From Desulfurispora thermophila DSM 16022 (GTDB lineage: Bacteria > Bacillota > Desulfotomaculia > Desulfotomaculales > Desulfurisporaceae), in the NCBI RefSeq assembly GCF_000376385.1, contig NZ_AQWN01000010.1:62231-126230 (forward strand): DNA of 64,000 bases. Reading direction: 5' to 3'. The translations under genes and the position numbers were made by a program. Below the pieces are notes generated by a model that was not told the DNA's origin, made no database searches, and saw nothing but the letters and a program-made list of their open reading frames with translations. Positions 1 through 64,000 of this stretch are shown one piece after another (the first letter of the stretch is position 1; every line of letters starts with the position of its first letter).

Positions 1-1134
1 CAAAGCCTGGGTGTGGGTAGTGGCAATCAACACCGCAGTGCCCAGGTAAACCGCATCGGCGCCCAGGGCCAGTATCTTCAGGCAGTCCCCGGGTGTGACC
101 AGCCCTCCGCCCACCAGCAGGCTCACCTTACCTTTGAGACCATTTTCCCGCCAGAAGCGGACGGCCCGGCAGGTGGCAATCAGGGTGGGCAACCCGAAGT
201 CGTCTTCCAGAATGGGCATACTCAGATGCGTTCCACCTTCCCGGCCGTCCACACTGACAAAGTCCGCCCCCGCCCAGGTAATTATTTCCAGATCCTGCTC
301 CAGGTACTTGCCCGCGGCAATTTTCACCCCTACCGGAACCCCGCCGGTCACCTCTTTTAATCGGCTAATCAGAGCACCCAGCTCTTTGGGAGTGGTGGCC
401 TCGCGGAGGCGGTTTTCCACCACCAGGTCCTGCCCGGCGGCCAGACCGGCCTGCCGGCGCACCTTTTTGCTTATTTTGGCGACCGGCAACAAAAAACCCG
501 CCCCGGCCCGGGCTCCCTGGCCCAGCTGAATTTCCACCGCATCAGCCTGGCGCAGAATTTTTACATCCTTGTTCCAGCTTCCGCGCGAGTATTGCAGAAT
601 CAGGCAGCGGGCCGCCGCCCTCTCGGCCGGTAGCCAGGGCCCCTGACCGGTGTTGGTGGCCGTACCGGCCAGAGTCGCCCCCCGGGCAAAAGCTATTTTA
701 AACTGCTCGGACAAGGCCATCCCGTAGGCCATCCCGCCGATCAAGATGGGAATTTGTAACTTTAATGGCCGGGCGGCCGCGGGGCCAATGACCACGCTCA
801 TGTCCACCTTGCTCTGCAGAGGCGCGGGCAACACAGCCAACTGGGCGGCATTGAAGAGGATTTTATCCAGGTAGTTGAACTTGCGCTGTGTACCCAGCGG
901 TCGCTCAATGTAATCGTCTGACGCCGCCCGGAGCTCGGTTTCCACCAGCCCGTCCGGCGTCAGGCGCTGGGTACCGATGACCAACTCCCAGAGGTTATTT
1001 TCATATTTTTCAGTAATCACAGGCCGGATGATACTTTTAACCGCAAACCCCGCCGCCCGGCGAACAATACAGGGCAGGCCCAGCGCCCCCAGAGCCGCCA
1101 AGCCGCCTATCTTCCACAATCTACCCAATCGCAT
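1..1134 (-). CDS. GltB-like FMN-binding glutamate synthase family protein (3' end cut off)
   Basis: The reading frame is open from an ATG at 1134 to the window edge (378 codons) with no stop, so the C-terminus is missing. The protein begins with a hydrophobic segment (about residues 8-25), as in the membrane-attached single-domain GltB-like proteins. The last visible stretch contains GGLVTPGDCLKILALGADAV, which matches the FMN/phosphate-binding end of the glutamate synthase central barrel. Family members bind FMN and resemble the synthase domain of GltB but lack its glutaminase domain, so the substrate is uncertain. No gltD-like partner is visible inside the window. It is the last gene read leftward and is separated from the TRAP operon by a terminator. 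Confidence 0.85.
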   Translation of the reverse strand, partial: MRLGRLWKIGGLAALGALGLPCIVRRAAGFAVKSIIRPVITEKYENNLWELVIGTQRLTPDGLVETELRAASDDYIERPLGTQRKFNYLDKILFNAAQLAVLPAPLQSKVDMSVVIGPAAARPLKLQIPILIGGMAYGMALSEQFKIAFARGATLAGTATNTGQGPWLPAERAAARCLILQYSRGSWNKDVKILRQADAVEIQLGQGARAGAGFLLPVAKISKKVRRQAGLAAGQDLVVENRLREATTPKELGALISRLKEVTGGVPVGVKIAAGKYLEQDLEIITWAGADFVSVDGREGGTHLSMPILEDDFGLPTLIATCRAVRFWRENGLKGKVSLLVGGGLVTPGDCLKILALGADAVYLGTAVLIATTHTQAL

Positions 1135-1284
1135 GGCACCTACCCCGCCTTTCCCCGTATTGATGACCCTTTTTTATTATTTGCCCTCCATCACCCTGTT
1201 TTGCATTTCTTAACCTATAAATTTGTTCATACCCGCCGCAACTGAGCAGAATACCCTCCACTAACACAAAAGCCAATGGTACTC

Positions 1285-1314
1285 AAAAAAAAAAAACCGG
1301 GATTTACCCCGGTT
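1285..1314 (-). terminator. Rho-independent terminator after the TRAP permease gene
   Basis: Inverted repeat AACCGGG/CCCGGTT (1295-1314) followed on the minus strand by a run of about 12 T (1285-1296). It lies just past the stop of the TRAP permease gene and ends the TAXI-DUF1850-permease operon. Confidence 0.85.
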
Positions 1315-1352
1315 CAATGAAATGATTGCAATTATGCAAACAGCGGACTCAT

Positions 1353-3317
1353 CTAACGGTTTGCAGCGCGCCTACGTAAGTGCTGAATCAACCCAGCTAT
1401 CAGAAGCAGTCCCAGACCGGCCACATCGGTTTGCCAGCGAGGATCCACCAACAGCAACCCACCGGCAAAAAACATGATCCGCTCCCCAAAAGCCGTCCGG
1501 GTAAAGAAATACCCGGCCACTGCCGATCCAATACCCACCATGCCTATAATGGAAGTCAACATCATGCGCAACACTTCGGGCCAGGTGGTATCAATCATGA
1601 GCAAAGATGGCGAAAGGACGAAAATATATGGTATCAAAAAAGCAGCAATAGCCAACTTGGATGCGTTAACCCCGGTGCGCATGGGGTTGGCCCGGGCAAT
1701 GCCTGCTCCGGCATAAGCGGCCAGGGCCACGGGCGGAGTCACGTCGGCCACAATCCCGAAGTAAAAGGCAAAAAGGTGGGCCGCCAGCACTGGTACTCCC
1801 AGCTGAATGATGGCCGGAGCGGCAATGGTGGAGGTGATCACATAGTTGGCCGTGGTGGGCACGCCCATACCCAGCACAATGGATGAAATCATAGTAAAGA
1901 AGAGCGTGGGTAGCAGGTGTCCCTTGGCCATAGCAATTAAGGCGGTAGCCAGTTTCAGGCCCAACCCGGTTTTGGTAACCACCCCAATGATGATGCCGGC
2001 AGTGGCACAGGCGATAATCACTCCCAGGGCGGCCCGGGCACCACTTTCCAGCCCATCCAGTACATCGCGCCATGAGATGCGGGTGCTGGAACGCAGGCTG
2101 GAGGCCAGAATAGTTAACAATATGGCCCACAGGGCCGCCTTCATGGGCGTGTAACCCGCTACCAGCAGATACACAATGGCCAGCAAGGGAATAGCCAGGT
2201 GACCCCTTTCAGCCAACAAACGTCCCACCCGGGGCAGTTGCTCGCGGGGTATGCCCTGCAAGCCGTGCTTTTTGGCTTCCAGGTGTACGCCGATCCAGAT
2301 ACCGGTGTAATACAGGATGGCAGGAATGACCGCCGCTTTGACTACAGCAATGTAGGGCACGCCAATAAACTCAGCCATTAAAAAAGCCGCTGCACCCATA
2401 ATGGGCGGCATCAATTGCCCGCCGGTGGAAGCGGCCGCTTCCACCGCCCCGGCGAACTCGGGGCGGTAACCAAGGCTCTTCATCATGGGAATGGTAAAGC
2501 TACCCGTGCCAACCACATTGGCCACCGAGCTGCCCGACACAGTGCCCATCAGTCCGCTGGAGAGCACGGCTACCTTGGCCGGACCGCCGCTGGCCCAGCC
2601 GGCCACGGCATTGGCCAGGTCGATAAAGAACTTGCCCAGGCCCGTTTTTTCCAGATAGGCACCAAAAAGGATGAACAGAAATATAAATGTGGCCGATACG
2701 CCCAGGGGGATACCAAAGATTCCTTCCGTAGTGTAAAAAAGGTGCCCGACCAGATGTTGGAGATCCACCCCCTGATGGGCCAGCATCCCCGGTATCCAGG
2801 GACCAGCAAAAGCATAGGCGATAAAGAGCACAGCCACAATCACAATAGGCCAACCCACCACACGGCGGGCCGCTTCTAGCAACAGCAAGATCCCGGTAAT
2901 GCCAATGGCCAGATCAGCAACGGTTACATCTCCGGCCCTCAATACCAGCTGCTTGTAAAACAATACAATATATAGAGGTGCACCGGCCGCCAATACAGCC
3001 ATCACGGCGTCCAGCCAGTGCAAAGCCTGGCGGGACCAGCTACGCCGCCCCGGGTATAGCAGAAAGACCAACAGCATGGCAAAAGAGAGGTGTACCGCCC
3101 GCTGCAGCTGGGCATCCAACACACCAAACACGGCGGTGTAAAGCTGAAAGAGGGAAAATGCCACAGCCACCACTGAGATGAGCAAAGCCACTAATTTCCC
3201 CGGTCGCCGGTAATCCGCCTCCCGGTCATATTTGGCCATCAATTCTTCCAGATTAACTGATTCATGTATGATTTCCTCTCCAGATCCCGGTTTGGTTGGT
3301 AAGCTTTTCTCTGCCAA
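1353..3317 (-). CDS. TRAP transporter permease, 4TM/12TM fusion (DctQ-DctM type, TAXI family)
   Basis: A polytopic membrane protein of about 654 residues. It joins a short four-helix module (DctQ-like) to a twelve-helix DctM-like transport module, as in TAXI-type TRAP systems. Visible DctM features include the glycine-rich segment SSGLMGTVSGSSVANVVGTG and a second repeat with VLGMGVPTTANYVI. It uses ion gradients to import an organic acid delivered by the TAXI receptor encoded upstream. The frame is open up to 3494, but that would overlap the DUF1850 gene. A TTG at 3317 preceded by AAGGGGGG at about 11 bases is the better start; an ATG at 3239 just before AKYDREADY is the alternative. It is the last gene of the three-gene operon and is followed by a terminator. 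The substrate cannot be read from sequence. Confidence 0.9.
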   Translation of the reverse strand: MAEKSLPTKPGSGEEIIHESVNLEELMAKYDREADYRRPGKLVALLISVVAVAFSLFQLYTAVFGVLDAQLQRAVHLSFAMLLVFLLYPGRRSWSRQALHWLDAVMAVLAAGAPLYIVLFYKQLVLRAGDVTVADLAIGITGILLLLEAARRVVGWPIVIVAVLFIAYAFAGPWIPGMLAHQGVDLQHLVGHLFYTTEGIFGIPLGVSATFIFLFILFGAYLEKTGLGKFFIDLANAVAGWASGGPAKVAVLSSGLMGTVSGSSVANVVGTGSFTIPMMKSLGYRPEFAGAVEAAASTGGQLMPPIMGAAAFLMAEFIGVPYIAVVKAAVIPAILYYTGIWIGVHLEAKKHGLQGIPREQLPRVGRLLAERGHLAIPLLAIVYLLVAGYTPMKAALWAILLTILASSLRSSTRISWRDVLDGLESGARAALGVIIACATAGIIIGVVTKTGLGLKLATALIAMAKGHLLPTLFFTMISSIVLGMGVPTTANYVITSTIAAPAIIQLGVPVLAAHLFAFYFGIVADVTPPVALAAYAGAGIARANPMRTGVNASKLAIAAFLIPYIFVLSPSLLMIDTTWPEVLRMMLTSIIGMVGIGSAVAGYFFTRTAFGERIMFFAGGLLLVDPRWQTDVAGLGLLLIAGLIQHLRRRAANR

Positions 3318-3388
3318 TAGACATACAACCCCCCTTCTAATGATGCAGACTCTACAAGCATAAAGCGATCCCGGCCAGTTCGTCAAGA

Positions 3389-3970
3389 TCATTGTCTGCG
3401 CATAATAGAGAGTAAAATACCAATCGAGCTCTGCCGGACCGGCCAGATTTGTACCAGAGCGCCCGGCGCAAAATAATGGTTCAGCGGGTAACATTTTCCG
3501 GCGTAATACAAGCGGTAGTGGTTCAACGGCACAACGCGCAGATCCAGCCGGGGCAGTTGCCTGTCCAGATCACACAAAACAAAATACCCGTCCTTGATGA
3601 TCAACCTGCCTTCACCCGGCTCGTAGGGAGTACCCACCCCATATGACTGAAAAGATGTACTGGTTAGTATCAACCCCCGGCCCGGGTGGGCCACAAACTC
3701 CTCCCGCACCGGTGTTTTATGCACGGAATGCAGATATTCCAGGGCAAAATTCCTCCCCCTGAGCAGAGGTATTTGTAGTAGCGAAGAACCGTCCGATCTT
3801 TTCACGCCCTCAGATGAAGGCTGGTCCGGCACGGCCGATACCTGCAGGACGGGCCAAACCGGCCAGAAGAGCAACAAACCACTCACCGCAACAATTATAA
3901 TCATCCACGAATTTTTTTTGCACAGCACCGGCTGTCCACCGCCCCCATCCTTGTCAGGTCGCAGGCGCAT
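3389..3970 (-). CDS. DUF1850 domain protein of the TAXI-TRAP operon
   Basis: A 193-residue protein with an N-terminal signal anchor (about residues 22-45 of this start) and a DUF1850-like core: LEYLHSVHKTPVREEF, then a conserved FQSYGVGTPYEPGEG stretch. DUF1850 genes are commonly found between TAXI receptor and fused TRAP permease genes, as here, so it is probably an accessory, extracytoplasmic part of the uptake system. Its biochemical role is not established. The start at 3970 lacks a clear ribosome-binding site, and an internal GTG near 3928 is possible. It follows the receptor gene after two small intercistronic hairpins. Confidence 0.8.
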   Translation of the reverse strand: MRLRPDKDGGGGQPVLCKKNSWMIIIVAVSGLLLFWPVWPVLQVSAVPDQPSSEGVKRSDGSSLLQIPLLRGRNFALEYLHSVHKTPVREEFVAHPGRGLILTSTSFQSYGVGTPYEPGEGRLIIKDGYFVLCDLDRQLPRLDLRVVPLNHYRLYYAGKCYPLNHYFAPGALVQIWPVRQSSIGILLSIMRRQ

Positions 3971-3975
3971 AAATT

Positions 3976-4022
3976 AACCGGCCCGCATTAAGCAGGGCCG
4001 GTTGATTGGCCACCCCGGCCAA
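3976..4022 (-). promoter_or_regulatory. Two intercistronic hairpins between TAXI receptor and DUF1850 genes
   Basis: Inverted repeat AACCGGCCC/GGGCCGGTT (3976-4003) next to a second one, TTGGCC/GGCCAA (4006-4022). Neither is followed by a proper T run. They probably act as an mRNA 3'-end stabiliser or partial terminator, raising receptor over permease levels; that role is inferred from position. Confidence 0.55.
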
Positions 4023-4040
4023 GGGATAACAAGAACACGT

Positions 4041-5045
4041 TTATTTAGATTCCTTAAAGTATTTTTCCGCACCAGGATGCACGGGAATGGACATGCCTTC
4101 CAGAGCGGTCTTCTTGTCGATCAGCTTGCCCACCGAGTGAGCTGCTTTCAAAGCATCCAGGTTTTCAAAGATGGCTTTGGCCATATCATAGGCCAGCTGG
4201 TCATCCACCTTGTCGTTCACCACCAGCATGGAGCGCACGGCCAGCGTCTGCACATCTTTGTCCTGTCCCGGGTAGGTGTTGGCCGGCACGGTAATCTTGC
4301 TGTAGAAGGGATATTTCTTGACCAACTGCTCGGCTACAGCATCCTCAACCGGCAGCAGAACAACCTTGTTTTGGGCGGCAATGTCCTGCACAGCGGCGGT
4401 GGGGAAACCGGCGGTCAGGAAGGCCGCGTCAATGTTGCCATCTTTCAGGTTGTTGGCCGCTTCGGCAAAGGAGAGGTATTGAACCTTGATATCATTGTAA
4501 GTGATGCCATGAGCCTCCAGGATCTGGTGCGCGTTGGCTTCCACACCGCTGCCCACGGCACCCACAGCCACCCGTTTGCCTTTTAAATCAGCAACGCTTT
4601 TTATACCTGTCTTTTGCAATGTGACTATTTGGATTGTTTCCGGATAAAGGGTAGCCAGCCCTTTCAGATTGGCCACCTTTTTGTCCTTGAACATTTCCAC
4701 ACCGTTCACGGCATAGTAGGCAATATCGTTTTGCACAAAGCCCATCTGTACACTGCCGTCTTTCAACAAGTTAATATTGGCCACCGAAGCACCGGTGGCT
4801 TGGGCCGTAGCGTTTGCCCCGGGCACATTTTTATTCAGAATGTTGGCGATGGCCCCGCCCAGCGGATAGTACACACCAGCCGTCCCACCGGTAGCAATAT
4901 TGATGAACTTTTTCTCGGCCTTATCCGGAGCGGCCTTTTGCTCTCCCCCCTGTTGGGAAGCCCCGCACCCGGCAAGCAGGGCGGTGATGAACAGCATCAG
5001 TACAGCAAACAAAACATAGCGGCTGCGAATTCTTGTCCAAAACAT
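4041..5045 (-). CDS. TAXI family TRAP transporter solute receptor lipoprotein
   Basis: A 334-residue extracytoplasmic binding protein. The N-terminus has a lipoprotein signal with lipobox LLAGC (about residues 23-27). The mature part opens with FINIATGGTAGVYYPLGG, the hallmark of TAXI receptors, which bind small organic acids such as glutamate or 2-oxoglutarate in known cases. SD AAAGGAGGT lies upstream of the ATG. It is the first gene of the operon receptor-DUF1850-permease, so the three products form one secondary, binding-protein-dependent uptake system at the cell surface. Upstream, 5046-5193 is A+T-rich and should hold the promoter, but I see no convincing -35/-10 pair. Confidence 0.93.
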   Translation of the reverse strand: MFWTRIRSRYVLFAVLMLFITALLAGCGASQQGGEQKAAPDKAEKKFINIATGGTAGVYYPLGGAIANILNKNVPGANATAQATGASVANINLLKDGSVQMGFVQNDIAYYAVNGVEMFKDKKVANLKGLATLYPETIQIVTLQKTGIKSVADLKGKRVAVGAVGSGVEANAHQILEAHGITYNDIKVQYLSFAEAANNLKDGNIDAAFLTAGFPTAAVQDIAAQNKVVLLPVEDAVAEQLVKKYPFYSKITVPANTYPGQDKDVQTLAVRSMLVVNDKVDDQLAYDMAKAIFENLDALKAAHSVGKLIDKKTALEGMSIPVHPGAEKYFKESK

Positions 5046-5193
5046 TATTTCTGTCTACCTCCTTTATATTTAGAATATTTTAAAAACACTAAAAATTAAC
5101 ACTTTTCCGTTTTCCTCTTCCCCCTTCCCGCGAGCACTGTACATCTTATCATGTAGTAATACATTATACACGCAATGCTGTTTTCCTGCCAGG

Positions 5194-7116
5194 CTACCGC
5201 ACTCCGGGAGGACATTTTTTCAGGAGCAGCTCTTTCAACTGCTGATAGCGGGCTGTGAAATAAGGCCCGTTCTGGGCCTCGCGGTGGTCGAAACCATAAG
5301 CACGACGGCTTACCGCCAGGACAGGGGGCGCCTGGATGCGCTTGGCCACGGCCAACCCTGTATACAGTGTCCACCAGCGCTCCAGATCGGCGATAAAATG
5401 GGCCGGCGTAGGGAAGATTTCCCCGGGCAGACCTGCCCGGCAGCCGATTTTTTCCTCCAGCACCCCCTGCATGTACCACTGCAGGATATCCTCCGGCGTG
5501 GCCCGGTTCCAGTGCTCCATAAAGGCCCGGAAAAGGTAGTCGTGATAGGGGTAGACCAGCGGGTCGCCCTTGCCTTCGTCCACTGCCTGGTCGGGAGATA
5601 GTTCGGCGCTGGGGGTGATATCCAGAATGCCCTGGGGAATGACCATGCGGCCGTAAACTTGCTGGTTCAAATAGCGAGCCAGCTCATAAACCTGATGTTT
5701 CCAAAGATCGGCCAGGGCAGCCAGGAAACCGGCCTGGTCACCGTATAGTGTGGCGTAGCCCACCGTAAGCTCACTCTTGTTGGCGTTACAGGTAAAACCC
5801 CCGCCAAATGCAGCGGCAATACCGGCCAGGATACGGGCTGAGCGGTCCCGGGCCTGGATATTTTCCGTAACAAAGGGCGTTACTGTCAGTTGAAACTGCC
5901 TGCCCCGTCGCAGGTCTTGCACAGGGGTTTGCGTCAGCTGGTTTACCGTATAGTCCACCACTTCCTGGATGGGCATTACGGTGTAAAGGCAGCCCAGGTT
6001 CTCAGCCAGTTGCGCTGCCAGGCCGCGCGTGGTTGCCGAATTGTAGCGTCCGGGCATATTTACCAGCAACAGGTCTTCCGGTGCCAGCACAGTGGCATAC
6101 AGCGCAGCGCTCACCGCTGAATCGATACCGCCGGAAATACCAATTACTACTCTGTTGATACCGGTAGCAGACAGGAAATTTTTGACCCCGTAGTGCAAAG
6201 CCCGATAGATGCTGTCTATGCCGTCATCAGGGGGCAACGCTTTCCCGGGTGATACTTCACCGGCCAGGGGCAGCGTTACTACCTTGAGTTGTTCCTGAAA
6301 GGGATCCACATAGTCGATAACCTCACCACGCCTGTTGTACACTGTGCTGAACCCGTCAAAAGTGTACACTGTTTTGCCGTTGTTTTGAATGCCCACGTTG
6401 TTTACATAAACCAGAGGCACGGCGCAATCGGCCACCTGGCGGGAAAAAACCCGGTGGCGCTTCAGGTTTTTGCCCCGCGTGTAGGGAGACGTGGAAATGT
6501 TGAGCAAGAGATGCACGCCGGTCCTGCGGCAGAGTACTTCCATGGGGCGTATCGCATAATCATCGCTCCATCCGTCTTCACAAAGCAAACAACCCAGGAC
6601 CAGCTTTTGCCCGTCCATTTCCACTGATACAGGCTGAAGCAATTCTTCCACCGCGCATTTCATTTCCAGGGCCAGCTGGCGCAGGCTGTAGAAATGACGG
6701 TTGTCGTCAAATTCCCGGTAATTGGGCTGCAGCGTCTTAATGCGAAAAGGATAGGGAAAATTCTCCCCTCCGACCAACCGGCCGGCAGCCGCCACAAAAC
6801 AGGCGTTATACTTGCGCACCCGCCCGTCTTCATTTTTCTTTTGCCAGTCCACAGCTACATTGCCAAAAACCACGCAGATGTCCTGCGCAGCCTGGATCAC
6901 CTGCTGACCGTAGTATTCACAGTCGCGCAGAAAGGCAGTCTGTTCCCAGGTATCCCCCAGTAAATAACCGGGAATGGCCATCTCGGGGAAGATGATCATA
7001 TGGGCGTTTTGCTCACGCGCTTCCTGAATCATGCCCAGCATTTTGCGGGTGTTTAAGTCGGGGCGTCCAGGTATCACCTGCATTTGCCCCAGTGCAATTT
7101 TCAATTCTGTTAGCAT
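5194..7116 (-). CDS. nadE: Glutamine-hydrolysing NAD+ synthetase
   Basis: The 640-residue two-domain enzyme converts deamido-NAD+ to NAD+ using glutamine and ATP, the last step of NAD synthesis. The N-terminal nitrilase-like glutaminase domain shows the expected triad: E45 (FPEMAIPGY), K127 and C179 (LLCEDGW). The C-terminal synthetase domain has the ATP pyrophosphatase P-loop SGGIDS (328-333). The long two-domain form fits a bacterium that relies on glutamine rather than free ammonia. It is monocistronic or nearly so: the gene upstream on this strand ends at a strong terminator (7292-7335), and the TAXI operon starts 148 bases downstream. Confidence 0.95.
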   Translation of the reverse strand: MLTELKIALGQMQVIPGRPDLNTRKMLGMIQEAREQNAHMIIFPEMAIPGYLLGDTWEQTAFLRDCEYYGQQVIQAAQDICVVFGNVAVDWQKKNEDGRVRKYNACFVAAAGRLVGGENFPYPFRIKTLQPNYREFDDNRHFYSLRQLALEMKCAVEELLQPVSVEMDGQKLVLGCLLCEDGWSDDYAIRPMEVLCRRTGVHLLLNISTSPYTRGKNLKRHRVFSRQVADCAVPLVYVNNVGIQNNGKTVYTFDGFSTVYNRRGEVIDYVDPFQEQLKVVTLPLAGEVSPGKALPPDDGIDSIYRALHYGVKNFLSATGINRVVIGISGGIDSAVSAALYATVLAPEDLLLVNMPGRYNSATTRGLAAQLAENLGCLYTVMPIQEVVDYTVNQLTQTPVQDLRRGRQFQLTVTPFVTENIQARDRSARILAGIAAAFGGGFTCNANKSELTVGYATLYGDQAGFLAALADLWKHQVYELARYLNQQVYGRMVIPQGILDITPSAELSPDQAVDEGKGDPLVYPYHDYLFRAFMEHWNRATPEDILQWYMQGVLEEKIGCRAGLPGEIFPTPAHFIADLERWWTLYTGLAVAKRIQAPPVLAVSRRAYGFDHREAQNGPYFTARYQQLKELLLKKCPPGVR

Positions 7117-7291
7117 CTCTGTTCACCCCGGGCTAAATTCTCCATCAGTATTCTAACATGCTGCCAGACATTAAGCCACACTCAATATCGCACTGTTTTA
7201 CCAATACAGCCTGATATTGCTCATCAACAAGCGAATGTAAAGCACGGGTGTGCTACCTTCCCTAGCTTCAAAATATGTAAATGTATAAACC

Positions 7292-7335
7292 AAAACAACC
7301 GGTTAGCGGGGCAAACCCCACTGACCGGCTGTTTT
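7292..7335 (-). terminator. Strong hairpin terminator overlapping the stop of the 7303-8319 gene
   Basis: Long inverted repeat with arms AAAACAACCGGTTAGCGGGG and a near-perfect complement ending in GTTTT, loop CAAA. On the minus strand it ends in a short T run. The stop codon of the gene lies inside the stem, which is unusual but workable. Confidence 0.75.
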
Positions 7336-8319
7336 ATGCAGGTAGTAGCTATAGCAGGCAAGAAAAGCATTGAACAGGGACGCTCCCAGATAAAGGTTTC
7401 GCCAGTCCGCACCAGCCAGAATGGCAAACAGGACCAGCCAGAGCGCAACCCGCAAAAAACCTTTGCCCCGTTGCCAGGAAAACAAATAGAAAGCGCTGCG
7501 CCGCCCGCACGGGGGGCCGGAAATCAAATCGCTGTTGGCCACTGCCGGTGCGCATTCCTTATTGGACCCACTGCCTGACAGGGAGAGCCACCCGGCCAAG
7601 CGGGCCATTTGTTCCAGGTCCAGCCAGTAAATCCCCAGTCTGCGCCGCCAGCGCCGGCCCACCAGCAAGGCCTCTTCACTGACCCGCCCGGCTACCGCCA
7701 GCACCACCTTGGGATAACCTGCTTTGTGGAGCGTTTTAAGACATTCCTGTGCCTGCCGGGCGGTTAATTCGGGCACAGCTGCGGAAAATGAATTGTCCGG
7801 CTGACTCTGATCTGGTATTACACAACCCACCAGCACGGTCTGGCCGTTCATGTTAACTCTGAAGAGCGCCAGGTCGCCAGGTAGCGATTGCTCCTGTCCA
7901 GTTGGCACCCGCTGCTCCGGCAAGGCAAACTCCTCCGCCTCCTGCGCGCCGGGCAGAGCAAGCAAAAGCCTCCGTACAACACCGGCCATTTCCCCGGAGC
8001 TGACCGCCCTCCCCAGTTCCTGGCGAAAATCCTGCGCCGCCTGCCAGGCCCTCTTCCGCTGCCGGACCAGCTCTTTTTGCCCCAGGCGCCATTTGCGCAC
8101 AACCCCGCTGGACAAAGCTGCCATGGCAATAAAAATGGGCCAGAAAAATTTTTGTTGTCCAAAATACCAGGACAGAGCCAGGTACAACGCCAGCCAGAGA
8201 AACAAAAGTCCGATCAGGTTGTCCACCTGCCTGGCCACCACGCTCCGCCGGTCGTCCCCCGGACGGCGACCCACCAGCCAGGTGCGTCCCGGCCAGGAAA
8301 AATAACGCAATAAACGCAA
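7303..8319 (-). CDS. Unknown membrane protein with an Mrr-like central region
   Basis: Not recognised as a named protein. The 338 residues divide into two N-terminal membrane helices (about 34-52 and 58-73), a basic linker, a soluble central region (about 150-245) and two C-terminal hydrophobic segments. The central region (GQTVLVGCVIPD, then KVVLAVAGRVSEEAL and IYWLDLEQMARL) resembles the beta-alpha-beta layout of Mrr/NERD restriction-endonuclease-like domains anchored to membranes. However, the Q-x-K catalytic signature is absent, so any nuclease activity is doubtful. The start is a TTG at 8319 behind GGAGGGGACGGAG. It is alone on its strand between korB-like and nadE genes and is closed by a terminator. 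Confidence 0.7.
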   Translation of the reverse strand: MRLLRYFSWPGRTWLVGRRPGDDRRSVVARQVDNLIGLLFLWLALYLALSWYFGQQKFFWPIFIAMAALSSGVVRKWRLGQKELVRQRKRAWQAAQDFRQELGRAVSSGEMAGVVRRLLLALPGAQEAEEFALPEQRVPTGQEQSLPGDLALFRVNMNGQTVLVGCVIPDQSQPDNSFSAAVPELTARQAQECLKTLHKAGYPKVVLAVAGRVSEEALLVGRRWRRRLGIYWLDLEQMARLAGWLSLSGSGSNKECAPAVANSDLISGPPCGRRSAFYLFSWQRGKGFLRVALWLVLFAILAGADWRNLYLGASLFNAFLACYSYYLHKTAGQWGLPR

Positions 8320-8425
8320 TTCTTCTCCGTCCCCTCCGCAAAAAGAAAATAGTCATTAATAACATTGACTGTTTCGGGTTAAATTTAAACGTACAAGTAT
8401 AAAACCATTTTGGGGAGGACCAAAA

Positions 8426-9172
8426 ATGCCAATTGCACCGGCAATGCCCCGCGTATGGCGGGCAGAGACCAAACCCCACAAGTTTTGTCCGGGCTGCGGG
8501 CACGGCCTGGTTTTGAAAATGCTGGGTGAAGCTATTGATGAGCTGGGAATCCAGGATCGCACGGTTTTTGGCTGCGATATCGGCTGCTCGCTGCTGGCCT
8601 GGGACTTTTTCAACCTGGACAGTGTACAGACCCACCATGGCCGAACCGCACCGGTGATCACGGGTATCAAAAGGGCCAACCCCGAACTGATCTGCATCGC
8701 CTACATGGGCGACGGGGGCGGCTATGCCATAGGCTCCCAGCACCTGGTCAACGCGGCAGCCCGCAATGAGAAAATCACAGTGATACTGGCTAATAACACT
8801 GTTTATGCCATGACCGGCGGCCAGATGGCACCCACCACCATGCCCGAGCAAAAAACCGAGACCAGCCCCTACGGGCGCGACGTGGCCCTCACCGGCCCTC
8901 CCATGCATGGTCCGGAGATGGTGGCTGCCATCACCGGGGAAGGGGCTTATGTGGCCCGGGGTACCATCAGCAACCTGAGGCAACTCAAGGGCTATTTAAA
9001 AAAGGCACTGGAAACCCAGATCGCCGGCCGGGGTTTCTCCTTTGTGGAAGCTCTTTCCGGCTGTCCCACCAACTGGCGGACCAGTGCCAAGGAAACCTGG
9101 GAGTTTATTGAACAGACCATGCCGGTACACTTTAAAGTGGGAGAACTAAAAACCCCGGCGGTTACCGAGTAA
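8426..9172 (+). CDS. 2-oxoacid:ferredoxin oxidoreductase, beta (thiamine diphosphate) subunit, orphan
   Basis: A 248-residue TPP-binding subunit of the KorB/VorB type. The motif CPGCGHG (21-27) is the usual N-terminal cysteine pair, GDGGGYAIGS (95-104) is the diphosphate-binding motif, and AMTGGQMAPTT with TSPYGRD is typical of 2-oxoisovalerate or 2-oxoglutarate ferredoxin oxidoreductases. Such enzymes oxidatively decarboxylate 2-oxoacids to acyl-CoA and reduce ferredoxin. The alpha, gamma and ferredoxin-like subunits are normally encoded next to it, but here both neighbours are unrelated minus-strand genes and a terminator follows at once. It must use subunits encoded elsewhere or have a different role. 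SD GGGGAGGA lies before the ATG. Confidence 0.9.
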   Translation: MPIAPAMPRVWRAETKPHKFCPGCGHGLVLKMLGEAIDELGIQDRTVFGCDIGCSLLAWDFFNLDSVQTHHGRTAPVITGIKRANPELICIAYMGDGGGYAIGSQHLVNAAARNEKITVILANNTVYAMTGGQMAPTTMPEQKTETSPYGRDVALTGPPMHGPEMVAAITGEGAYVARGTISNLRQLKGYLKKALETQIAGRGFSFVEALSGCPTNWRTSAKETWEFIEQTMPVHFKVGELKTPAVTE

Positions 9173-9175
9173 AAT

Positions 9176-9212
9176 AAAACCCACCCGGACAACATGCCAC
9201 CGGGTGGGTTTT
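9176..9212 (+). terminator. Bidirectional terminator after the orphan korB-like gene
   Basis: Perfect 13-bp inverted repeat AAAACCCACCCGG/CCGGGTGGGTTTT directly after the TAA stop, with T-rich ends on both strands. It serves the plus-strand gene and, in reverse, the converging acetyltransferase gene ending at 9234. Confidence 0.9.
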
Positions 9213-9233
9213 GCCTTCATCTGGCGCGCAGGG

Positions 9234-9707
9234 CTATAAATCAATCAGCACCGCTTCTTCTTCGCAATTGGGGAACTTGGGACAGTTGATGCACTCCTTC
9301 CAAACCTTGTGTGGCAGATCCCGCTTTTGTACCTGCCGGAAACCGCATTTCAGAAAAAAACCGACCTGGTAGGTCAGGGCAAAAACCCGCGGGATATGCA
9401 GCTGGCGGGCCTCCGCTAAAAACGCCTCTACCAGGCGCCGCCCAATGCCCTGCCGGCTGTACTGCTCGTGCACAGCCAGGGCCCGGATCTCCGCCAGGTC
9501 CTCCCAAATAATGTGCAACCCCCCCGCCCCGATTACCTTGCCTGTCATTTCGGCCACAGTAAACTCACGCACACACTCGTAGAGCACCGCGCGAGGTCGG
9601 GCCAGCATCAAGCCCTGGTCGGCAAAATGGGTGATCAGAGCATGAATCTCTTCCACATCGGTAATGCGCGCCTTGCGGATGTTAATTGTGTTATTACCGG
9701 GCATCAT
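9234..9707 (-). CDS. GNAT N-acetyltransferase, short ArgA-like type
   Basis: A 157-residue GNAT enzyme. The acetyl-CoA loop RQGIGR is at residues 85-90, followed by the usual helix (RLVEAFLAEARQL). The C-terminus carries a cysteine cluster CINCPKFPNC (C139, C142, C148), seen in short ArgA-like acetyltransferases of Clostridia, some of which make N-acetylglutamate for arginine synthesis. No arg genes are nearby, so the substrate is inferred only. The start is at the tandem ATG-ATG (9707/9704) behind AAGGATGG. It is preceded by no co-directional partner within 100 bases (purQ ends at 9808), so it may be the tail of the purine transcript or separate. Confidence 0.75.
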   Translation of the reverse strand: MMPGNNTINIRKARITDVEEIHALITHFADQGLMLARPRAVLYECVREFTVAEMTGKVIGAGGLHIIWEDLAEIRALAVHEQYSRQGIGRRLVEAFLAEARQLHIPRVFALTYQVGFFLKCGFRQVQKRDLPHKVWKECINCPKFPNCEEEAVLIDL

Positions 9708-9807
9708 ATTCCATCCTTACCATCTTCAGATGCTTATTGTATAATACCCCTATCCGGCAGAAAGCAGCTCAATGCTCCCTTCCTCAAAGGGGCCGATTTA
9801 TGACGGT

Positions 9808-10587
9808 TTATGACTGCACATACCTGACCGCACTGGCAAAGATCTGGCGGCAGGGCAACGGCAGGGCGACAGAGCGGCGCCAGAGGGGATGTTGGTATAC
9901 TTCCACACAGCGCTCGGGATGCGGCATCAGCCCCAGCACCAGCCCGCGCGGGTCGCAGATACCGGCGATGCCCCCCGGTGAACCATTGGGATTGGCCGGG
10001 TATTGCTGGGTTGGCTGCCCGGACGCATCCACATAGCGAAAAACCACCTGTTCCTGTTGCTCCAACCGGGCCAGTGTTTCCGGCCGGGCAAAGAATTTAC
10101 CCTCACCATGCGCCACCTGTATATCGATGATTTGCCCCTCCAGTTCTCTGGTAAAAATGCAGGGACTTTTTTCCACCCGCAAGCGCACCCAGCGGCACTC
10201 GAAGTGCCCGCTGTCATTGTGCATCAGAGCGGCGTCGATGCGCCCCATCTGCCCGTGGGGCAAAAGGCCGGTGCGCACCAGCACCTGAAAGCCGTTGCAA
10301 ATGCCCAGCACGGGCTTACCGGCATCGACAAAGGACTGCAACTGCTCTTTTAAATACGACGTCAGTTCCACGGCCAGGATTTTACCCGAGTGCACATCAT
10401 CACCATATGAAAACCCGCCGGGAATGACCAGGATCTGGTAATCTGTTAGTTTCTCCCTGCCCATGCGCAACTGGTTGACATGCACCAGGCGGCACTCCGC
10501 GCCGGCCAGCTCAAAAGCGTAAAAGGTTTCCCGGTCGCAGTTGGTACCATCGGTACGCAATATACAAACCCGGGGCTTTGCCGTCAT
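9808..10587 (-). CDS. purQ: Phosphoribosylformylglycinamidine synthase, glutaminase subunit
   Basis: The class I glutamine amidotransferase (259 residues) delivers ammonia to PurL for conversion of FGAR to FGAM in purine synthesis. The nucleophile is C97 in LGICNGFQVL, and the partner histidine and glutamate lie in MPHPERC near the C-terminus. Its ATG overlaps the purL stop (ATGA, 10584-10587), so the two subunits are translationally coupled. The length fits the longer PurQ type that goes with small-type PurL. It is the last purine gene of the minus-strand block. Confidence 0.95.
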   Translation of the reverse strand: MTAKPRVCILRTDGTNCDRETFYAFELAGAECRLVHVNQLRMGREKLTDYQILVIPGGFSYGDDVHSGKILAVELTSYLKEQLQSFVDAGKPVLGICNGFQVLVRTGLLPHGQMGRIDAALMHNDSGHFECRWVRLRVEKSPCIFTRELEGQIIDIQVAHGEGKFFARPETLARLEQQEQVVFRYVDASGQPTQQYPANPNGSPGGIAGICDPRGLVLGLMPHPERCVEVYQHPLWRRSVALPLPCRQIFASAVRYVQS

Positions 10588-13421
10588 GCTCCAAACACCT
10601 CCCGCATGGGTGCCTGGTAGGCTCGCTGCAACTCGGCCAGCTCCAGCTCCAGCGTGCCGCCCGGCAAGCCTTCCAGCACAATCCGCGACCCGGCCAGCGT
10701 GGTTCCCAGCACCTGCCAGGGCAAACCATCAAACAGCTCACCGGCAGCGACCCCGGCCGGCAATTCCAGCACGAAGCAGGCCGGCGTCTCATTGAACAGA
10801 AACTCCCACCAGTGTTCGGCCGGCACCTTAAGCCGTACACCCAGACCGCCTCCCCAGCACATTTCGCTCAAAGCAGCCGCCAGGCCGCCCTCGCTGAGGT
10901 CGTGACAGGCCAGCACTTTGCCGGAGGCAATAGCCCGGTGCAGGGCGCGCCAGACCGCCACCGCTCCCGGCAGATTGAGGCGGGGTAGATTATTGCCTGT
11001 AGCTCCCAACAGATCGTACAGCACGGATCCACCCATCTGCTCAACCTGACGATAGCCCAGCAGAACCACCGTGCTACCGGGCTGCTTGAAGTCGCTACTG
11101 ACGGTTTTGCTCACATCGGGTAAACGGCCGAAAGCCGACACACAGAGCACCGGAGGGATCTTGATGATTTGCCCGCCTTCGCCCCGATAAGTGCTGGACA
11201 GGCTGTCTTTGCCCGAAATAAAGGGCATACCGGTGGCCGCTACAAAATCCACACAGGCGTCCACCGCCCGGTCCAGGTCGTAAAGCGATTCCTCATCCGG
11301 AAAGGGCCAGATGAAGTTGTCAATCAGACAGAGATCCTCCGGGGCGGCCCCTGTAGCCACAGCATTGGAAACCGCTTCCGCCGCCGCCCACAAACTGCCG
11401 TAATATGGATCAATGGTGTTCAGGACCGGGTTCAAGCCATGGCTGATTACCACGCCGTATGGCCGGCCGGGCAACGGAACCAGCACCACAGCATCGTTGG
11501 GTGCGCTGCCATCCACACCGGCATAGGGCGGCAGCGCGCAACTACCCTGCACACCGTGGTCATACATGCGCACGATGGGCTCTTTGGAACATACATTGAG
11601 GTGGGACAGCACCCTTTGCCAGGTCTCAGCCACGGAAAGCGCTGCCAGCGCTTCCGGTGCAGGCTCGGCATGACAACGTCTAGCGGCACGGGCGATAAGC
11701 CGCCGTTTGGGCAAACCGTTGTGCAAAAACTCCATTTCCAGCCGGCAAACCTCCTGGCCGGCATACTCCACCACCAGCTGGCGATCGGCGGTAAATTCCG
11801 CCAGCACGGTGGCTTCCACATTGTGTTCCTGGCAGATGCGCAACAATTCATCCAGGTGTTGCGGCTCGACACAGAGCACCATCCGTTCCTGGCTTTCCGA
11901 CACCCAGATTTCCCAGGGGGCCAGACCACTGTATTTCAGAGGCGCCCGGTCCAAATACACCCGCACGCCGGTTTTCTCACCCATTTCCCCCAGAGCAGAA
12001 GAAAACCCCCCCGCCCCACAGTCGGTGACCGCCCGGATCAAACCGGCCTGGCTGGCCTGCCACAGCGCATCGGCCAGACGTTTTTCCTCAATGGCATGGC
12101 CGATTTGCACCGCACTGGCATTAATATCAATGGTGCGACTGGTCATCTCCCCGCTGGAAAAAGTGGCACCATGGATGCCATCCCGCCCGGTACGTCCCCC
12201 AATCACCACCGCCAGATCACCCGGCCGCGGCTGTCCTTTGCGGCACCTATCCAGCGGTAGCAAGCCGTAAGCCCCTACAATCACCGAGGGCTTGGCCCGG
12301 AAGTCCCGATGGAAATGCACCGACCCGTTGTTGGTGGGGATGCCCATGCGATTGCCATAGTCGCGCACGCCGGCCACCACCCGGCGCAGCAGGTAGTGGG
12401 GGTGCAGACAGCCCGGAGGCACCTCGGCTGCTGGCAGGTCGGGCGGAGCAAAACAGAACATATCGGTGGAAGCGATGACCCGCGCCCCCTGACCGGTACC
12501 CATAATATCCCGAAAAACCCCCCCGCTGCCCGTCATGGCTCCGCCGTAAGGCTCGATGGCCGAAGGCGAGTTGTGGGTTTCCACCTTGCCGCAGATCGCC
12601 CAGCCCTCGTAGAACTCCATTACCCCGGCATTATCCACAAAGGCCGAGCGTACCAGGGGATGATTGGCCTGACGGGTAGCTTCTTGCAAACGGGACAGCA
12701 AAGAAGGTTTGGGCTGGCCATCCACGAGCAGAGATGCTTTGAAGGTTTTGTGACCGCAGTGCTCCGACCAGGTCTGGGCCAGGGTTTCCAGTTCACAATC
12801 CGTGGGGTCGCGACCCAACTGGCTGAAATAGGCCTGAATGGCCTTCATTTCCTCCAGGTTCAAAAAGAGCTTGTCCCGGCTCAATTCCATTAGCTGCGCG
12901 TCGCTCATACCGCGCAGGGCAACCGTCCGGGTAGGTCCGGGCTGCCCGCTAATACGCAAAGTGGCGGGCTTTTCTGTAATGACCGTCTCGATGGTAGCAT
13001 TGACCAGCAACTTATTGACAATGAATTCCACCACCTGGTCGGTGACACCCGGTCCGTAAAAGGCATACAGCCGGGAGGAATCCGCCGCTACCAGACCTGT
13101 AATACCCAGGTCGGCGGCCGCTTTGTGCAACGAACTCACTTCCGGGTTCATCACCCCTGGGCGCAGCGCCACTTCCACCAGGGCATCAGCATCGGTGAGC
13201 AGGGGCGCGTTGATGGTGTAAATTTGAAAAATATCCTCCGCCAGCAGTTTTTCTGCCAGCAAACGGGCTTCCTCCTCACCGACACCCTCAAAGCGATATA
13301 CACGTGCCGTACGCACCAGGTCTATACCGCTGACGCCCAGGTTCTTGATTTCCCCGGCCAGGTCCGCTCCGGCCGGGTCGGGTAACCCGGGCTTTATGGT
13401 CACTCTCACTTCCTGTATCAC
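10584..13421 (-). CDS. purL: Phosphoribosylformylglycinamidine synthase, PurS-PurS-PurL fusion
   Basis: A 945-residue protein, longer than the usual stand-alone PurL of about 740 residues. The extra N-terminus holds two PurS-like modules: residues 1 to about 80 (VRVTIKPGLPDPAG...) and about 83-165 (ALVEVALRPGVMNPEV...). PurS normally is a small separate bridging protein between PurL and PurQ. The PurL part starts near residue 172 with TWSEHCGHKTF, the VETHNSPSAIEPYGGA substrate loop and a second half-repeat with DLSEGGLAAALSEM. It carries out the ATP-dependent FGAR to FGAM step with PurQ, encoded immediately downstream. Start ATG at 13421 sits 12 bases after the xpt stop, with SD AGGAGG, so it is in the same transcript. 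Confidence 0.95.
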   Translation of the reverse strand: MIQEVRVTIKPGLPDPAGADLAGEIKNLGVSGIDLVRTARVYRFEGVGEEEARLLAEKLLAEDIFQIYTINAPLLTDADALVEVALRPGVMNPEVSSLHKAAADLGITGLVAADSSRLYAFYGPGVTDQVVEFIVNKLLVNATIETVITEKPATLRISGQPGPTRTVALRGMSDAQLMELSRDKLFLNLEEMKAIQAYFSQLGRDPTDCELETLAQTWSEHCGHKTFKASLLVDGQPKPSLLSRLQEATRQANHPLVRSAFVDNAGVMEFYEGWAICGKVETHNSPSAIEPYGGAMTGSGGVFRDIMGTGQGARVIASTDMFCFAPPDLPAAEVPPGCLHPHYLLRRVVAGVRDYGNRMGIPTNNGSVHFHRDFRAKPSVIVGAYGLLPLDRCRKGQPRPGDLAVVIGGRTGRDGIHGATFSSGEMTSRTIDINASAVQIGHAIEEKRLADALWQASQAGLIRAVTDCGAGGFSSALGEMGEKTGVRVYLDRAPLKYSGLAPWEIWVSESQERMVLCVEPQHLDELLRICQEHNVEATVLAEFTADRQLVVEYAGQEVCRLEMEFLHNGLPKRRLIARAARRCHAEPAPEALAALSVAETWQRVLSHLNVCSKEPIVRMYDHGVQGSCALPPYAGVDGSAPNDAVVLVPLPGRPYGVVISHGLNPVLNTIDPYYGSLWAAAEAVSNAVATGAAPEDLCLIDNFIWPFPDEESLYDLDRAVDACVDFVAATGMPFISGKDSLSSTYRGEGGQIIKIPPVLCVSAFGRLPDVSKTVSSDFKQPGSTVVLLGYRQVEQMGGSVLYDLLGATGNNLPRLNLPGAVAVWRALHRAIASGKVLACHDLSEGGLAAALSEMCWGGGLGVRLKVPAEHWWEFLFNETPACFVLELPAGVAAGELFDGLPWQVLGTTLAGSRIVLEGLPGGTLELELAELQRAYQAPMREVFGA

Positions 13422-13433
13422 AGCCCACTCCTC

Positions 13434-14003
13434 CTAGGCAAAGATAACCCGGCCTGGCTCCATGCTTTCAATGGCCGCCAGTGCCTCTACCCGCACTCCT
13501 TCCTGGCGCAGCTTTTCTGCACCGCGTTGAAAGCGCTTCTCGATCACCACACCGGCTCCGGCCAGTCTGGCCCCGGACTGGCGAACAATGGAGACCAGGC
13601 CGCTTAAAGCCTCACCGTGCGCCAGAAAATCATCCACAATCAGCACGGTGTCCCGTGGAGTCAGGTAGTTTACGGTAACACAGATCTCCACCGCCTCCTG
13701 CCTGGTAAAGGAATAGACCTGAGCGCTGTACACGCCCTGCTGCTGGGTGCTGGCCTTTTTCTTTTTGGCAAAGACCACCGGTACGCCCAGGGCCAGCCCC
13801 ACGGCCATGGCTACAGCAATACCGGAAGCCTCCACCGTGAGCACCCTGGTTACCCCCGCTGTGGCAAAGCGGCGGGCCAGCTCCTGCCCCATAAGCATGG
13901 TAAAGGCGGGATCGATCTGATGGTTCAAGAAAGAGTCCACTTTCAGGATGCCGGGACCGACAACCTGTCCTTCCTTCAATATTCTTTCTTTTAAAGCCTG
14001 CAT
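13434..14003 (-). CDS. xpt: Xanthine phosphoribosyltransferase
   Basis: A 189-residue enzyme from the ATG at 14003 (MQALKERILKEG, the standard N-terminus); six more codons are open upstream. It transfers phosphoribose from PRPP to xanthine, giving XMP. The PRPP-binding motif is VLIVDDFLAHGEAL, and the family-typical KKKKAS and NYLTPRDTVL segments are present. It lies between the nucleoside ABC importer and purL on the same strand, with gaps of 27 and 12 bases. The block therefore couples uptake of purines, salvage and de novo synthesis. Confidence 0.93.
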   Translation of the reverse strand: MQALKERILKEGQVVGPGILKVDSFLNHQIDPAFTMLMGQELARRFATAGVTRVLTVEASGIAVAMAVGLALGVPVVFAKKKKASTQQQGVYSAQVYSFTRQEAVEICVTVNYLTPRDTVLIVDDFLAHGEALSGLVSIVRQSGARLAGAGVVIEKRFQRGAEKLRQEGVRVEALAAIESMEPGRVIFA

Positions 14004-14030
14004 AATTCCCGCGCCTCGCAATCAGTCATT

Positions 14031-14963
14031 TTACCTCTCCTCCCGGTCGTAAGCCAGACCCAGTGCTCCCGGTGCCCCCAGGCTGTTTTTGTGCCGGGCC
14101 AGCACCGCGGTCAACACCAGCACGGTGAACAGGTAGGGAAGCATTTTCAGGAAAAACGATGGTATCATCACGCCCAGCGCCTGCAAGCGAAAGCCCAGCG
14201 CGTCAATGCCGCCAAAAAAGTAAGAACCGGCCAGGGCTCGCAGGGGGTTCCACAGGGCGAAAATGACCAGGGCCACGGCTATCCAGCCCCGGCCGGCAGT
14301 CATATTCTCCAACCAGCTGGGGGCGTATGCCAGTGACAGGTAGGCCCCGCCCGTGCCGGCCAGCATCCCTCCGATCACTACATACAGATATTTCAAGCCG
14401 AAAACATTGACACCCAGGGCGTCAGCCGCAGCCGGGTTTTCACCCAGGCTGCGCAGGTTCAAACCGGCCCGGGTGCGGTACAGGAAAACCCAGAGGGCCG
14501 GCACCAGCAGGTAACTGAGATAGACCAGGATGTCGTGCTGGAAAAAGACCGGTCCTAGCAGAGGGATGCGAGCTAAAGGTTCCAGGGACAATATCTGAAA
14601 AGGCCGGGGTACCGGCATCCCGATATAGGCCTTGCCCAGATAACCGCTCAGACCCGTGCCGAAGATGGTCAGAGCCAGGCCGCTGACCACCTGGTTGGCC
14701 CGCAGCGTGATGGTTAAAAAAGCGTGCACCAGGGCCATCAGCCCGCCGGCCAGCATGGCCAACAGCAAACCACACCATGGACTGCTGGTGTTTACCGCAG
14801 CTATAAAGCCACTCACCGCCCCCACCAGCATGATCCCCTCCATGCCCAGATTGATGATCCCGGCCCGCTCGGTGATCAGCTCACCCAGGGCGGCATACAA
14901 AATTGGTGTGCCGGCTGTCACCGCAGCAGCCAGGATAGAAACCAGCACGGACTGCTCACTCAA
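14031..14963 (-). CDS. Nucleoside ABC transporter permease (BMP family, second permease)
   Basis: A membrane protein of about 310 residues of the branched-chain-like permease family that works with BMP lipoproteins (YufQ/NupC type). The early motif ALGELITERAGIINLGMEGIM is the family signature. About eight to nine hydrophobic helices follow. The frame is open to 15047, which would overlap the preceding permease gene. A TTG at 14963 after GCGGAGG gives the usual length and starts just before the first helix. It forms the import channel together with the permease encoded immediately upstream. Confidence 0.88.
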   Translation of the reverse strand: MSEQSVLVSILAAAVTAGTPILYAALGELITERAGIINLGMEGIMLVGAVSGFIAAVNTSSPWCGLLLAMLAGGLMALVHAFLTITLRANQVVSGLALTIFGTGLSGYLGKAYIGMPVPRPFQILSLEPLARIPLLGPVFFQHDILVYLSYLLVPALWVFLYRTRAGLNLRSLGENPAAADALGVNVFGLKYLYVVIGGMLAGTGGAYLSLAYAPSWLENMTAGRGWIAVALVIFALWNPLRALAGSYFFGGIDALGFRLQALGVMIPSFFLKMLPYLFTVLVLTAVLARHKNSLGAPGALGLAYDREER

Positions 14964-15003
14964 GTTATGCTCAACCTCCGCTTTTGCATTTTTTGCCTTA
15001 TTT

Positions 15004-16110
15004 TTATTGACCGATCTGCTGCTTACCCATAACTTGCCTACCCGCATCCGGGCGGCCCCACTTCAGCTGATAATTGGTCAAGATTTCACCACCCAGCACA
15101 AAGAAGAGAATCGCCCCCTGCAGCATGGCTGCTACCGCCGCGGGCACACCCTTGGTCTGCACCAGATAGCCACCCACCTGCAACACGCCAAACAGAATAG
15201 AAACCAGTACAATGGCCAGCGGGTGCAGCCTGGACAACCAGGCCACAATGATGGCCGTATAGCCATAACCAGGGCTTAAAGCATGCTGTAGCCGGCCGGT
15301 AATGCCGCTCACCTCGGTCATACCGGCCAGGCCGCATATGGCACCGCTTAAAAACATGACCAGGTAAATATTGCGCTTGATGTCCATCCCGGCGTAACGG
15401 GCTGCCCGCACACTGCTACCCATCACCTTGATCTCATAACCCCAGCGGGAGTATTTGAAAATAAATACCAGCAAAAGAGCCAGCAAAAGTGCAAAGAAAA
15501 TACCAGCATGAATGCGGGAGTTACCCCAGGAGGGCAGCATGGCGGCAGCGGGAAAACGGGCCGTCAGGGGAAAGTTCATGCCCTGTGGATCCTTCCAGGG
15601 GCCGTAAACCAGGTAATCGACCCAAAGAATGGCCACATAGTTGAGCATCAGCGTTGTGATAATTTCGTTTACATTCCACAGAGCGCGGGGTAGGGCGGCC
15701 AGCAGCGCCCACAGACCACCGGCCAGCATACCCAGCACGAACATACCGGGCAGCATTAGCCATACTGGCAGCTCCGGGTGAAACAGTGGCAACCAGCTGG
15801 CGGCAAAAGCACCCATGTAAAGCTGGCCTTCAGCACCAATATTCCAAAGCTGCATTTTAAAGGCCAACGAAATGCCCAGTGCGCACAGCATGACAGGAAT
15901 TGCCTTGACCAGGGTTTCGGAAAGACCATAAACCGAGCCCAGGGCGCCACCGAACATAACGCCATACACGGTTAAAGGATCCTGACCGGTTAGGCTCAAA
16001 AAAACCGCCCCTAGGGCAAGGGCCAGAAAAACAGCCAGCACCGGCACCAGCAAGGCGGTCAGAGGTGAGGGATGCAGGCGCTTTTCAAGCCGGACAGGGA
16101 GAAAGCTCAT
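15004..16110 (-). CDS. Nucleoside ABC transporter permease (BMP family, first permease)
   Basis: A membrane protein of 368 residues, YufP/NupB type. Signature regions include WNIGAEGQLYMGAFAA and the coupling loop WGYEIKVMGSSVRAARYAGM, which contacts the ATPase. The ATG at 16110 is chosen because AAGGAGGTG lies nine bases upstream; the frame also opens at a GTG at 16131. The start overlaps the end of the ATPase gene by 26 bases, pointing to translational coupling within the importer operon. Confidence 0.9.
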   Translation of the reverse strand: MSFLPVRLEKRLHPSPLTALLVPVLAVFLALALGAVFLSLTGQDPLTVYGVMFGGALGSVYGLSETLVKAIPVMLCALGISLAFKMQLWNIGAEGQLYMGAFAASWLPLFHPELPVWLMLPGMFVLGMLAGGLWALLAALPRALWNVNEIITTLMLNYVAILWVDYLVYGPWKDPQGMNFPLTARFPAAAMLPSWGNSRIHAGIFFALLLALLLVFIFKYSRWGYEIKVMGSSVRAARYAGMDIKRNIYLVMFLSGAICGLAGMTEVSGITGRLQHALSPGYGYTAIIVAWLSRLHPLAIVLVSILFGVLQVGGYLVQTKGVPAAVAAMLQGAILFFVLGGEILTNYQLKWGRPDAGRQVMGKQQIGQ

Positions 16111-17644
16111 CGTTTTGCTCACCTCCTTCACGCACCGGCCGGGAACCCATCATCAGCAGGCCCACTTCCTCCAGATCGGTATGTTCCACGGCAAATTGGC
16201 CCACGATCTTACCGTTGTACAGCACGCCCACCCGGTCGGCCAGTTTAAAGATTTCGTCCAAGTCCTCGGAAATGAGCAAAATGGCCGTACCCCGCTCTTT
16301 AAGCTGCAGGAGCAGGCGGTGCACCACCTCGGTAGCACCGATATCCAAACCCCGGGCCGGATACATGACCACCATCAGGCGTGGGCCAGCCGATATTTCC
16401 CGCGCCAGCAGAAGGCGCTGCAGGTTGCCACCCGAGAGCATCTTGACCGGTTGGTGCAGGCTGGCCAGCTTTACCTGGTATTTTTCTACCAGTTCGGCAG
16501 CCCGGCGCAACACGGCAGACTTTTTCAGCCAGAAACGACCAGCAAATGCGGGATGGTAATACTGCTTCAAAATCAGGTTATCCACCGCCCCCAGGTCGGG
16601 CACCAAACCCATGCCCAACCGGTCTTCGGGCACATAGCTGACGCCCAGGTTGGTCATTTGCCGGGGTCCAAGACCGGTTACGTCCCGGCCATCCAGCAGC
16701 ACCCGACCAGCTTGAGCCGGGCGCAGGCCGGCCACCACTTCGGCCAGTTCCCGCTGTCCATTGCCCGAAACCCCGGCCAGCCCCAGGATTTCCCCCTGGT
16801 GCACGGTCAGGGAAACATCCTGCAATCCCGGTCGACCCATATCATTGAGGGCGCTCACGCCCTCCAGTTGCAGCACCGCTTTACCGATAGCACCGGGTTC
16901 CCGGTCATAATGCAGCACAACATCGCGGCCCACCATCATCCAGGCCAGATCGCGGGGGTTGATCTGATCTCTGGTCAGCACACCGGTCACCCGCCCCCCC
17001 CGCAGTACTGTTATACGGTCGGCCACCTGCTGGACCTCGTTCAGTTTATGGGTAATCAAGACCACCGCGCAACCGTCGGCAGCCATTTTTTTCAGGTTGG
17101 CAAACAACTCACCCGCTTCCTGGGGCGTGAGCACGGCTGTGGGTTCATCCAAAATCAACACACGCATCCCCCGGTAGAGCATGCGCACGATTTCCACCCG
17201 TTGCTTTTCACCCACGGAAAGTTGCCAGACGCGCACCTGAGGATCTATCTCCAATCCGTATCGAGCGGCCAGTTCCTGAATCTCACGCCGCACTCTGGTC
17301 GGTGATAGCCAAGCTCCCTGACCCCGTTCCCCCAGAATGATGTTTTCGGCCACCGTGAAAGGCTCAACCAGTTTGAAGTGCTGGTGCACCATGCCAATAC
17401 CGCAGGCAATAGCGTCCCGCGGTGAACGAAATTTTTTTTCTTGGCCTGCGATGATTATTTGGCCGGCATCCGGGCGGTAAAGGCCAGCCAACACCGACAT
17501 GAGGGTGCTTTTCCCCGACCCGTTTTCACCCAGCAGGGCGTGAATCTCACCGGCGTACAAGTCCAGATCCACCCGGTCGTTGGCCAGCACACCGGGAAAG
17601 CGCTTGGTAATACCCCGGAGCTGAATAAGAGGACGGTTGTTCAT
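16085..17644 (-). CDS. Nucleoside ABC transporter ATP-binding protein (tandem NBDs)
   Basis: A 519-residue ATPase with two nucleotide-binding domains, as usual for BMP-type nucleoside and for sugar importers. The first Walker A is GENGSGKSTLM (residues about 38-48), with signature LSVGEKQRVEI and Walker B LILDEPTAVL. The second domain has a degenerate Walker A region (GVSGNGQREL) and the signature LSGGNLQRLLLAREI. It energises purine nucleoside uptake with the two permeases. It is separated from the upstream binding-protein gene by a hairpin (17673-17699). Confidence 0.92.
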   Translation of the reverse strand: MNNRPLIQLRGITKRFPGVLANDRVDLDLYAGEIHALLGENGSGKSTLMSVLAGLYRPDAGQIIIAGQEKKFRSPRDAIACGIGMVHQHFKLVEPFTVAENIILGERGQGAWLSPTRVRREIQELAARYGLEIDPQVRVWQLSVGEKQRVEIVRMLYRGMRVLILDEPTAVLTPQEAGELFANLKKMAADGCAVVLITHKLNEVQQVADRITVLRGGRVTGVLTRDQINPRDLAWMMVGRDVVLHYDREPGAIGKAVLQLEGVSALNDMGRPGLQDVSLTVHQGEILGLAGVSGNGQRELAEVVAGLRPAQAGRVLLDGRDVTGLGPRQMTNLGVSYVPEDRLGMGLVPDLGAVDNLILKQYYHPAFAGRFWLKKSAVLRRAAELVEKYQVKLASLHQPVKMLSGGNLQRLLLAREISAGPRLMVVMYPARGLDIGATEVVHRLLLQLKERGTAILLISEDLDEIFKLADRVGVLYNGKIVGQFAVEHTDLEEVGLLMMGSRPVREGGEQNDELSPCPA

Positions 17645-17672
17645 TTCTTTTATTTCCCCTTGATAAAAGATA

Positions 17673-17699
17673 GAGCGCTGGCAGAAAATCTGCCAGCTC
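17673..17699 (-). promoter_or_regulatory. Intercistronic hairpin between BMP lipoprotein and ABC genes
   Basis: Inverted repeat GAGCTGGCAGA/TCTGCCAGCGCTC with a short loop, followed on the minus strand by TATCTTTTA, not a full T run. It probably is a partial terminator or RNA-stabilising structure that keeps the binding protein in excess over the transporter. Confidence 0.6.
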
Positions 17700-17790
17700 C
17701 CGGCAAAAAATCACATATTCATGATAATATCACCACTGCAGGTGTGACAAGCCCCAATTTTCCAGCCCTGCCTATTCTTTTTCCGGCATC

Positions 17791-18900
17791 CTATTTAGGG
17801 ATAGTCCCATCCACGCCTTCCACGAACCAGTCAAACTTGAGCATGTCGGCATCGGACATCCTTTGTCCGGCCGGCACTCTTACCTGACCTTTCTGATCCT
17901 TGATCGGACCGGTGAAGACATCCCACTGCCCGCTCAGGATCTTTTGCTTGGCATCCTCAACCAGCTTCTTGGTCTCCTCGTCAACCATGGGCCCGTATGG
18001 CGCCAGTCCTACTATGTTGTCGCTCATAGGACCCCAGTACTGCTCGGACTTCCAGGTGCCATTTTTAACAGCTTCCACTACTTTCACGTAGTAAGGACCC
18101 CAGTTCCACACAGCCGAAGTCATCACCGCCTTGGGCGCCAGCTTGCTCATATCGCTGTTATAACCAATGCCCAGTTTCCCCTTTTCTTCCGCTGCCTGTT
18201 GAGGACCAGGGGTGTCCTGGTGCTGGGCGATCACATCACAGCCGGCATCAAGCAGTGTCTTGGCCGCTTCTTTTTCCGCCGCCGGGTCGTACCAGGTGTT
18301 GGTCCAGACCACCTTGACCTTGGCCTGCGGGTTGACGGAACGTACACCCAAAGTAAAGGCGTTAATGCCACGCACCACTTCTGGGATGGGGTGGGCAGCC
18401 ACATAGCCAACTAAATTGCTCTTGGTGGCTTTGCCAGCCACAATACCGGTCAGATAGCGGGCCTGGTACATGCGACCAAAGTAAGTACCCACATTGGGAG
18501 CCGTTTTATAACCCGAACAGTGCATAAACACAACATTGGGGTATTTTTTAGCCACATTGATCACCGGATCCATGTAGCCAAAGCTGGTAGCAAAAATTAT
18601 TTTATTACCCTGCTCGGCCAACTGGGTGAGCACGCGCTCGGCATCTGCCCCTTCCGGTACCGATTCCACAATGCTGGTCTCTACATCGGGCATCTTTTCC
18701 ATTAAGTACTTACGCCCCTGGTCGTGAGAATAAGTCCACCCGGCATCTCCCACCGGCCCCACATACACGAAGGCTACTTTCAGTTTTTCCTTGCTGTCGC
18801 TTTTGGCGGCTTTCTGCTCTGTACCACCGCAACCGCTCACCATCAATATGGCCAGCACCAGCAGAGTGCTCAACCACAAAGATACACGTCGCAAGTTCAT
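17791..18900 (-). CDS. BMP family ABC transporter substrate-binding lipoprotein
   Basis: A 369-residue lipoprotein with lipobox VSGCGG near residues 22-27. The mature part shows VAFVYVGPVGDAGWTYSHDQGR, the N-terminal signature of BmpA/PnrA/YufN purine-nucleoside receptors, and later VGYVAAHPIPEVVRGINAF. Family members bind purine nucleosides at the cell surface. It is the first gene of the importer-xpt-purLQ block, which supports a purine substrate (inference). SD GAGGAGG lies before the ATG. I looked for a purine riboswitch in 18901-19088 and found none of the conserved core. Confidence 0.93.
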   Translation of the reverse strand: MNLRRVSLWLSTLLVLAILMVSGCGGTEQKAAKSDSKEKLKVAFVYVGPVGDAGWTYSHDQGRKYLMEKMPDVETSIVESVPEGADAERVLTQLAEQGNKIIFATSFGYMDPVINVAKKYPNVVFMHCSGYKTAPNVGTYFGRMYQARYLTGIVAGKATKSNLVGYVAAHPIPEVVRGINAFTLGVRSVNPQAKVKVVWTNTWYDPAAEKEAAKTLLDAGCDVIAQHQDTPGPQQAAEEKGKLGIGYNSDMSKLAPKAVMTSAVWNWGPYYVKVVEAVKNGTWKSEQYWGPMSDNIVGLAPYGPMVDEETKKLVEDAKQKILSGQWDVFTGPIKDQKGQVRVPAGQRMSDADMLKFDWFVEGVDGTIPK

Positions 18901-19088
18901 TTGTCTCCATACCTCCTCATTATCATTTGTCTGATTCCTGCCTCAAGGTCAACAAAAACACATGCCGAGACAAAATTGCCGCTACCCGCTGATAATTCGC
19001 CTCACCACCCTCTGCCGACAAAACATGGCAAGTTTTACCCCGGTCTTATTCCATATCTATCATAATAAATCCTGCTATATAAAAATTT

Positions 19089-19577
19089 TTATTCATATCC
19101 GGCATACTGGGCCAAAATACCCTGCCGGATTTCCTCCCGGATTTCATCGTATTCCTGGCGGTTTTTGACCTGCCCTTCTTTCTTTAACTGTTCAAAAAGC
19201 CAGTAGTCGTAAATAGCCTGCTGCAGGGCCTGCACCGCCAACAATGAACAATGCTTTTTCCGCTCCGGCAAGCCATCCAGGTAGGTGACTACATCGTCAT
19301 CGGTGATCTGCAAGGCTTCGTCTGTATTTTTACCCAAAGCCAGTTCGGTAACCGCGCTGGATGTGGCAATTGCTCCGGCGCAACCGTACACTTTGAACTT
19401 TATATCCGCGATGCGTTCTTTTTCCACCCGCAAAGTAATAATGCACATATCACCACAGCTCGGATCGCCAATTTTCCCAATCCCGTTATAATCGGGCACC
19501 ACGCCCGCATTGCGCGGGTTCTGGAAGTGATCCAGCACCTTTTCACTGTACACAAGGTTATAGCTATCTTCGGCCAT
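19089..19577 (-). CDS. IscU/NifU-like Fe-S cluster scaffold protein
   Basis: A 162-residue NifU N-terminal domain protein. The three cluster-ligating cysteines are present at C41 (DPSCGDMC), C66 (VYGCAGAIATSS) and C110 (KKHCSLLA), with the conserved D43; the extra C45 is unusual. Such proteins assemble [2Fe-2S]/[4Fe-4S] clusters from sulfide supplied by a cysteine desulfurase. No nifS/iscS gene is adjacent. The C-terminal 35 residues (rich in E, K, R) extend beyond the domain. It is a single gene, with its promoter presumably in the gap shared with divergent rnhA. Confidence 0.9.
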   Translation of the reverse strand: MAEDSYNLVYSEKVLDHFQNPRNAGVVPDYNGIGKIGDPSCGDMCIITLRVEKERIADIKFKVYGCAGAIATSSAVTELALGKNTDEALQITDDDVVTYLDGLPERKKHCSLLAVQALQQAIYDYWLFEQLKKEGQVKNRQEYDEIREEIRQGILAQYAGYE

Positions 19578-19721
19578 AAATTACCGAACCTCCCTTTTTC
19601 CAACTAATTGTGCAGTTGCTCTCGCGGCCCACTGCCCGAAACTATACATCCAAGATGTTGATTTTTCGACAAAAATTACATCAACCCTGCTTGTTGCATT
19701 AAACTTGTATTATGCATAAAC

Positions 19722-19749
19722 AAAAAATGCTGGTAAAATAATGCCAGCA
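19722..19749 (-). terminator. Possible terminator stopping antisense transcription into rnhA promoter region
   Basis: A six-base inverted repeat TGCTGG/CCAGCA followed by TTTTTT when read on the minus strand. No minus gene ends directly here; it would block readthrough from the acyl-CoA ligase gene that has crossed rnhA. Confidence 0.4.
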
Positions 19750-19771
19750 AAAAAAGGAAAGCAGGTGAACC

Positions 19772-20278
19772 ATGCTGGCAGAACTACCTCAAGTGGAGAT
19801 CTATACAGACGGTGCCTGCACGGGTAACCCTGGCCCGGGCGGGTACGGTGTGATTTTAAAGTACGGCGACAGAATTAAAGAGCTGAGCGGTGGTTTTGCC
19901 CTTACCACCAACAACCGGATGGAAATCCTGGCCGCCATTGTAGGCTTGGAAGCGCTCAAACGTCCCTGTCAGGTAACGCTGTTCAGCGACAGCCGTTATC
20001 TGGTGGATGCCGTAAACCAGAGCTGGGTGGAACGCTGGCGCAGGTATGGCTGGAAAAAAGGCAAAAACGGCGAGCCGGCCAAAAACGTCGACCTCTGGCA
20101 GCGCCTGTTACCGCTGCTGGAAAAACACCGGGTAACCTTGGTCTGGGTAAAGGGTCACGCCGACAACCATTACAACAACCGCTGCGACCAACTGGCTGTG
20201 CAGGCGGCCGGCCAGCCCGATCTGCCGCCCGATCCGGGCTACCAGGCAGGTGGTGCACCGGTATCTATGCTATTTTAG
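19772..20278 (+). CDS. rnhA: Ribonuclease HI
   Basis: A 168-residue enzyme that cuts the RNA strand of RNA-DNA hybrids. All catalytic acids are in place: D13 in [15 protein letters not shown]51 in [10 protein letters not shown]73 in FSDSRYL and D139, with the helper histidine H129 in VKGHADN. The basic handle region (about 84-100, [10 protein letters not shown]) used for substrate binding is present. SD AAAGCAGGTG precedes the ATG. It is a lone plus-strand gene between two minus-strand genes. Confidence 0.95.
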
Positions 20279-20414
20279 CTTGCTACAGATTAAACCAGGT
20301 AGTCACCGGCCGCAATTGAAAACCTGCACCGAAATTAGCAACCACCAGCCAAGCAGACGCACTTGCTGGCGGGTCCGCCCCATTCCCACACAAAACCGTT
20401 CCCCAAAACACCGA

Positions 20415-20443
20415 CCCGGCAGCACGCATAGCGTACTGCCGGG
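20415..20443 (-). terminator. Terminator after the acyl-CoA ligase gene
   Basis: Near-perfect 13-bp inverted repeat CCCGGCAGCACGC/GCGTACTGCCGGG with a 3-base loop, 12 bases past the stop. The downstream minus-strand sequence is only moderately T-rich (GTCGGTGTTTTGG). Confidence 0.6.
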
Positions 20444-20454
20444 CCGGATAAATG

Positions 20455-22062
20455 CTAACCCTGTACTCTTTTTTCTCTGCCCGCCCATTCCCGGTCACGC
20501 AACTTAAATTTCTGGATTTTGCCGGTGGCGGTTTTGGGAAGCTCGCCGAACTCGATATATTTGGGCACCTTGTAGCGGGCGATACGCTCCCGGCAGAAAT
20601 TGATAATATCCTCCGCCGTGGGATTGGTACCGGGTTTGGGCATGATGAAGGCCTTGGGCACTTCGCCCCACTTTTCATCCGGAGTGGAAACCACAGCCAC
20701 TTCCAGCACATCGGGGTGCTGGTAGATCACGTTCTCCACCTCAACCGTGGAGATATTTTCCCCGCCGCTGATAATAATGTCTTTCAACCGGTCTTTGATC
20801 TCCACATACCCGTCGGGATGCACCACCGCCATGTCCCCGCTGTGGAACCACCCGCCCCGGAAGGCCTCCGCCGTGGCCTCGGGCTGTTTGTAATAGCCAG
20901 CCATGACGTTGTTGCCCCGCATGACAATTTCCCCCAGCGTCTGCCCATCCCGGGGTACTTCCTGCATGGTCACCGGATCCACCACCGTCATGTATACGGC
21001 CGTCAGGTAAGGAACCCCCTGCCGGGCTTTGATCTCGGCCCGCTGCTCCAAAGGCAGATCGTCCCATTTGTCCTGCCATTCACAGATACTGTGCGGACCA
21101 TAAACCTCGGTGAGACCGTAAACCTGGGTTACTCTGGCCCCAATGCTCTCCATGTTTTTGATTACTGTGGGAGAAGGCGGAGCCCCGGCCGTTAAAATGT
21201 GCAGCGGGCGGGGAAGTTCCACCCTGTTTTTCTCCAGATAGAGAATCATGCCGCTCAACACGATTGGCGCAGCGCACATATGGCTGACCAGACCGGCTCC
21301 GATCAGCCGGAAGACCTCGGCCGGATCCACCTTGCGCAGGCAGACATTGGTTGCCATGGCCGCAATCACGCCCCAGGTGAAACACCAGCCGTTGCAGTGA
21401 AACATGGGCAGTGTCCACAGATAAGAGGAAGACTTGTCCATTTCACTGTGCAGCACCTCGCCCAATGCATTCAGGTAGGCGCCCCGATGGGTATACATTA
21501 CACCTTTGGGCATTCCGGTTGTGCCGCTGGTGTAGTTGATGGTGATAACCTCATTTTCGTCTTCCACAGGGATAGGCAGATCGCTTTCCGCTCCCCCGGC
21601 CAAAAACTCCTCATAATCCGGCCCGGGCAAGGGTGTTTCCGCTGAAATATCGCAGATATTCACAATTTTCTGCAACCCGGTCAGCTCGGGGAGCACCGGC
21701 TGAATCAAAGCAGCCAGTTCGTTGTCCACAAACAGAAAACGGCTGTCCGAATGGTTGATGATATAGGCTATTTCCCGGGGTGAAAGCCGGATGTTAATGC
21801 TGACCAGCACGCCGCCCGCCCAGGGCACACCGAAATGCGCCTCCAGCATGGGCGGAATGTTGGGGCACAGAAAGGCTACCTTATCTCCCCTTTGCAGCCC
21901 TGCTCTGTGCAATGCGCTGGCCAGGCGCATCACCCGCCGGTAAAACTGCTGGTAAGTGTAAATTTGCTCCCCGTAGCGCACGGCCGGTTTGTCCGGCAGC
22001 ACAGCCGCGTTGCGCTGCAAAAACTGCAGTGGTGACAGCGGCTCATAGTTCACTTTTAACAA
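20455..22062 (-). CDS. Acyl-CoA synthetase (AMP-forming, medium/long-chain type)
   Basis: A 535-residue member of the adenylate-forming family. The ATP loop is YTSGTTGMPKGVMYTHRG (about 179-196), followed by YGLTEVYGPHS, the hinge D-R-L-K-D-I-I-I-S-G-G-E, and the C-terminal catalytic lysine in PKTATGKIQKFKL. It activates a carboxylic acid to the acyl-CoA through an acyl-AMP. The pattern is closest to medium-chain fatty acyl or 3-methylmercaptopropionyl-CoA ligases (DmdB-like), but chain length cannot be decided from sequence. The PxxxxGK lysine is the usual site of reversible acetylation by AcuA/Pat enzymes, and an acuA gene is in this window at 34845. It is monocistronic. Confidence 0.9.
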   Translation of the reverse strand: MLKVNYEPLSPLQFLQRNAAVLPDKPAVRYGEQIYTYQQFYRRVMRLASALHRAGLQRGDKVAFLCPNIPPMLEAHFGVPWAGGVLVSINIRLSPREIAYIINHSDSRFLFVDNELAALIQPVLPELTGLQKIVNICDISAETPLPGPDYEEFLAGGAESDLPIPVEDENEVITINYTSGTTGMPKGVMYTHRGAYLNALGEVLHSEMDKSSSYLWTLPMFHCNGWCFTWGVIAAMATNVCLRKVDPAEVFRLIGAGLVSHMCAAPIVLSGMILYLEKNRVELPRPLHILTAGAPPSPTVIKNMESIGARVTQVYGLTEVYGPHSICEWQDKWDDLPLEQRAEIKARQGVPYLTAVYMTVVDPVTMQEVPRDGQTLGEIVMRGNNVMAGYYKQPEATAEAFRGGWFHSGDMAVVHPDGYVEIKDRLKDIIISGGENISTVEVENVIYQHPDVLEVAVVSTPDEKWGEVPKAFIMPKPGTNPTAEDIINFCRERIARYKVPKYIEFGELPKTATGKIQKFKLRDREWAGREKRVQG

Positions 22063-22257
22063 TTCAATCCCCCCAAGCGCAAGTTTTCGACATTTCTCAA
22101 TATTCTAAATAGTAGGATTCTATGCCGCATCAATTTTTCCTGCTGACATCTAAATATAAATTTCTGATTGCTTCAGAAATCGGGGACACTTTTTAAACAA
22201 TAAAAAAGGATTATTGCAGTAGTCAAAGAAAATAATCATAATATGATGGAGAACATT

Positions 22258-23040
22258 GTGCAAGTGCTGGAGCTGACAAAGGAATATCCCTCTTTGACCG
22301 CAGTGGACAGCATTTCCTTTACTGTCCGGCAGGGAGAAATCTTCGGTTTCCTGGGGCCAAATGGAGCTGGCAAGTCCACCACTATCAAAATGCTGGCCAC
22401 TTTGCTCAAACCAACCCGGGGCACCGCTCTCATCAACGGTTACGACATTGTCCGGCAGCCCAACCAGGTTCGCCAGTCCATTGGCATGGTTTTTCAGGAC
22501 CCCTCGCTGGACGAGCGCCTGACAGCCAGGGAAAACCTGGTTTTTCACGCCATGCTTTACAATGTGCCCAGCCGCGAGATGAACAGTCGTATTGCCAGCG
22601 TACTGGAAATGGTGGATCTGGCCGACCGGCAACACCATCTGGTGCGCACTTTTTCCGGGGGCATGAAAAGGCGACTGGAAATTGCCCGCGGTCTGCTGCA
22701 CTACCCGGCCGTGCTATTTCTGGATGAACCCACCGTGGGCCTGGACCCCCAGACCCGGCACCGCATCTGGCAATATATCCATGGCCTGCAGCAGCAGCAC
22801 CGCATCACTATCTTCATGACCACCCATTATATGGAAGAAGCAGAAAACTGCCAGCGCATTGCCATTATTGACCATGGTCGCCTGGTGGCCCTGGACAGCC
22901 CGCTCAAGCTGAAAGAGCAGTACAGCGCGTCCAGTCTGGACGAAGTCTTTATCCACCTGACAGGACGGGAAATCCGCGAAGAGATTGTCCGTCCCCAACT
23001 GGGCAGCAGTCCCCGGGGACACCTGCGACGGAGGCGATAA
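22258..23040 (+). CDS. ABC transporter ATP-binding protein (DrrA/ABC-2 type)
   Basis: A single-domain ATPase of about 260 residues. Walker A is [11 protein letters not shown], the signature is [15 protein letters not shown] and Walker B is [12 protein letters not shown], followed by a switch histidine in TTHYMEEAE. The DrrA-like C-terminal tail ends [14 protein letters not shown]. It pairs with the ABC-2 permease encoded one base downstream; such pairs export drugs, lipids or polysaccharides. The GTG at 22258 is chosen because GGAG lies six bases upstream; ATG codons at 22243/22246 are alternatives. Nothing in the neighbourhood shows the substrate. Confidence 0.92.
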
Positions 23041-23041
23041 A

Positions 23042-23830
23042 ATGCCTGCCCTGCGCGCTATTTACACAATCTGGCTGCGGGATCTAATCCGTTTTGCCCG
23101 CGAAAAAAGTCGCATCATCAGCATGCTGGGTCAACCCCTGCTTTACCTTTTAATTGTCGGCAATGGCATGTCAGCAACTTTTCAACTGAGTGCCGCCCGG
23201 GTAGAAGGATTTAATTACCTGCTGTTCATGTATCCGGGTATTATTGGCATGTCCGTACTGTTCACCAGCATCTTTTCCGCCATCTCCATTGTTTGGGACA
23301 GGGAGTTCGGCTTTTTAAAAGAAGTGCTGGTAGCACCGGTACCCCGTTGGTCCGTGGCTGTCGGTAAAGCGCTGGGAGGCAGCACAATCGCCATGCTGCA
23401 GGGTTCCATCCTCCTGCTGCTGGCCCCTTTTTTGGGATTGAAAATGTCTTTTGCCCAACTGTTTGCTCTGCTGGCCGTGCTATTTTTGATCGCCTTTTCC
23501 CTGACATCGCTGGGCATCACCATTGCCTCCCGCATGGAGACAATGGAAGGCTTCCAGATGATGATGAATTTTCTGGTTATGCCCTTGTTCTTTTTAAGCG
23601 GTGCCATGTTCCCCCTGAAAGGACTGCCGGACTGGATGGATAAGGTCATGCATTTGGATCCGCTTACCTATGGGGTAGATGCCCTGCGGCACATCATGTA
23701 TGGCCAGATGCCCGCCCTAAAAACTTTAACCCGCTTTAGCCTGCCCCACGACCTGCTGGTGGTGGCCGCCATGGCTACCGTACTGATCAGCCTGGGGACA
23801 ATATCATTCAGCCGCCAAAACCATAATTAA
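23042..23830 (+). CDS. ABC-2 type transporter permease
   Basis: A 262-residue protein with six predicted membrane helices. The family motif is seen in VWDREFGFLKEVLVAPVPRW, the cytoplasmic loop typical of DrrB-like permeases, and the late segment FFLSGAMFPLKGLPDWM. The ATG at 23042 follows the ATPase stop with a good SD (GGAGGCGATAAA); the reading frame opens earlier, inside the ATPase gene, but that is an overlap artefact. It makes the membrane half of the exporter with the preceding gene and is followed by a terminator. Confidence 0.92.
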   Translation: MPALRAIYTIWLRDLIRFAREKSRIISMLGQPLLYLLIVGNGMSATFQLSAARVEGFNYLLFMYPGIIGMSVLFTSIFSAISIVWDREFGFLKEVLVAPVPRWSVAVGKALGGSTIAMLQGSILLLLAPFLGLKMSFAQLFALLAVLFLIAFSLTSLGITIASRMETMEGFQMMMNFLVMPLFFLSGAMFPLKGLPDWMDKVMHLDPLTYGVDALRHIMYGQMPALKTLTRFSLPHDLLVVAAMATVLISLGTISFSRQNHN

Positions 23831-23848
23831 TACCATTAATACCACCCC

Positions 23849-23870
23849 AACCGCCTGCCGGGCGGTTTTT
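23849..23870 (+). terminator. Terminator of the ABC-2 exporter operon
   Basis: Inverted repeat AACCGCC/GGCGGTT with a 5-base loop and a T run directly after, 18 bases past the permease stop. Confidence 0.85.
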
Positions 23871-23941
23871 CTGTTACATAACCACAAGCAGAAAAAGACA
23901 AAATACAAAACGGTAACAAACAACACCGGAGGAGTAGTCCC

Positions 23942-24637
23942 ATGCTTGTCATGATGATGCGCACACTGATTATGTTTCTGGTGGTGGTGGTAGCCCTGCG
24001 TTTGATGGGCAAGAGACAGATCGGCAAACTGCAACCGTATGAACTGGTAATAATCATTATGATCTCGGAACTGGCTTCCATACCAATGCAAAATGTCAGC
24101 GTTCCTCTCATTGCCGGCTTTGTGCCCATCTTCAGCCTGCTGTTGGTGCAAATTATTCTATCATTAGTATCCTTGCACAGTGAGTGGGCCAGGGGTTTTG
24201 TTTGTGGTCGACCCAGTATTCTAATCCGCAACGGCAAAATTGTGGAAGAAGAACTGGCCAGATCGCGCTACAATATCAATGACCTGTTGGAGCAATTGCG
24301 GATAAAAAACGTCCCCAATGTCGCCCATGTAGAATTTGCCATTCTGGAAACCGGCGGGGAACTGAGCGTTATTCCCAAATCCCAGCACCGTCCATTGAGC
24401 CCGGCCGACATGAGCATACCTACTGAGTACGAAGGGTTGCCCATACCACTGATTATTGATGGCTATCTGGACCGGGAAAGTCTCCGCGACATTAACTTGA
24501 CGGAAGAGTGGCTGCTGGACCAGCTGGCCCGCCAGGGCATTACAGACTATAAGCAGGTTCTCTATGCCAGCATTGATACACAGGGTAACTTTTTCTGCCA
24601 GCGCAAGGTCAGCAAAAAGGCGGGTGCTTTGGTTTGA
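23942..24637 (+). CDS. DUF421 (YetF-like) membrane protein
   Basis: A 231-residue protein with about three N-terminal membrane helices and the family motif LRLMGKRQIGKLQPYELVIIIMISELAS. This is followed by a soluble part with the repeated pattern RPSILIRNGKIVEEELARSRYNI and LIIDGYLDRESLRDINL. YetF/YdfS-like proteins are membrane proteins of spore-formers and others; their role is not known biochemically, although some relatives are linked to spore germination. SD CGGAGGAG precedes the ATG. The stop overlaps the TTG start of the DUF4363 gene, a common pairing. Confidence 0.88.
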   Translation: MLVMMMRTLIMFLVVVVALRLMGKRQIGKLQPYELVIIIMISELASIPMQNVSVPLIAGFVPIFSLLLVQIILSLVSLHSEWARGFVCGRPSILIRNGKIVEEELARSRYNINDLLEQLRIKNVPNVAHVEFAILETGGELSVIPKSQHRPLSPADMSIPTEYEGLPIPLIIDGYLDRESLRDINLTEEWLLDQLARQGITDYKQVLYASIDTQGNFFCQRKVSKKAGALV

Positions 24638-25014
24638 GACTGCTTATATCATTACTCATCTTGCTCGGACTGATTGTTTACGGCGGTCTTTATGTGCACA
24701 ATCAGCTCGCATCCCAAACATCATCCATGGTATCGCAGGTGGAAGAGATAAAAAGCGCCGCTAGAAAAAAGGACTGGACAAGAGCCGAGCAGCAGTTAGC
24801 AGGCGTAACCAATATTTGGAGAAAGCAACAGGGCTGGTGGACTTTGCTTATGAACCACCAGGAAATTGAAGCGGTGGATTTCGCCCTGGCCCGCACCCAG
24901 GCTGCCGTTGAAACCCAGAACTCCGCCGCCTGCGCGGTGGAAGCGGAAGAATTGAAAGCCATCCTGCAGCACATTCCGGAAAAAGAAGCCTTTGCCCTGC
25001 GCAATATCCTGTAA
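24634..25014 (+). CDS. DUF4363 membrane-anchored protein
   Basis: A 126-residue protein with one N-terminal membrane helix (about residues 2-22) and a helical outer part with two conserved tryptophan-rich turns (WTRAEQQL and WRKQQGWWTLLMNHQEI). The pattern fits DUF4363, regularly encoded after DUF421 proteins. The start TTG overlaps the DUF421 stop (TTGA), suggesting coupled translation and a joint membrane complex. Function is unknown. Confidence 0.8.
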   Translation: MRLLISLLILLGLIVYGGLYVHNQLASQTSSMVSQVEEIKSAARKKDWTRAEQQLAGVTNIWRKQQGWWTLLMNHQEIEAVDFALARTQAAVETQNSAACAVEAEELKAILQHIPEKEAFALRNIL

Positions 25015-25025
25015 ACAATAGTAAA

Positions 25026-25047
25026 CCCCGGTCAAGATCGACCGGGG
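25026..25047. terminator. Bidirectional terminator between converging genes
   Basis: Perfect 8-bp stem CCCCGGTC/GACCGGGG with a 6-base loop. It lies between DUF4363 (plus) and the unknown gene ending at 25032 (minus), whose last codons lie in the stem. Flanks are only moderately T-rich. Confidence 0.6.
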
Positions 25048-25799
25048 TCAAGTTGTTTAATTTGGTGCTGGATAAATTGCACAGCCGCCCGTGCCCTGTT
25101 CACCCAGGGCTCCACATCCCGCCGGGAAGGGAAACCGGGGCGTCCCACCATTTCCTGTAAAAACAGGGCCAGCAACAGCGGGTCTTCCGCCAGTACGTGA
25201 CCAATCTCCTCGGTCAACTGGCGGTCAGTAAAAACAAAAGCCAACTCTCCGCACACATTGGTCCCACCCGGACTGCGCAGGAACCTGCACCAGGCTTTTG
25301 CCGCCGCCAGGCTGGCTTCATCACAAAGGGTCTGCCAGTATGCCCGGCTTAATATACAAAGCCGCTGTCCACTACCTTTCTGTAAGCGCAAAGTCGCTGT
25401 CTGGCTGCTTTCTGATTTTACTACCAGCAAAGTCCGCAATAACCATTCCAGATCGGCCGGCGTCCTGGTCTCGGGCAGGCAGCGGGTTAAGGAGGCGGTC
25501 AGCAAAGAAACCAGCACCCATTGCTGCCCTTGTTCCATCATCTGCCGGACAATCTCCTCTTTTTCCGGACAGCGTTCCAGGCGCAATTCCAGATAACGGG
25601 GAGAGAGGTCAGCAATGGTGGAAAATATATGTATTTTATCCTCCAGCGCTCCGGGCAATTCAATAAATAAACCCAGCATACGCAACCAGCGCGGGCTTTG
25701 TTCCAGCTCATGCAACGGCATCTCCAAAATCCGGTACACATAATTCCTGAACCAGCCACTGGTTTGCATGTCGGTAACTGCAGTTAAAAAGTCCTTCAT
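25032..25799 (-). CDS. Unknown helical protein next to a PPC-domain gene
   Basis: Not recognised. The 255-residue product is predicted to be soluble and largely alpha-helical, with acidic/arginine-rich helices (for example LSPRYLELRLERCPEKEEIV) and no signal peptide or metal motif. Codon use looks like the neighbours, so it is a real gene. It begins 26 bases after the PPC-domain gene on the same strand and ends inside a terminator stem. The two probably form a small operon. Confidence 0.7.
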   Translation of the reverse strand: MKDFLTAVTDMQTSGWFRNYVYRILEMPLHELEQSPRWLRMLGLFIELPGALEDKIHIFSTIADLSPRYLELRLERCPEKEEIVRQMMEQGQQWVLVSLLTASLTRCLPETRTPADLEWLLRTLLVVKSESSQTATLRLQKGSGQRLCILSRAYWQTLCDEASLAAAKAWCRFLRSPGGTNVCGELAFVFTDRQLTEEIGHVLAEDPLLLALFLQEMVGRPGFPSRRDVEPWVNRARAAVQFIQHQIKQLDPGRS

Positions 25800-25824
25800 C
25801 CTGCTCGGTTTCCCTTCTTCCGGT

Positions 25825-26274
25825 TTAACTTTTACCTGCCGGCAAGCTCAGAGCTTTCAACCCCAGCCGTTGGTCAAACTGACGCGCCGCCTCCAGTCCC
25901 GCCAATTCCCAGACAAATACTTCGGCCATCAAATATACGGTAGCTTTTTCCCGCACACAGCCGGTTAATACTGTATCACCCCGGCACCAGGAGGCGTGCA
26001 GGTGGATGATGGGCTCATGCTCATCCCAGAAAATGTTACCAGTAGCCAGTATTTCCCCGGGCTCATTCACCTCCCGCCAAACCGGCTCCGGCGGTAACAC
26101 AGCTTCCCCAGGCCCCACAACCAGCCTGGCCTGGCCTAGAGCACCAATCGCCCAGAAGACAGCCTGACGAATGTTCTCCCGCCTGGCCAGATCTTTGACC
26201 GCCTGCAACAAATCCTCCCCATGTTCCACGCGCACCACAAAAAATCTACCGGCAGCACCCTGACTGTACTGCAA
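25825..26274 (-). CDS. PPC (DUF296) domain protein
   Basis: A 149-residue single PPC domain. The conserved features are FFVVRVEHGEDLLQAVKDLA at the start and HLHASWCRGD in the middle, where the histidines and the following aspartate form a probable metal or ligand site in the trimeric fold. In plants PPC is joined to AT-hooks; bacterial proteins are single-domain, and their function is unclear despite the common label DNA-binding. The start is a TTG at 26274 behind AGGGGG. An operon with the unknown helical protein is likely. Confidence 0.85.
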   Translation of the reverse strand: MQYSQGAAGRFFVVRVEHGEDLLQAVKDLARRENIRQAVFWAIGALGQARLVVGPGEAVLPPEPVWREVNEPGEILATGNIFWDEHEPIIHLHASWCRGDTVLTGCVREKATVYLMAEVFVWELAGLEAARQFDQRLGLKALSLPAGKS

Positions 26275-26329
26275 AGAAATTACCCCCCTAACAAACTCTC
26301 AAAATTTTACTGCTGTCCATTATAGCATT

Positions 26330-27922
26330 TCAGCCAGCGGGGCGCCAGACACTGGCAATGGCCTCGGCCACCTTCAGCCCATCCACTGCCGCTGACATGA
26401 TACCCCCTGCATAGCCGGCTCCCTCGCCGGCCGGATAGAGGCCGGCGACATTGGCCTGCATGCTTTCGTCCCTCAGAATGCGTACTGGTGAAGAACTGCG
26501 CGTCTCCACCCCGGTCAGCACGGCATCGGTCAGGTCAAAACCCTTGAGCTGCTTTCCCCAGGCCAATACAGCTTCCTTAATTGTTTCGGCCACATACCGG
26601 GGCAAACACTCTTTTAACAACGCGGGTACTACACCCGGCCGGTAGGAAGGGCGGACTTCACCCCACCGCTCTGTCGGTCGGTCGGCTAAAAAATCGCCCA
26701 GTTTTTGCGCCGGGGCCAGGTAATTGCCGCCGGCCAGAGCAAAGGCCGCCTCTTCATAACGTTCCTGAAAGCGCACACCGGAGAGCGGGTGCCGGCTGCC
26801 GAAATCATCCTCCCCGACCCCCACTAAAATCGCGCTGTTGGAATTTTCCCCGTCCCGCCGGTAGTAACTCATCCCATTGGTCACCACCTGACCCGGACCT
26901 GATGCGGCGGCCACCACCACCCCGCCGGGGCACATGCAGAAAGTATAGGCCGATCGCCCGTTGCGGCCATGGTAAACCAATTTGTAATCCGCCGCTCCCA
27001 GGCGGGGGTGCCCGGCATAATGTTTGTACTGGGCCTGGTCGATCAACCAGCGGGGGTGTTCAATACGCAACCCCACGGAAAAGGCTTTGGGCACCATGGT
27101 CACACCCTGCTCCAAGAGCATTTGGAACGTATCCCGCGCGCTGTGCCCCACAGCCAACACAACTACCGAACAGGGGATGAAATCCTTATCGTTGACCGTT
27201 ACTCCCAGCACACGGTTTTGTCGCACCTGCAAACCGGTTACCTGACTGTTAAAACGCACTTCGCCACCCAACTCAATGATCCGACGGCGGATATTTTTCA
27301 CCACCCGCCGCAGGTTATCCGTACCAATGTGCGGTTTGGCCAAATAGAGGATTTCGGGCGGCGCCCCGGCTGCCACAAATTGCTCCAGCACATAACGGCA
27401 ACGTGGATCGCGGATTAAGGTGGTCAACTTACCATCGGAAAATGTTCCGGCACCACCTTCCCCAAACTGGACATTGGAGCGGTGATGGAGCTTTCCCTGC
27501 CGCCAAAATTCCTCAACCAAACGGGCCCGTTCGTCCACACCGGCCCCCCGCTCCAGAAGCAAAGGAGCAAACCCCAAGCTGGCCAGTGCCAGGGTAGCCA
27601 TTAATCCGGCGGGACCACTGCCCACAATAACAGGGCGGCTGGTTAATGGCTGTTCTCCGCTGATACTGAGTTGGTATTCCACGCGCGGTGCCAAAACCAC
27701 GCCATCATCCTTCACCCTGGCCAGCAATTCGTCCTGATCTTTGACGCGCACATCTACGGTGTACACAAAATGAACCTTGCCCTTGCGGGCATCTACGGAG
27801 CGGCGGTAGATTACATATTCTAATAGCTCGGCCGGTTTAATCCGCAGGCGGCGACAGATTAACTGCCGGAGCAACTCTTCCGGTTCGTCCGGACTCAGCT
27901 GCAGATTGCTCATGCGCAACAT
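26330..27922 (-). CDS. FAD-dependent oxidoreductase (uncharacterised dehydrogenase family)
   Basis: A 530-residue flavoprotein from the ATG at 27922, which has GAGGTGAG upstream; the frame opens at 28006 but would overlap ilvE. The N-terminal 90 residues form a small ferredoxin-like RNA-binding-type domain typical of this family. The FAD Rossmann motif is VIVGSGPAGLMATLAL (98-113), with a second nucleotide motif near the C-terminus (GLYPAGEGAGYAGGIMSAAVDG). Relatives are described only as NAD(P)/FAD-dependent oxidoreductases near BFD/GIDA-like proteins. The substrate is unknown. It follows ilvE by 62 bases on the same strand. Confidence 0.88.
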   Translation of the reverse strand: MLRMSNLQLSPDEPEELLRQLICRRLRIKPAELLEYVIYRRSVDARKGKVHFVYTVDVRVKDQDELLARVKDDGVVLAPRVEYQLSISGEQPLTSRPVIVGSGPAGLMATLALASLGFAPLLLERGAGVDERARLVEEFWRQGKLHHRSNVQFGEGGAGTFSDGKLTTLIRDPRCRYVLEQFVAAGAPPEILYLAKPHIGTDNLRRVVKNIRRRIIELGGEVRFNSQVTGLQVRQNRVLGVTVNDKDFIPCSVVVLAVGHSARDTFQMLLEQGVTMVPKAFSVGLRIEHPRWLIDQAQYKHYAGHPRLGAADYKLVYHGRNGRSAYTFCMCPGGVVVAAASGPGQVVTNGMSYYRRDGENSNSAILVGVGEDDFGSRHPLSGVRFQERYEEAAFALAGGNYLAPAQKLGDFLADRPTERWGEVRPSYRPGVVPALLKECLPRYVAETIKEAVLAWGKQLKGFDLTDAVLTGVETRSSSPVRILRDESMQANVAGLYPAGEGAGYAGGIMSAAVDGLKVAEAIASVWRPAG

Positions 27923-27984
27923 AAAAAAATTGCTCACCTCACGCAAATAGTATAGCCGCCGGTGAAGGCGGCTATCAAGCAAGC

Positions 27985-29049
27985 TCAATCTATATATTCC
28001 ACCCAACCATATTTGTCCGGCTGGGTACCATACTGCAAACCGGTAATATAATCGTACAATTTGTGGGACAGCGGACCAACCTGACCATCACCGGGTACGA
28101 TGATCTTGTCTTTGTACTTAAGCTCATTAACCGGCGAAATAACCGCCGCGGTACCCGTACCGAAGATTTCTTGCAAACGACCGGCATCGGCCGCCGCCAC
28201 CACCTCATCAATGGACAAACGTCGCTCGCTAACCCTTAAACCCCATTCTCTGGTAACTGTGAGCACACTATCCCGGGTCATGCCGCCCAAAATGCTGCCT
28301 TCCAGCGGTGGCGTGACCACTTCGCCATCAATGACAAAAAAGATGTTCATGGTGCCTACTTCTTCAATATACTTCAGTTCCACACCATCCAGCCACAAAA
28401 CCTGGGTGTACTTTTGCTTTTTGGCTTCCTCGGCTGCTTTGAGGCTGGCGGCATAATTGCCGGGAGTTTTCACATGCCCCAGCCCGCCACGCACAGCCCG
28501 CACATACTGGTCGGTGACCATGATTTTTACGGCGTTGAATCCCTCGGGGTAATAGGCCCCCACAGGAGAGAGGATAATCATAAACTTGTAAGTAAATGAC
28601 GGCCTCACCCCCAAAAAGGGGTCGGTGGCAATAATAAACGGCCGGATATACAGCGAGGTTTCTTTGCTGCGCGGCACCCAATCCTGTTCTAGCCTGATCA
28701 GTTCTTTTAACGCTTTTAATACCAGCGTTTCGTCCACCGGTGGGATACAAAGCCTGTCCGCCGAACGATTCATGCGGGCTATGTAGTCGCGCGGTCGAAA
28801 AATGCCTATCCTGCCATCCACCCGCCGGTAAGCTTTGATACCCTCAAAAATAGCCTGTCCATAATGGAATACCATGGTGGAAGGATCCAGGCTCAAAGGG
28901 CCATAAGGCTCAATGCGCGGGTTGTGCCAGCCCGCTTCGGTATTATAGTCCATCACAAACATGTGGTCTGTAAAATTAATACCAAATCCCAGCCGGTCGT
29001 CTGCCGGTTTGGGTTTACCCGTGGTTACTTTTTTGACCAGTATTTCCAC
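27985..29049 (-). CDS. ilvE: Branched-chain amino acid aminotransferase
   Basis: A 354-residue class IV PLP aminotransferase, the last step of leucine, isoleucine and valine synthesis (and the first in their breakdown). The PLP lysine lies in HVKTPGNYAASLKA, and GSILGGMTRDSVL and FGTGTAAVISPV are standard family blocks. The length and MFVMDYN start fit the BCAT group II enzymes. The GTG at 29049 has AGGAGG eight bases upstream; the upstream TTG at 29055 is too close to it. No other ilv/leu genes are in the window. It is divergent from the FapA gene. Confidence 0.93.
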   Translation of the reverse strand: MEILVKKVTTGKPKPADDRLGFGINFTDHMFVMDYNTEAGWHNPRIEPYGPLSLDPSTMVFHYGQAIFEGIKAYRRVDGRIGIFRPRDYIARMNRSADRLCIPPVDETLVLKALKELIRLEQDWVPRSKETSLYIRPFIIATDPFLGVRPSFTYKFMIILSPVGAYYPEGFNAVKIMVTDQYVRAVRGGLGHVKTPGNYAASLKAAEEAKKQKYTQVLWLDGVELKYIEEVGTMNIFFVIDGEVVTPPLEGSILGGMTRDSVLTVTREWGLRVSERRLSIDEVVAAADAGRLQEIFGTGTAAVISPVNELKYKDKIIVPGDGQVGPLSHKLYDYITGLQYGTQPDKYGWVEYID

Positions 29050-29224
29050 CAGCAAAACCTCCTAAACCATTAGAATAGCATTTATTTTATATAAGCTCTG
29101 GCCACAGCAGCCCCAATATATAGTTTGTGTAAAAAATGAAGACAGCAAAAAATCTTCATTTCAAGGTAAATATTAAACATATATTATTACATTCCTGCTC
29201 AATGCAAGATAAAAATACTCGCTA

Positions 29225-29253
29225 GTGACAAATAAAGCGTTCCAGGTTATAAT
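29225..29253 (+). promoter_or_regulatory. Promoter of the FapA-family gene
   Basis: GTGACA (29225-29230), 17 bases, TATAAT (29248-29253). It lies about 70 bases upstream of the ATG in an A+T-rich divergent region; good match to a vegetative sigma promoter. Confidence 0.65.
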
Positions 29254-29322
29254 TAGATTAAATAATCTACCAAAATTTATATTATATCGACATATTATGC
29301 CAAACCAAGGCAGGTGTCAAGC

Positions 29323-30786
29323 ATGGCAGAATTGAAATTACATATCTCTCCCGACAAGCTGACGGCTAAAATCAGCGTCCTGAGCACCAACCTGCCCGAA
29401 AAAAAAGAGCTGTTGGACTTTTTGCAAAAAAACCGTATTATCCATGGTTTGATAGCTGAAGCCATTGAGCAACTCACCACCACCCGCCCCGGTGAACCGG
29501 TAGTGGTCGCCCGCGGCACTCCGCCGCAACCCGGCCGGAACGGGTGGGTGGAACTGCCCTGGCAAAAATCAGCTCATGCCCAGAATCCGAGCAACGAAAA
29601 AGCAATAATTGATTTCCGGGAGACCAGTAAAATAGTCTCGGTTCTCGAGGGCGAGATCATAGCAATTTTGCACGATCCTGTTCCAGGACAGCCCGGTCAG
29701 GCTGTTACGGGCGAAGAGGTTAAGCCACCACCGGTAAAGCCGGCCCGCCTGGTAGCCGGCAAAAATGTCAGTCTTACAGCAGACGGCAAGCAAGCGCTGG
29801 CGAAAAAAGCTGGCCGCCCAATTGCCAAGATGGCCGGGCTAAACTGCTTACTAACCATTGAAGACAGATACACTGTTCAGGGAGATGTATCTATAAAAAC
29901 TGGCAACATCCGCTTTAAGGGAGACGTTCTGGTTACCGGCAATGTGCTGGAAACAATGACCGTGGAGGCAGCGGGCAATCTCACTGTAGAAGGGTTGATC
30001 ACAGGTGCCACTATTCTCTGTGGTGAAAGCCTGGTGGTAAACAAAAACATCATCAGCAGCACAGTCACCGCCGGAATGGGCTTTGTAGAATGCGGCAAAA
30101 TCAGTTACTTGATTGAGGAAATTTATAACAGTGCCATTGATATTTTAAAGGCTGTTGAGCAAATCAAGAGTAAGCTGCCCAATCCGGAAAAGTTCACTTT
30201 CCACCAACTGGTTGATACGGTTTTACAGGGTCGTTTCGGCAATTTACAGAAAACAGTGCGGGAACTGGGAGCAGTAAAAACATTCAATCTCCCCTACGAG
30301 GTGGCGGAAGCCATTGAAGCGGTCAAAGTGCTGAGTGACTACCGGTACACCGCCGAGGACTTTCGTACCATCCTGCAGAGTACCGCGCTGGCATTGAACA
30401 TTATCAAAAGCAGAGCCAACAGCAATGCCATGATCACAGCCCGTGCGGTTTTCAACTCTACGCTGCAGTGCTCCGGACAGGTTGTTATCACCGGTCAGGG
30501 CTGCACTAACTCCAATGTTTACGCCGGCGGCAATGTGCACATCAATGGCTCTTTCAAAGGCGGCAACATTCACAGTGACGGCAACGTTATTATCGGCGAA
30601 CTGGGCAACCCCATGGGTCTACCCCACATGGTCAAGCTGCGCAGCAAAGGACAACTGACCGTGCAAAAGGTTCATCCAGGCGTTACTGTGCAAATCGGGT
30701 CTTCCCGTTACAACGTTACACAGGAAATGTTCAAGGTTAAATTCAAACTGGACGAATATGCTGAAGTAACAATCGTCCCTGTTTAG
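29323..30786 (+). CDS. FapA family (DUF342) polymer-forming protein
   Basis: A 487-residue protein from the ATG at 29323 (SD GGCAGGTG; the frame opens at a GTG three codons earlier). The N-terminal half holds the FapA region, and the central part (about 195-260) consists of short repeats such as GDVSIKTGNIRFKGDVLVTGNVLETMTVEA that fold as a right-handed beta helix, interrupted by a helical insertion (about 275-370) and then resumed. DUF342 proteins are widespread in Clostridia and are linked to cell-surface or flagellar/sporulation contexts, but no mechanism is established. It is monocistronic with its own promoter and terminator. Confidence 0.85.
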   Translation: MAELKLHISPDKLTAKISVLSTNLPEKKELLDFLQKNRIIHGLIAEAIEQLTTTRPGEPVVVARGTPPQPGRNGWVELPWQKSAHAQNPSNEKAIIDFRETSKIVSVLEGEIIAILHDPVPGQPGQAVTGEEVKPPPVKPARLVAGKNVSLTADGKQALAKKAGRPIAKMAGLNCLLTIEDRYTVQGDVSIKTGNIRFKGDVLVTGNVLETMTVEAAGNLTVEGLITGATILCGESLVVNKNIISSTVTAGMGFVECGKISYLIEEIYNSAIDILKAVEQIKSKLPNPEKFTFHQLVDTVLQGRFGNLQKTVRELGAVKTFNLPYEVAEAIEAVKVLSDYRYTAEDFRTILQSTALALNIIKSRANSNAMITARAVFNSTLQCSGQVVITGQGCTNSNVYAGGNVHINGSFKGGNIHSDGNVIIGELGNPMGLPHMVKLRSKGQLTVQKVHPGVTVQIGSSRYNVTQEMFKVKFKLDEYAEVTIVPV

Positions 30787-30795
30787 AATGGACTG

Positions 30796-30834
30796 CAGGC
30801 AGGTGAGGTAGTCTGGCCTTCCCGCACCTGCCTG
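30796..30834 (+). terminator. Terminator after the FapA-family gene
   Basis: Ten-base inverted repeat CAGGCAGGTG/CACCTGCCTG, loop of 19 bases, followed by TTCATTTG, 10 bases after the stop. Confidence 0.6.
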
Positions 30835-30850
30835 TTCATTTGAAGTCCGT

Positions 30851-31159
30851 TTAAATATGTAACTGCGCATAAGGTATTGTCCGGGCCACCCTACCACCGC
30901 GTATCGCCTCTTCATACTCTTCCTGTTCCATCTCTTCCCCCAGCAAAAAAGCCATGTCCACCCCGCAGGTATCGGCAATTAAAGCCAGAGTATCCCAATC
31001 GGGGTAAAACTCGCCGTTTTCCAACCTTTTTACCCACTTACTGGTTTCGCCGATTTTCTGAGCTAAATTCCGCTGTGTAAAAGGCAAATCGCTTTTCTTA
31101 CTGCGTATTTCCCGGGCTGCTTTCACCTGCTGGCCCAGTTTCTTCGGGTCGTACAAAAC
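30851..31159 (-). CDS. Xre-type helix-turn-helix regulator
   Basis: About 102 residues from a TTG at 31159 (GGGAGG upstream); the frame opens to 31240 without support. The HTH spans LGQQVKAAREIRSKK...FTQRNLAQKIGETSKWVKRLENGEFYP, with an unusual eight-residue extension between helices 1 and 2. Residues DWDTLALIADTCGVDMAFLL complete the five-helix domain. The acidic C-terminus has no ligand domain. It is divergent from the unknown gene at 31370, whose promoter lies in the shared gap, so control of that gene is a reasonable guess. Confidence 0.8.
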   Translation of the reverse strand, partial: VLYDPKKLGQQVKAAREIRSKKSDLPFTQRNLAQKIGETSKWVKRLENGEFYPDWDTLALIADTCGVDMAFLLGEEMEQEEYEEAIRGGRVARTIPYAQLHI

Positions 31160-31285
31160 ATAATCCCTCCCTTGCATAAAAAAATAATAAATCATCCTGC
31201 TCTGGGTGATTATTATCATGCACCAAAACAATGCCGACAATTTATTTGCCAGGCTGCCACTTTTTTGTAAGAAGGGACAAAAAAC

Positions 31286-31314
31286 TTGCCTGGAGCAAAA
31301 TCAACCGCTAAAAT
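31286..31314 (+). promoter_or_regulatory. Promoter of the 31370-31825 gene
   Basis: TTGCCT (31286-31291), 17 bases, TAAAAT (31309-31314), about 55 bases upstream of the GTG start. Confidence 0.6.
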
Positions 31315-31369
31315 AAAGTAAGCAAAAAATACATTCTTGCAGTAAAAAGATAACAAGGAGCTGAAAAAA

Positions 31370-31825
31370 GTGCTAATTGACCTGGAAAACAACGGGCCGT
31401 TTGGTATTGGTTTGTTTATCACCCGCGAAAATACTGATTTCAATATGATGATGACCATCAGCTATTACATACCCGGACAAGGTTTCACCAGCTTTGAGCC
31501 TCTGCTCAATTTGGTGGAAAGTGGAGACAAGAAAAAACTATTCACTGTAATAAGTGATTTTATTAATTGTGTGGATAACCCCGCCAACCCGGCCAGCTTC
31601 CAACCCATGCTGAGAGAAGATTTGGAAGTAGCGGCTGTGAGTGCACCTCTGGCCGGCGGATATACCTGGCAGGGGATTACCTGGAACATCCAGACTAATA
31701 ACCAACCGGGGGTTTTCCATATCCGTGTCTTGCAGGCGCTGCCCCAGGAAGAACAACCCGACCCGGTTCGCATCTATGAAAATATTAAAGATGTCCTGCA
31801 CCAGGCTTGTTTAAGATGCTCGTAA
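31370..31825 (+). CDS. Unknown protein divergent from an Xre regulator
   Basis: Not recognised. 151 residues, acidic, without membrane helices or signal. It starts with a GTG behind AAGGAG. The order of beta strands and helices (FGIGLFITRENTDFNMMMTISYYIPG, then GGYTWQGITWNIQ and GVFHIRVLQAL) suggests a compact alpha/beta domain. Own promoter; followed by a long perfect hairpin. It could be a target of the divergent regulator (inference). Confidence 0.65.
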   Translation: MLIDLENNGPFGIGLFITRENTDFNMMMTISYYIPGQGFTSFEPLLNLVESGDKKKLFTVISDFINCVDNPANPASFQPMLREDLEVAAVSAPLAGGYTWQGITWNIQTNNQPGVFHIRVLQALPQEEQPDPVRIYENIKDVLHQACLRCS

Positions 31826-31838
31826 TGCACAGTATTGA

Positions 31839-31871
31839 GACAAGGACATGGCCCAAAGCCATGTCCTTGTC
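31839..31871 (+). repeat. Perfect 14-bp inverted repeat between the unknown gene and the K+ channel gene
   Basis: Arms GACAAGGACATGGC and GCCATGTCCTTGTC with the 5-base loop CCAAA. It has no T run after it on either strand, so it is not a standard terminator. It lies in front of the channel's probable start and inside the over-extended reading frame, which argues against that longer frame. Confidence 0.7.
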
Positions 31872-31942
31872 GGTATATGCTCACCTACCTATTCCACATA
31901 ATTGCCCGGTTAATTAATTTCCCTACCAGACAGGTGAATAAA

Positions 31943-32983
31943 TTGTCCAGTCAGGTAAAGATTTTTTTCCGATCATTTATTACCCTCGCCCTGATTGTCC
32001 TGGCAGGGACAGCTGCCTTTATCTATACCGAAAAATTTAGTTTTATTGACGCCCTCTGGCTGACTGTAATCACCATGTCCACAGTAGGGTTTGGCGATGT
32101 GGTACCACACACTCCGGCTGGCCGGCTGGTAGCGCTTTTGTTGATTATCAGCGGCGTTGGCCTGTTCACCTATGTGCTGAGCACAATTTTCTCCGGCCTG
32201 CTGGAAGGCCAGCTGGCCGAGATGTGGTGGAGGCGCAGGATGCAAAGAAGAATCGGCAAAATGCAAGACCATATTGTTTTGTGCGGAGCGGGCCGGGTGG
32301 GCCGGGAAGTAATTATGGAGCTAATTAGAGAAAGCAACCACAACTTTGTGGTGATTGAAAAAGACCCGGCCCGCCTGGAAGAATTAAAAGAACTGGGCGT
32401 AATGTATGTGGCGGGTGATGCCACCGAGGATCACATTTTAAATGCCGTGCAAATTGACCGGGCCAGCGGTCTGATTGTAACTCTACCCGATGATACGGGA
32501 AATCTGTTTATCACCATGACCTGCCGGACACTGCGACCCGACTTACGTATTGTGGTCCGGGCCAACCGTCCGGAAAACATTGTCAAAATGACCCGGGCTG
32601 GCGCCGATACTGTTATTTGCCCTTCGGCCATTGCCAGCAACCGCATGGCCCTGGCTGTACTTAAACCGGCCAGTGTATCATATGTGCAAACTCTGGTGGA
32701 CAGTAATAATGTAAGTGTGGAACTGGAAGAAGTGGTGCTGGGACCGGATGCACCGATGGCCAACCAGCAACTCAAGAACAGCGGTCTGAGAGAGAAATAT
32801 AACGTCCTGTTGCTGGCTATAAAAAGAGGGGAGCAGACAATATTGAACCCGCAACCGGAAGAAATCCTGCTCCCCAATGATGTACTTATTGTGTGCGGCT
32901 CCTCAGAAATGCTCACCCAGCTGGAAAAAGAAGCCATCGGACACGCACCCGCTCATCGCAGCAGGAGCCTGATGCAGGAATAA
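31943..32983 (+). CDS. Two-helix potassium channel with RCK (TrkA-N/C) domains
   Basis: A 346-residue channel subunit. The first helix is about residues 8-28. The pore loop and selectivity filter are TMSTVGFGDV, followed by the second helix. The cytoplasmic part starts with the Rossmann NAD-binding motif GAGRVGREV and ends with a TrkA-C-like ligand domain (VVLGPDAPMANQQL...). Such channels (MthK/GsuK-like) pass K+ and are gated by ligands on the RCK ring. The start is a TTG at 31943 with AGGTG six bases upstream, directly before the first helix; an ATG at 31877 is an alternative without a ribosome-binding site. Confidence 0.88.
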   Translation: MSSQVKIFFRSFITLALIVLAGTAAFIYTEKFSFIDALWLTVITMSTVGFGDVVPHTPAGRLVALLLIISGVGLFTYVLSTIFSGLLEGQLAEMWWRRRMQRRIGKMQDHIVLCGAGRVGREVIMELIRESNHNFVVIEKDPARLEELKELGVMYVAGDATEDHILNAVQIDRASGLIVTLPDDTGNLFITMTCRTLRPDLRIVVRANRPENIVKMTRAGADTVICPSAIASNRMALAVLKPASVSYVQTLVDSNNVSVELEEVVLGPDAPMANQQLKNSGLREKYNVLLLAIKRGEQTILNPQPEEILLPNDVLIVCGSSEMLTQLEKEAIGHAPAHRSRSLMQE

Positions 32984-32988
32984 CCGGG

Positions 32989-34107
32989 TTAACAACAGTT
33001 AAAGGGAGAGCGCTGGTAGTTACTGAGCAACACTTCCACTCCCTCTCCCAGCCCGGCTATTTCTTGCCGCAGATATTGCTGCAGGAACAGCAGGGCCGGC
33101 TGTTCCGTCTCAAAATGACCGGCATCGATAAAACACATACCTGCCGCCAGCATGTCACCGGCCAGGTGGTAACCAATATCTCCAGTAATCAGAACATCCG
33201 CCCCGGCAGATAAAGCTGAGCGCCACAATTCACCCCCGGAACCACCACATATGGCAACTTTGCGCACCAGGCGTTCCGGTTCACCACCAAAACGCAGAGC
33301 CCGGCAACCCAGCTTTTGTTTTACCACATCCGCCAATTCAGCCAGGGGCAAATCTTTCTCCAAACTTCCCACCCTTCCCAGGCCCGCCCCGGGGAATTTG
33401 TTTTCCAGCTTATACAAATCGTAAGCTACCTCCTCGTAGGGATGCGCCTGGAGCATAGCTGTCAAAACCCTTTTTACCAAACCAGCCGGGATAATGGTTT
33501 CCAAACGCACCTCGGAGGCCAGGCAAATTTCACCCACCTCCCCGTGGAAAGGCTGCGCCCCGCTCAAGGGACGGTATGTACCGGTACCGGCAACTTGAAA
33601 AGTGCAATAATCATAGCGGCCAATATGCCCGGCGCCGGCCCTGCAAACAGCCTCCCGCACCCGGTCAAGATGCTCGACAGGCACAAACACCACCAGTTTG
33701 AACAGGTTACCCCCCTCTTCTTCCCGCAAAGGGCGGATTTCCTGCAAATCCAGCAGCCGGGCCAGCACATCATTAACCCCACCCGGCGCCAGATCCAGGT
33801 TGGTGTGGGCCGCATAAAGACCTATTCCCCGCTCAATCAAGCGATGTACCAACTGCCCCACATTGTCCTGCCACATAATCTGGCGCAAAGGCTTGAACAA
33901 CAAGGGGTGATGGCAGATAATCAGCTGCGCTTCCTGCCGCACAGCTTCATCAATTACTTGCCTGTTCACATCCAAAGATAGCAAAACTCTGTGCACCGGC
34001 TTCTCGCTATCTCCCACCTGCCAGCCGCTGTTGTCCCATGAGGCCGCCAGAAAAGGCGGCGCCAGTTTTTCAATCAGCGCCACCACCTGCTTCGCTTTCA
34101 AGGGCAT
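32989..34107 (-). CDS. Nif3-like dinuclear metal centre protein (YqfO type)
   Basis: A 372-residue member of the Nif3 family (GTP cyclohydrolase I type 2 fold). Metal-binding motifs are IICHHPLLF early and DAGHFETEQPAL at the end. The middle third is the PII/CutA-like insertion seen in YqfO (VVFVPVEHLDRVREAVCRAGAGHIG...YEEVAYDLY). The ATG at 34107 has GGAGGTG upstream. Family function is unsettled. It follows trmK on the same strand by 27 bases, an order well known in firmicutes, where the pair usually sits after rpoD; here rpoD is 8 kb away. Confidence 0.92.
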   Translation of the reverse strand: MPLKAKQVVALIEKLAPPFLAASWDNSGWQVGDSEKPVHRVLLSLDVNRQVIDEAVRQEAQLIICHHPLLFKPLRQIMWQDNVGQLVHRLIERGIGLYAAHTNLDLAPGGVNDVLARLLDLQEIRPLREEEGGNLFKLVVFVPVEHLDRVREAVCRAGAGHIGRYDYCTFQVAGTGTYRPLSGAQPFHGEVGEICLASEVRLETIIPAGLVKRVLTAMLQAHPYEEVAYDLYKLENKFPGAGLGRVGSLEKDLPLAELADVVKQKLGCRALRFGGEPERLVRKVAICGGSGGELWRSALSAGADVLITGDIGYHLAGDMLAAGMCFIDAGHFETEQPALLFLQQYLRQEIAGLGEGVEVLLSNYQRSPFNCC

Positions 34108-34134
34108 GGCCGCCACCTCCAGCTATATTGACAA

Positions 34135-34848
34135 TTAATAATGAAAGCCCGACAAAATATCAGTCAAACGGTATTTTTTTTCCGTAATAAGAGCCATTTT
34201 GTGCTGCAAAACAGGATCCCGTTGCCTGGCCTTTTGCAAACCTGCCAGCACCCTGTCCAGATCGGTTATCTTTTGGACAAGCAAATCGGCAAGCAAGGGA
34301 TGCTTTTGCTCATACAAGCGCGGCCCCAGCTCCAAAATCATCTGGTCAGAGCAAAGTTCCTCTCCCGGTTCAGCAGCAATGACCGGATAAATTTGCCCAC
34401 CTTCCCGTACCAGTTCTTCCTCGACCAGAGCAAACCCGGAGCAGGCTAAAAATAAGCGCAATGGCCCGGCATCGGCCATGGGTTGCAGCACCAGGCGTTT
34501 AATTCCCGCCAGCACTGCGGGCGGCGCAAACTGAATTATCTTGCTCATGTTTGCCCCTCCCATTCCGGCCAGCACAGCCACATCGGCCTCACCCGGCAAC
34601 AGGGGCGACAGACCGTCCCCCAGCCTGACGTCAATTTTCCCGGTCAACCCGGCTTCTCTCACCGCCGCCAGCGCCCTTTGGTAGGGTTGCCAGTTTAGCT
34701 CGGTAGCCAGAGCCCGCGCACAAAGACCACTGGTTATCAGGTAGATCGGCAGTTGGGCATGATCAGTGCCCACGTCAACAACCACGCTTCCCGGTGGTAT
34801 CAAGCGAACAATAGCGGACAGGCGCGCCGAGAGCAGCAAACACATCAC
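34135..34848 (-). CDS. trmK: tRNA (adenine(22)-N1)-methyltransferase
   Basis: A 237-residue SAM-dependent enzyme that makes m1A22 in tRNA. The SAM motif is VVDVGTDHAQLPIYL, followed by ATELNWQPYQRA and the conserved VLAGMGGANMSKII. A helical C-terminal domain follows, as in B. subtilis TrmK. The start is a GTG at 34848 overlapping the acuA stop (GTGA), or the ATG one codon later. It is in an operon acuA-trmK-nif3. Confidence 0.92.
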   Translation of the reverse strand: MMCLLLSARLSAIVRLIPPGSVVVDVGTDHAQLPIYLITSGLCARALATELNWQPYQRALAAVREAGLTGKIDVRLGDGLSPLLPGEADVAVLAGMGGANMSKIIQFAPPAVLAGIKRLVLQPMADAGPLRLFLACSGFALVEEELVREGGQIYPVIAAEPGEELCSDQMILELGPRLYEQKHPLLADLLVQKITDLDRVLAGLQKARQRDPVLQHKMALITEKKYRLTDILSGFHY

Positions 34849-35411
34849 TCCTGCTTCAATATATCTTCAAAAAACATCAAGCTTTCCAGATCCACCCGAC
34901 TGCCCAATCTGGCCATCAGTACATTGGCCGGGTGCTCAATAATGTCGGGATCGCTGGTGGCCTGGGGTATAAACCCCACCTGTCCGAAGAACCTGTCCAG
35001 CATGCGCCGGTACTGCCAGACATCCATGTTATTGCCGGCCAGATCCCAGTGGCGATAATATTCCGTGGTAATTACAATATAATCTTCAAAAAACTGATCG
35101 CTGAAAATATACTTTAATAATGCCGATCCCACATGCCTCCTGCGCCAGGATCTGGCCACCTCCACTCCCCCCAGTTCCAGAACCAGGGGATGGCGGGCAT
35201 ACCGGCTGTCGGGATCGGGAGCGTGAAATGCCACATATCCGATGATGGTATCCAGATAGCACGCCGCATAAATACGTCCCTGGGGCAGAGTGGTAATTTT
35301 TAGCAGTGCTAATTTTTGCCGTTCGTACGGACGAAAATTGTTCAGCTCACTGCTCATTTCCAGTTGTTGCAACTGATCGGCCCGCAAAGGACCGGCAATA
35401 TTCACGCCCAA
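34845..35411 (-). CDS. acuA: AcuA-like protein acetyltransferase
   Basis: A 188-residue GNAT enzyme. It matches AcuA of Bacillus by the remembered block YIVITTEYYRHWDLAGNNMDVW (from about 114), by HPANVLMARLG and by VDLESLMFFED near the end. AcuA acetylates, and so switches off, AMP-forming acetyl-CoA synthetase in acetoin/acetate metabolism. The acetyl-CoA loop is RSWRRRHVGSALL. In Bacillus it is encoded with acuB and acuC, which are missing here; instead it opens an operon with trmK and nif3. The start is TTG at 35411 (or GTG at 35405) behind GAGGTGATGG. Confidence 0.88.
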   Translation of the reverse strand: MGVNIAGPLRADQLQQLEMSSELNNFRPYERQKLALLKITTLPQGRIYAACYLDTIIGYVAFHAPDPDSRYARHPLVLELGGVEVARSWRRRHVGSALLKYIFSDQFFEDYIVITTEYYRHWDLAGNNMDVWQYRRMLDRFFGQVGFIPQATSDPDIIEHPANVLMARLGSRVDLESLMFFEDILKQE

Positions 35412-35530
35412 ACCGCCATCACCTCAAAAATATTTTTCACACGGAAAACTTGTCCCTCCGGCTGGATACTTATAAAATAAAAACTAGTATCATATCCACA
35501 CAACAACCAGACCCGCAGCGGAGAACTGCC

Positions 35531-36664
35531 ATGAAGCCAAGAAGTCTTTTGCACGGACTGCCAGTTTTCATTATATCACTGTTGCTGGTTTTTATCACCA
35601 GCAGCCAGGCAGCATTTTCCGCCCCGGATCTATTATTGCAACAGCGCTCTGCTACCTACCAGCAAGTTGAGCAGCTAAATGAGCGTAACCAACAACTTTT
35701 ACAAGAAATGCTGACCCTGGAAGCCAGGCGACAGCTTCTGGCCCACCAGTTGGCGCAGGCCAGCCAGGCCGAAAATAGCGCCCGGCAGGCCGCCCACAGC
35801 GCCTATCAGGAATACCGGCAGGCCGAACAAAATAAAAAACAGTCTCAACAACAGCTGGCATACTGGTTAAACTGGTATTACCGTCATAGCTGGCTGGAAT
35901 TGCTGACATTCTTGCTCGAATCCAAGAACGCTGCCGACTTTGCCCAGCGAACATACTATGTTTACATGCTGGCCAAAAAGTTTGGCCTGGATTGGACCCG
36001 TACCAGCAATTCCTGTCTTGCTCTGGCAAAGGCTCAAAACAAATGGAAACAGCAGGTAGAGTACTGGCAAAAAACACAGGCAATTCTTGTACAAAAAAAA
36101 CTATTGCTTAACCAGGCTATTGCTCAAAAAAAATCATACCTGGAAAACCTGAAAAGACAATCCCTGCAACTGGCAGCTTACCTGACTGAACTGGAAACAT
36201 ATTGCTTAAATGGGATTGGTATACTGCCGCGCCTGAGTGAGACAATAGCTAACCTGCCGTGGCAAAAGATAAATAACTATCAGGTCAGCTGGCAAAAAGG
36301 CCAGGCTATTGTCAAGGTTGACGAAAATGAAATTACCCGTCTGCTGGCTGATAGCAACGAACTACCACCGGGTAGCAATATTTCTTTTTCCCCCAACCGC
36401 TGGAAAATAGAAATACCGTCCAGCGAGAATTGGCCAGCGCTTTGCCTGGAGGGCAAAACAGAGAACACTGCAGCCGGTCCGGCTTTATGGCCCTTACGCT
36501 TAACAGTGGATGGCTGGCCGGTACAGCAACAGCTGCTGGAACAACTGCTTCCCCCCAGAGCACCCGACTGGCAATTTGCTTATGGCAAATGGCATTTTAA
36601 AGTAACAGGTTTACAAATAATACGGGGTGCGATTCTGATAGCTTTGGATTTAAATCAGCGTTGA
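35531..36664 (+). CDS. Secreted coiled-coil protein, CwlO/PcsB N-terminal-like, no hydrolase domain
   Basis: A 377-residue protein from the ATG at 35531; the frame opens 75 codons earlier over the acuA end without support. Residues 1-28 form a signal peptide. A long glutamine-rich coiled coil follows (about 38-215), with WLNWYYRHSWLELLTFLLESKNAADF in the middle, the pattern of PcsB/CwlO-type N-terminal domains (YxxGxxSYLEVLLGSxSFxDF in others). The C-terminal 150 residues have no NlpC/P60 or M23 hydrolase motif and are not recognised. The protein probably acts outside the membrane, perhaps as a regulator of wall hydrolases. SD CGGAG. Confidence 0.7.
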   Translation: MKPRSLLHGLPVFIISLLLVFITSSQAAFSAPDLLLQQRSATYQQVEQLNERNQQLLQEMLTLEARRQLLAHQLAQASQAENSARQAAHSAYQEYRQAEQNKKQSQQQLAYWLNWYYRHSWLELLTFLLESKNAADFAQRTYYVYMLAKKFGLDWTRTSNSCLALAKAQNKWKQQVEYWQKTQAILVQKKLLLNQAIAQKKSYLENLKRQSLQLAAYLTELETYCLNGIGILPRLSETIANLPWQKINNYQVSWQKGQAIVKVDENEITRLLADSNELPPGSNISFSPNRWKIEIPSSENWPALCLEGKTENTAAGPALWPLRLTVDGWPVQQQLLEQLLPPRAPDWQFAYGKWHFKVTGLQIIRGAILIALDLNQR

Positions 36665-36701
36665 AAAAATAGAAAACCGTAAAAACAGGAGGCCTCCTGG
36701 C

Positions 36702-37226
36702 ATGCTGCCAATAGAATCCTTTGAAACGTCCAACTGGGAATGGGTGAACAAGTGGCTGGTAGAAATCCTGGCCATTTATGCCGCCATTATATCCACTTAC
36801 GCCCTGTACCTGGTCTTCCGCCTCACCCGTCCCCAGCTGAAGGTTTTTTTAAGCCCCGGCCGGGAAACTGGACGCGATGAAAACATCCTCACCATCACCG
36901 CCCTGAACAACGGCCGCAAACCGGTAACCGTGACCGCCTGTGGGATTATCATGCCGGACGGCAAAAAAATTACCCTCCCCTGCGGAACAAACAAGCTAAC
37001 CCATCCCCCACTGCCAGCCCGGCTCAAAGAAGGGCAAACCTGTGATGGTTTTTTTTATTTACCCGATTACCTGCCCACACTTCTGCCTTATGGACAGAAG
37101 ATTATTTTACAAGGTTTTTTTCGCGATGCAGAAAAATCCGAACACATTAGCGAACCAATGCATCTGGAACTGCCCAGGCTGCCGGAAAATGTGCTTGTCC
37201 TGACCCGACCGCAACGGCAGGAGTAA
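36702..37226 (+). CDS. Unknown membrane-anchored protein
   Basis: Not recognised. 174 residues with one N-terminal membrane helix (about 18-42, WLVEILAIYAAIISTYALYL). A predicted beta-rich cytoplasmic or outer part follows (ILTITALNNGRKPVTVTACGI is the most sandwich-like stretch). SD ACAGGAGG. It begins 37 bases after the secreted coiled-coil protein gene on the same strand, so the two are probably co-transcribed. A bulged terminator hairpin follows. Confidence 0.65.
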   Translation: MLPIESFETSNWEWVNKWLVEILAIYAAIISTYALYLVFRLTRPQLKVFLSPGRETGRDENILTITALNNGRKPVTVTACGIIMPDGKKITLPCGTNKLTHPPLPARLKEGQTCDGFFYLPDYLPTLLPYGQKIILQGFFRDAEKSEHISEPMHLELPRLPENVLVLTRPQRQE

Positions 37227-37255
37227 AATTAAAGCAATACCTACCAAAAACAAAC

Positions 37256-37284
37256 GGCAACCACAGTTTAAACTGCTGGCTGCC
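37256..37284 (+). terminator. Probable terminator of the 35531-37226 operon
   Basis: Bulged hairpin GGCAACCACAGTTT/AAACTGCTGGCTGCC followed by TTTATA, 30 bases past the stop. Confidence 0.55.
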
Positions 37285-37362
37285 TTTATAAATATAAGCT
37301 ATGAGCCCCAATAAACCTCAAGCTCTACGTAGTTTTTTTCCAAGCAACTCATACCGCAAAAA

Positions 37363-38643
37363 TTACAGGTAGAACATCAGCAGATAAATCATACAAATTA
37401 CAATGGACATAAGCATCATAGGAAAAGCAACTTTGGTGAAATTAATAAATGTAATCAATATCCCTCGCTTTTCCGCCATCCCGGCCACCACCACGTTAGC
37501 AGAGGCGCCAATCAGTGTACCGTTACCACCCAAGCAGGCCCCCAGGGAAAGCGACCACCAAAGGGGGTTTAAGTCATGGATACCACCCAATCGACCCATA
37601 TCCTGGATCAACGGGATCATAGTGGCTACAAAGGGAATGTTATCCACGAAGGCAGAAGCAATTGCAGACAGCCACAAAATGAGCAAACCTGTGGATCGCA
37701 GTGCTCCACCGGTCAGTTCCAGTGATTTTTTGGCCACCATTTCAATGATACCCACATGCTCCAGTGCCCCGACTATCACAAACAGGCCGGCAAAGAAAAA
37801 GATCACCGGCCACTCCACAGCATGAAAAGCATGTTCCGGCTCATCCCGGGTCAGTAAGAGCAACAATGTTGCCCCCGCCAGGGCCACAGTTGCCGATTCC
37901 AGGTGCAAAAACTGGTGCAGTACAAAGCCTATGATGGTCAGGGCAATTACCACCAGGCATTTCTTTAAGAGTACCGGATCTTTTATCTCATTTTTTTCAT
38001 CCATCAACATGACATTTTGTCGCAATTCCGGTGTGGTTACCAACTGCTTTTTATATAAAATACGTAGCCAGATCATGGTGGCAATATGGATAACAATAAT
38101 TACGGGTGTCAAATTGATCACAAAATCCATGAAACCCAACCCTGTAGCACTGCCAATCATAATATTAGGCGGATCGCCAATCAAAGTGGCCGTACCGCCA
38201 ATATTGGAGGCCACCACTTCGGCAATCAGCAAGGGTATTACATTTACTCTGAGCTGCTGGGCAATGGCAAATGTCACCGGCACAACCAACAACACTGTGG
38301 TAACATTGTCCAGGAAAGCACTGCACACCGCTGTAATCGTAGCTAAAGAGATCATAATTTTCACCGGCTCACCCTTGGCCTTCTTGGCGGCCACAATAGC
38401 CATATATTCAAATACCCCGGTATGACGGGTTATGCCAACAATGATCATCATCCCAATCAGCAAACCAATAGTGTTAAAATCAATAGACTCAAAAGCCATC
38501 TCTTGCGTAACAATTCCGGCCAGAATGACCAGTACCGCTCCGGTCAGAGCCACAATTGTGCGGTGAATTTTCTCCAGCATAATCATGGCATAGGTGAGCA
38601 AAAACAGGCCTCCCGAGAAATAAACTTGGGCCTGAGCCGACAT
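37363..38643 (-). CDS. ArsB/NhaD family ion transporter
   Basis: A 426-residue membrane protein with about eleven to twelve helices. Signature regions are LGDPPNIMIGSATGLGFMDF (after VVASNIGGTATLIG) and, in the second repeat, GGNGTLIGASANVVVAGMAE. These are the two re-entrant loop motifs of the ion-transporter superfamily (ArsB, NhaD, P protein). It may exchange Na+/H+ or extrude arsenite; there is no arsR or arsC nearby, so a Na+/H+ or anion role is likelier (inference). SD GAGGAG before the ATG. It is read in the same direction as the DASS gene 200 bases upstream. Confidence 0.9.
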   Translation of the reverse strand: MSAQAQVYFSGGLFLLTYAMIMLEKIHRTIVALTGAVLVILAGIVTQEMAFESIDFNTIGLLIGMMIIVGITRHTGVFEYMAIVAAKKAKGEPVKIMISLATITAVCSAFLDNVTTVLLVVPVTFAIAQQLRVNVIPLLIAEVVASNIGGTATLIGDPPNIMIGSATGLGFMDFVINLTPVIIVIHIATMIWLRILYKKQLVTTPELRQNVMLMDEKNEIKDPVLLKKCLVVIALTIIGFVLHQFLHLESATVALAGATLLLLLTRDEPEHAFHAVEWPVIFFFAGLFVIVGALEHVGIIEMVAKKSLELTGGALRSTGLLILWLSAIASAFVDNIPFVATMIPLIQDMGRLGGIHDLNPLWWSLSLGACLGGNGTLIGASANVVVAGMAEKRGILITFINFTKVAFPMMLMSIVICMIYLLMFYL

Positions 38644-38773
38644 TGAATACCACTCCTCATACTTTTTTGTTTGTTTTATTAGCTATTGCTAAATATAGGC
38701 TCGGCAAATGTCATTTTTCGACATTAATTAATATATTCCTTTTTTGTATATTTAAACTTTTCCATGTACTAAA

Positions 38774-38808
38774 GCAGGTGATGACACCTCATGCGGACCA
38801 TCACCTGC
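38774..38808. terminator. Probable terminator between the DASS and ArsB/NhaD genes
   Basis: Perfect 10-bp inverted repeat GCAGGTGATG/CATCACCTGC, 36 bases past the DASS stop. On the minus strand it is followed by TTTAGT, a weak T stretch. Confidence 0.5.
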
Positions 38809-38844
38809 CTATTTCACTTGCCCCAAAACAGCACTTTGTTAATC

Positions 38845-40299
38845 TTATTTCAGCAAAGCCGTTAAACCGACCAGTGGCCAATAAGTGAACATTATCAATA
38901 CCAGTGAAAGCAGTACCAAAATTGATCCTGGTATGCCAGCCACAAAAAACTCACCGGTTGTGAACTGTTTGGATTCATAGGCCATAGCATTGGGAGCGGC
39001 GCCTATCAGCAACAGCATGGGCAGACCTGCGGCAGTCACCGAAGCATACAAAATAAGCTCGGGGTTGACACCAAGATATTTTGCAATGACCAATGCCACC
39101 GGCAAAACAATGGCTATAGCCGCAACGTTCATTATAAAGTTGGTCATGATCAAGACCAGCAAAGCCACACCCAGCACAAACACCAGCCAGGGTGCGCCCT
39201 GCAGCAGGGAAAGCCATTTGACAGCCATCCACTGGGCAGCACCGGTTTTCCAGAGAGCAAAACCGATACTCATGGCGCCGCTAAACAACAGCACAATGTT
39301 CCAAGGCACCTTTTTCTCCAAATCTTGCACATCAAGTATACCGGTGGCAAAGAACAACAAGCCAGCCAGCAATAGGGGTATGGAACGGTCCAGCGTTTTT
39401 AAAGAAGGAACAGCCGCTTGCATAATCAGCAAGGCCAGAGCCAGCACCACTACCACGCAGACAAATTTCTCCTCCCTGCTCATCGGGCCCAGTTCCTGGT
39501 ACAACTTCTGGGCCTTGACCCGTAAGCCCGGTATAACTTTCTTTTCAGGTTTGTACATTACCATCATTAACAGCCAAACCAGGAATACTATTATCCAGCC
39601 CAGAGGCAGCATGTGTAAAGAAAAATCCATAAAAGAAATATCCTTGCCGGTAAACTCCTTGAAGAAACCAACTGCTGCCGGGTTGCGGGCACCCCCCAGC
39701 AACGTACAGATACTGCCAGCACCGGCTGTATAAGCCATACCGATAAACAACGCTTTGCCAAACCTTGTCGGTTTTCCACTGGTGTCACCCTCGTTATAAA
39801 GAGCCAGAATAGTCATTAATATCGGGATAACAGTGGCTGCCACAGCAGTGTGAGCCATAATATGAGTCAGCAAAGCCGTTAGAACAAAACTGCCCAACAA
39901 TATCTTACTCGTGTCCTCTCCCACCACTACCAGCATGCGGTAAGCCAGGCGTTTGGTCAGGCCCACTTTGGAGAAGGTCAACCCCACCAACAACGACCCC
40001 AGAATAAACATGACCGTGGGGTCCATAAAATCTTTCATGGCCTCTTTGGCCGGACGGATAGCAAAGAGTGGTTGCAAAATACCAATGGCAATTGCCGTTA
40101 CCCCAATGGGTATCACTTCAAATACCCACCAGATACCAGCTAACAAGAATAAACCCAAAGCAGCCTGGCCGGCCCGGGACAGCTCAAATTGCTTTCCGGA
40201 CGGGTCTACAGCCGGAGAAAACTGGGGAGCCAGGTAAAACAAGAGCAACAGGGCAAAACCCAAAACCAGGAAGAACCAGCGCCGCTTGTTAAAATCCAT
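38845..40299 (-). CDS. DASS (SLC13) family anion transporter
   Basis: A 484-residue membrane protein of the divalent anion:Na+ symporter family (CitT/YbhI-like), carrying dicarboxylates, citrate, sulfate or similar. Family regions include TALLTHIMAHTAVAATVIPIL, GSICTLLGGARNPAAVGFF (first SNT-like site) and TNFIMNVAAIAIVLPVAL with LIGAAPNAMAYESKQF (second site). Helix count is about 12-14. SD GAGGAGGGGG before the ATG. The substrate cannot be fixed from sequence: the second site has GAAPNAM, which tends to occur in dicarboxylate carriers. Confidence 0.9.
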   Translation of the reverse strand: MDFNKRRWFFLVLGFALLLLFYLAPQFSPAVDPSGKQFELSRAGQAALGLFLLAGIWWVFEVIPIGVTAIAIGILQPLFAIRPAKEAMKDFMDPTVMFILGSLLVGLTFSKVGLTKRLAYRMLVVVGEDTSKILLGSFVLTALLTHIMAHTAVAATVIPILMTILALYNEGDTSGKPTRFGKALFIGMAYTAGAGSICTLLGGARNPAAVGFFKEFTGKDISFMDFSLHMLPLGWIIVFLVWLLMMVMYKPEKKVIPGLRVKAQKLYQELGPMSREEKFVCVVVVLALALLIMQAAVPSLKTLDRSIPLLLAGLLFFATGILDVQDLEKKVPWNIVLLFSGAMSIGFALWKTGAAQWMAVKWLSLLQGAPWLVFVLGVALLVLIMTNFIMNVAAIAIVLPVALVIAKYLGVNPELILYASVTAAGLPMLLLIGAAPNAMAYESKQFTTGEFFVAGIPGSILVLLSLVLIMFTYWPLVGLTALLK

Positions 40300-40352
40300 T
40301 TTTCCCCCTCCTCATTTGGCACATTGCCGGGAATCACTTTTTTCACCGCAGA

Positions 40353-41312
40353 TCATTTTTGCACCAACAGAGACAAATCCACATTTTGCTGCAGGCACTG
40401 TTTGAAGAAATATGAAGTTATATAGATGTCCATCATGTCGCTCAAACCATCTCCGCCACTATCACCCGATGCGGGAAGGCTGGCTAAAAGCGTATCCTGG
40501 AAATTAAGATAGTCCACCACAATACTTACTGCCTCATCTGCCGGTGCAGACAGGCCACCACTCATATCCAGGTAGTACAACCTGCTGGACTGTCCCACCA
40601 ATCTGCCCTGCCAGTTAACCGACTGACGGTGTAGTAATATTTCCTGTCCGCCCTTTTCTGAATCATGCTGGCATGCTGGGAGGACATAGTTATTGTATAC
40701 TCTTTCACTTGATACAATAACCTTATTGGCATTGGAAAAACGTTCGTCAATATGTGAAATAAAGTTCTTCAATTGATAGATATATCCCTCTGCCATTTTA
40801 TAGTCCAAGGGGTATCCCTGACTATTGAACGCTATGTCCAGCAAAAGGTTTTTCCCGGCTACCAGCGCTGCCGGCAGATGACAGGTAAAGATAATAACCT
40901 TGTTTTCGCTTACAAAATGCGGCAGGTGCTCAACCAGAAAGGACCAAAAGCTGGTTGCTTGTTGCCGAAAATACATGCGCTTAACTTTTTCTGTGTTCAA
41001 ACTTCTTTTAAACAACTGCAGATCTATGTTTTTGGGTCCGGGGTCGAGGCAATACTCCAGCGCCACCAAAAAAGATGTGCGCGGGAATTTTCCCCATGAC
41101 AGTTCATAACCGGTCAGGTGGTCAACCAGGTACAACACCTTTTCCAGATCATGCACCAGGTTAGTCAGTTGTTCATCACTCAAATGACTGACATTACCCA
41201 GATTGTAGACCTGGCGTTGCATTACCCGCCGCCCCTGACGAACACTTTCCAATAATTTTAAATACTTGTATTGCTTATCTTTATACTTGGTTCTAACCAC
41301 CCGAAAGAACAC
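40353..41312 (-). CDS. Transposase-derived protein (IS1634-like), catalytic acids lost
   Basis: A 319-residue open frame, GTG start at 41312. Residues 1-58 (FFRVVRTKYKDKQYKYLKLL, then a basic turn and VYNLGNVSHL) follow the N-terminus of IS1634/IS4-type transposases. Later blocks align by eye with the DDE core: residues 139-146 (VIIFTCHL) where transposases have a D in YDLTST; 155-176 (NLLLDIAFNSQGYPLDYKMAEG) for the loop normally reading GLLVDREGLPL; and 197-205 (KVIVSSERV) for the second-D motif VVVADRGM. Both acids are replaced. Intact elements are about 500-560 residues; the C-terminal 110 residues here are unlike them. No inverted repeats or duplicated flanks were seen. Either a domesticated protein or a decaying remnant; the unbroken frame favours the former. 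Confidence 0.6.
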   Translation of the reverse strand: MFFRVVRTKYKDKQYKYLKLLESVRQGRRVMQRQVYNLGNVSHLSDEQLTNLVHDLEKVLYLVDHLTGYELSWGKFPRTSFLVALEYCLDPGPKNIDLQLFKRSLNTEKVKRMYFRQQATSFWSFLVEHLPHFVSENKVIIFTCHLPAALVAGKNLLLDIAFNSQGYPLDYKMAEGYIYQLKNFISHIDERFSNANKVIVSSERVYNNYVLPACQHDSEKGGQEILLHRQSVNWQGRLVGQSSRLYYLDMSGGLSAPADEAVSIVVDYLNFQDTLLASLPASGDSGGDGLSDMMDIYITSYFFKQCLQQNVDLSLLVQK

Positions 41313-41570
41313 TTATCCCACCCCGGCTTTTCTTGTCACCACCTTTCGAAAAGCATATCGGGTGACGCTTAAAGATAATCTGGTTAAATGTGAATATTAC
41401 TACTTTCTCTATGTACACCACCTTTTGTCACTCATCTTGTGATATATTATACAAATACCATTGCAAATAAGCAATACCTTTTTCACTACAATTTCATAAG
41501 ATTTTCTTCTAATACAAACTTTTTTATGCTTTCCAGCACCAGCACAGGCCAATAGTAGGTGACGGCTTGC

Positions 41571-41960
41571 CTACATAAACTTCAGTGTCAGATCTGGCAG
41601 ATACTTCCGTATAGCGCTCATTGGATTCGATATGATATTCTCCTCCTCCTTCAGCATTCTCTCCAAAGCACTTCGCTCGATAATAACGTAAGGCCTTATT
41701 ATTATACCAAACGGGTGGTGCAACTCTGAAGACAAGACTCCGCTCTCTACTTCGGTGATATCAGTGCCTTCCATGTGGATAGTGTATTCGCCGACCATTT
41801 TCCCGTTTTCGGTCACCCGAATGCCCACCCTGTTCTTCTGGCCGCCCAGAAGTTTTTTCAGTACTGCCATGATGTGCGGATGTTGCTGGGCGAAAGACTC
41901 AGCGGCACGCTTCTTGAAAGGTACGAACCCTTCTTTAATCAGCCTGTCTACATCATTCAT
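41571..41960 (-). CDS. Unknown small protein upstream of the tRNA array end
   Basis: Not recognised. 129 residues without membrane helices. It starts at an ATG behind AAGGAGGG, so it is well translated. A predicted beta-sheet core (RVGIRVTENGKMVGEYTIHMEG...FGIIIRPYVIIERSALERML) somewhat recalls SCP2-like sterol-carrier folds, but that is only an impression. It lies past the tandem terminators of the tRNA cluster, so it has its own promoter in 41961-42080. Confidence 0.65.
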   Translation of the reverse strand: MNDVDRLIKEGFVPFKKRAAESFAQQHPHIMAVLKKLLGGQKNRVGIRVTENGKMVGEYTIHMEGTDITEVESGVLSSELHHPFGIIIRPYVIIERSALERMLKEEENIISNPMSAIRKYLPDLTLKFM

Positions 41961-42084
41961 TTGAGTGCCCTCCTTGCTTATTTTTCTTTAGTTTGCCCTG
42001 CCAACGGCTGTCTAATCGTGTTACACACAAGTAATATACCATTGCCGGCGCAAATTATTTGTGGCGAGGCTGTCAAAAACAAAA

Positions 42085-42101
42085 GCCGCCATAAAGGCGG
42101 C
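42085..42101 (-). terminator. Second terminator after the tRNA array
   Basis: GCCGCC/GGCGGC stem with a 5-base loop, followed on the minus strand by TTTTGTTTTTG. It backs up the main terminator 30 bases upstream. Confidence 0.7.
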
Positions 42102-42124
42102 ACCGGTAGCAGTAGAATTGTCGC

Positions 42125-42165
42125 AAAAAAAGCTTCCGGGTTATTCTTCCCAAACCCCGGAAGCC
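42125..42165 (-). terminator. Main terminator of the tRNA array
   Basis: GGCTTCCGGGG/CCCGGAAGC stem followed by TTTTTTT on the minus strand, 11 bases past the tRNA-Val CCA end. Confidence 0.88.
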
Positions 42166-42175
42166 TTGTCATTAC

Positions 42176-42251
42176 TGGTGGGCGATGACGGGCTTGAACC
42201 GCCGACCCCATGCTTGTAAGGCATGTGCTCTCCCAACTGAGCTAATCGCCC
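42176..42251 (-). tRNA. tRNA-Val (TAC)
   Basis: 76 bases, cloverleaf complete: acceptor GGGCGAT/ATCGCCC, anticodon loop CTTACAA (anticodon TAC), T loop GGTTCAAGCCC, encoded CCA. Last gene of the array in the direction of transcription. Confidence 0.97.
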
Positions 42252-42256
42252 TTTAA

Positions 42257-42332
42257 TGGTGACCCCTACGGGATTCGAACCCGTGTTACCGCCGTGAAAG
42301 GGCGGTGTCTTAGACCACTTGACCAAGGGGCC
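42257..42332 (-). tRNA. tRNA-Glu (TTC)
   Basis: 76 bases, acceptor GGCCCCT/AGGGGTC (one G-T pair), anticodon loop CTTTCAC (TTC), T loop GGTTCGAATCC, encoded CCA. Third in the array. Confidence 0.97.
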
Positions 42333-42342
42333 AAATCGCTGC

Positions 42343-42417
42343 TGGTGGGCCCACCAGGATTCGAACCTGGAACCAGCCGGTTATGAGCCGGATGCTCTAC
42401 CGTTGAGCTATAGGCCC
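42343..42417 (-). tRNA. tRNA with CAT anticodon (elongator Met or Ile2)
   Basis: 75 bases, acceptor GGGCCTA/TGGGCCC, anticodon loop TCATAAC (CAT), T loop GGTTCGAATCC, encoded CCA. The acceptor is not the initiator type. Whether it is elongator Met or Ile2 (lysidine-modified by TilS) cannot be decided by eye; the array order Asn-x-Glu-Val often has Met here. Confidence 0.93.
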
Positions 42418-42425
42418 GGAAAAAT

Positions 42426-42500
42426 TGGCTCCCCGAGCAGGATTCGAACCTGCAACCTACCGGTTAACAGCCGGTTGCTCTACCGTTGAGCTATCGGGGA
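42426..42500 (-). tRNA. tRNA-Asn (GTT)
   Basis: 75 bases, acceptor TCCCCGA/TCGGGGA, anticodon loop TGTTAAC (GTT), encoded CCA (discriminator G). First gene of the array, 15 bases from the promoter -10 box. Confidence 0.97.
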
Positions 42501-42514
42501 ACGGTGCAATAGTT

Positions 42515-42543
42515 ATTATACATATTACGGCCGTTTACGTCAA
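42515..42543 (-). promoter_or_regulatory. Promoter of the tRNA array
   Basis: TTGACG, 17 bases, TATAAT on the minus strand; near-consensus sigma-A promoter directly upstream of tRNA-Asn, with an A/T-rich stretch before the -35 box (possible UP element). Confidence 0.88.
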
Positions 42544-42640
42544 TAGGGAGCACAATATTTTTTTAGAAATACGAAACGCCACATGAACGCTAAACTCCGT
42601 GCCCAGGACTGGTGGCGGGTAAGACAGACATCCTAAAAGA

Positions 42641-42681
42641 AATATAAAACGGGGTACGGTAAATATCACCATACCGTCCCC
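42641..42681 (-). terminator. Terminator after rpoD
   Basis: Stem GGGGACGGTA/TACCGTACCCC (one bulge), followed on the minus strand by GTTTTATATTT, a few bases past the rpoD stop. Confidence 0.8.
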
Positions 42682-42688
42682 GCAATGT

Positions 42689-43789
42689 TTAATCCAGATA
42701 GTCTTTCAGCTTCTTGCTCCGGCTGGGATGACGCAATTTGCGCAGAGTTTTGGCCTCGATTTGGCGAATGCGCTCCCTGGTTACCCCAAACTTCTGACCA
42801 ACTTCCTCCAGAGTACGCGCCCGGCCATCGTCCAACCCGAAACGCAGGCGCAAAACTTTCTGCTCCCGGTCGGTCAGGGTTTTCAGAACCTCGTCCAGCT
42901 GCTCCCGCAGGAGAGTATAGGAGGCCTCCTCGGCCGGTGCCCTTGCATCGGCATCTTCAATAAAGTCACCGAGGTGCGAGTCCTCCTCTTCCCCAATGGG
43001 CGTTTCCAAAGAAACAGGTTCCTGGGCAATTTTCATGATCTCTCTGACTTTTTCTTCAGAAATACCCATTTCTTTAGCAATTTCTTCCGGTAGAGGCTCC
43101 CGGCCCAGTTCTTGCAAAAGCTGCCTGGAAACCCGAATCAGTTTATTTATGGTTTCCACCATATGCACCGGAATGCGAATGGTGCGGGCCTGGTCGGCAA
43201 TTGCGCGGGTGATCGCCTGCCTAATCCACCAGGTGGCATAAGTGCTGAACTTGTATCCTTTGCGGTAGTCAAACTTCTCCACCGCTTTAATAAGGCCCAG
43301 GTTGCCTTCCTGGATAAGATCCAGAAACAGCATACCCCGTCCCACATAGCGCTTGGCAATACTTACCACCAGCCGCAGGTTGGCTTCGGCCAGCCTGCGT
43401 TTTGCCTCTTCGTCCCCCTGCTCCATCCGCTTGGCCAGTTCCACCTCTTCTTCAGGTGTCAGCAAAGGAACGCGGCCAATCTCTTTTAAATACATGCGTA
43501 CCGGATCATCAATGCCAATACCCTCAGGAATACTGAGATCCAGATCCACTTCTTCCGGCTGTGTATCTAAACCAGGCCCGTCCAGGGATTCCAGTTCAGG
43601 CAATTCGGGCAGCTCGGAAACCACCTCTATACCCAGGCCGGCGAGCTTTTCATAAATCTCATCCATTTGGTCTGGCGTCATATCCTGCCCCTGCAAGCTA
43701 TCCATAATTTCGCTGTATGCCAACATGCCCCGTTTTTTACCTTTTTCGATCAGCTCCTTGACGCCACTGACCTTTTGCTCTTCGCTCAC
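42689..43789 (-). CDS. rpoD: RNA polymerase primary sigma factor (sigma-A)
   Basis: A 366-residue sigma-70 group 1 factor. The GTG at 43789 has GGAG upstream and gives the usual MSEEQKVSG-like start; the open frame reaches into the dnaG gene, an artefact. Visible parts are region 1.1 (about 10-60), region 1.2 ([20 protein letters not shown]), region 2 with [19 protein letters not shown], and region 4.2 ([20 protein letters not shown]). It directs housekeeping transcription. It follows dnaG on the same strand and is closed by a terminator. Confidence 0.97.
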
Positions 43790-43823
43790 TTTTCCACTCC
43801 CCCTTTCCCGGGCCATGCCATGG

Positions 43824-45584
43824 TTACTGTAGATTCTGCAGCTGTCGTATATATTGATGCACCAAAATCCAGTCGCCATTCCTCTCCGCATCCTGAATAG
43901 CTTTTAAGAGCAGACCTTTTTGCTGGCGACTGAGATGCTTTTGGATAACAGCAATACAATCATGTAATAACTTATCCGCGTCTTGCACCGGAAAATCGTC
44001 TAACATCAGGCGCACAGCGCTGGTAGCCGTTTCCGGTGCCAGTTCCTCCAGCCAGGAAACCGGCCCCCCCGTTTTCCCCTTCTGCCAGGCCGCATCAAAT
44101 GCCTGGTAGATTTCTCTCAACTCCGGCTGTTGCCAAAATGCATCGCCCAGCGTTGACCGCACAACCGGCAAATACTGCGGCTGTTCTATCAACAGGCGCA
44201 ACAAATATTGCTCGGCCCGCTGCCAGGCCGGTGTAATTTTGCTACCATTTATTATATTATGCTTGTTTTTAACAATTTTATCCGTTTCTGGCTCTTTTTT
44301 TCCCGGTAAGGCCGTATAGCGCTTTAATTCTTCCTTTACTGTTTCCCAACTCAGGCCCAGAGTCGCCGCCACCAGGCGCACGCCCTCTTCCTGTTTGACC
44401 GGACTGTCAATTGCCGCCAGGCTGGGTAACACTTCCTGCAGCGCCTGAGCTGTACTGCTATACTTATTAATGACACTTAATTTATATTCCATCAGGGAAC
44501 GGGAACTGCGCAAAAGTTGTTGCCAATCCGCCAACGTATGCCGGCGAAAGTACTCGTCCGGATCCTTGCCATCGGGCAATTCCACAACATATAGATTGAG
44601 GCCCAGAGACTGCAGTAAATCCAACCCCCGCCAGGTGGCATTCTGACCGGCATTATCGGCATCATAGGCAATATACACAGTATCAGTATAGCGCAACAAA
44701 AGCTTTCCCTGTCGCTCGGTAAGAGCGGTTCCCAATGTGGCCACAGTGTTCGTCGCCCCGCCCTGGTGCGCGGCTATCACATCCATATATCCCTCTACCA
44801 GGACGGCCTGGTTTGTCTGCTGAATAGCTCTCTTGGCCAGATGCAACCCATAAAGCAAACGGCCTTTGTTGAAAAAGTTTGTTTCCGGTGTATTCAGGTA
44901 CTTTGGTTGGCTGTCATCCAGAACACGTCCACCAAAGCCAACAACATGACCGGCATGATCGTGAATGGGGAAGATAATCCGGTGGCGAAACCGGTCATAA
45001 AACCCTCCCCGCTCAGTGGGTACCAACAAACCTGCCTTGACCGCCTGTGAAAGTTCCACCTGACGGCTCTGCAAAAACCTCCGCAGACCATCCCAACCAG
45101 CCGGAGCATATCCAAGCTGGAAAGCCCTTACTGTTTGCTCGCTAACACCTCTCTCCAGCAGGTAACGGCGGGCATCCGCTGCACCCGGTGCATCCAATAG
45201 TTGCCGGTGATAAAACTCTGCCGCCATCTTGTTGATGTTCCAGATACGTTCTTCTTCAGCAGCCCGCCGGCTGGTAAATGGGTCACTATTTTGAGGTATT
45301 TTTATGCCTGCCCGCTCGGCCAGCCTGCGTACAGCATCCTGAAAATCAATATTTTCAGCTAACATGAGAAACTTAAAAACATTACCACCAACATGGCAAC
45401 CAAAACAATAAAATATCTGTTTATCAGGCGAAACTGTAAATGAAGGATCTCGTTCCTGGTGAAAAGGGCAATTACCTACAAAATTGCGCCCTTTTTTTGT
45501 TAATCGCACATACTCACTGACCAAACCAACAATATCATTGGCAAAGCGGATCTGGTCAATGATTTCAGCAGGTATGCGCCCCAT
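43824..45584 (-). CDS. dnaG: DNA primase
   Basis: A 586-residue primase that lays RNA primers at replication forks. The zinc-binding domain has C39, H42, C60 and C63 ([13 protein letters not shown]...FYCFGCH). The TOPRIM core includes [16 protein letters not shown] and [13 protein letters not shown]. The C-terminal part (about 430-586) binds DnaB helicase and is poorly conserved. The ATG at 45584 is six bases after AGGTGA. It is the centre of the classic dgt-dnaG-rpoD block. Confidence 0.96.
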
Positions 45585-45733
45585 TTCTTTCACCTGATTC
45601 TAAATACGCCTACACAACTCATTAATTCTACAATTATCTCTTAAATCCTGCCAGCAAAAGTAATAATTTTTGCTTAAAAGAAATTAACCTTCCCAGTTTA
45701 TTCGCTGGCACTATGAATATTCGCTGTATTTTT

Positions 45734-46753
45734 TTATTTTCCTGCTTCCAGCACTATATTGCTGAAGGCCCGAGGAATAAACAGGTCACTAAACATACTA
45801 ATAGCGTAACGGTCGGTCATGCCGGCAATATAGTCGCAAACCACTCTGTCCACACCCATTATGTCTATCCGGTGGCGATACTCATCCGGCAACAAGTCGA
45901 AACGGGATGCAAAGTATTTATATAAAAACTCCACCACATGCATCGCTTTGTGCTCTTCCCGCTTGGCCTCGGAACCAATATAAACGCGGGCAAACATAAA
46001 GTCGCGCAATTTGTCGGCCGCCTTTTGAAAAGCAGGACTCAAAGCAATCTGCTCACTGTCCTGATTGTGTATAATCAAGTCCATGATCATATTATTAATC
46101 CGCTCCCGGTGTGTTTGCCCCAATACGGCCAGACAATCCCGCGGCAACTGCTCGGGTGTCAAAATGCCAGCCCGCAAAGCATCGTCTATATCATGGTTGA
46201 TGTAGGCTATCCGGTCACAAATCCGCACAATTTGACCTTCCAGAGTAGCCGGCAGGTTGGGACCTGTGTGGTTTAGAATACCATCTCTAACTTCCCAGGT
46301 TAGATTCAGCCCCTGCCGGCCTTCCAGCAAATCCACCACCCGCAAACTCTGTTCATTGTGTTTAAAGCCACCCGGGTGGATGCGGTTTAAGACATCTTCG
46401 CCAGCATGTCCGAAGGGAGTGTGCCCCAGGTCATGCCCCAGAGCAATCGCCTCGGTTAAATCCTCATTTAGCGAAAGGGCTCTGGCTACAGTACGGGATA
46501 TTTGTGCGACTTCCAGCGTATGGGTTAACCTGGTTCGGATGTGATCACCTTCTGGAATAATAAAAACCTGCGTCTTGTGTTTTAATCGCCGGAAACTCTT
46601 GGCGTGAATAATCCGGTCCCGGTCACGTTGAAAACAGGTACGTACCGGACACGCTTCTTCCGGTACAATCCTACCCCGGCTTTTTCGACTGAGACAGGCC
46701 CGGGAGCTAAGCAACTTTTCTTCCCGTTCTTCAGTCATCTCACGCCACTGCAT
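45734..46753 (-). CDS. dGTPase-like HD-domain triphosphohydrolase
   Basis: A 339-residue HD protein (dgt family), releasing triphosphate from dNTPs and so helping balance the pool for replication. The metal motifs are H..HTLEVAQISRTVAR and LGHDLGHTPFGHAGE. The ATG at 46753 follows AAGGGGGG. It lies upstream of dnaG, as in many firmicutes. Substrate specificity for dGTP is not certain without tests. Confidence 0.92.
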   Translation of the reverse strand: MQWREMTEEREEKLLSSRACLSRKSRGRIVPEEACPVRTCFQRDRDRIIHAKSFRRLKHKTQVFIIPEGDHIRTRLTHTLEVAQISRTVARALSLNEDLTEAIALGHDLGHTPFGHAGEDVLNRIHPGGFKHNEQSLRVVDLLEGRQGLNLTWEVRDGILNHTGPNLPATLEGQIVRICDRIAYINHDIDDALRAGILTPEQLPRDCLAVLGQTHRERINNMIMDLIIHNQDSEQIALSPAFQKAADKLRDFMFARVYIGSEAKREEHKAMHVVEFLYKYFASRFDLLPDEYRHRIDIMGVDRVVCDYIAGMTDRYAISMFSDLFIPRAFSNIVLEAGK

Positions 46754-46777
46754 AGCGACCCCCCTTGATTTATAGCT

Positions 46778-46819
46778 CAAAAAGACGCCCCCGGTAATCA
46801 AGGGAGTTTATACCGGGGG
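46778..46819 (-). terminator. Terminator after the flavoprotein gene
   Basis: Nine-base stem CCCCCGGTA/TACCGGGGG followed on the minus strand by GCGTCTTTTTGAG, seven bases past the stop and shortly before dgt, separating the two transcripts. Confidence 0.75.
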
Positions 46820-46825
46820 AATAAT

Positions 46826-47434
46826 TCAGGCAGATCCCGATTTTTGACGCAGTATGACGGTAGCGCCAGCCACTTCCAGCACCCTTTTGGCCAGGATGCG
46901 TACCCTCTTTAAACCATCCTGGTCTTCCGGCGCCGGACGCTGGGCGCAAGCCCCCTGATGACCGGCATCCTCCGCTACAAAACCATCACCGATTACAGTC
47001 ATACCCTGACAAAGCATCATATCATGCATAGCCCGCAAGGTTGTTTCCTGTCCCCCGAAGCGAGCCCCGCCTACTGCCAGGGCACCACCCACCACGTTGA
47101 CCAGCGCTCTCTCTTTGCGCAAGGGCCGCAATTTATCCCAAAACGCTTTCAACTGCGCACTCACTGTACAAAAATAAACCGGGCTGCCCATAATGATTCC
47201 ATCGGCTCTCCTCATCACCTCCAGGGCCGCCGCCATGCTGGTTCCCTGGTAGCATTTCCCCTTACAGTCCACAGAGCAGGCCGTACAAAATGGCTGTTTA
47301 AGAGAGGAAACTATCTCTGCGGCGTGCAAAGTGGTTGTCTCGCAATGTCCTTGTAATTCTTGCTCCGCTACCCGCAACATAGCCGCAGTATTGCCGTTTT
47401 TATTGGGACTACCGTTAATCAACACAATGAGCAC
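46826..47434 (-). CDS. Iron-sulfur flavoprotein-like NADPH-dependent FMN reductase
   Basis: A 202-residue flavodoxin-fold protein. The FMN phosphate loop is INGSPNKNGNTAAM (6-19), followed by GSPVYFCTVSAQLKAFWDK. Between them a cysteine cluster C50, C53, C57, C61 (PFCTACSVDCKGKC) resembles the compact Fe-S site of Isf electron carriers, with slightly different spacing (CX2CX3CX3C). It probably handles electron transfer or oxidant defence in an anaerobe. The start is a GTG at 47434 behind GGAAGGTG. It is 15 bases after thpR, in an operon with it and the HD-GYP gene. Confidence 0.85.
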   Translation of the reverse strand: MLIVLINGSPNKNGNTAAMLRVAEQELQGHCETTTLHAAEIVSSLKQPFCTACSVDCKGKCYQGTSMAAALEVMRRADGIIMGSPVYFCTVSAQLKAFWDKLRPLRKERALVNVVGGALAVGGARFGGQETTLRAMHDMMLCQGMTVIGDGFVAEDAGHQGACAQRPAPEDQDGLKRVRILAKRVLEVAGATVILRQKSGSA

Positions 47435-47449
47435 TTGTTACACCTTCCT

Positions 47450-48019
47450 CTACGCCAACGTTATTCTTTGCAGAACAGTATACACTGGACCGTCCGGTCG
47501 TAAAATACTCTCCACCAAACAAACATGGTTTACGTTAAACTCGGGCCAAGTGTCCACCTGCGCAGCAATCTCATCCATCTTCTGCAACAATGCTGCTACA
47601 TTTTCTTTATTCTTCAGTCTGGCCAGGGTCAAATGGGGATGAAAAGGCCGGCTTTCAGGGCAATAGTTAAATTTCACCAGGGAGCTTTCGGTAAACCGTC
47701 GTAAAGTATAAAGATTTTCTATATCGCCGGCAATTCCCAGCCAGATGACCGATGGAGAATTGCGACTGCCAAAATATCCCGGCCGGCTTAATTTCAGCGT
47801 AAAAGGACGCAAACTCCTCAACGCCTCTTGCACCGTGTCTACGGCAAATGGTATCAGACCTATTTCCTGCTCGCCCCAGAAGACCAGGGTAATATGCATG
47901 TTTTGCGGTTTAACCCAGTTGGCACGGGGCGCCAGATATTGCAGCTGTTGCTGAAAACGACAGACCAAATAAATCAGTTCATCTGGCAAATGGATAGCCC
48001 AGAATAGCCGCTTGCGCAT
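47450..48019 (-). CDS. thpR: RNA 2',3'-cyclic phosphodiesterase
   Basis: A 189-residue 2H phosphoesterase, with the two HxTx motifs at 42-45 (HITL) and 129-132 (HLTL). The family (formerly LigT) opens 2',3'-cyclic phosphates to 2'-phosphates, with or without RNA ligation in the reverse direction. The length is standard. It starts six bases after the HD-GYP gene, so translation is probably coupled. Confidence 0.93.
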   Translation of the reverse strand: MRKRLFWAIHLPDELIYLVCRFQQQLQYLAPRANWVKPQNMHITLVFWGEQEIGLIPFAVDTVQEALRSLRPFTLKLSRPGYFGSRNSPSVIWLGIAGDIENLYTLRRFTESSLVKFNYCPESRPFHPHLTLARLKNKENVAALLQKMDEIAAQVDTWPEFNVNHVCLVESILRPDGPVYTVLQRITLA

Positions 48020-48025
48020 GGGTTT

Positions 48026-49021
48026 TTAAGACAACTCCCCCAGCATTTTGATAAAGGCATTGACTACTTCCGGATCAAACTGCCGTCCGGCGTTTTTTTT
48101 CAGCTCATCAATAGCTTCTTCTAAAGGAAGAGCCTTACGGTAACTCCGGTTGGAAGTCATGGCATCAAAGGCATCCGCCACGGCAATTATTCTTCCCAGC
48201 AGAGGTATCTCCTCCCCTTGCAGTTGATCTGGATAACCAGTACCATCATAGCGCTCATGGTGAGCCTTAATAATTGGCACAATTTCCTCTAACCAGCTGA
48301 TGCAGGCCAGAATATCTATACCCTTATCCACGTGCTTTTTTATTACATTGTACTCTTCCTCGGTCAATCTGCCGGGTTTGTTCAGTATGTTTTCCGGTAT
48401 GCCAATTTTGCCCACATCATGAACTATACCGCACAGGTAAGCCATCTCCACCATTTTCTCGTCCAGGCCCATATATTCGGCCAGCATACGGGCGTATTCG
48501 GCAACTTTCTCGGAATGCCCCATGGTGTTGTAATCCCTGGCTCCGATGGCTTCGGCAAAAGCAAAGACGGTTTCCACGTGCTCACTGGGACTAATCTTGC
48601 TTTGTTCGCCGTTATTTGCTATTTTCCACTGCTGTGATGCCAGGTGATAAAAGCCACATACACCCGCTAAGTTATTGTCTTCATCATACAATAAATGGGT
48701 AGAAACCAAGAACGACCGGGGTAAATTGCTTTTTTTATTTATTACCAGACAGGGCTGTTTCTTCAACTCTTTACCGGTCTGCAATGTAAATAGCAAAGGG
48801 TGATGTGGTCTACCTTTGTGATCAAGCAATTGGCCTTCGGTAAGGTTTTCCAGCAGGGGACGGCCGATTAAACCTGTTTTTTCTTCGCCCAGATATTTTT
48901 CCATAATTTTATTTATATAAACCAGGATACCTGCCTCATTCAGGCAGAGCACACCGTAAGGCAAGAGATCCATTACCTGGTTAACAAGCTTCAATACATC
49001 GGTGTCTGTCACACTACCCAC
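48026..49021 (-). CDS. PAS-HD-GYP cyclic-di-GMP phosphodiesterase
   Basis: A 331-residue protein with an N-terminal PAS domain (VMDLLPYGVLCLNEAGILVYIN, residues about 13-115) and a C-terminal HD-GYP domain. Metal and GYP motifs are HDVGKIGIPENILNKPG and HHERYDGTGYPDQLQG, with the lysine/aspartate set ADAFDAMTSNRSYR. HD-GYP enzymes break c-di-GMP. The start is a GTG at 49021 with AAAGGGG eight bases upstream; the longer frame overlaps the ppdK terminator. The PAS domain suggests redox or ligand control. It opens an operon with thpR and the flavoprotein. Confidence 0.88.
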   Translation of the reverse strand: MGSVTDTDVLKLVNQVMDLLPYGVLCLNEAGILVYINKIMEKYLGEEKTGLIGRPLLENLTEGQLLDHKGRPHHPLLFTLQTGKELKKQPCLVINKKSNLPRSFLVSTHLLYDEDNNLAGVCGFYHLASQQWKIANNGEQSKISPSEHVETVFAFAEAIGARDYNTMGHSEKVAEYARMLAEYMGLDEKMVEMAYLCGIVHDVGKIGIPENILNKPGRLTEEEYNVIKKHVDKGIDILACISWLEEIVPIIKAHHERYDGTGYPDQLQGEEIPLLGRIIAVADAFDAMTSNRSYRKALPLEEAIDELKKNAGRQFDPEVVNAFIKMLGELS

Positions 49022-49133
49022 AGCTAAAGCCCCTTTCCGCTGCCATAACCACCTGACAATGGTTAAATCGCTAAAAAATATTTCGCTTTTGCTTCTCTTT
49101 TTCCTTTCAGCAAAAAACAACCCGTATTTTTTT

Positions 49134-49162
49134 TTAAAAAAGCCCGGGTCATTGACCCGGGC
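49134..49162 (-). terminator. Terminator of the ccpN-ppsR-ppdK operon
   Basis: Perfect stem GCCCGGGTCA/TGACCCGGGC around a single T-A centre, followed on the minus strand by TTTTTTAAAA, 32 bases past the ppdK stop. Confidence 0.9.
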
Positions 49163-49193
49163 AGTAAGTAAACTGGGGTTATTATTTTTTATA

Positions 49194-51845
49194 CTAACGC
49201 CTACCATATTTCACAGTAGCCTGAGCGGCCGCCAGACGGGCAATTGGCACGCGGAAGGGCGAACAACTCACGTAGTTCAACCCTATTTCATAACAAAACT
49301 CCACTGAAGAAGGCTCACCGCCATGCTCACCACAGATACCCACCAGCAGATCCGGACGGGTTTGCCGGCCCAACTCCACGGCCATACGCATCAATTTGCC
49401 TACTCCCTTGCGATCCAGGACTACAAACGGGTTTTCAGGCAATATCTTTTTCTCCAGATAATCATTCATAAATTTTCCTTCCGCATCATCCCGGGAAAAG
49501 CCCAGGGTGGTTTGCGTCAGATCATTGGTACCGAAGGAGAAGAACTCCGCTTCCCGGGCTACCTCATCGGCCAGCAAAGCAGCCCGCGGCACCTCAATCA
49601 TTGTACCCACGGTGTACTCAAACTTGACCCCAAATTGCTCCATTACTTCTGCAGCCACCTGGCTTACCATTTCCTTGAGCAGGCGCAATTCATTCACATC
49701 AATTACCAGGGGAATTTCCACCTCGGGGATAACTTCAACGCCTTCCTGCACCAGCCGGGCTGTAGCCTGGAAAATAGCCCGCGCCTGCATAGCATAAACT
49801 TCCGGGAAAGTGATTCCCAACCGGCAACCGCGGTGCCCCAGCATGGGGTTAAACTCGGACAGAGCCCGCACTTTACGCAATAAATCTTCTTTCGCCCGCA
49901 CCTCTTTTTCCGCACCGCCGGTCAAACGCAGGCGGGTGATTTCCACGGCCAGTTCTTCCGCGTTGGGCAAAAACTCATGCAGCGGCGGATCCAAGAGGCG
50001 AATGGTCACCGGCAGGCCGGCCATAGCCTTTAAGATGCCGTAAAAATCCCCTTCCTGCATGGGCAGAAGCTTATCCAGTGCCTGAGCCCTTTCTTCAGGG
50101 GTGGCCGCCAAAATCATCTGCTGGACTATGGGCAGCCTGTCCTGAGCCATAAACATGTGCTCGGTACGGGTAAGTCCGATCCCTTCCGCCCCAAACTCTC
50201 GAGCCTTAGCTGCATCTTCCGGTGTGTCCGCGTTGGCCCGCACGCCCATGGCCCGGATTTCGTCCGCCCAGGACAATAGCTGCTGGAACTCGGGAGATAT
50301 TTCCGGGTCAATCATGGGTACTTGACCCAACATGACCTGCCCACTGGCACCGTCTATAGAGATAATATCTCCCTTTTTAACCACCAGCTGTCCCACCACA
50401 AACTCTTCCCGTTCATAGTCAATGCGTAACGCCTCACAACCACACACACACGGTTTGCCCATACCCCGGGCCACCACAGCTGCGTGACTGGTCATGCCGC
50501 CGCGGGAAGTCAGGATACCCTGCGCGGCTACAATACCGTGAATATCGTCCGGTGTTGTTTCCATGCGTACCAGAATGAGCTTTTCGCCCTGCTTGCCCAA
50601 CCGTTCCGCCTCGTCGGCGTCAAAGACCACCTGACCGGAAGCCGCACCCGGTGAAGCCGGTAGGCCTTTAGCAATGACCTCCAAACTGGCCTTGGGATCA
50701 ATCCGCCGGTGCAACAACTGATCCAGCTGAGCCGGTTCCACCCGCAAAACAGCTTCTTCTTTCGAAATTAAACCTTCCTGCACCATGTCCACAGCGATTT
50801 TGATGGCCGCCTGAGCTGTACGCTTACCTGTGCGGGTCTGCAGCATATAGAGTTTGCCCCGCTCAATGGTAAACTCTATATCCTGCATATTGCGATAGTG
50901 TTTCTCTAACAATTGACATGTCTGAACAAATTGCTCGTATACGGCAGGCATCTCCTGTTGTAAAGTGGCAATGGGTTGCGGAGTGCGAATACCGGCCACC
51001 ACATCTTCGCCCTGGGCGTTGATCAAATACTCGCCATAAAGCACATTTTCACCCGTGGAAGGGTTGCGGGTAAAAGCCACCCCCGTACCGCAATCATTGC
51101 CCAGGTTGCCAAAAACCATCACTTGCACATTGACTGCCGTGCCCAGATCATCGGGAATTTTATTGATCTTGCGGTAGACAATGGCCCGGTCATTGTTCCA
51201 GGAATTAAAAACAGCATAAATGGCCCGGAATAACTGCTCCATGGGAGCCTGCGGGAATGGTTCCCCGGTTTCCCGCTCAATTAGTTTTTTGTATTCTTCT
51301 ACCACAACTTGCCAATCTTCAGCAGTCAATTGATTGTCATAATCCACCTGTTTGCGCTGTTTGGCGTGCTCCAGAATACGTTCAAACTTGTGGTGCTCTA
51401 TGCCCAGCACCACATCACCAAACATATTCAGAAAGCGCCGGTAACAATCCAGAGCGAAACGATCATCACCCGATGTGGCAGCCAGGCCCTGCACAGTTGC
51501 ATCGTTCAAGCCCAGGTTGAGCACGGTATCCATCATGCCGGGCATGGAGATAGGCGCCCCGGAGCGAACACTCACCAGCAGCGGGTTTTGTGGATCACCA
51601 AACCTTTTGCCTGTCTTGTCTTCCAGCACTTTTATGTATTCCCGCACCTGTTCTTCCATACCGGGCGGAAATTTTTTATCACAGGCGTAGAACTCCTTGC
51701 AAGCTTCGGTGGTGATAATAAGACCGGGCGGAACCGGCAGACCAATGTTGGTCATTTCCGCCAGGTTTGCTCCCTTGCCGCCCAGCAGGTTTTTCATATC
51801 GGCGCGGCCCTCTTCGAACAAGTAGACATACTTTTTAACGGACAT
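49194..51845 (-). CDS. ppdK: Pyruvate, phosphate dikinase
   Basis: An 883-residue enzyme interconverting pyruvate + ATP + Pi and phosphoenolpyruvate + AMP + PPi. The phosphohistidine lies in [19 protein letters not shown], the ATP-grasp domain at the N-terminus has [12 protein letters not shown], and the PEP site has [19 protein letters not shown] and the late cysteine motif [12 protein letters not shown]. The ATG at 51845 after GGGGGGAAAGAT is the family start; the frame opens far upstream over ppsR. It is controlled post-translationally by the product of ppsR, whose end it overlaps by 11 bases. Confidence 0.97.
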
Positions 51846-52656
51846 ATCTTTCCCCCCTGTAATATAATTCCAGAACCTTGCTGGCCGTTTCCTCCACAGC
51901 CTTGTTGGTAACGTCGATAACCGGACAACCCACCTTGCGCATGATTTCCTGGGCATACTCCAATTCACGCAAGATCCGCTCCATACTGGCATAGTCCGCA
52001 TTGGAAGTAAGCCCAAGTGTTTTCAGCCTTTCCCGCCGGATTTCATTTAACTGGGACGGCTTGATGGTCAGTCCGACAACTTTATGAGGTGGCAGACTGA
52101 AAATCTCTTCCGGCGGAGATACTTCGGGCACCAGTGGTACGTTGGCTGCCTTGATCCGCTTGTGGGCCAAATACATGCAAAGAGGAGTCTTGGAAGTGCG
52201 GCTTACCCCCAATACCACCAGATCGGCCCGCAGTATGCCGCGCGGATCTTTGCCATCGTCGTACTTAACAGCAAATTCAATGGCTTCCACCCGCCGGAAA
52301 TATTCCTCATCCATTTTGCGCACCAGACCGGGCTCCAACTTGGGTGGCCTACCGGTCGCTTTTTCCAGGGCATCCAGCATGGGAGTGATAATGTCCACAG
52401 CCGGCACACCGTGTCGCGCCGCTTCCCGAATCAAAGCCTCGCGCAACTGGGGCAACACCAGCGTATAAGCAATTACGCTATTAAAGGCAGCCGCTTCCTC
52501 AACAATTTCGGGAATTTCCTCCGGATCATTCACGTATGGTACACGCCGCACATCAACTACTCCGCCCTCAAACTGGCTGGCCGCAGCTCTGGCCACCAGT
52601 TCGGCCGTTTCACCAATGGAGTCGGAAATAATATAAATAATGGGTCTTTCTTGCAT
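51835..52656 (-). CDS. ppsR: PPDK regulatory protein (kinase/pyrophosphorylase)
   Basis: A 273-residue DUF299 bifunctional enzyme that adds phosphate from ADP to a threonine beside the PPDK active histidine (inactivation) and removes it with Pi (activation). The nucleotide loop is [16 protein letters not shown] (about 150-165), and the N-terminus starts [19 protein letters not shown]. The ATG at 52656 matches family starts; the ribosome-binding site GGGGGAG is about 14 bases off, so the exact start is uncertain. It overlaps ppdK and follows ccpN by 22 bases. Confidence 0.95.
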
Positions 52657-52678
52657 TGCGCTAATGGCCAACTCCCCC

Positions 52679-53311
52679 TTAGCTTTCTTCTCCCAGCTCC
52701 ACCAAAATTCTGGTAGCGGTGGTCTTACTAAACCGTCCAATTACTTCCAGAGCACCTTTCACACCTTCCACCGGCCGGACTACCGGCAAAGCATCCACTT
52801 CATGACTGATTAACTTTTTTGCTGCCGACCACACCGTTTCGTCAGCAGTTGTTGTTACCACATTGGGCATCCGTGTCATGATCACTCCCACCGGCAGTTT
52901 ATGAATATCGTGTCCGCCGATGGTTATTTTTAAAAAGTCTTTACGCGACACTACACCTTCCAGTAGCCCGTTTTCCTTCACTACGAACAACGTCCCGACA
53001 TCCTCGATAAACATGGTCACTACCGCATCATATACCGAGCACTGTTCGTGCACCACAGTCGGGACCGATTTCACCTCGCCCACCTTCATCTGGTGCAGCT
53101 TTTCTGCCGCTAGCCGGTTAATACTTCTACCACTATAAAAGTAACCCACCCGCGGCCTGGCCTCGATTAAACCGGCCATGGTTAAGATAGCCATATCAGG
53201 CCGCAGAGTTGCCCTGGTAAGCGACAGTTTTTCGGCAATTTGCTCACCAGTTATAGGGCCGTCTCTCTTGACTATTTCCAGTATGGCTGCCTGCCGCTTG
53301 GTGAGCTGCAA
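52679..53311 (-). CDS. ccpN: CcpN-like HTH-CBS transcriptional regulator
   Basis: A 210-residue regulator. The N-terminal winged HTH is [40 protein letters not shown]. Two CBS domains follow (about 75-135 and 140-200; [32 protein letters not shown] marks the first). CcpN of Bacillus represses gluconeogenic genes, sensing ATP/ADP through its CBS pair. Here it heads an operon with ppsR and ppdK, that is, with the gluconeogenic PEP-forming step and its switch. A candidate operator sits just upstream (53336-53346). The start is a TTG at 53311 behind AAGGGGCG. Confidence 0.93.
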
Positions 53312-53335
53312 ATTACATCGCCCCTTGCGAGCAAA

Positions 53336-53346
53336 TATGCTATACT
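53336..53346. promoter_or_regulatory. Candidate CcpN operator upstream of ccpN-ppsR-ppdK
   Basis: TATGCTATACT on the plus strand matches the Bacillus CcpN consensus TRTGHYATAYW at all eleven positions (as I recall it). It lies 25 bases before the ccpN start. A -10-like TATAAT is seen further upstream (minus strand, about 53364-53369), so binding here would fit autoregulation. Confidence 0.6.
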
Positions 53347-53459
53347 AATTACCTTATGGGTTATATTATATATACTACCTGCCTTCATTTCCAGTACCAA
53401 AACGAGGAATTTTTTATTAAAAATCCCGTGCCCGGAGTTTATAGGGCACGGGAACAGTT

Positions 53460-55541
53460 CTATACCACAAGTTTGGACAAGTCGGCCAGGGGACGTGTTA
53501 AATCTGTAACCATTTTTAATAGAGCCAGACGACTTTGTCGCACCGCTTCGTCCTCCACCATAACCATTACCTGGTCAAAAAAGCTGTCCACAGGCTCTTT
53601 CAGCAAAGACAGACTGGTAAAAGCATCGGCATATCGACCACAAGTCAGGTATTCCGTCACTTGCGCCTGTACTTTGTTCAGCGCCGCCAAGAGATTTTTT
53701 TCGGCCTGGTGGTGCAACAATTCCGGGTTTAAGGCTACTCCCGTATGTTTTTTGACCAGATTGCCAGCACGGGTAAAAGCAGAAAGGGCTGCCGCAAAAG
53801 CACTGTTCCGGCGCACTTCCTCCAATGCAGCACACCGCTCTCCTACAGCCAGCAGGTTGTCGATGCCGGCCGCCAGCACAGCATCCACCGTATCATAGGC
53901 ATAACCCTTCTCCAGTAGCAGCCCCTTCAGGCGCTGAGCAACAAACTCCAGCAGTTCAACTTGTACCTGCCGGCAATCCGCTTTCAGGCCAACCCTTCCT
54001 CCATAAGCTCGATATGCCTCTTCTATCAGCCTGCTCAAGGAGAATGATAATTTTCCCGACAGGACAATGTGACAAATCCCCAAAGCCTGCCGGCGCAGCG
54101 CATAGGGATCCTGAGAGCCGGTGGGTATAATGCCTATAGCAAAGCAGCCCACCAGATTATCTATTTTCTCGGCGAGAGACAACAACTGGCCGGGTATTGT
54201 GCGGGGTAGCTCATCACCGGCAAAGCGCGGCAGGTAATGCTCGTAAATGGCCTGAGCCACTTCCGGGGATTCACCCTGACGCAAGGCATATTCCCGGCCC
54301 ATAATGCCCTGCAATTCGGGAAACTCATAAACCATGTTTGTGACCAGGTCGGCTTTGCACAAATGAGCCGCTCGAGCAGCGACCTTTTTCTGATTATCCT
54401 CAACACCCAGTTGAGCGGCCAGGTAAGCTACTATCCCTTTCAGGCGCTCCACCTTATCCAACATGCTGCCCAGGGTTTCCTGCCAGGTCACCCTGGCCAG
54501 ACTGGCCACCCGGTCGGCAAAATTGGTTTTTAGATCCTCCTGCCAGAAGAAGGCTGCATCGGCCAGGCGGGCCCGCAATACCTTTTCATTGCCCGAGCGA
54601 ACAATATCTATATGCTCATGGGTACCGTTGCGCACAGCTATAAAATGGGGTAGCAAGTTTCCATCTTTGTCCAATATGGGGAAATAGCGCTGATGTTCCC
54701 GCATGGGGGTAACCAAAACCTCGCGCGGCATGGTCAGGTATGAATCAGCAAAGCTACCCAGAAAAGCTGCCGGATATTCCAATAGGTTGGTCACTTCTTC
54801 CAATAGTTCTGGGTCCGGCGTAACCTGCCCGCCGATAGAAGCGGCTACTTGCTGGATTTGCTGCCAGATCAGTTGTTTTCTCTCCACCGGGTCCACAATG
54901 ACATAGGCCTGACGCAAAATGTCTATGTATTGTTCCGGGTTTTCGATCAAAAGCGGGTGAGGGGCCAAGAAACGGTGACCGTAAGTAATGTTTCCTGCCT
55001 GGCAACCGGCATAACTAAAGGGCACTACCTCGCTTCCGTAAAGAGCTACCAGCCAGCGGATAGGCCGGATAAAACGCACTTCCTGGTTACCCCAACGCAT
55101 GGGTTTGGGAAAATGCAAACCAGCCAGCAGGCGGGGCAGAATACCCGCCAGAACCTGCCGGGCCGGCAGGCTTTCTTCCTGTTTGACCGCAAACACATAA
55201 TCTACGGGGCCCACGGGACGTATCACCAAATCTGTCACAGCCACACCCTGACTGCGGGCAAAGCCCTCCGCCGCCTTTGTCGGTCTGCCTGCTTCATCAA
55301 AAGCCACCTTCACAGCCGGCCCTTTGGCTTCAATCACTCGCGCCTCCTGCTTTTCTGCCAGTCCCTCGATCAACAAAGCCAGACGGCGCGGGGTAGCAAA
55401 GGTCTTGACCTGGCTGAATTTAAGCCTCTCCTGGTTCAGCATCCCGGCAGCCAGTTCACCCAGCTGCTTAAGGGCAGGGGTGATAAAACGGGCCGGCATT
55501 TCCTCGGTACCAATTTCCAGCAAAAATGTTTTCTCCGCCAT
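53460..55541 (-). CDS. glyS: Glycyl-tRNA synthetase beta subunit
   Basis: A 693-residue subunit of the tetrameric alpha2beta2 enzyme that charges tRNA-Gly. It opens FLLEIGTEEMPARFI, then holds the B3/4-HD-type core (FPKPMRWGNQEVRFIRPIRW) and a C-terminal anticodon-binding part. The start directly follows the glyQ stop (TAA then ATG, no gap), so translation is coupled. Length is standard. Confidence 0.96.
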   Translation of the reverse strand: MAEKTFLLEIGTEEMPARFITPALKQLGELAAGMLNQERLKFSQVKTFATPRRLALLIEGLAEKQEARVIEAKGPAVKVAFDEAGRPTKAAEGFARSQGVAVTDLVIRPVGPVDYVFAVKQEESLPARQVLAGILPRLLAGLHFPKPMRWGNQEVRFIRPIRWLVALYGSEVVPFSYAGCQAGNITYGHRFLAPHPLLIENPEQYIDILRQAYVIVDPVERKQLIWQQIQQVAASIGGQVTPDPELLEEVTNLLEYPAAFLGSFADSYLTMPREVLVTPMREHQRYFPILDKDGNLLPHFIAVRNGTHEHIDIVRSGNEKVLRARLADAAFFWQEDLKTNFADRVASLARVTWQETLGSMLDKVERLKGIVAYLAAQLGVEDNQKKVAARAAHLCKADLVTNMVYEFPELQGIMGREYALRQGESPEVAQAIYEHYLPRFAGDELPRTIPGQLLSLAEKIDNLVGCFAIGIIPTGSQDPYALRRQALGICHIVLSGKLSFSLSRLIEEAYRAYGGRVGLKADCRQVQVELLEFVAQRLKGLLLEKGYAYDTVDAVLAAGIDNLLAVGERCAALEEVRRNSAFAAALSAFTRAGNLVKKHTGVALNPELLHHQAEKNLLAALNKVQAQVTEYLTCGRYADAFTSLSLLKEPVDSFFDQVMVMVEDEAVRQSRLALLKMVTDLTRPLADLSKLVV

Positions 55542-56429
55542 TTACTCCGTGCCTCCCCAGGATTTTTTTAGCAGCGGGTAGCCCATTTCCTCCCGCTGTT
55601 TCACATAAGCCTGGGCACAACTGCGAGCCAGGTTGCGCACCCGGTGAATATACCCGGTGCGCTCGGTCACACTGATGGCCCCCCGGGCATCCAGCAAGTT
55701 AAATGTATGCGAACATTTCAACACATAATCGTAGGCCGGCAACACCAGTTGCTTTTCCACCAGCCGCATAGCTTCGGCTTCAAACATATCAAACATTTTA
55801 TGCAACATATCCACATCAGCTTCGGTAAAATTGTAATGGGAGTGCTCCACCTCACCCTGGTGGTGCACATCACCATAAGTAACATCTCCCACCCAAATGA
55901 TATCAAAAACGCTATCCTTGCCCTGAATAAACATGGCTAAACGTTCCAGACCATAGGTAATTTCGGCACACACCGGATGACAATCAATACCGCCACACTG
56001 TTGGAAATATGTAAACTGCGTTATTTCCATGCCATCCAGCCATACCTCCCATCCCAATCCCCAGGCTCCCAGGGTGGGGGATTCCCAGTTGTCCTCCACA
56101 AAACGGATGTCGTGCTTTTGCGGGTCAATGCCCAATGCCCTCAGGCTCTCCAGGTATATCTCCAGCACATTGTCCGGTGAAGGCTTCAAAATAACCTGGT
56201 ACTGGTAATAGTGTTGCAGCCGGTTGGGGTTTTCGCCATAGCGTCCGTCCGTGGGGCGGCGGGAGGGTTCCACATAAGCCACCCGCCAGGGCTCCGGACC
56301 GAGGGCTCGCAAAAAAGTAGCCGGGTGCATGGTGCCGGCCCCTTTTTCTATATCATAAGGCTGCTGTATGAGGCAATTTTGCCCGGCCCAAAATTTGTTT
56401 AAAGTCATGATAATTTCTTGAAAGTTCAT
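55542..56429 (-). CDS. glyQ: Glycyl-tRNA synthetase alpha subunit
   Basis: A 295-residue class II catalytic subunit, activating glycine and transferring it to tRNA with GlyS. Landmarks are [14 protein letters not shown] at the N-terminus, [27 protein letters not shown] and [27 protein letters not shown]. The ATG at 56429 gives the family start; a GTG-like upstream ATG (56441) lies closer to AAGGAGGG and cannot be excluded. Transcription starts from the promoter at 56554-56582. Confidence 0.96.
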
Positions 56430-56484
56430 TTCCTGACCCATCTCCCTCCTTACGTTTTACCCACTAGCATTTTAAAAACATAAA

Positions 56485-56523
56485 CCTCCCGTCCTGGTAC
56501 GGGAAAAAACCAGCGACGAGAGG
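56485..56523 (-). promoter_or_regulatory. Stable hairpin in the glyQS leader
   Basis: Nine-base outer stem CCTCTCGTC/GACGGGAGG with an inner CTGGT/ACCAG helix, followed on the minus strand by TTTATGTTTTTAA. It sits in the roughly 115-base leader of glyQS, and could be an attenuator. The T-box core (AGGGTGGNACCGCG) is not present. Confidence 0.55.
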
Positions 56524-56553
56524 CAAATAGCTATAGACAGACCACTCTCATTC

Positions 56554-56582
56554 AATTTACCAGAATTGCCACCCAAAGTCAA
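56554..56582 (-). promoter_or_regulatory. Promoter of glyQS
   Basis: TTGACT, 17 bases, TAAATT on the minus strand, about 125 bases upstream of the glyQ start. Confidence 0.75.
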
Positions 56583-56610
56583 GACAACCTCTATTGTGAA
56601 TTATTAAGAA

Positions 56611-57063
56611 TCAAAAATCATCCTGGCCCAGGACATCATCATTTTTTTCCTCAGGGCGGTCTATTTCCAGACTGTATTTCTTGGCCAGAGCTGTCATCCC
56701 GCCTAACGCCGCCAGGATGGCCAGTTCGCTGCTGGCCAGCGCGCCCAGAACACCCAGTGCTCCCACAGCTGCCGGCACTTCCAGTACAGTTTTGTCACCC
56801 TGTTTGATCTTGATTTTGGTTTCTTGGCTCTTGGCAACAATCCCCTTTAATTGCCCCACCAACTCCTGACCACGCTGCTGAAATTTTTCGGCCAGTTCCC
56901 TGCCTTTGCGCTGCAGATTCTCCTCAGGTTCGACATGGCTTTCTTCCAGATATATCAGCGCCTGTACCACATCTCCGCCAACTGCCGCCAATGCCTCCCT
57001 GGCCTGGCGGTAACTCACCCCGGTACGGGACCGGATGGCATCAATTTTTTGCAATTCATCCAT
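56611..57063 (-). CDS. DUF4342 protein with UBA-like N-terminus
   Basis: A 150-residue protein. Residues 1-42 (IDAIRSRTGVSYRQAREALAAVGGDVVQALIYLEE) form a UBA/TS-N-like three-helix domain, as in EF-Ts and NAC. After a charged helix comes the DUF4342 part with VAKSQETKIKIKQGDKTVLEVPAAVGALG and an amphipathic glycine/alanine helix that may touch the membrane. No function is known. SD GAAGGTG. It lies between recO and glyQ on the same strand. Confidence 0.82.
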   Translation of the reverse strand: MDELQKIDAIRSRTGVSYRQAREALAAVGGDVVQALIYLEESHVEPEENLQRKGRELAEKFQQRGQELVGQLKGIVAKSQETKIKIKQGDKTVLEVPAAVGALGVLGALASSELAILAALGGMTALAKKYSLEIDRPEEKNDDVLGQDDF

Positions 57064-57118
57064 CGCACCTTCACCGTCCTATCGATTATTACACTATTCT
57101 GGGATAATCTTTTCCAAT

Positions 57119-57877
57119 TTACCGCCAGTCCATACCGTCTACCCAGTCTAAAAAATTCAGCACAGGCAGTTTTTTTTCCAGGTGATAAACCATGAATTCG
57201 CGCAAAATATTTTTAACCTTCCGGGCTATCGACTCCGGCCACTTTATTTCTTTTAAACGATCCGCCGGTAAATACAACAACTGGAGCATGGCCTGGTGGC
57301 AAAACGGCGATAGGCCTGTACCGGATAAACCCAGATGGACAACACAATCTTGACACAGCACTCCACCTTGTGCGGGAATAAAAAAAGCTTCGCTATTACG
57401 CATATCGCTACCACATTCCAAACATGTTTTTAAATGAGGCCGGTAGCCCATCACAGTAAGAAAGCGAATTTCAAAAGCCCGCAGCAGCACCTGGTCATAT
57501 CCTTTGCCTATTTCCTGCCAGGTTGCATCTATCAATCTAAATAACCGAGGGAAAGGCTCTTCCGGCATAGTGAAAGCATCCACCAGTTCCGCTACATAAG
57601 CGGCAGCAGTTAATCCGTCCAGGTTTCCATGCAGGGCGGGGTACATACAAACCGTATCGGCCTGTGCCACGGTATCCAATTCCCTCCCGCGGCGCAATTG
57701 TAAGATTACCCTGCTAAAAGGCTGCACACTACCCCGCTTTTTACTGTGTGGTTTTTCCACCCCATAAGCAATAGCTCGCTTTTTGCCCTCCTCCAGACTG
57801 AAAAAGGTCAACAGGCGGTTGGCCTCCCCACAGGCAATGCTTTTCAGCAGCAACCCATCCAGTGTGTATAAACGCAA
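57119..57877 (-). CDS. recO: DNA repair protein RecO
   Basis: A 252-residue recombination mediator that loads RecA in the RecFOR pathway. The OB fold is at the N-terminus (YTLDGLLLKSIACGEANRLLTFFSLEEGK), and the zinc-binding helical domain has CLECGSDMRNSEAFFIPAQGGVLCQDC. Position between era and glyQS matches other firmicutes. The start is a TTG at 57877 with GGAAGGTG upstream. Confidence 0.94.
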   Translation of the reverse strand: MRLYTLDGLLLKSIACGEANRLLTFFSLEEGKKRAIAYGVEKPHSKKRGSVQPFSRVILQLRRGRELDTVAQADTVCMYPALHGNLDGLTAAAYVAELVDAFTMPEEPFPRLFRLIDATWQEIGKGYDQVLLRAFEIRFLTVMGYRPHLKTCLECGSDMRNSEAFFIPAQGGVLCQDCVVHLGLSGTGLSPFCHQAMLQLLYLPADRLKEIKWPESIARKVKNILREFMVYHLEKKLPVLNFLDWVDGMDWR

Positions 57878-57988
57878 AACCTACACCTTCCTGTACCTGA
57901 GCTAATGTACCCCCAGATAATACCAGGATAACCGGTTCTTCTGTTGTGCAGACTACTTTTGAATTTTTCAAGCGGGAGGACACAGCAA

Positions 57989-58681
57989 ATGAAAAAAAGC
58001 TATGTTATTTTTTTGATCTTATTATGCTGTCTGTCTTCTTCTCTGGCAACACCATCCCAGGCTAATAATTCATCCGGGTTAAAGAATAGAGTCATAGTCC
58101 TTGATCCCGGTCATGGTGGCTATGACCCTGGCGCAGTAAATAACAATATCCGAGAAAAAGATTTGAATCTCGCACTCAGCCAAAAAATAGCCGAGTTACT
58201 AAAAAAAGAGGGAGCTATTGTTCACCTAACCCGCACCAAGGATTACAATCTGGCTCCGGTGGGATTGCATGGACGCGCAGCCAGATTTGCCGACTTGAGC
58301 CTGCGAGCAGCCATGGCCAAAGAAAAATCGGCCGACATTTTTGTAAGTATACATATGAACAGTATTGCCTTTCGTTACTGCCGGGGCGCAGAGGTCTATT
58401 ATCACTTCCAATCCCAGGAAGGCGCCAGACTAGCCCAAAGCATTCAGAGCGAACTGATAAAAATTCCTGGCATGCGCAAGCGCACTGTAAAGCCGGGTGA
58501 CTATGCCCTGTTACGACTGACCACAGTACCTGCAGTTATTGTGGAGGCTGGCTTTATTACCAACGATGATGAACTAAAGCATTTGACTACGGAAAGGTAT
58601 CAACAAGCGCTGGCCGAGAGCATTGTGCGGGGGATAGAAAACTATTTTTCGCCAAATGAAAAACAACAAAGCGGCTCTTAA
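57989..58681 (+). CDS. cwlD: N-acetylmuramoyl-L-alanine amidase CwlD
   Basis: A 230-residue sporulation amidase needed (with PdaA) to make the muramic lactam of spore cortex. It has a signal peptide (1-27), then the Amidase_3 zinc site: H in VLDPGHGGYDPGAV, E in NIREKDLN, H in ISIHMNS-like VSIHMNSIAF, and VEAGFITNDDE. The ATG at 57989 has GGGAGGACA upstream; 15 extra codons are open before it. It is on the plus strand, divergent from recO, and ends in a bidirectional terminator. Confidence 0.93.
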   Translation: MKKSYVIFLILLCCLSSSLATPSQANNSSGLKNRVIVLDPGHGGYDPGAVNNNIREKDLNLALSQKIAELLKKEGAIVHLTRTKDYNLAPVGLHGRAARFADLSLRAAMAKEKSADIFVSIHMNSIAFRYCRGAEVYYHFQSQEGARLAQSIQSELIKIPGMRKRTVKPGDYALLRLTTVPAVIVEAGFITNDDELKHLTTERYQQALAESIVRGIENYFSPNEKQQSGS

Positions 58682-58717
58682 AAAAAGTACCTGTCTTGAG
58701 CTGACAGGTACTTTTTT
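58681..58717. terminator. Bidirectional terminator between cwlD and the YhcN-like gene
   Basis: Perfect 15-base arms AAAAAAGTACCTGTC/GACAGGTACTTTTTT with a 7-base loop; T runs on both strands serve both converging genes. Confidence 0.93.
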
Positions 58718-58738
58718 ATCGCTGCTGCAGTTAGCGAT

Positions 58739-59245
58739 CTAGCGGGCAACGGGGGAAAGGCGACGCATTATGTCATTCAATTCGTCCCGAAAACTGCTTA
58801 CCGGGCGACCCTGGTTAATACCACTGGCGATTCTTTTCAGCCGCGTCACCATATCAGCATCGGTGGAAACCAGGACATCCTTGATCCTGCTATCCTCCTT
58901 TTTGATTTCTGCGGCCACCCGTTTTTTAATGTCTTCAATCTTGCTTTTCTCCAGTTTTGCCTTAATATCCAGCCCCACCAAGGCCGTATTGCCGGTAAGC
59001 ACTACCGTAGCACTGTTTACACCGTCCACCTTTGCTGCCCGTGCTGCCAGCTTTTTAGCCAGGGCACTGGCTTCTCCCGGATTTACCGGCAGCGTTTGCG
59101 ACGTCCCGGGCGCCGGGACCAATCGCCCGGTATTATCGGGCATAGGTGCTGGCTTGCGCTGGGGCTGGCATCCCGCCACCAGTATTACCAGTAGCGTTAG
59201 TAGGAGGATCTTGTACCAGGTAAACCAGATTTTTTTGTTTGACAA
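58739..59245 (-). CDS. YhcN/YlaJ family sporulation lipoprotein
   Basis: A lipoprotein of about 168 residues with lipobox LVAGC. The mature part holds the family core ALAKKLAARAAKVDGVNSATVVLTGNTALVGLDI, a BON-like alpha/beta module. YhcN and YlaJ are spore inner-membrane lipoproteins of Bacillus; YlaJ affects germination. The start is a TTG at 59245 with GAGGTG six bases upstream; a GTG three codons earlier is possible. It converges with cwlD. Confidence 0.87.
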   Translation of the reverse strand: MSNKKIWFTWYKILLLTLLVILVAGCQPQRKPAPMPDNTGRLVPAPGTSQTLPVNPGEASALAKKLAARAAKVDGVNSATVVLTGNTALVGLDIKAKLEKSKIEDIKKRVAAEIKKEDSRIKDVLVSTDADMVTRLKRIASGINQGRPVSSFRDELNDIMRRLSPVAR

Positions 59246-59310
59246 ATTTTTCACCTCACTTTTTCTGTGGTATTATTTTTTTTAAAGTATTTACCTTGAG
59301 GAGAGTAATC

Positions 59311-59880
59311 ATGTCCCAAAGAAAAAAAATTGTTCTAGCAATAACTGGCGCAACAGGTGCCATTTACGGCGTAGAATTGCTCAAAGCCTTGCGCAATGCC
59401 GGAGTAGAAATTCATCTTATGATCAGCCCGTGGGCTGAAGTAACGCTGGCGGAAGAAACCGATTATTCTCTGCAGGAAGTCAAGCAAATGGCCGACCATT
59501 TTCATGCGGCCGGCGATCTGGCGGCAGGACCGGCCAGCGGTTCTTTTGTACACCATGGCATGGTGGTGGCTCCCTGCAGCATGAAAACGCTGGCCGCTAT
59601 ATCCCACGGGCTGGCCGATAATTTAATCAGCCGCAGCGCCGACGTTTGCATAAAAGAAAAACGTCCTCTGATCCTGTTGGTCAGAGAGACGCCCTTAAGT
59701 GCCATTCATCTGGAAAATATGCTCCGGTTGGCCCGGCTCGGCGTAACAATTATGCCTCCAGTTCCTTCTTTTTATCACCGCCCGGTCCACATCAGTGATC
59801 TCATCTCCCAGACTACCGGGCGGGTGTTGGATATGCTGGGTCTGGAAAATATGCTGGTCAAACGGTGGCAGCAAACTTAA
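59311..59880 (+). CDS. ubiX: Flavin prenyltransferase UbiX
   Basis: A 189-residue enzyme that attaches a dimethylallyl group to FMN, making the prenylated-FMN cofactor of UbiD decarboxylases. Family motifs are VLAITGATGAIYGVELL (7-23), VVAPCSMKTLAAISHGLADNLISR and RPLILLVRETPLSAIHLENMLRL. The ATG at 59311 has GAGGAGAG upstream. No ubiD-like gene is in the window, so the client is elsewhere. The stop codon shares TTAA with the corA stop. Confidence 0.93.
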   Translation: MSQRKKIVLAITGATGAIYGVELLKALRNAGVEIHLMISPWAEVTLAEETDYSLQEVKQMADHFHAAGDLAAGPASGSFVHHGMVVAPCSMKTLAAISHGLADNLISRSADVCIKEKRPLILLVRETPLSAIHLENMLRLARLGVTIMPPVPSFYHRPVHISDLISQTTGRVLDMLGLENMLVKRWQQT

Positions 59881-60857
59881 ATCCATTTTTTTACCCGGAA
59901 GATCAGGTACATCCACAGTGAAACCCCCAATAAACCCAGAGTAATGGAGATGGTGGAAATTGCATTGTCCTGCGCCGGCAGCGGCACATTCATACCAAAA
60001 AATCCCGTCACGAAAGTAAGGGGCATGAAAATGGTGGAAATCACGGTTAATACACGCATGGTTTCGTTGGTCCGGGCACTGATAATGGAATAATAAGTAG
60101 CCATGGCGTTGTCCACCAGTGCAGCAAAACCGTCAATGGAATCAATGATGCGCTCGATATGGTCCAACAAGTCCAGATAATACGGTGCATTCTCCTCAGA
60201 AACGGCAAAGCTGTACTGGCCATTGTTCATGGTAAAGATGCGCTTTTGCGGCATAATGGCCCGCCGCATGGCTAAAATGGTGCGTTTTAAGCTCAAAAAT
60301 TCTTCTGTGATTTCTTTGCTGGGCTCTACATAAAGGTCGTCCTCCAATTCATCAATCCGGGCGTTAATGCGCTCCAGCACAGGGAAATAGTGGTCGGTGA
60401 GCCCGTCCAAAATAGTGTAGAGAAAGAAGTCGGGACCTTTTTGCATAAACAATGCTTGATTAGACAAACATTCCCTGGCCAGCCTTCCCAGAGTGCGCAG
60501 GGTGCGACGGTGCAAAGTTACTATAAAGTTATTCCCCAAATATACATTGAGTTGTTCCAGGGAGACCTCTTCTTCTTTGTCCTCCTCATAGCGAATGGCA
60601 TGTAGCAAAAAGAAAAAATAATCTTCATAGTCATCGACTTTAGCCCGGGGGCTGTAATGCAAGCAGTCTTCCACGGAGAGGGTGTGGAAACCAAATATAC
60701 TTGCCACCTCGTTTATTTCCGCCTCGGTAAAGTCGTACAGGTCCACCCAGAGCAAACTGCGGGAGTTGGCCAGTAAATCCGGCCTTCTCAAATCAACATC
60801 ATGAATGATGCGCTTTTGGTCGGCATCGTAAAAATAAGTTTTGATCAATCCCTTCAC
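59877..60857 (-). CDS. corA: CorA family magnesium transporter
   Basis: A 326-residue Mg2+ channel. The N-terminal funnel domain has DLYDFTEAEINEVASIFGFHTLSVEDCL. Two C-terminal helices carry the GMN motif (TGFFGMNVPLP). Its long leader carries an M-box riboswitch, so expression falls when cell Mg2+ is high. Start GTG at 60857; a TTG three codons later is possible. It converges with ubiX. Confidence 0.95.
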   Translation of the reverse strand: MKGLIKTYFYDADQKRIIHDVDLRRPDLLANSRSLLWVDLYDFTEAEINEVASIFGFHTLSVEDCLHYSPRAKVDDYEDYFFFLLHAIRYEEDKEEEVSLEQLNVYLGNNFIVTLHRRTLRTLGRLARECLSNQALFMQKGPDFFLYTILDGLTDHYFPVLERINARIDELEDDLYVEPSKEITEEFLSLKRTILAMRRAIMPQKRIFTMNNGQYSFAVSEENAPYYLDLLDHIERIIDSIDGFAALVDNAMATYYSIISARTNETMRVLTVISTIFMPLTFVTGFFGMNVPLPAQDNAISTISITLGLLGVSLWMYLIFRVKKWI

Positions 60858-60872
60858 CCCTTTTCGCCAAAA

Positions 60873-60906
60873 TAAAAAACCTTCACCACAAAAAATGTGC
60901 GAAGGC
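60873..60906 (-). terminator. Riboswitch-controlled terminator before corA
   Basis: Stem around CCTTCGCAC/GTGGTGAAGG followed on the minus strand by TTTTTTATTTT, between the M-box aptamer and the corA start. A competing antiterminator can form with GGAGAAGGCG just upstream (60929-60938 area). Confidence 0.8.
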
Positions 60907-60940
60907 TACCCCACCCTGTGAGCAAGATGACGCCTTCTCC

Positions 60941-61097
60941 ACTCGTACAAGCTTTGGCACTGTATAGCTAGGGTTTATCAAGCCCAGCCGCATTAGGTAA
61001 AACCTTAAGCCGGTAATACCTGTTGACCCGTTATCGTCTCTCGACGGTTCCGGGCAGCGGCATGTGTCTATACAGAAGCCTCACCTAACGAAGAGCT
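60941..61097 (-). ncRNA. M-box (ykoK) magnesium riboswitch
   Basis: The minus strand reads CTTCGTTAGGTGAGGCT, then CTGTATAGACACATGCCGCT, then ACGGGTCAACAG, and finally TATACAGTGCCAAAGCT, in the order and spacing of the M-box aptamer. This RNA folds tightly around Mg2+ and then favours the terminator at 60873-60906, shutting off corA. Rightly placed between the era gene and corA. Confidence 0.95.
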
Positions 61098-61156
61098 TCA
61101 TATATAATTTTATCCCATGTAAAAATAGCACATTTTATTAGTAATGACAAGCTGGA

Positions 61157-62050
61157 TTATGGCGTATAACCAAACTGACGAATAATGCTCTCCCTGTTGC
61201 GCCAATCTTCTTTAACCTTGACCCAGAGCTGTAAAAAAATCTTGTTACCAAAGAGAGCTTCCATTTCCTCCCGCGCCAGCTGACCAATTTTTTTCAGCAT
61301 CTGCCCACCTTTACCGATCAGGATGGCTTTCTGGGAGTCCCGTTCCGTATAGATGACAGCATCTACTGCCACTAGATCATCCCGCCGTCGCTCTACATTT
61401 TCCACTACCACGGCAACGCTGTGCGGCACTTCTTGGAAGGTCAGGTGCAATACTTTTTCCCGGATTAATTCAGCCATGATAAAACGCTCCGGACGGTCGG
61501 TAACCATATCATCCGGGTAATATTTGGGACCTTCCGGCAGGTACTTGATCAGCAACTCGGGCAAAACATCAACATTTTCACCCGTTAGAGCAGATAGGGG
61601 TATGATCTCCTTGTAGTCCAGAGTAGTCCGGTAGCTTTCAATCAAGGGCAGTAATTCCTGGCGTGGTACAAGATCAATTTTATTAATCACCAGCAGAACC
61701 GGGGTTTTTACCTGCTTAAGCTGCTCAATGATATACAGATCCCCCGGACCGGGCCGGCCGGCTTCCACCAAAAAAAGCACAACGTCTACTTCGCGCAAGG
61801 TATTCAGCGCCACTTCCACCATATATTCGCCCAGCTTGTGCTTGGGCTTGTGAATGCCCGGAGTATCCATAAGAACAATTTGCGCGTCCGGGCGGGTGAT
61901 TACTGAGTGAATTTTGTGCCGCGTGGTCTGGGGTTTGTCCGACATAATGGCTATCTTCTGGCCTACCAAACGGTTAAGCAATGTGGACTTGCCCACGTTC
62001 GGCCTTCCCACAATTGCTACAAAACCGGATTTATAGCCTTCTGGTTGCAT
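61157..62050 (-). CDS. era: GTPase Era
   Basis: A 297-residue GTPase that helps mature 16S rRNA and assemble the 30S subunit. G1 is [13 protein letters not shown]3 DTPGIHKP and G4 NKID, followed by a KH domain with [21 protein letters not shown] that binds the 3' end of 16S rRNA. The ATG at 62050 is chosen by family comparison; a GTG at 62065 is immediately after AAGGAG, too close. It follows cdd. Confidence 0.95.
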
Positions 62051-62103
62051 AAATAACCGGCTCACTCCTTTTGACCTTGCAAGATAATCTTACTCTGGAA
62101 CAA

Positions 62104-62496
62104 TTATAGTGAAAAATAACTTGGCAACAGCTCTCCGGCCATGCACTGCTCGTACTGCCCGTGTTTGTTGCACATAAAAACTATCATCCCGGGAGCAAAT
62201 TCCACCAGCACCTGGCGACAGGCCCCACAGGGACTGCAATAATCTTCCGTATCCGCTATGATAGCCATGGCCAGGAACTGTTTTTGACCCTCACTCACGG
62301 CCTTATACACGGCAACCCGTTCCGCACAGCAGGTCAGCCCGTATGAGGCATTTTCCACATTACACCCGGTGTATACCTGCCCGTCGGCAGTCAGCAGTGC
62401 TGCCCCCACCAGAAAGCCGGAATAAGGAGCATAAGCTTTTTCCCTGGCCTGGCGTGCCGTGTTGATCAGCAACTCAATCTCCTTTGCGGATATCAA
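62104..62496 (-). CDS. cdd: Cytidine deaminase
   Basis: A 130-residue tetrameric zinc enzyme, turning cytidine/deoxycytidine into uridine/deoxyuridine for salvage. The zinc site is CNVENASYGLTCCAERVA (C, then HAE/CAE type with E as proton shuttle) and PCGACRQVL. Start TTG at 62496 behind GAGGGGG. In the usual dgkA-cdd-era order. Confidence 0.93.
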   Translation of the reverse strand: MISAKEIELLINTARQAREKAYAPYSGFLVGAALLTADGQVYTGCNVENASYGLTCCAERVAVYKAVSEGQKQFLAMAIIADTEDYCSPCGACRQVLVEFAPGMIVFMCNKHGQYEQCMAGELLPSYFSL

Positions 62497-62525
62497 TATA
62501 TTATCCCCCTCAAACTTAAAAAATC

Positions 62526-62906
62526 TCAGCTGGACTGAATTAACCGGACAAATTTAAACCATAAAGGCGGACCCAATACCAGTAAACCAACCAGTACGGC
62601 CAATGCGGCCAGGAGCAAGACCGCCCCCGCAGCTATATCTTTGGCATCTCTGGCCAGAGGGTGGTATTGAGGCGAAACCAAATCCACCACCCGCTCCAGG
62701 GCCGTGTTGATGAGCTCGGCGCTCAGCACAACAAATATCACCAGCAGGAGAACAACCAGGCGAAGACCGCTTAGTCCCAACCACCAGGCCACAACAAGCA
62801 CAACCAATGTAGCCAGCAGGTGAAAGCGCATGTGGCGCTGGGTAGCCACGACCAGCCCGATACCCCGCAGGGCACAGAACAAGCTGCGCAAAAACTTGCT
62901 GCTCAT
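62526..62906 (-). CDS. dgkA: Diacylglycerol/undecaprenol kinase family protein
   Basis: A 126-residue three-helix membrane kinase. The family signature is AELINTALERVVDLVSPQYHPLARDAKDIAAGAVLL. Firmicute members phosphorylate undecaprenol for the wall cycle. The ATG at 62906 lies just past the ybeY stop (62911), with only a weak ribosome-binding site, so translation is probably coupled to ybeY. Confidence 0.92.
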   Translation of the reverse strand: MSSKFLRSLFCALRGIGLVVATQRHMRFHLLATLVVLVVAWWLGLSGLRLVVLLLVIFVVLSAELINTALERVVDLVSPQYHPLARDAKDIAAGAVLLLAALAVLVGLLVLGPPLWFKFVRLIQSS

Positions 62907-62910
62907 TTTT

Positions 62911-63372
62911 TCATGCCCGAACCAGGTCCAGGGAAGATAGTATAGCCTCGGTGCGCGCCAGCATTTCCTGCTCACCCTGGGGCGTATCGTGGTCGTAACC
63001 CAGCAGGTGCAACACACCATGCACAACCAGAAAGCCCAGTTCCCTGTCCAAGCTGTGCCCGTACTCCATAGACTGCCTCAAAGCTGTAGGGAGCGAGATG
63101 ACTATGTCGCCCAGAATGCGCCCCTCTCCTGCGTCAGCCAGCTCCTCGCCCTCTTCCATGGCAAAGGAGAGCACATCGGTGGGAGAATCAATCTGCCGGT
63201 AACGGAAATTGAGATCCCGCATATATTCATCATCCACCAATACCACGCTTACCTCGGCATCTTCCCCTGAAAGCTCCTCTGCCAGGGCCTTTTCCACCAC
63301 TCGCCGCACCAGACTGTTCATTTTTTCATCCACTGGCACTGCCGTTTGAAGGTTGTCTACGTAGACCGGCAT
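62911..63372 (-). CDS. ybeY: rRNA maturation endoribonuclease YbeY
   Basis: A 153-residue metalloprotein for 16S rRNA 3'-end processing and ribosome quality control. The zinc motif is HGVLHLLGYDHD (HGxLHLxGxDH), with RDLNFRYRQIDSPTDVLSFAM upstream. ATG with GAGGAG upstream; the start overlaps the end of the pgpH gene by 47 bases. Confidence 0.95.
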   Translation of the reverse strand: MPVYVDNLQTAVPVDEKMNSLVRRVVEKALAEELSGEDAEVSVVLVDDEYMRDLNFRYRQIDSPTDVLSFAMEEGEELADAGEGRILGDIVISLPTALRQSMEYGHSLDRELGFLVVHGVLHLLGYDHDTPQGEQEMLARTEAILSSLDLVRA

Positions 63373-64000
63373 TTTGCTTTTTTCTCCTCTCCACTTCTCT
63401 TGCTACATCAGGATACTCAATGCGGGAATGGAAAATACCGCCTAAAATTTGCAAAAACGCTGCCGCAATCAAGTCCAGGTCTTTAAAAGTAAGATCGCAC
63501 TCATCCAGCTGGCTGTCCAGCAATTTATCCCGGATTATTTTGCGCACCAGAGCTTCCACCCTGTTGGGCGTACGGTTCTGCATGGAACGGACGGCGGCCT
63601 CCACCGAATCCGCCAGCATAACAATGGCTGCTTCTTTGCTTTGAGGCCGGGGACCTTCGTAGCGAAATTCATCTTCATTCACACTACTGTTGCCTTCCAG
63701 GGCTTTGTGATAAAAATAGCTTACCAAACTGGTGCCGTGATGCTGAGCAATAATCTGCATAATGCTTTCCGGCAGCTTGTACTCCCTGGCCAGTTCCAGG
63801 CCATCTTTCACATGGGCGGTTAGTATTAAAGTACTCAATGTGGGGGCTATTTTATCGTGCGGGTTCTCTTGCGCCAGCTGGTTTTCAATAAAAAAAACCG
63901 GTCGCTTCATTTTTCCAATATCGTGATAGTATGCCCCCACCCGCGCAAGCAGGCTTTCCGCTCCCACCGCCTCGGCCGCCGCCTCGGCCAGATTGGCCAC
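63326..64000 (-). CDS. PgpH/YqfF-type HD phosphodiesterase (5' end cut off)
   Basis: The C-terminal 224 residues of a 7TM-HD protein; the N-terminal part lies beyond the window. The HD metal site is YYHDIGKMKRPVFFIENQ, followed by HGTSLVSYFYHKA and LADSVEAAVRS. PgpH of Listeria is a c-di-AMP phosphodiesterase, and this gene sits before ybeY as in many firmicutes. The product is likely to degrade c-di-AMP in the same way (inference). Confidence 0.92.
   Translation of the reverse strand: MANLAEAAAEAVGAESLLARVGAYYHDIGKMKRPVFFIENQLAQENPHDKIAPTLSTLILTAHVKDGLELAREYKLPESIMQIIAQHHGTSLVSYFYHKALEGNSSVNEDEFRYEGPRPQSKEAAIVMLADSVEAAVRSMQNRTPNRVEALVRKIIRDKLLDSQLDECDLTFKDLDLIAAAFLQILGGIFHSRIEYPDVAREVERRKKQNAGLRRQPSNGSASG

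Follow-up and report, generated by a model that had tools for sequence, protein, structure and literature searches.

An exapted IS1634-type transposase gene at the head of an anion-transport operon in Desulfurispora thermophila, and its catalytically dead relatives across Desulfotomaculales

The stretch of DNA analysed here (the window) comprises 64,000 nucleotides of the Desulfurispora thermophila DSM 16022 genome (contig NZ_AQWN01000010.1, positions 62,231 to 126,230), and all coordinates below are positions in it unless a locus is named. A gene laid out like a transposase, with other residues where the catalytic aspartates are expected, stands at the head of an anion-transport operon (Table 1), which raises the question of why it has been kept and what its product does there. 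The frame opens with GTG and runs through 319 codons on the minus strand with neither stop nor shift, as the first-pass annotation had read it. The gene is a single copy in a genome of 2.82 Mb, its position is conserved among relatives, and a search for inverted repeats flanking it returned none, in agreement with that annotation.

Table 1 Features of the anion-transport operon and of its dead transposase gene in the window
Feature	Position	Strand	Basis
CitMHS/ArsB-like anion transporter, second transporter of the operon	37363..38643	-	Neighbour annotation and synteny
SLC13/DASS anion symporter (Na_sulph_symp), 53 nt downstream of the window gene	38845..40299	-	Neighbour annotation and synteny
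Catalytically dead IS1634-derived protein, short form, 319 aa, first gene of the operon	40353..41312	-	Sequence and family alignment
Catalytic D2 position, reads KVIVSSERV, residues 196-204	40701..40727	-	Alignment with long family and active IS1634
Catalytic D1 position, reads VIIFTCHLP, residues 138-146	40875..40901	-	Alignment with long family and active IS1634
N-terminal beta-beta-beta-alpha domain, residues 1-60, common to the long family	41133..41312	-	Profile match, AlphaFold pLDDT 72-91, conservation
Third box GTGGTGACAA, ~20 nt before the start codon	41333..41342	-	Motif search
Second box GTGACAAAA, just downstream of the promoter	41423..41431	-	Read from sequence
Conserved promoter: box GTAGTGAAAAA, TTG at -35, N20, TATAAT; ~30 invariant columns	41446..41489	-	Seven short-gene promoters compared

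No family was recognised directly when the window protein was searched against Pfam and NCBIfam, and PADLOC and solved-structure searches with it gave nothing useful. Residues 51-114 (40971-41162) match phrog_4500, of unknown function, weakly (E 2e-5).

A search of 100 related genomes returned two kinds of relative, short and long. Apart from the window genome, the short kind (~300-340 aa) was found in a single GTDB family (f5); the short-form alignment has ten rows, including the window gene and one row cut by a contig end, and further short copies in G030 and G074 bear a stop or are fragmentary. The long sister family (~455-560 aa), usually one copy and sometimes tandem, is present in most of the 53 positive genomes, out of 113 in the order. 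A class-level search returned the same 113 genomes, and a sample of the phylum added only three weaker matches outside the order, one of which (G470) is a five-copy element with an intact triad. Loci with genus names belong to Desulfofundulus, Desulfovirgula, Desulfoscipio, Desulfotruncus, Desulfallas, Sporotomaculum and Desulfocucumis, and all named members are Desulfotomaculales. The window gene thus has orthologues, for which the first-pass annotation had proposed a check, and is no lone remnant. In several short genes CTG occupies the start-codon position (L063:10342, L112:5778, L113:8001, L114:1070, L115:8001), in L063 with an in-frame TAA two codons upstream.

The long forms supply the connection to IS1634. 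All seven that were scanned match the IS1634 profile NF033559 with 45-270 bits, four of them above the 100-bit cut-off, and active IS1634 copies reach ~440 bits; standard annotation would therefore label long forms 'IS1634 family transposase' and leave them unnoticed. Profile comparison (hhalign) aligns short with long forms at 98.8% probability over residues 1-64 only, and the link of the window protein to IS1634 runs through these residues; homology past residue 64 was not significant by this comparison. Of the IS1634/IS4-type layout first proposed, the N-terminal match to the long family therefore stands, and a direct Pfam or NCBIfam match of the window protein does not. The claim that unrelated sequence had replaced the C-terminal part was not borne out; MAFFT and AlphaFold suggest that what follows residue 64 is a shortened core with a short C-terminal helix. 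The first-pass annotation had also placed VIIFTCHL (138-145) and KVIVSSERV (196-204) at the aspartate sites, and alignment with the long family does put both in its D1 and D2 segments, the placement running from the window protein through these segments to the DDE positions of active IS1634. With IFTCHL at D1 and VSSERV at D2 there is no intact DDE triad, and by profile cut-off, terminal inverted repeats and mobility or copy number, too, the window protein falls outside IS1634.

In a joint alignment, D, D and E are retained in 29/29 active IS1634 transposases, whereas the long dead family keeps D1 in 0/55, D2 in 25/55 and E in 2/55, and the complete triad in none of the 55. One branch of the tree (SH-aLRT 99) splits active from dead sequences; given the long branches, this favours a single origin of the dead family without proving it. 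In the N-terminal tree the nesting of the short form inside the long form was not settled, and a joint clade was not rejected. Columns conserved at 95% or more number 23/60 in the N-terminal part of the dead family and 0/425 elsewhere, against 2/56 and 27/452 in active elements. These column counts show that constraint has left the core for the N-terminal ~60 residues, and it is only there that the window gene can be aligned securely.

Structure models agree with this ancestry to different degrees. The long-form model (pLDDT 84) finds Tn5 transposase as its best match (Foldseek E 8e-7; VIA Z 13.6, 5.2 A over 314 residues). The window model, whose input alignment included long-family rows, is weak as a whole (pLDDT 58). 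Its N-terminal beta-beta-beta-alpha domain is confident, and it has a half core of beta-beta-beta-alpha-beta (pLDDT 63-79), the best matches of which are PIWI and integrases with Z up to 8.5, a value that this common arrangement can give. The long family is thus modelled with a Tn5-like fold and the window protein, at modest confidence, with half of an RNase H fold; the structural comparison suggested at first pass did return RNase H-like folds for the core, at that confidence only.

Short genes stand directly before an SLC13 gene, usually with CitMHS next and with TrmK and Nif3 recurring nearby, and the synteny table lists ten short loci besides that of the window, each with the SLC13 neighbour, even the stop-bearing G030 copy. 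Long loci adjoin SLC13, TauE/SafE, CBS or CitMHS genes or a partner gene encoding 238 aa; in some genomes they also lie by Hdr/Qmo/Apr sulfate-reduction genes. An anion-transporter or partner gene lies within 5 kb at 52/64 family loci versus 0/28 active IS1634 copies of the same order, an SLC13 of the operon's type is encoded in 38/53 family genomes versus 5/60 others, and full-length aprA in 45/53 versus 25/60, all counts including related genomes treated as if independent. The long loci of one genus (G026, G080, G093 and G101) are without transporter neighbours, in genomes without aprA and with higher dN/dS (0.25-0.30).

Several further arrangements were observed. The window genome also carries a long dead form (C4:263850-265518; L074:9352-11019), which sits just after the aprA-qmo-hdr sulfate-reduction genes and is convergent with them. 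In GTDB family f11 a cassette of long form, TauE and the 238-aa gene is tandemly repeated (L081, L154, L155, L156, L157); the 238-aa protein has no Pfam match. A 129-aa gene (41571-41960) lies upstream of the operon on the same strand, and its product has no Pfam or NCBIfam match above chance.

The operon promoter is another conserved element. Seven short-gene promoters, that of the window included, share ~30 invariant columns (GTAGTG-AAAAA, TTG, then GTATAATAT-TC-CAA) and are far better conserved than the protein, for which the family alignment gives relatives only ~17-23% identical to the window protein. Related boxes precede long genes in several families, and GTRRTGAMAA boxes on the coding strand lie upstream of 36/65 family genes versus 32/278 controls. 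The strict box-promoter pattern was found at 22 places in 20 genomes (18/53 family genomes, 2/60 others), mostly before SLC13 genes or short-SLC13 operons; in some genomes the SLC13 gene follows it without the short gene. Many unlinked SLC13 genes in family genomes have no box. In several lineages the box forms half of a dyad, TGRCAA-N5..7-TTGYCA, over the -35 site. The promoter box also precedes SLC13 in G018 and G038, genomes without the family, and hence some other protein can read it. The promoter thus marks a common control over anion transport; it does not follow that its reader is the dead transposase.

A genome-wide scan of the window genome with the loose box gave 50 sites versus 52 for the reversed pattern, i.e., no enrichment, and no clear regulon emerged among the loose-box sites inspected there. 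A resemblance of the box to IS1634 ends was examined and set aside: the 9/12 match to the nearest element gave a shuffle p of 0.013 for a comparison chosen post hoc, but over six elements the result (295/3000) was not significant. The upstream regions of family genes are also enriched in a second motif, TTGCACAA (28/65 versus 12/278 controls), with examples before long genes L082, L162 and L164 and before SLC13 in L311-L314, and TGCACAA recurs near unlinked SLC13 promoters. At L066, L068, L249 and L250 a similar -10 element or promoter precedes genes of ~210-223 aa that by eye resemble gamma-class carbonic anhydrases.

Among the explanations for this locus, a recent remnant under decay would account for the broken or fragmentary extra short copies in G030 and G074, but the results largely refute it where the family is concerned. 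Pairs of long genes have Nei-Gojobori dN/dS values of 0.06-0.30 and pairs of short genes values of 0.19-0.27, and intact orthologues persist in conserved synteny at saturated synonymous distance. Synonymous sites are saturated between the window gene and its nearest relatives as well, and a 319-codon frame that is still open at such a distance argues for constraint on it. The domestication first proposed gains support from orthologues at a conserved operon position without element ends, from purifying selection in family pairs and from the order-wide sister family without an intact triad; on these comparisons, the window gene is a well supported case of an exapted transposase. One conceivable use of such a protein is dominant-negative inhibition of active IS1634 elements in the manner of the Tn5 inhibitor, which, like Tn5 transposase, is one of the structures that the long form matches best. 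We consider this very improbable: the window genome has no active IS1634, its long dead gene being the only match to NF033559, genomes with many active copies (e.g., G051) also keep the dead gene, and the linkage to transporters would be left unexplained.

The reading that we favour, at a probability of roughly 0.55, is that the window protein regulates the adjacent anion-transport operon as a DNA-binding protein without catalytic activity, a role to which ancestry, operon position and the conserved N-terminal domain point. Its main rival accepts the exaptation and places the role after translation, with the protein acting on the transporters or with the CBS-domain protein, e.g., as an assembly or gating partner. 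It would explain why the genes linked to the family are those of the transporters and CBS proteins themselves, and it is in keeping with a promoter box that occurs without the family and with a Pfam search in which no helix-turn-helix or other named DNA-binding domain was found in the window protein. The same search, however, matched no membrane or nucleotide-binding family, the ancestor was a DNA-binding enzyme and the N-terminal domain is the most conserved part, and we regard a partner-protein role as unlikely, if still a serious contender. It is less probable again that an ordinary transcription factor reads the promoter and that the role of the dead transposase in the operon is unrelated to transport. 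The dyad over the -35 site, of which the box is part, and the box in G018 and G038 would suit such a factor, but an unrelated role does not explain why long and short forms both adjoin anion transporters in unlike gene orders.

In our best explanation, the catalytic triad of an IS1634-type DDE transposase was lost in the ancestry of these sulfate reducers. The dead gene was then kept vertically beside anion-transport genes, the window gene being a further reduced form that now heads the SLC13-CitMHS operon. Under the regulatory reading, the N-terminal domain, which in the ancestral transposase probably helps to bind DNA ends, would now bind DNA at or near the operon promoter, and this binding may tune transcription of the anion transporters and of the dead-transposase gene itself. 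A wider proposal, which we put forward tentatively and do not hold to be the likelier case, is that the whole dead DDE lineage is dedicated to regulating the import of sulfate-type anions across Desulfotomaculales; its proteins would work through the N-terminal domain at the conserved promoter, and the long form would have been reduced to the short one.

Exapted transposases are well known in eukaryotes, and few have been described in bacteria. With IS1634 transposases (NF033559, DDE enzymes of Tn5 fold) the family has in common the N-terminal domain, the long-form layout and the Tn5-like fold; it differs in the missing triad and flanking repeats, in its few copies at conserved positions, in the shift of conservation to the N-terminus and, for the window form, in the reduction to 319 aa. 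The Tn5 inhibitor is likewise a shortened transposase of the same fold, but it is encoded within an active element, and the window genome has no active partner element. RAYT proteins are catalytically active Y1/HUH enzymes. They resemble the family in being prokaryotic transposases retained as host genes without their element, whereas here a dead DDE protein sits in a transport operon, and Pfam finds no Y1/HUH transposase domain in the window protein. TnpA-REP/RAYT proteins have been described as domesticated transposases (PMC8266576), and TldR are nuclease-dead TnpB proteins that act as RNA-guided transcription factors (PMC13418256). The latter share with our family the retention of a catalytically dead transposon protein for a host-side role; they are derived from TnpB and use a guide RNA, whereas the family here is DDE-derived. 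Pfam finds no TnpB-derived domain in the window protein, and the long form combines NF033559 with the Tn5 fold.

Exapted mobile elements have been reviewed for other cases than IS1634 (PMC8987985), and among open papers we found no report of a domesticated IS1634-type family or of a dead DDE family that a whole bacterial order has retained. A comparative study of sulfate transporters in sulfate reducers discusses their genomic context and does not mention a transposase (PMC5840216). If the family does regulate anion uptake, it would offer a route to study how the first step of sulfate reduction is controlled in Gram-positive sulfate reducers.
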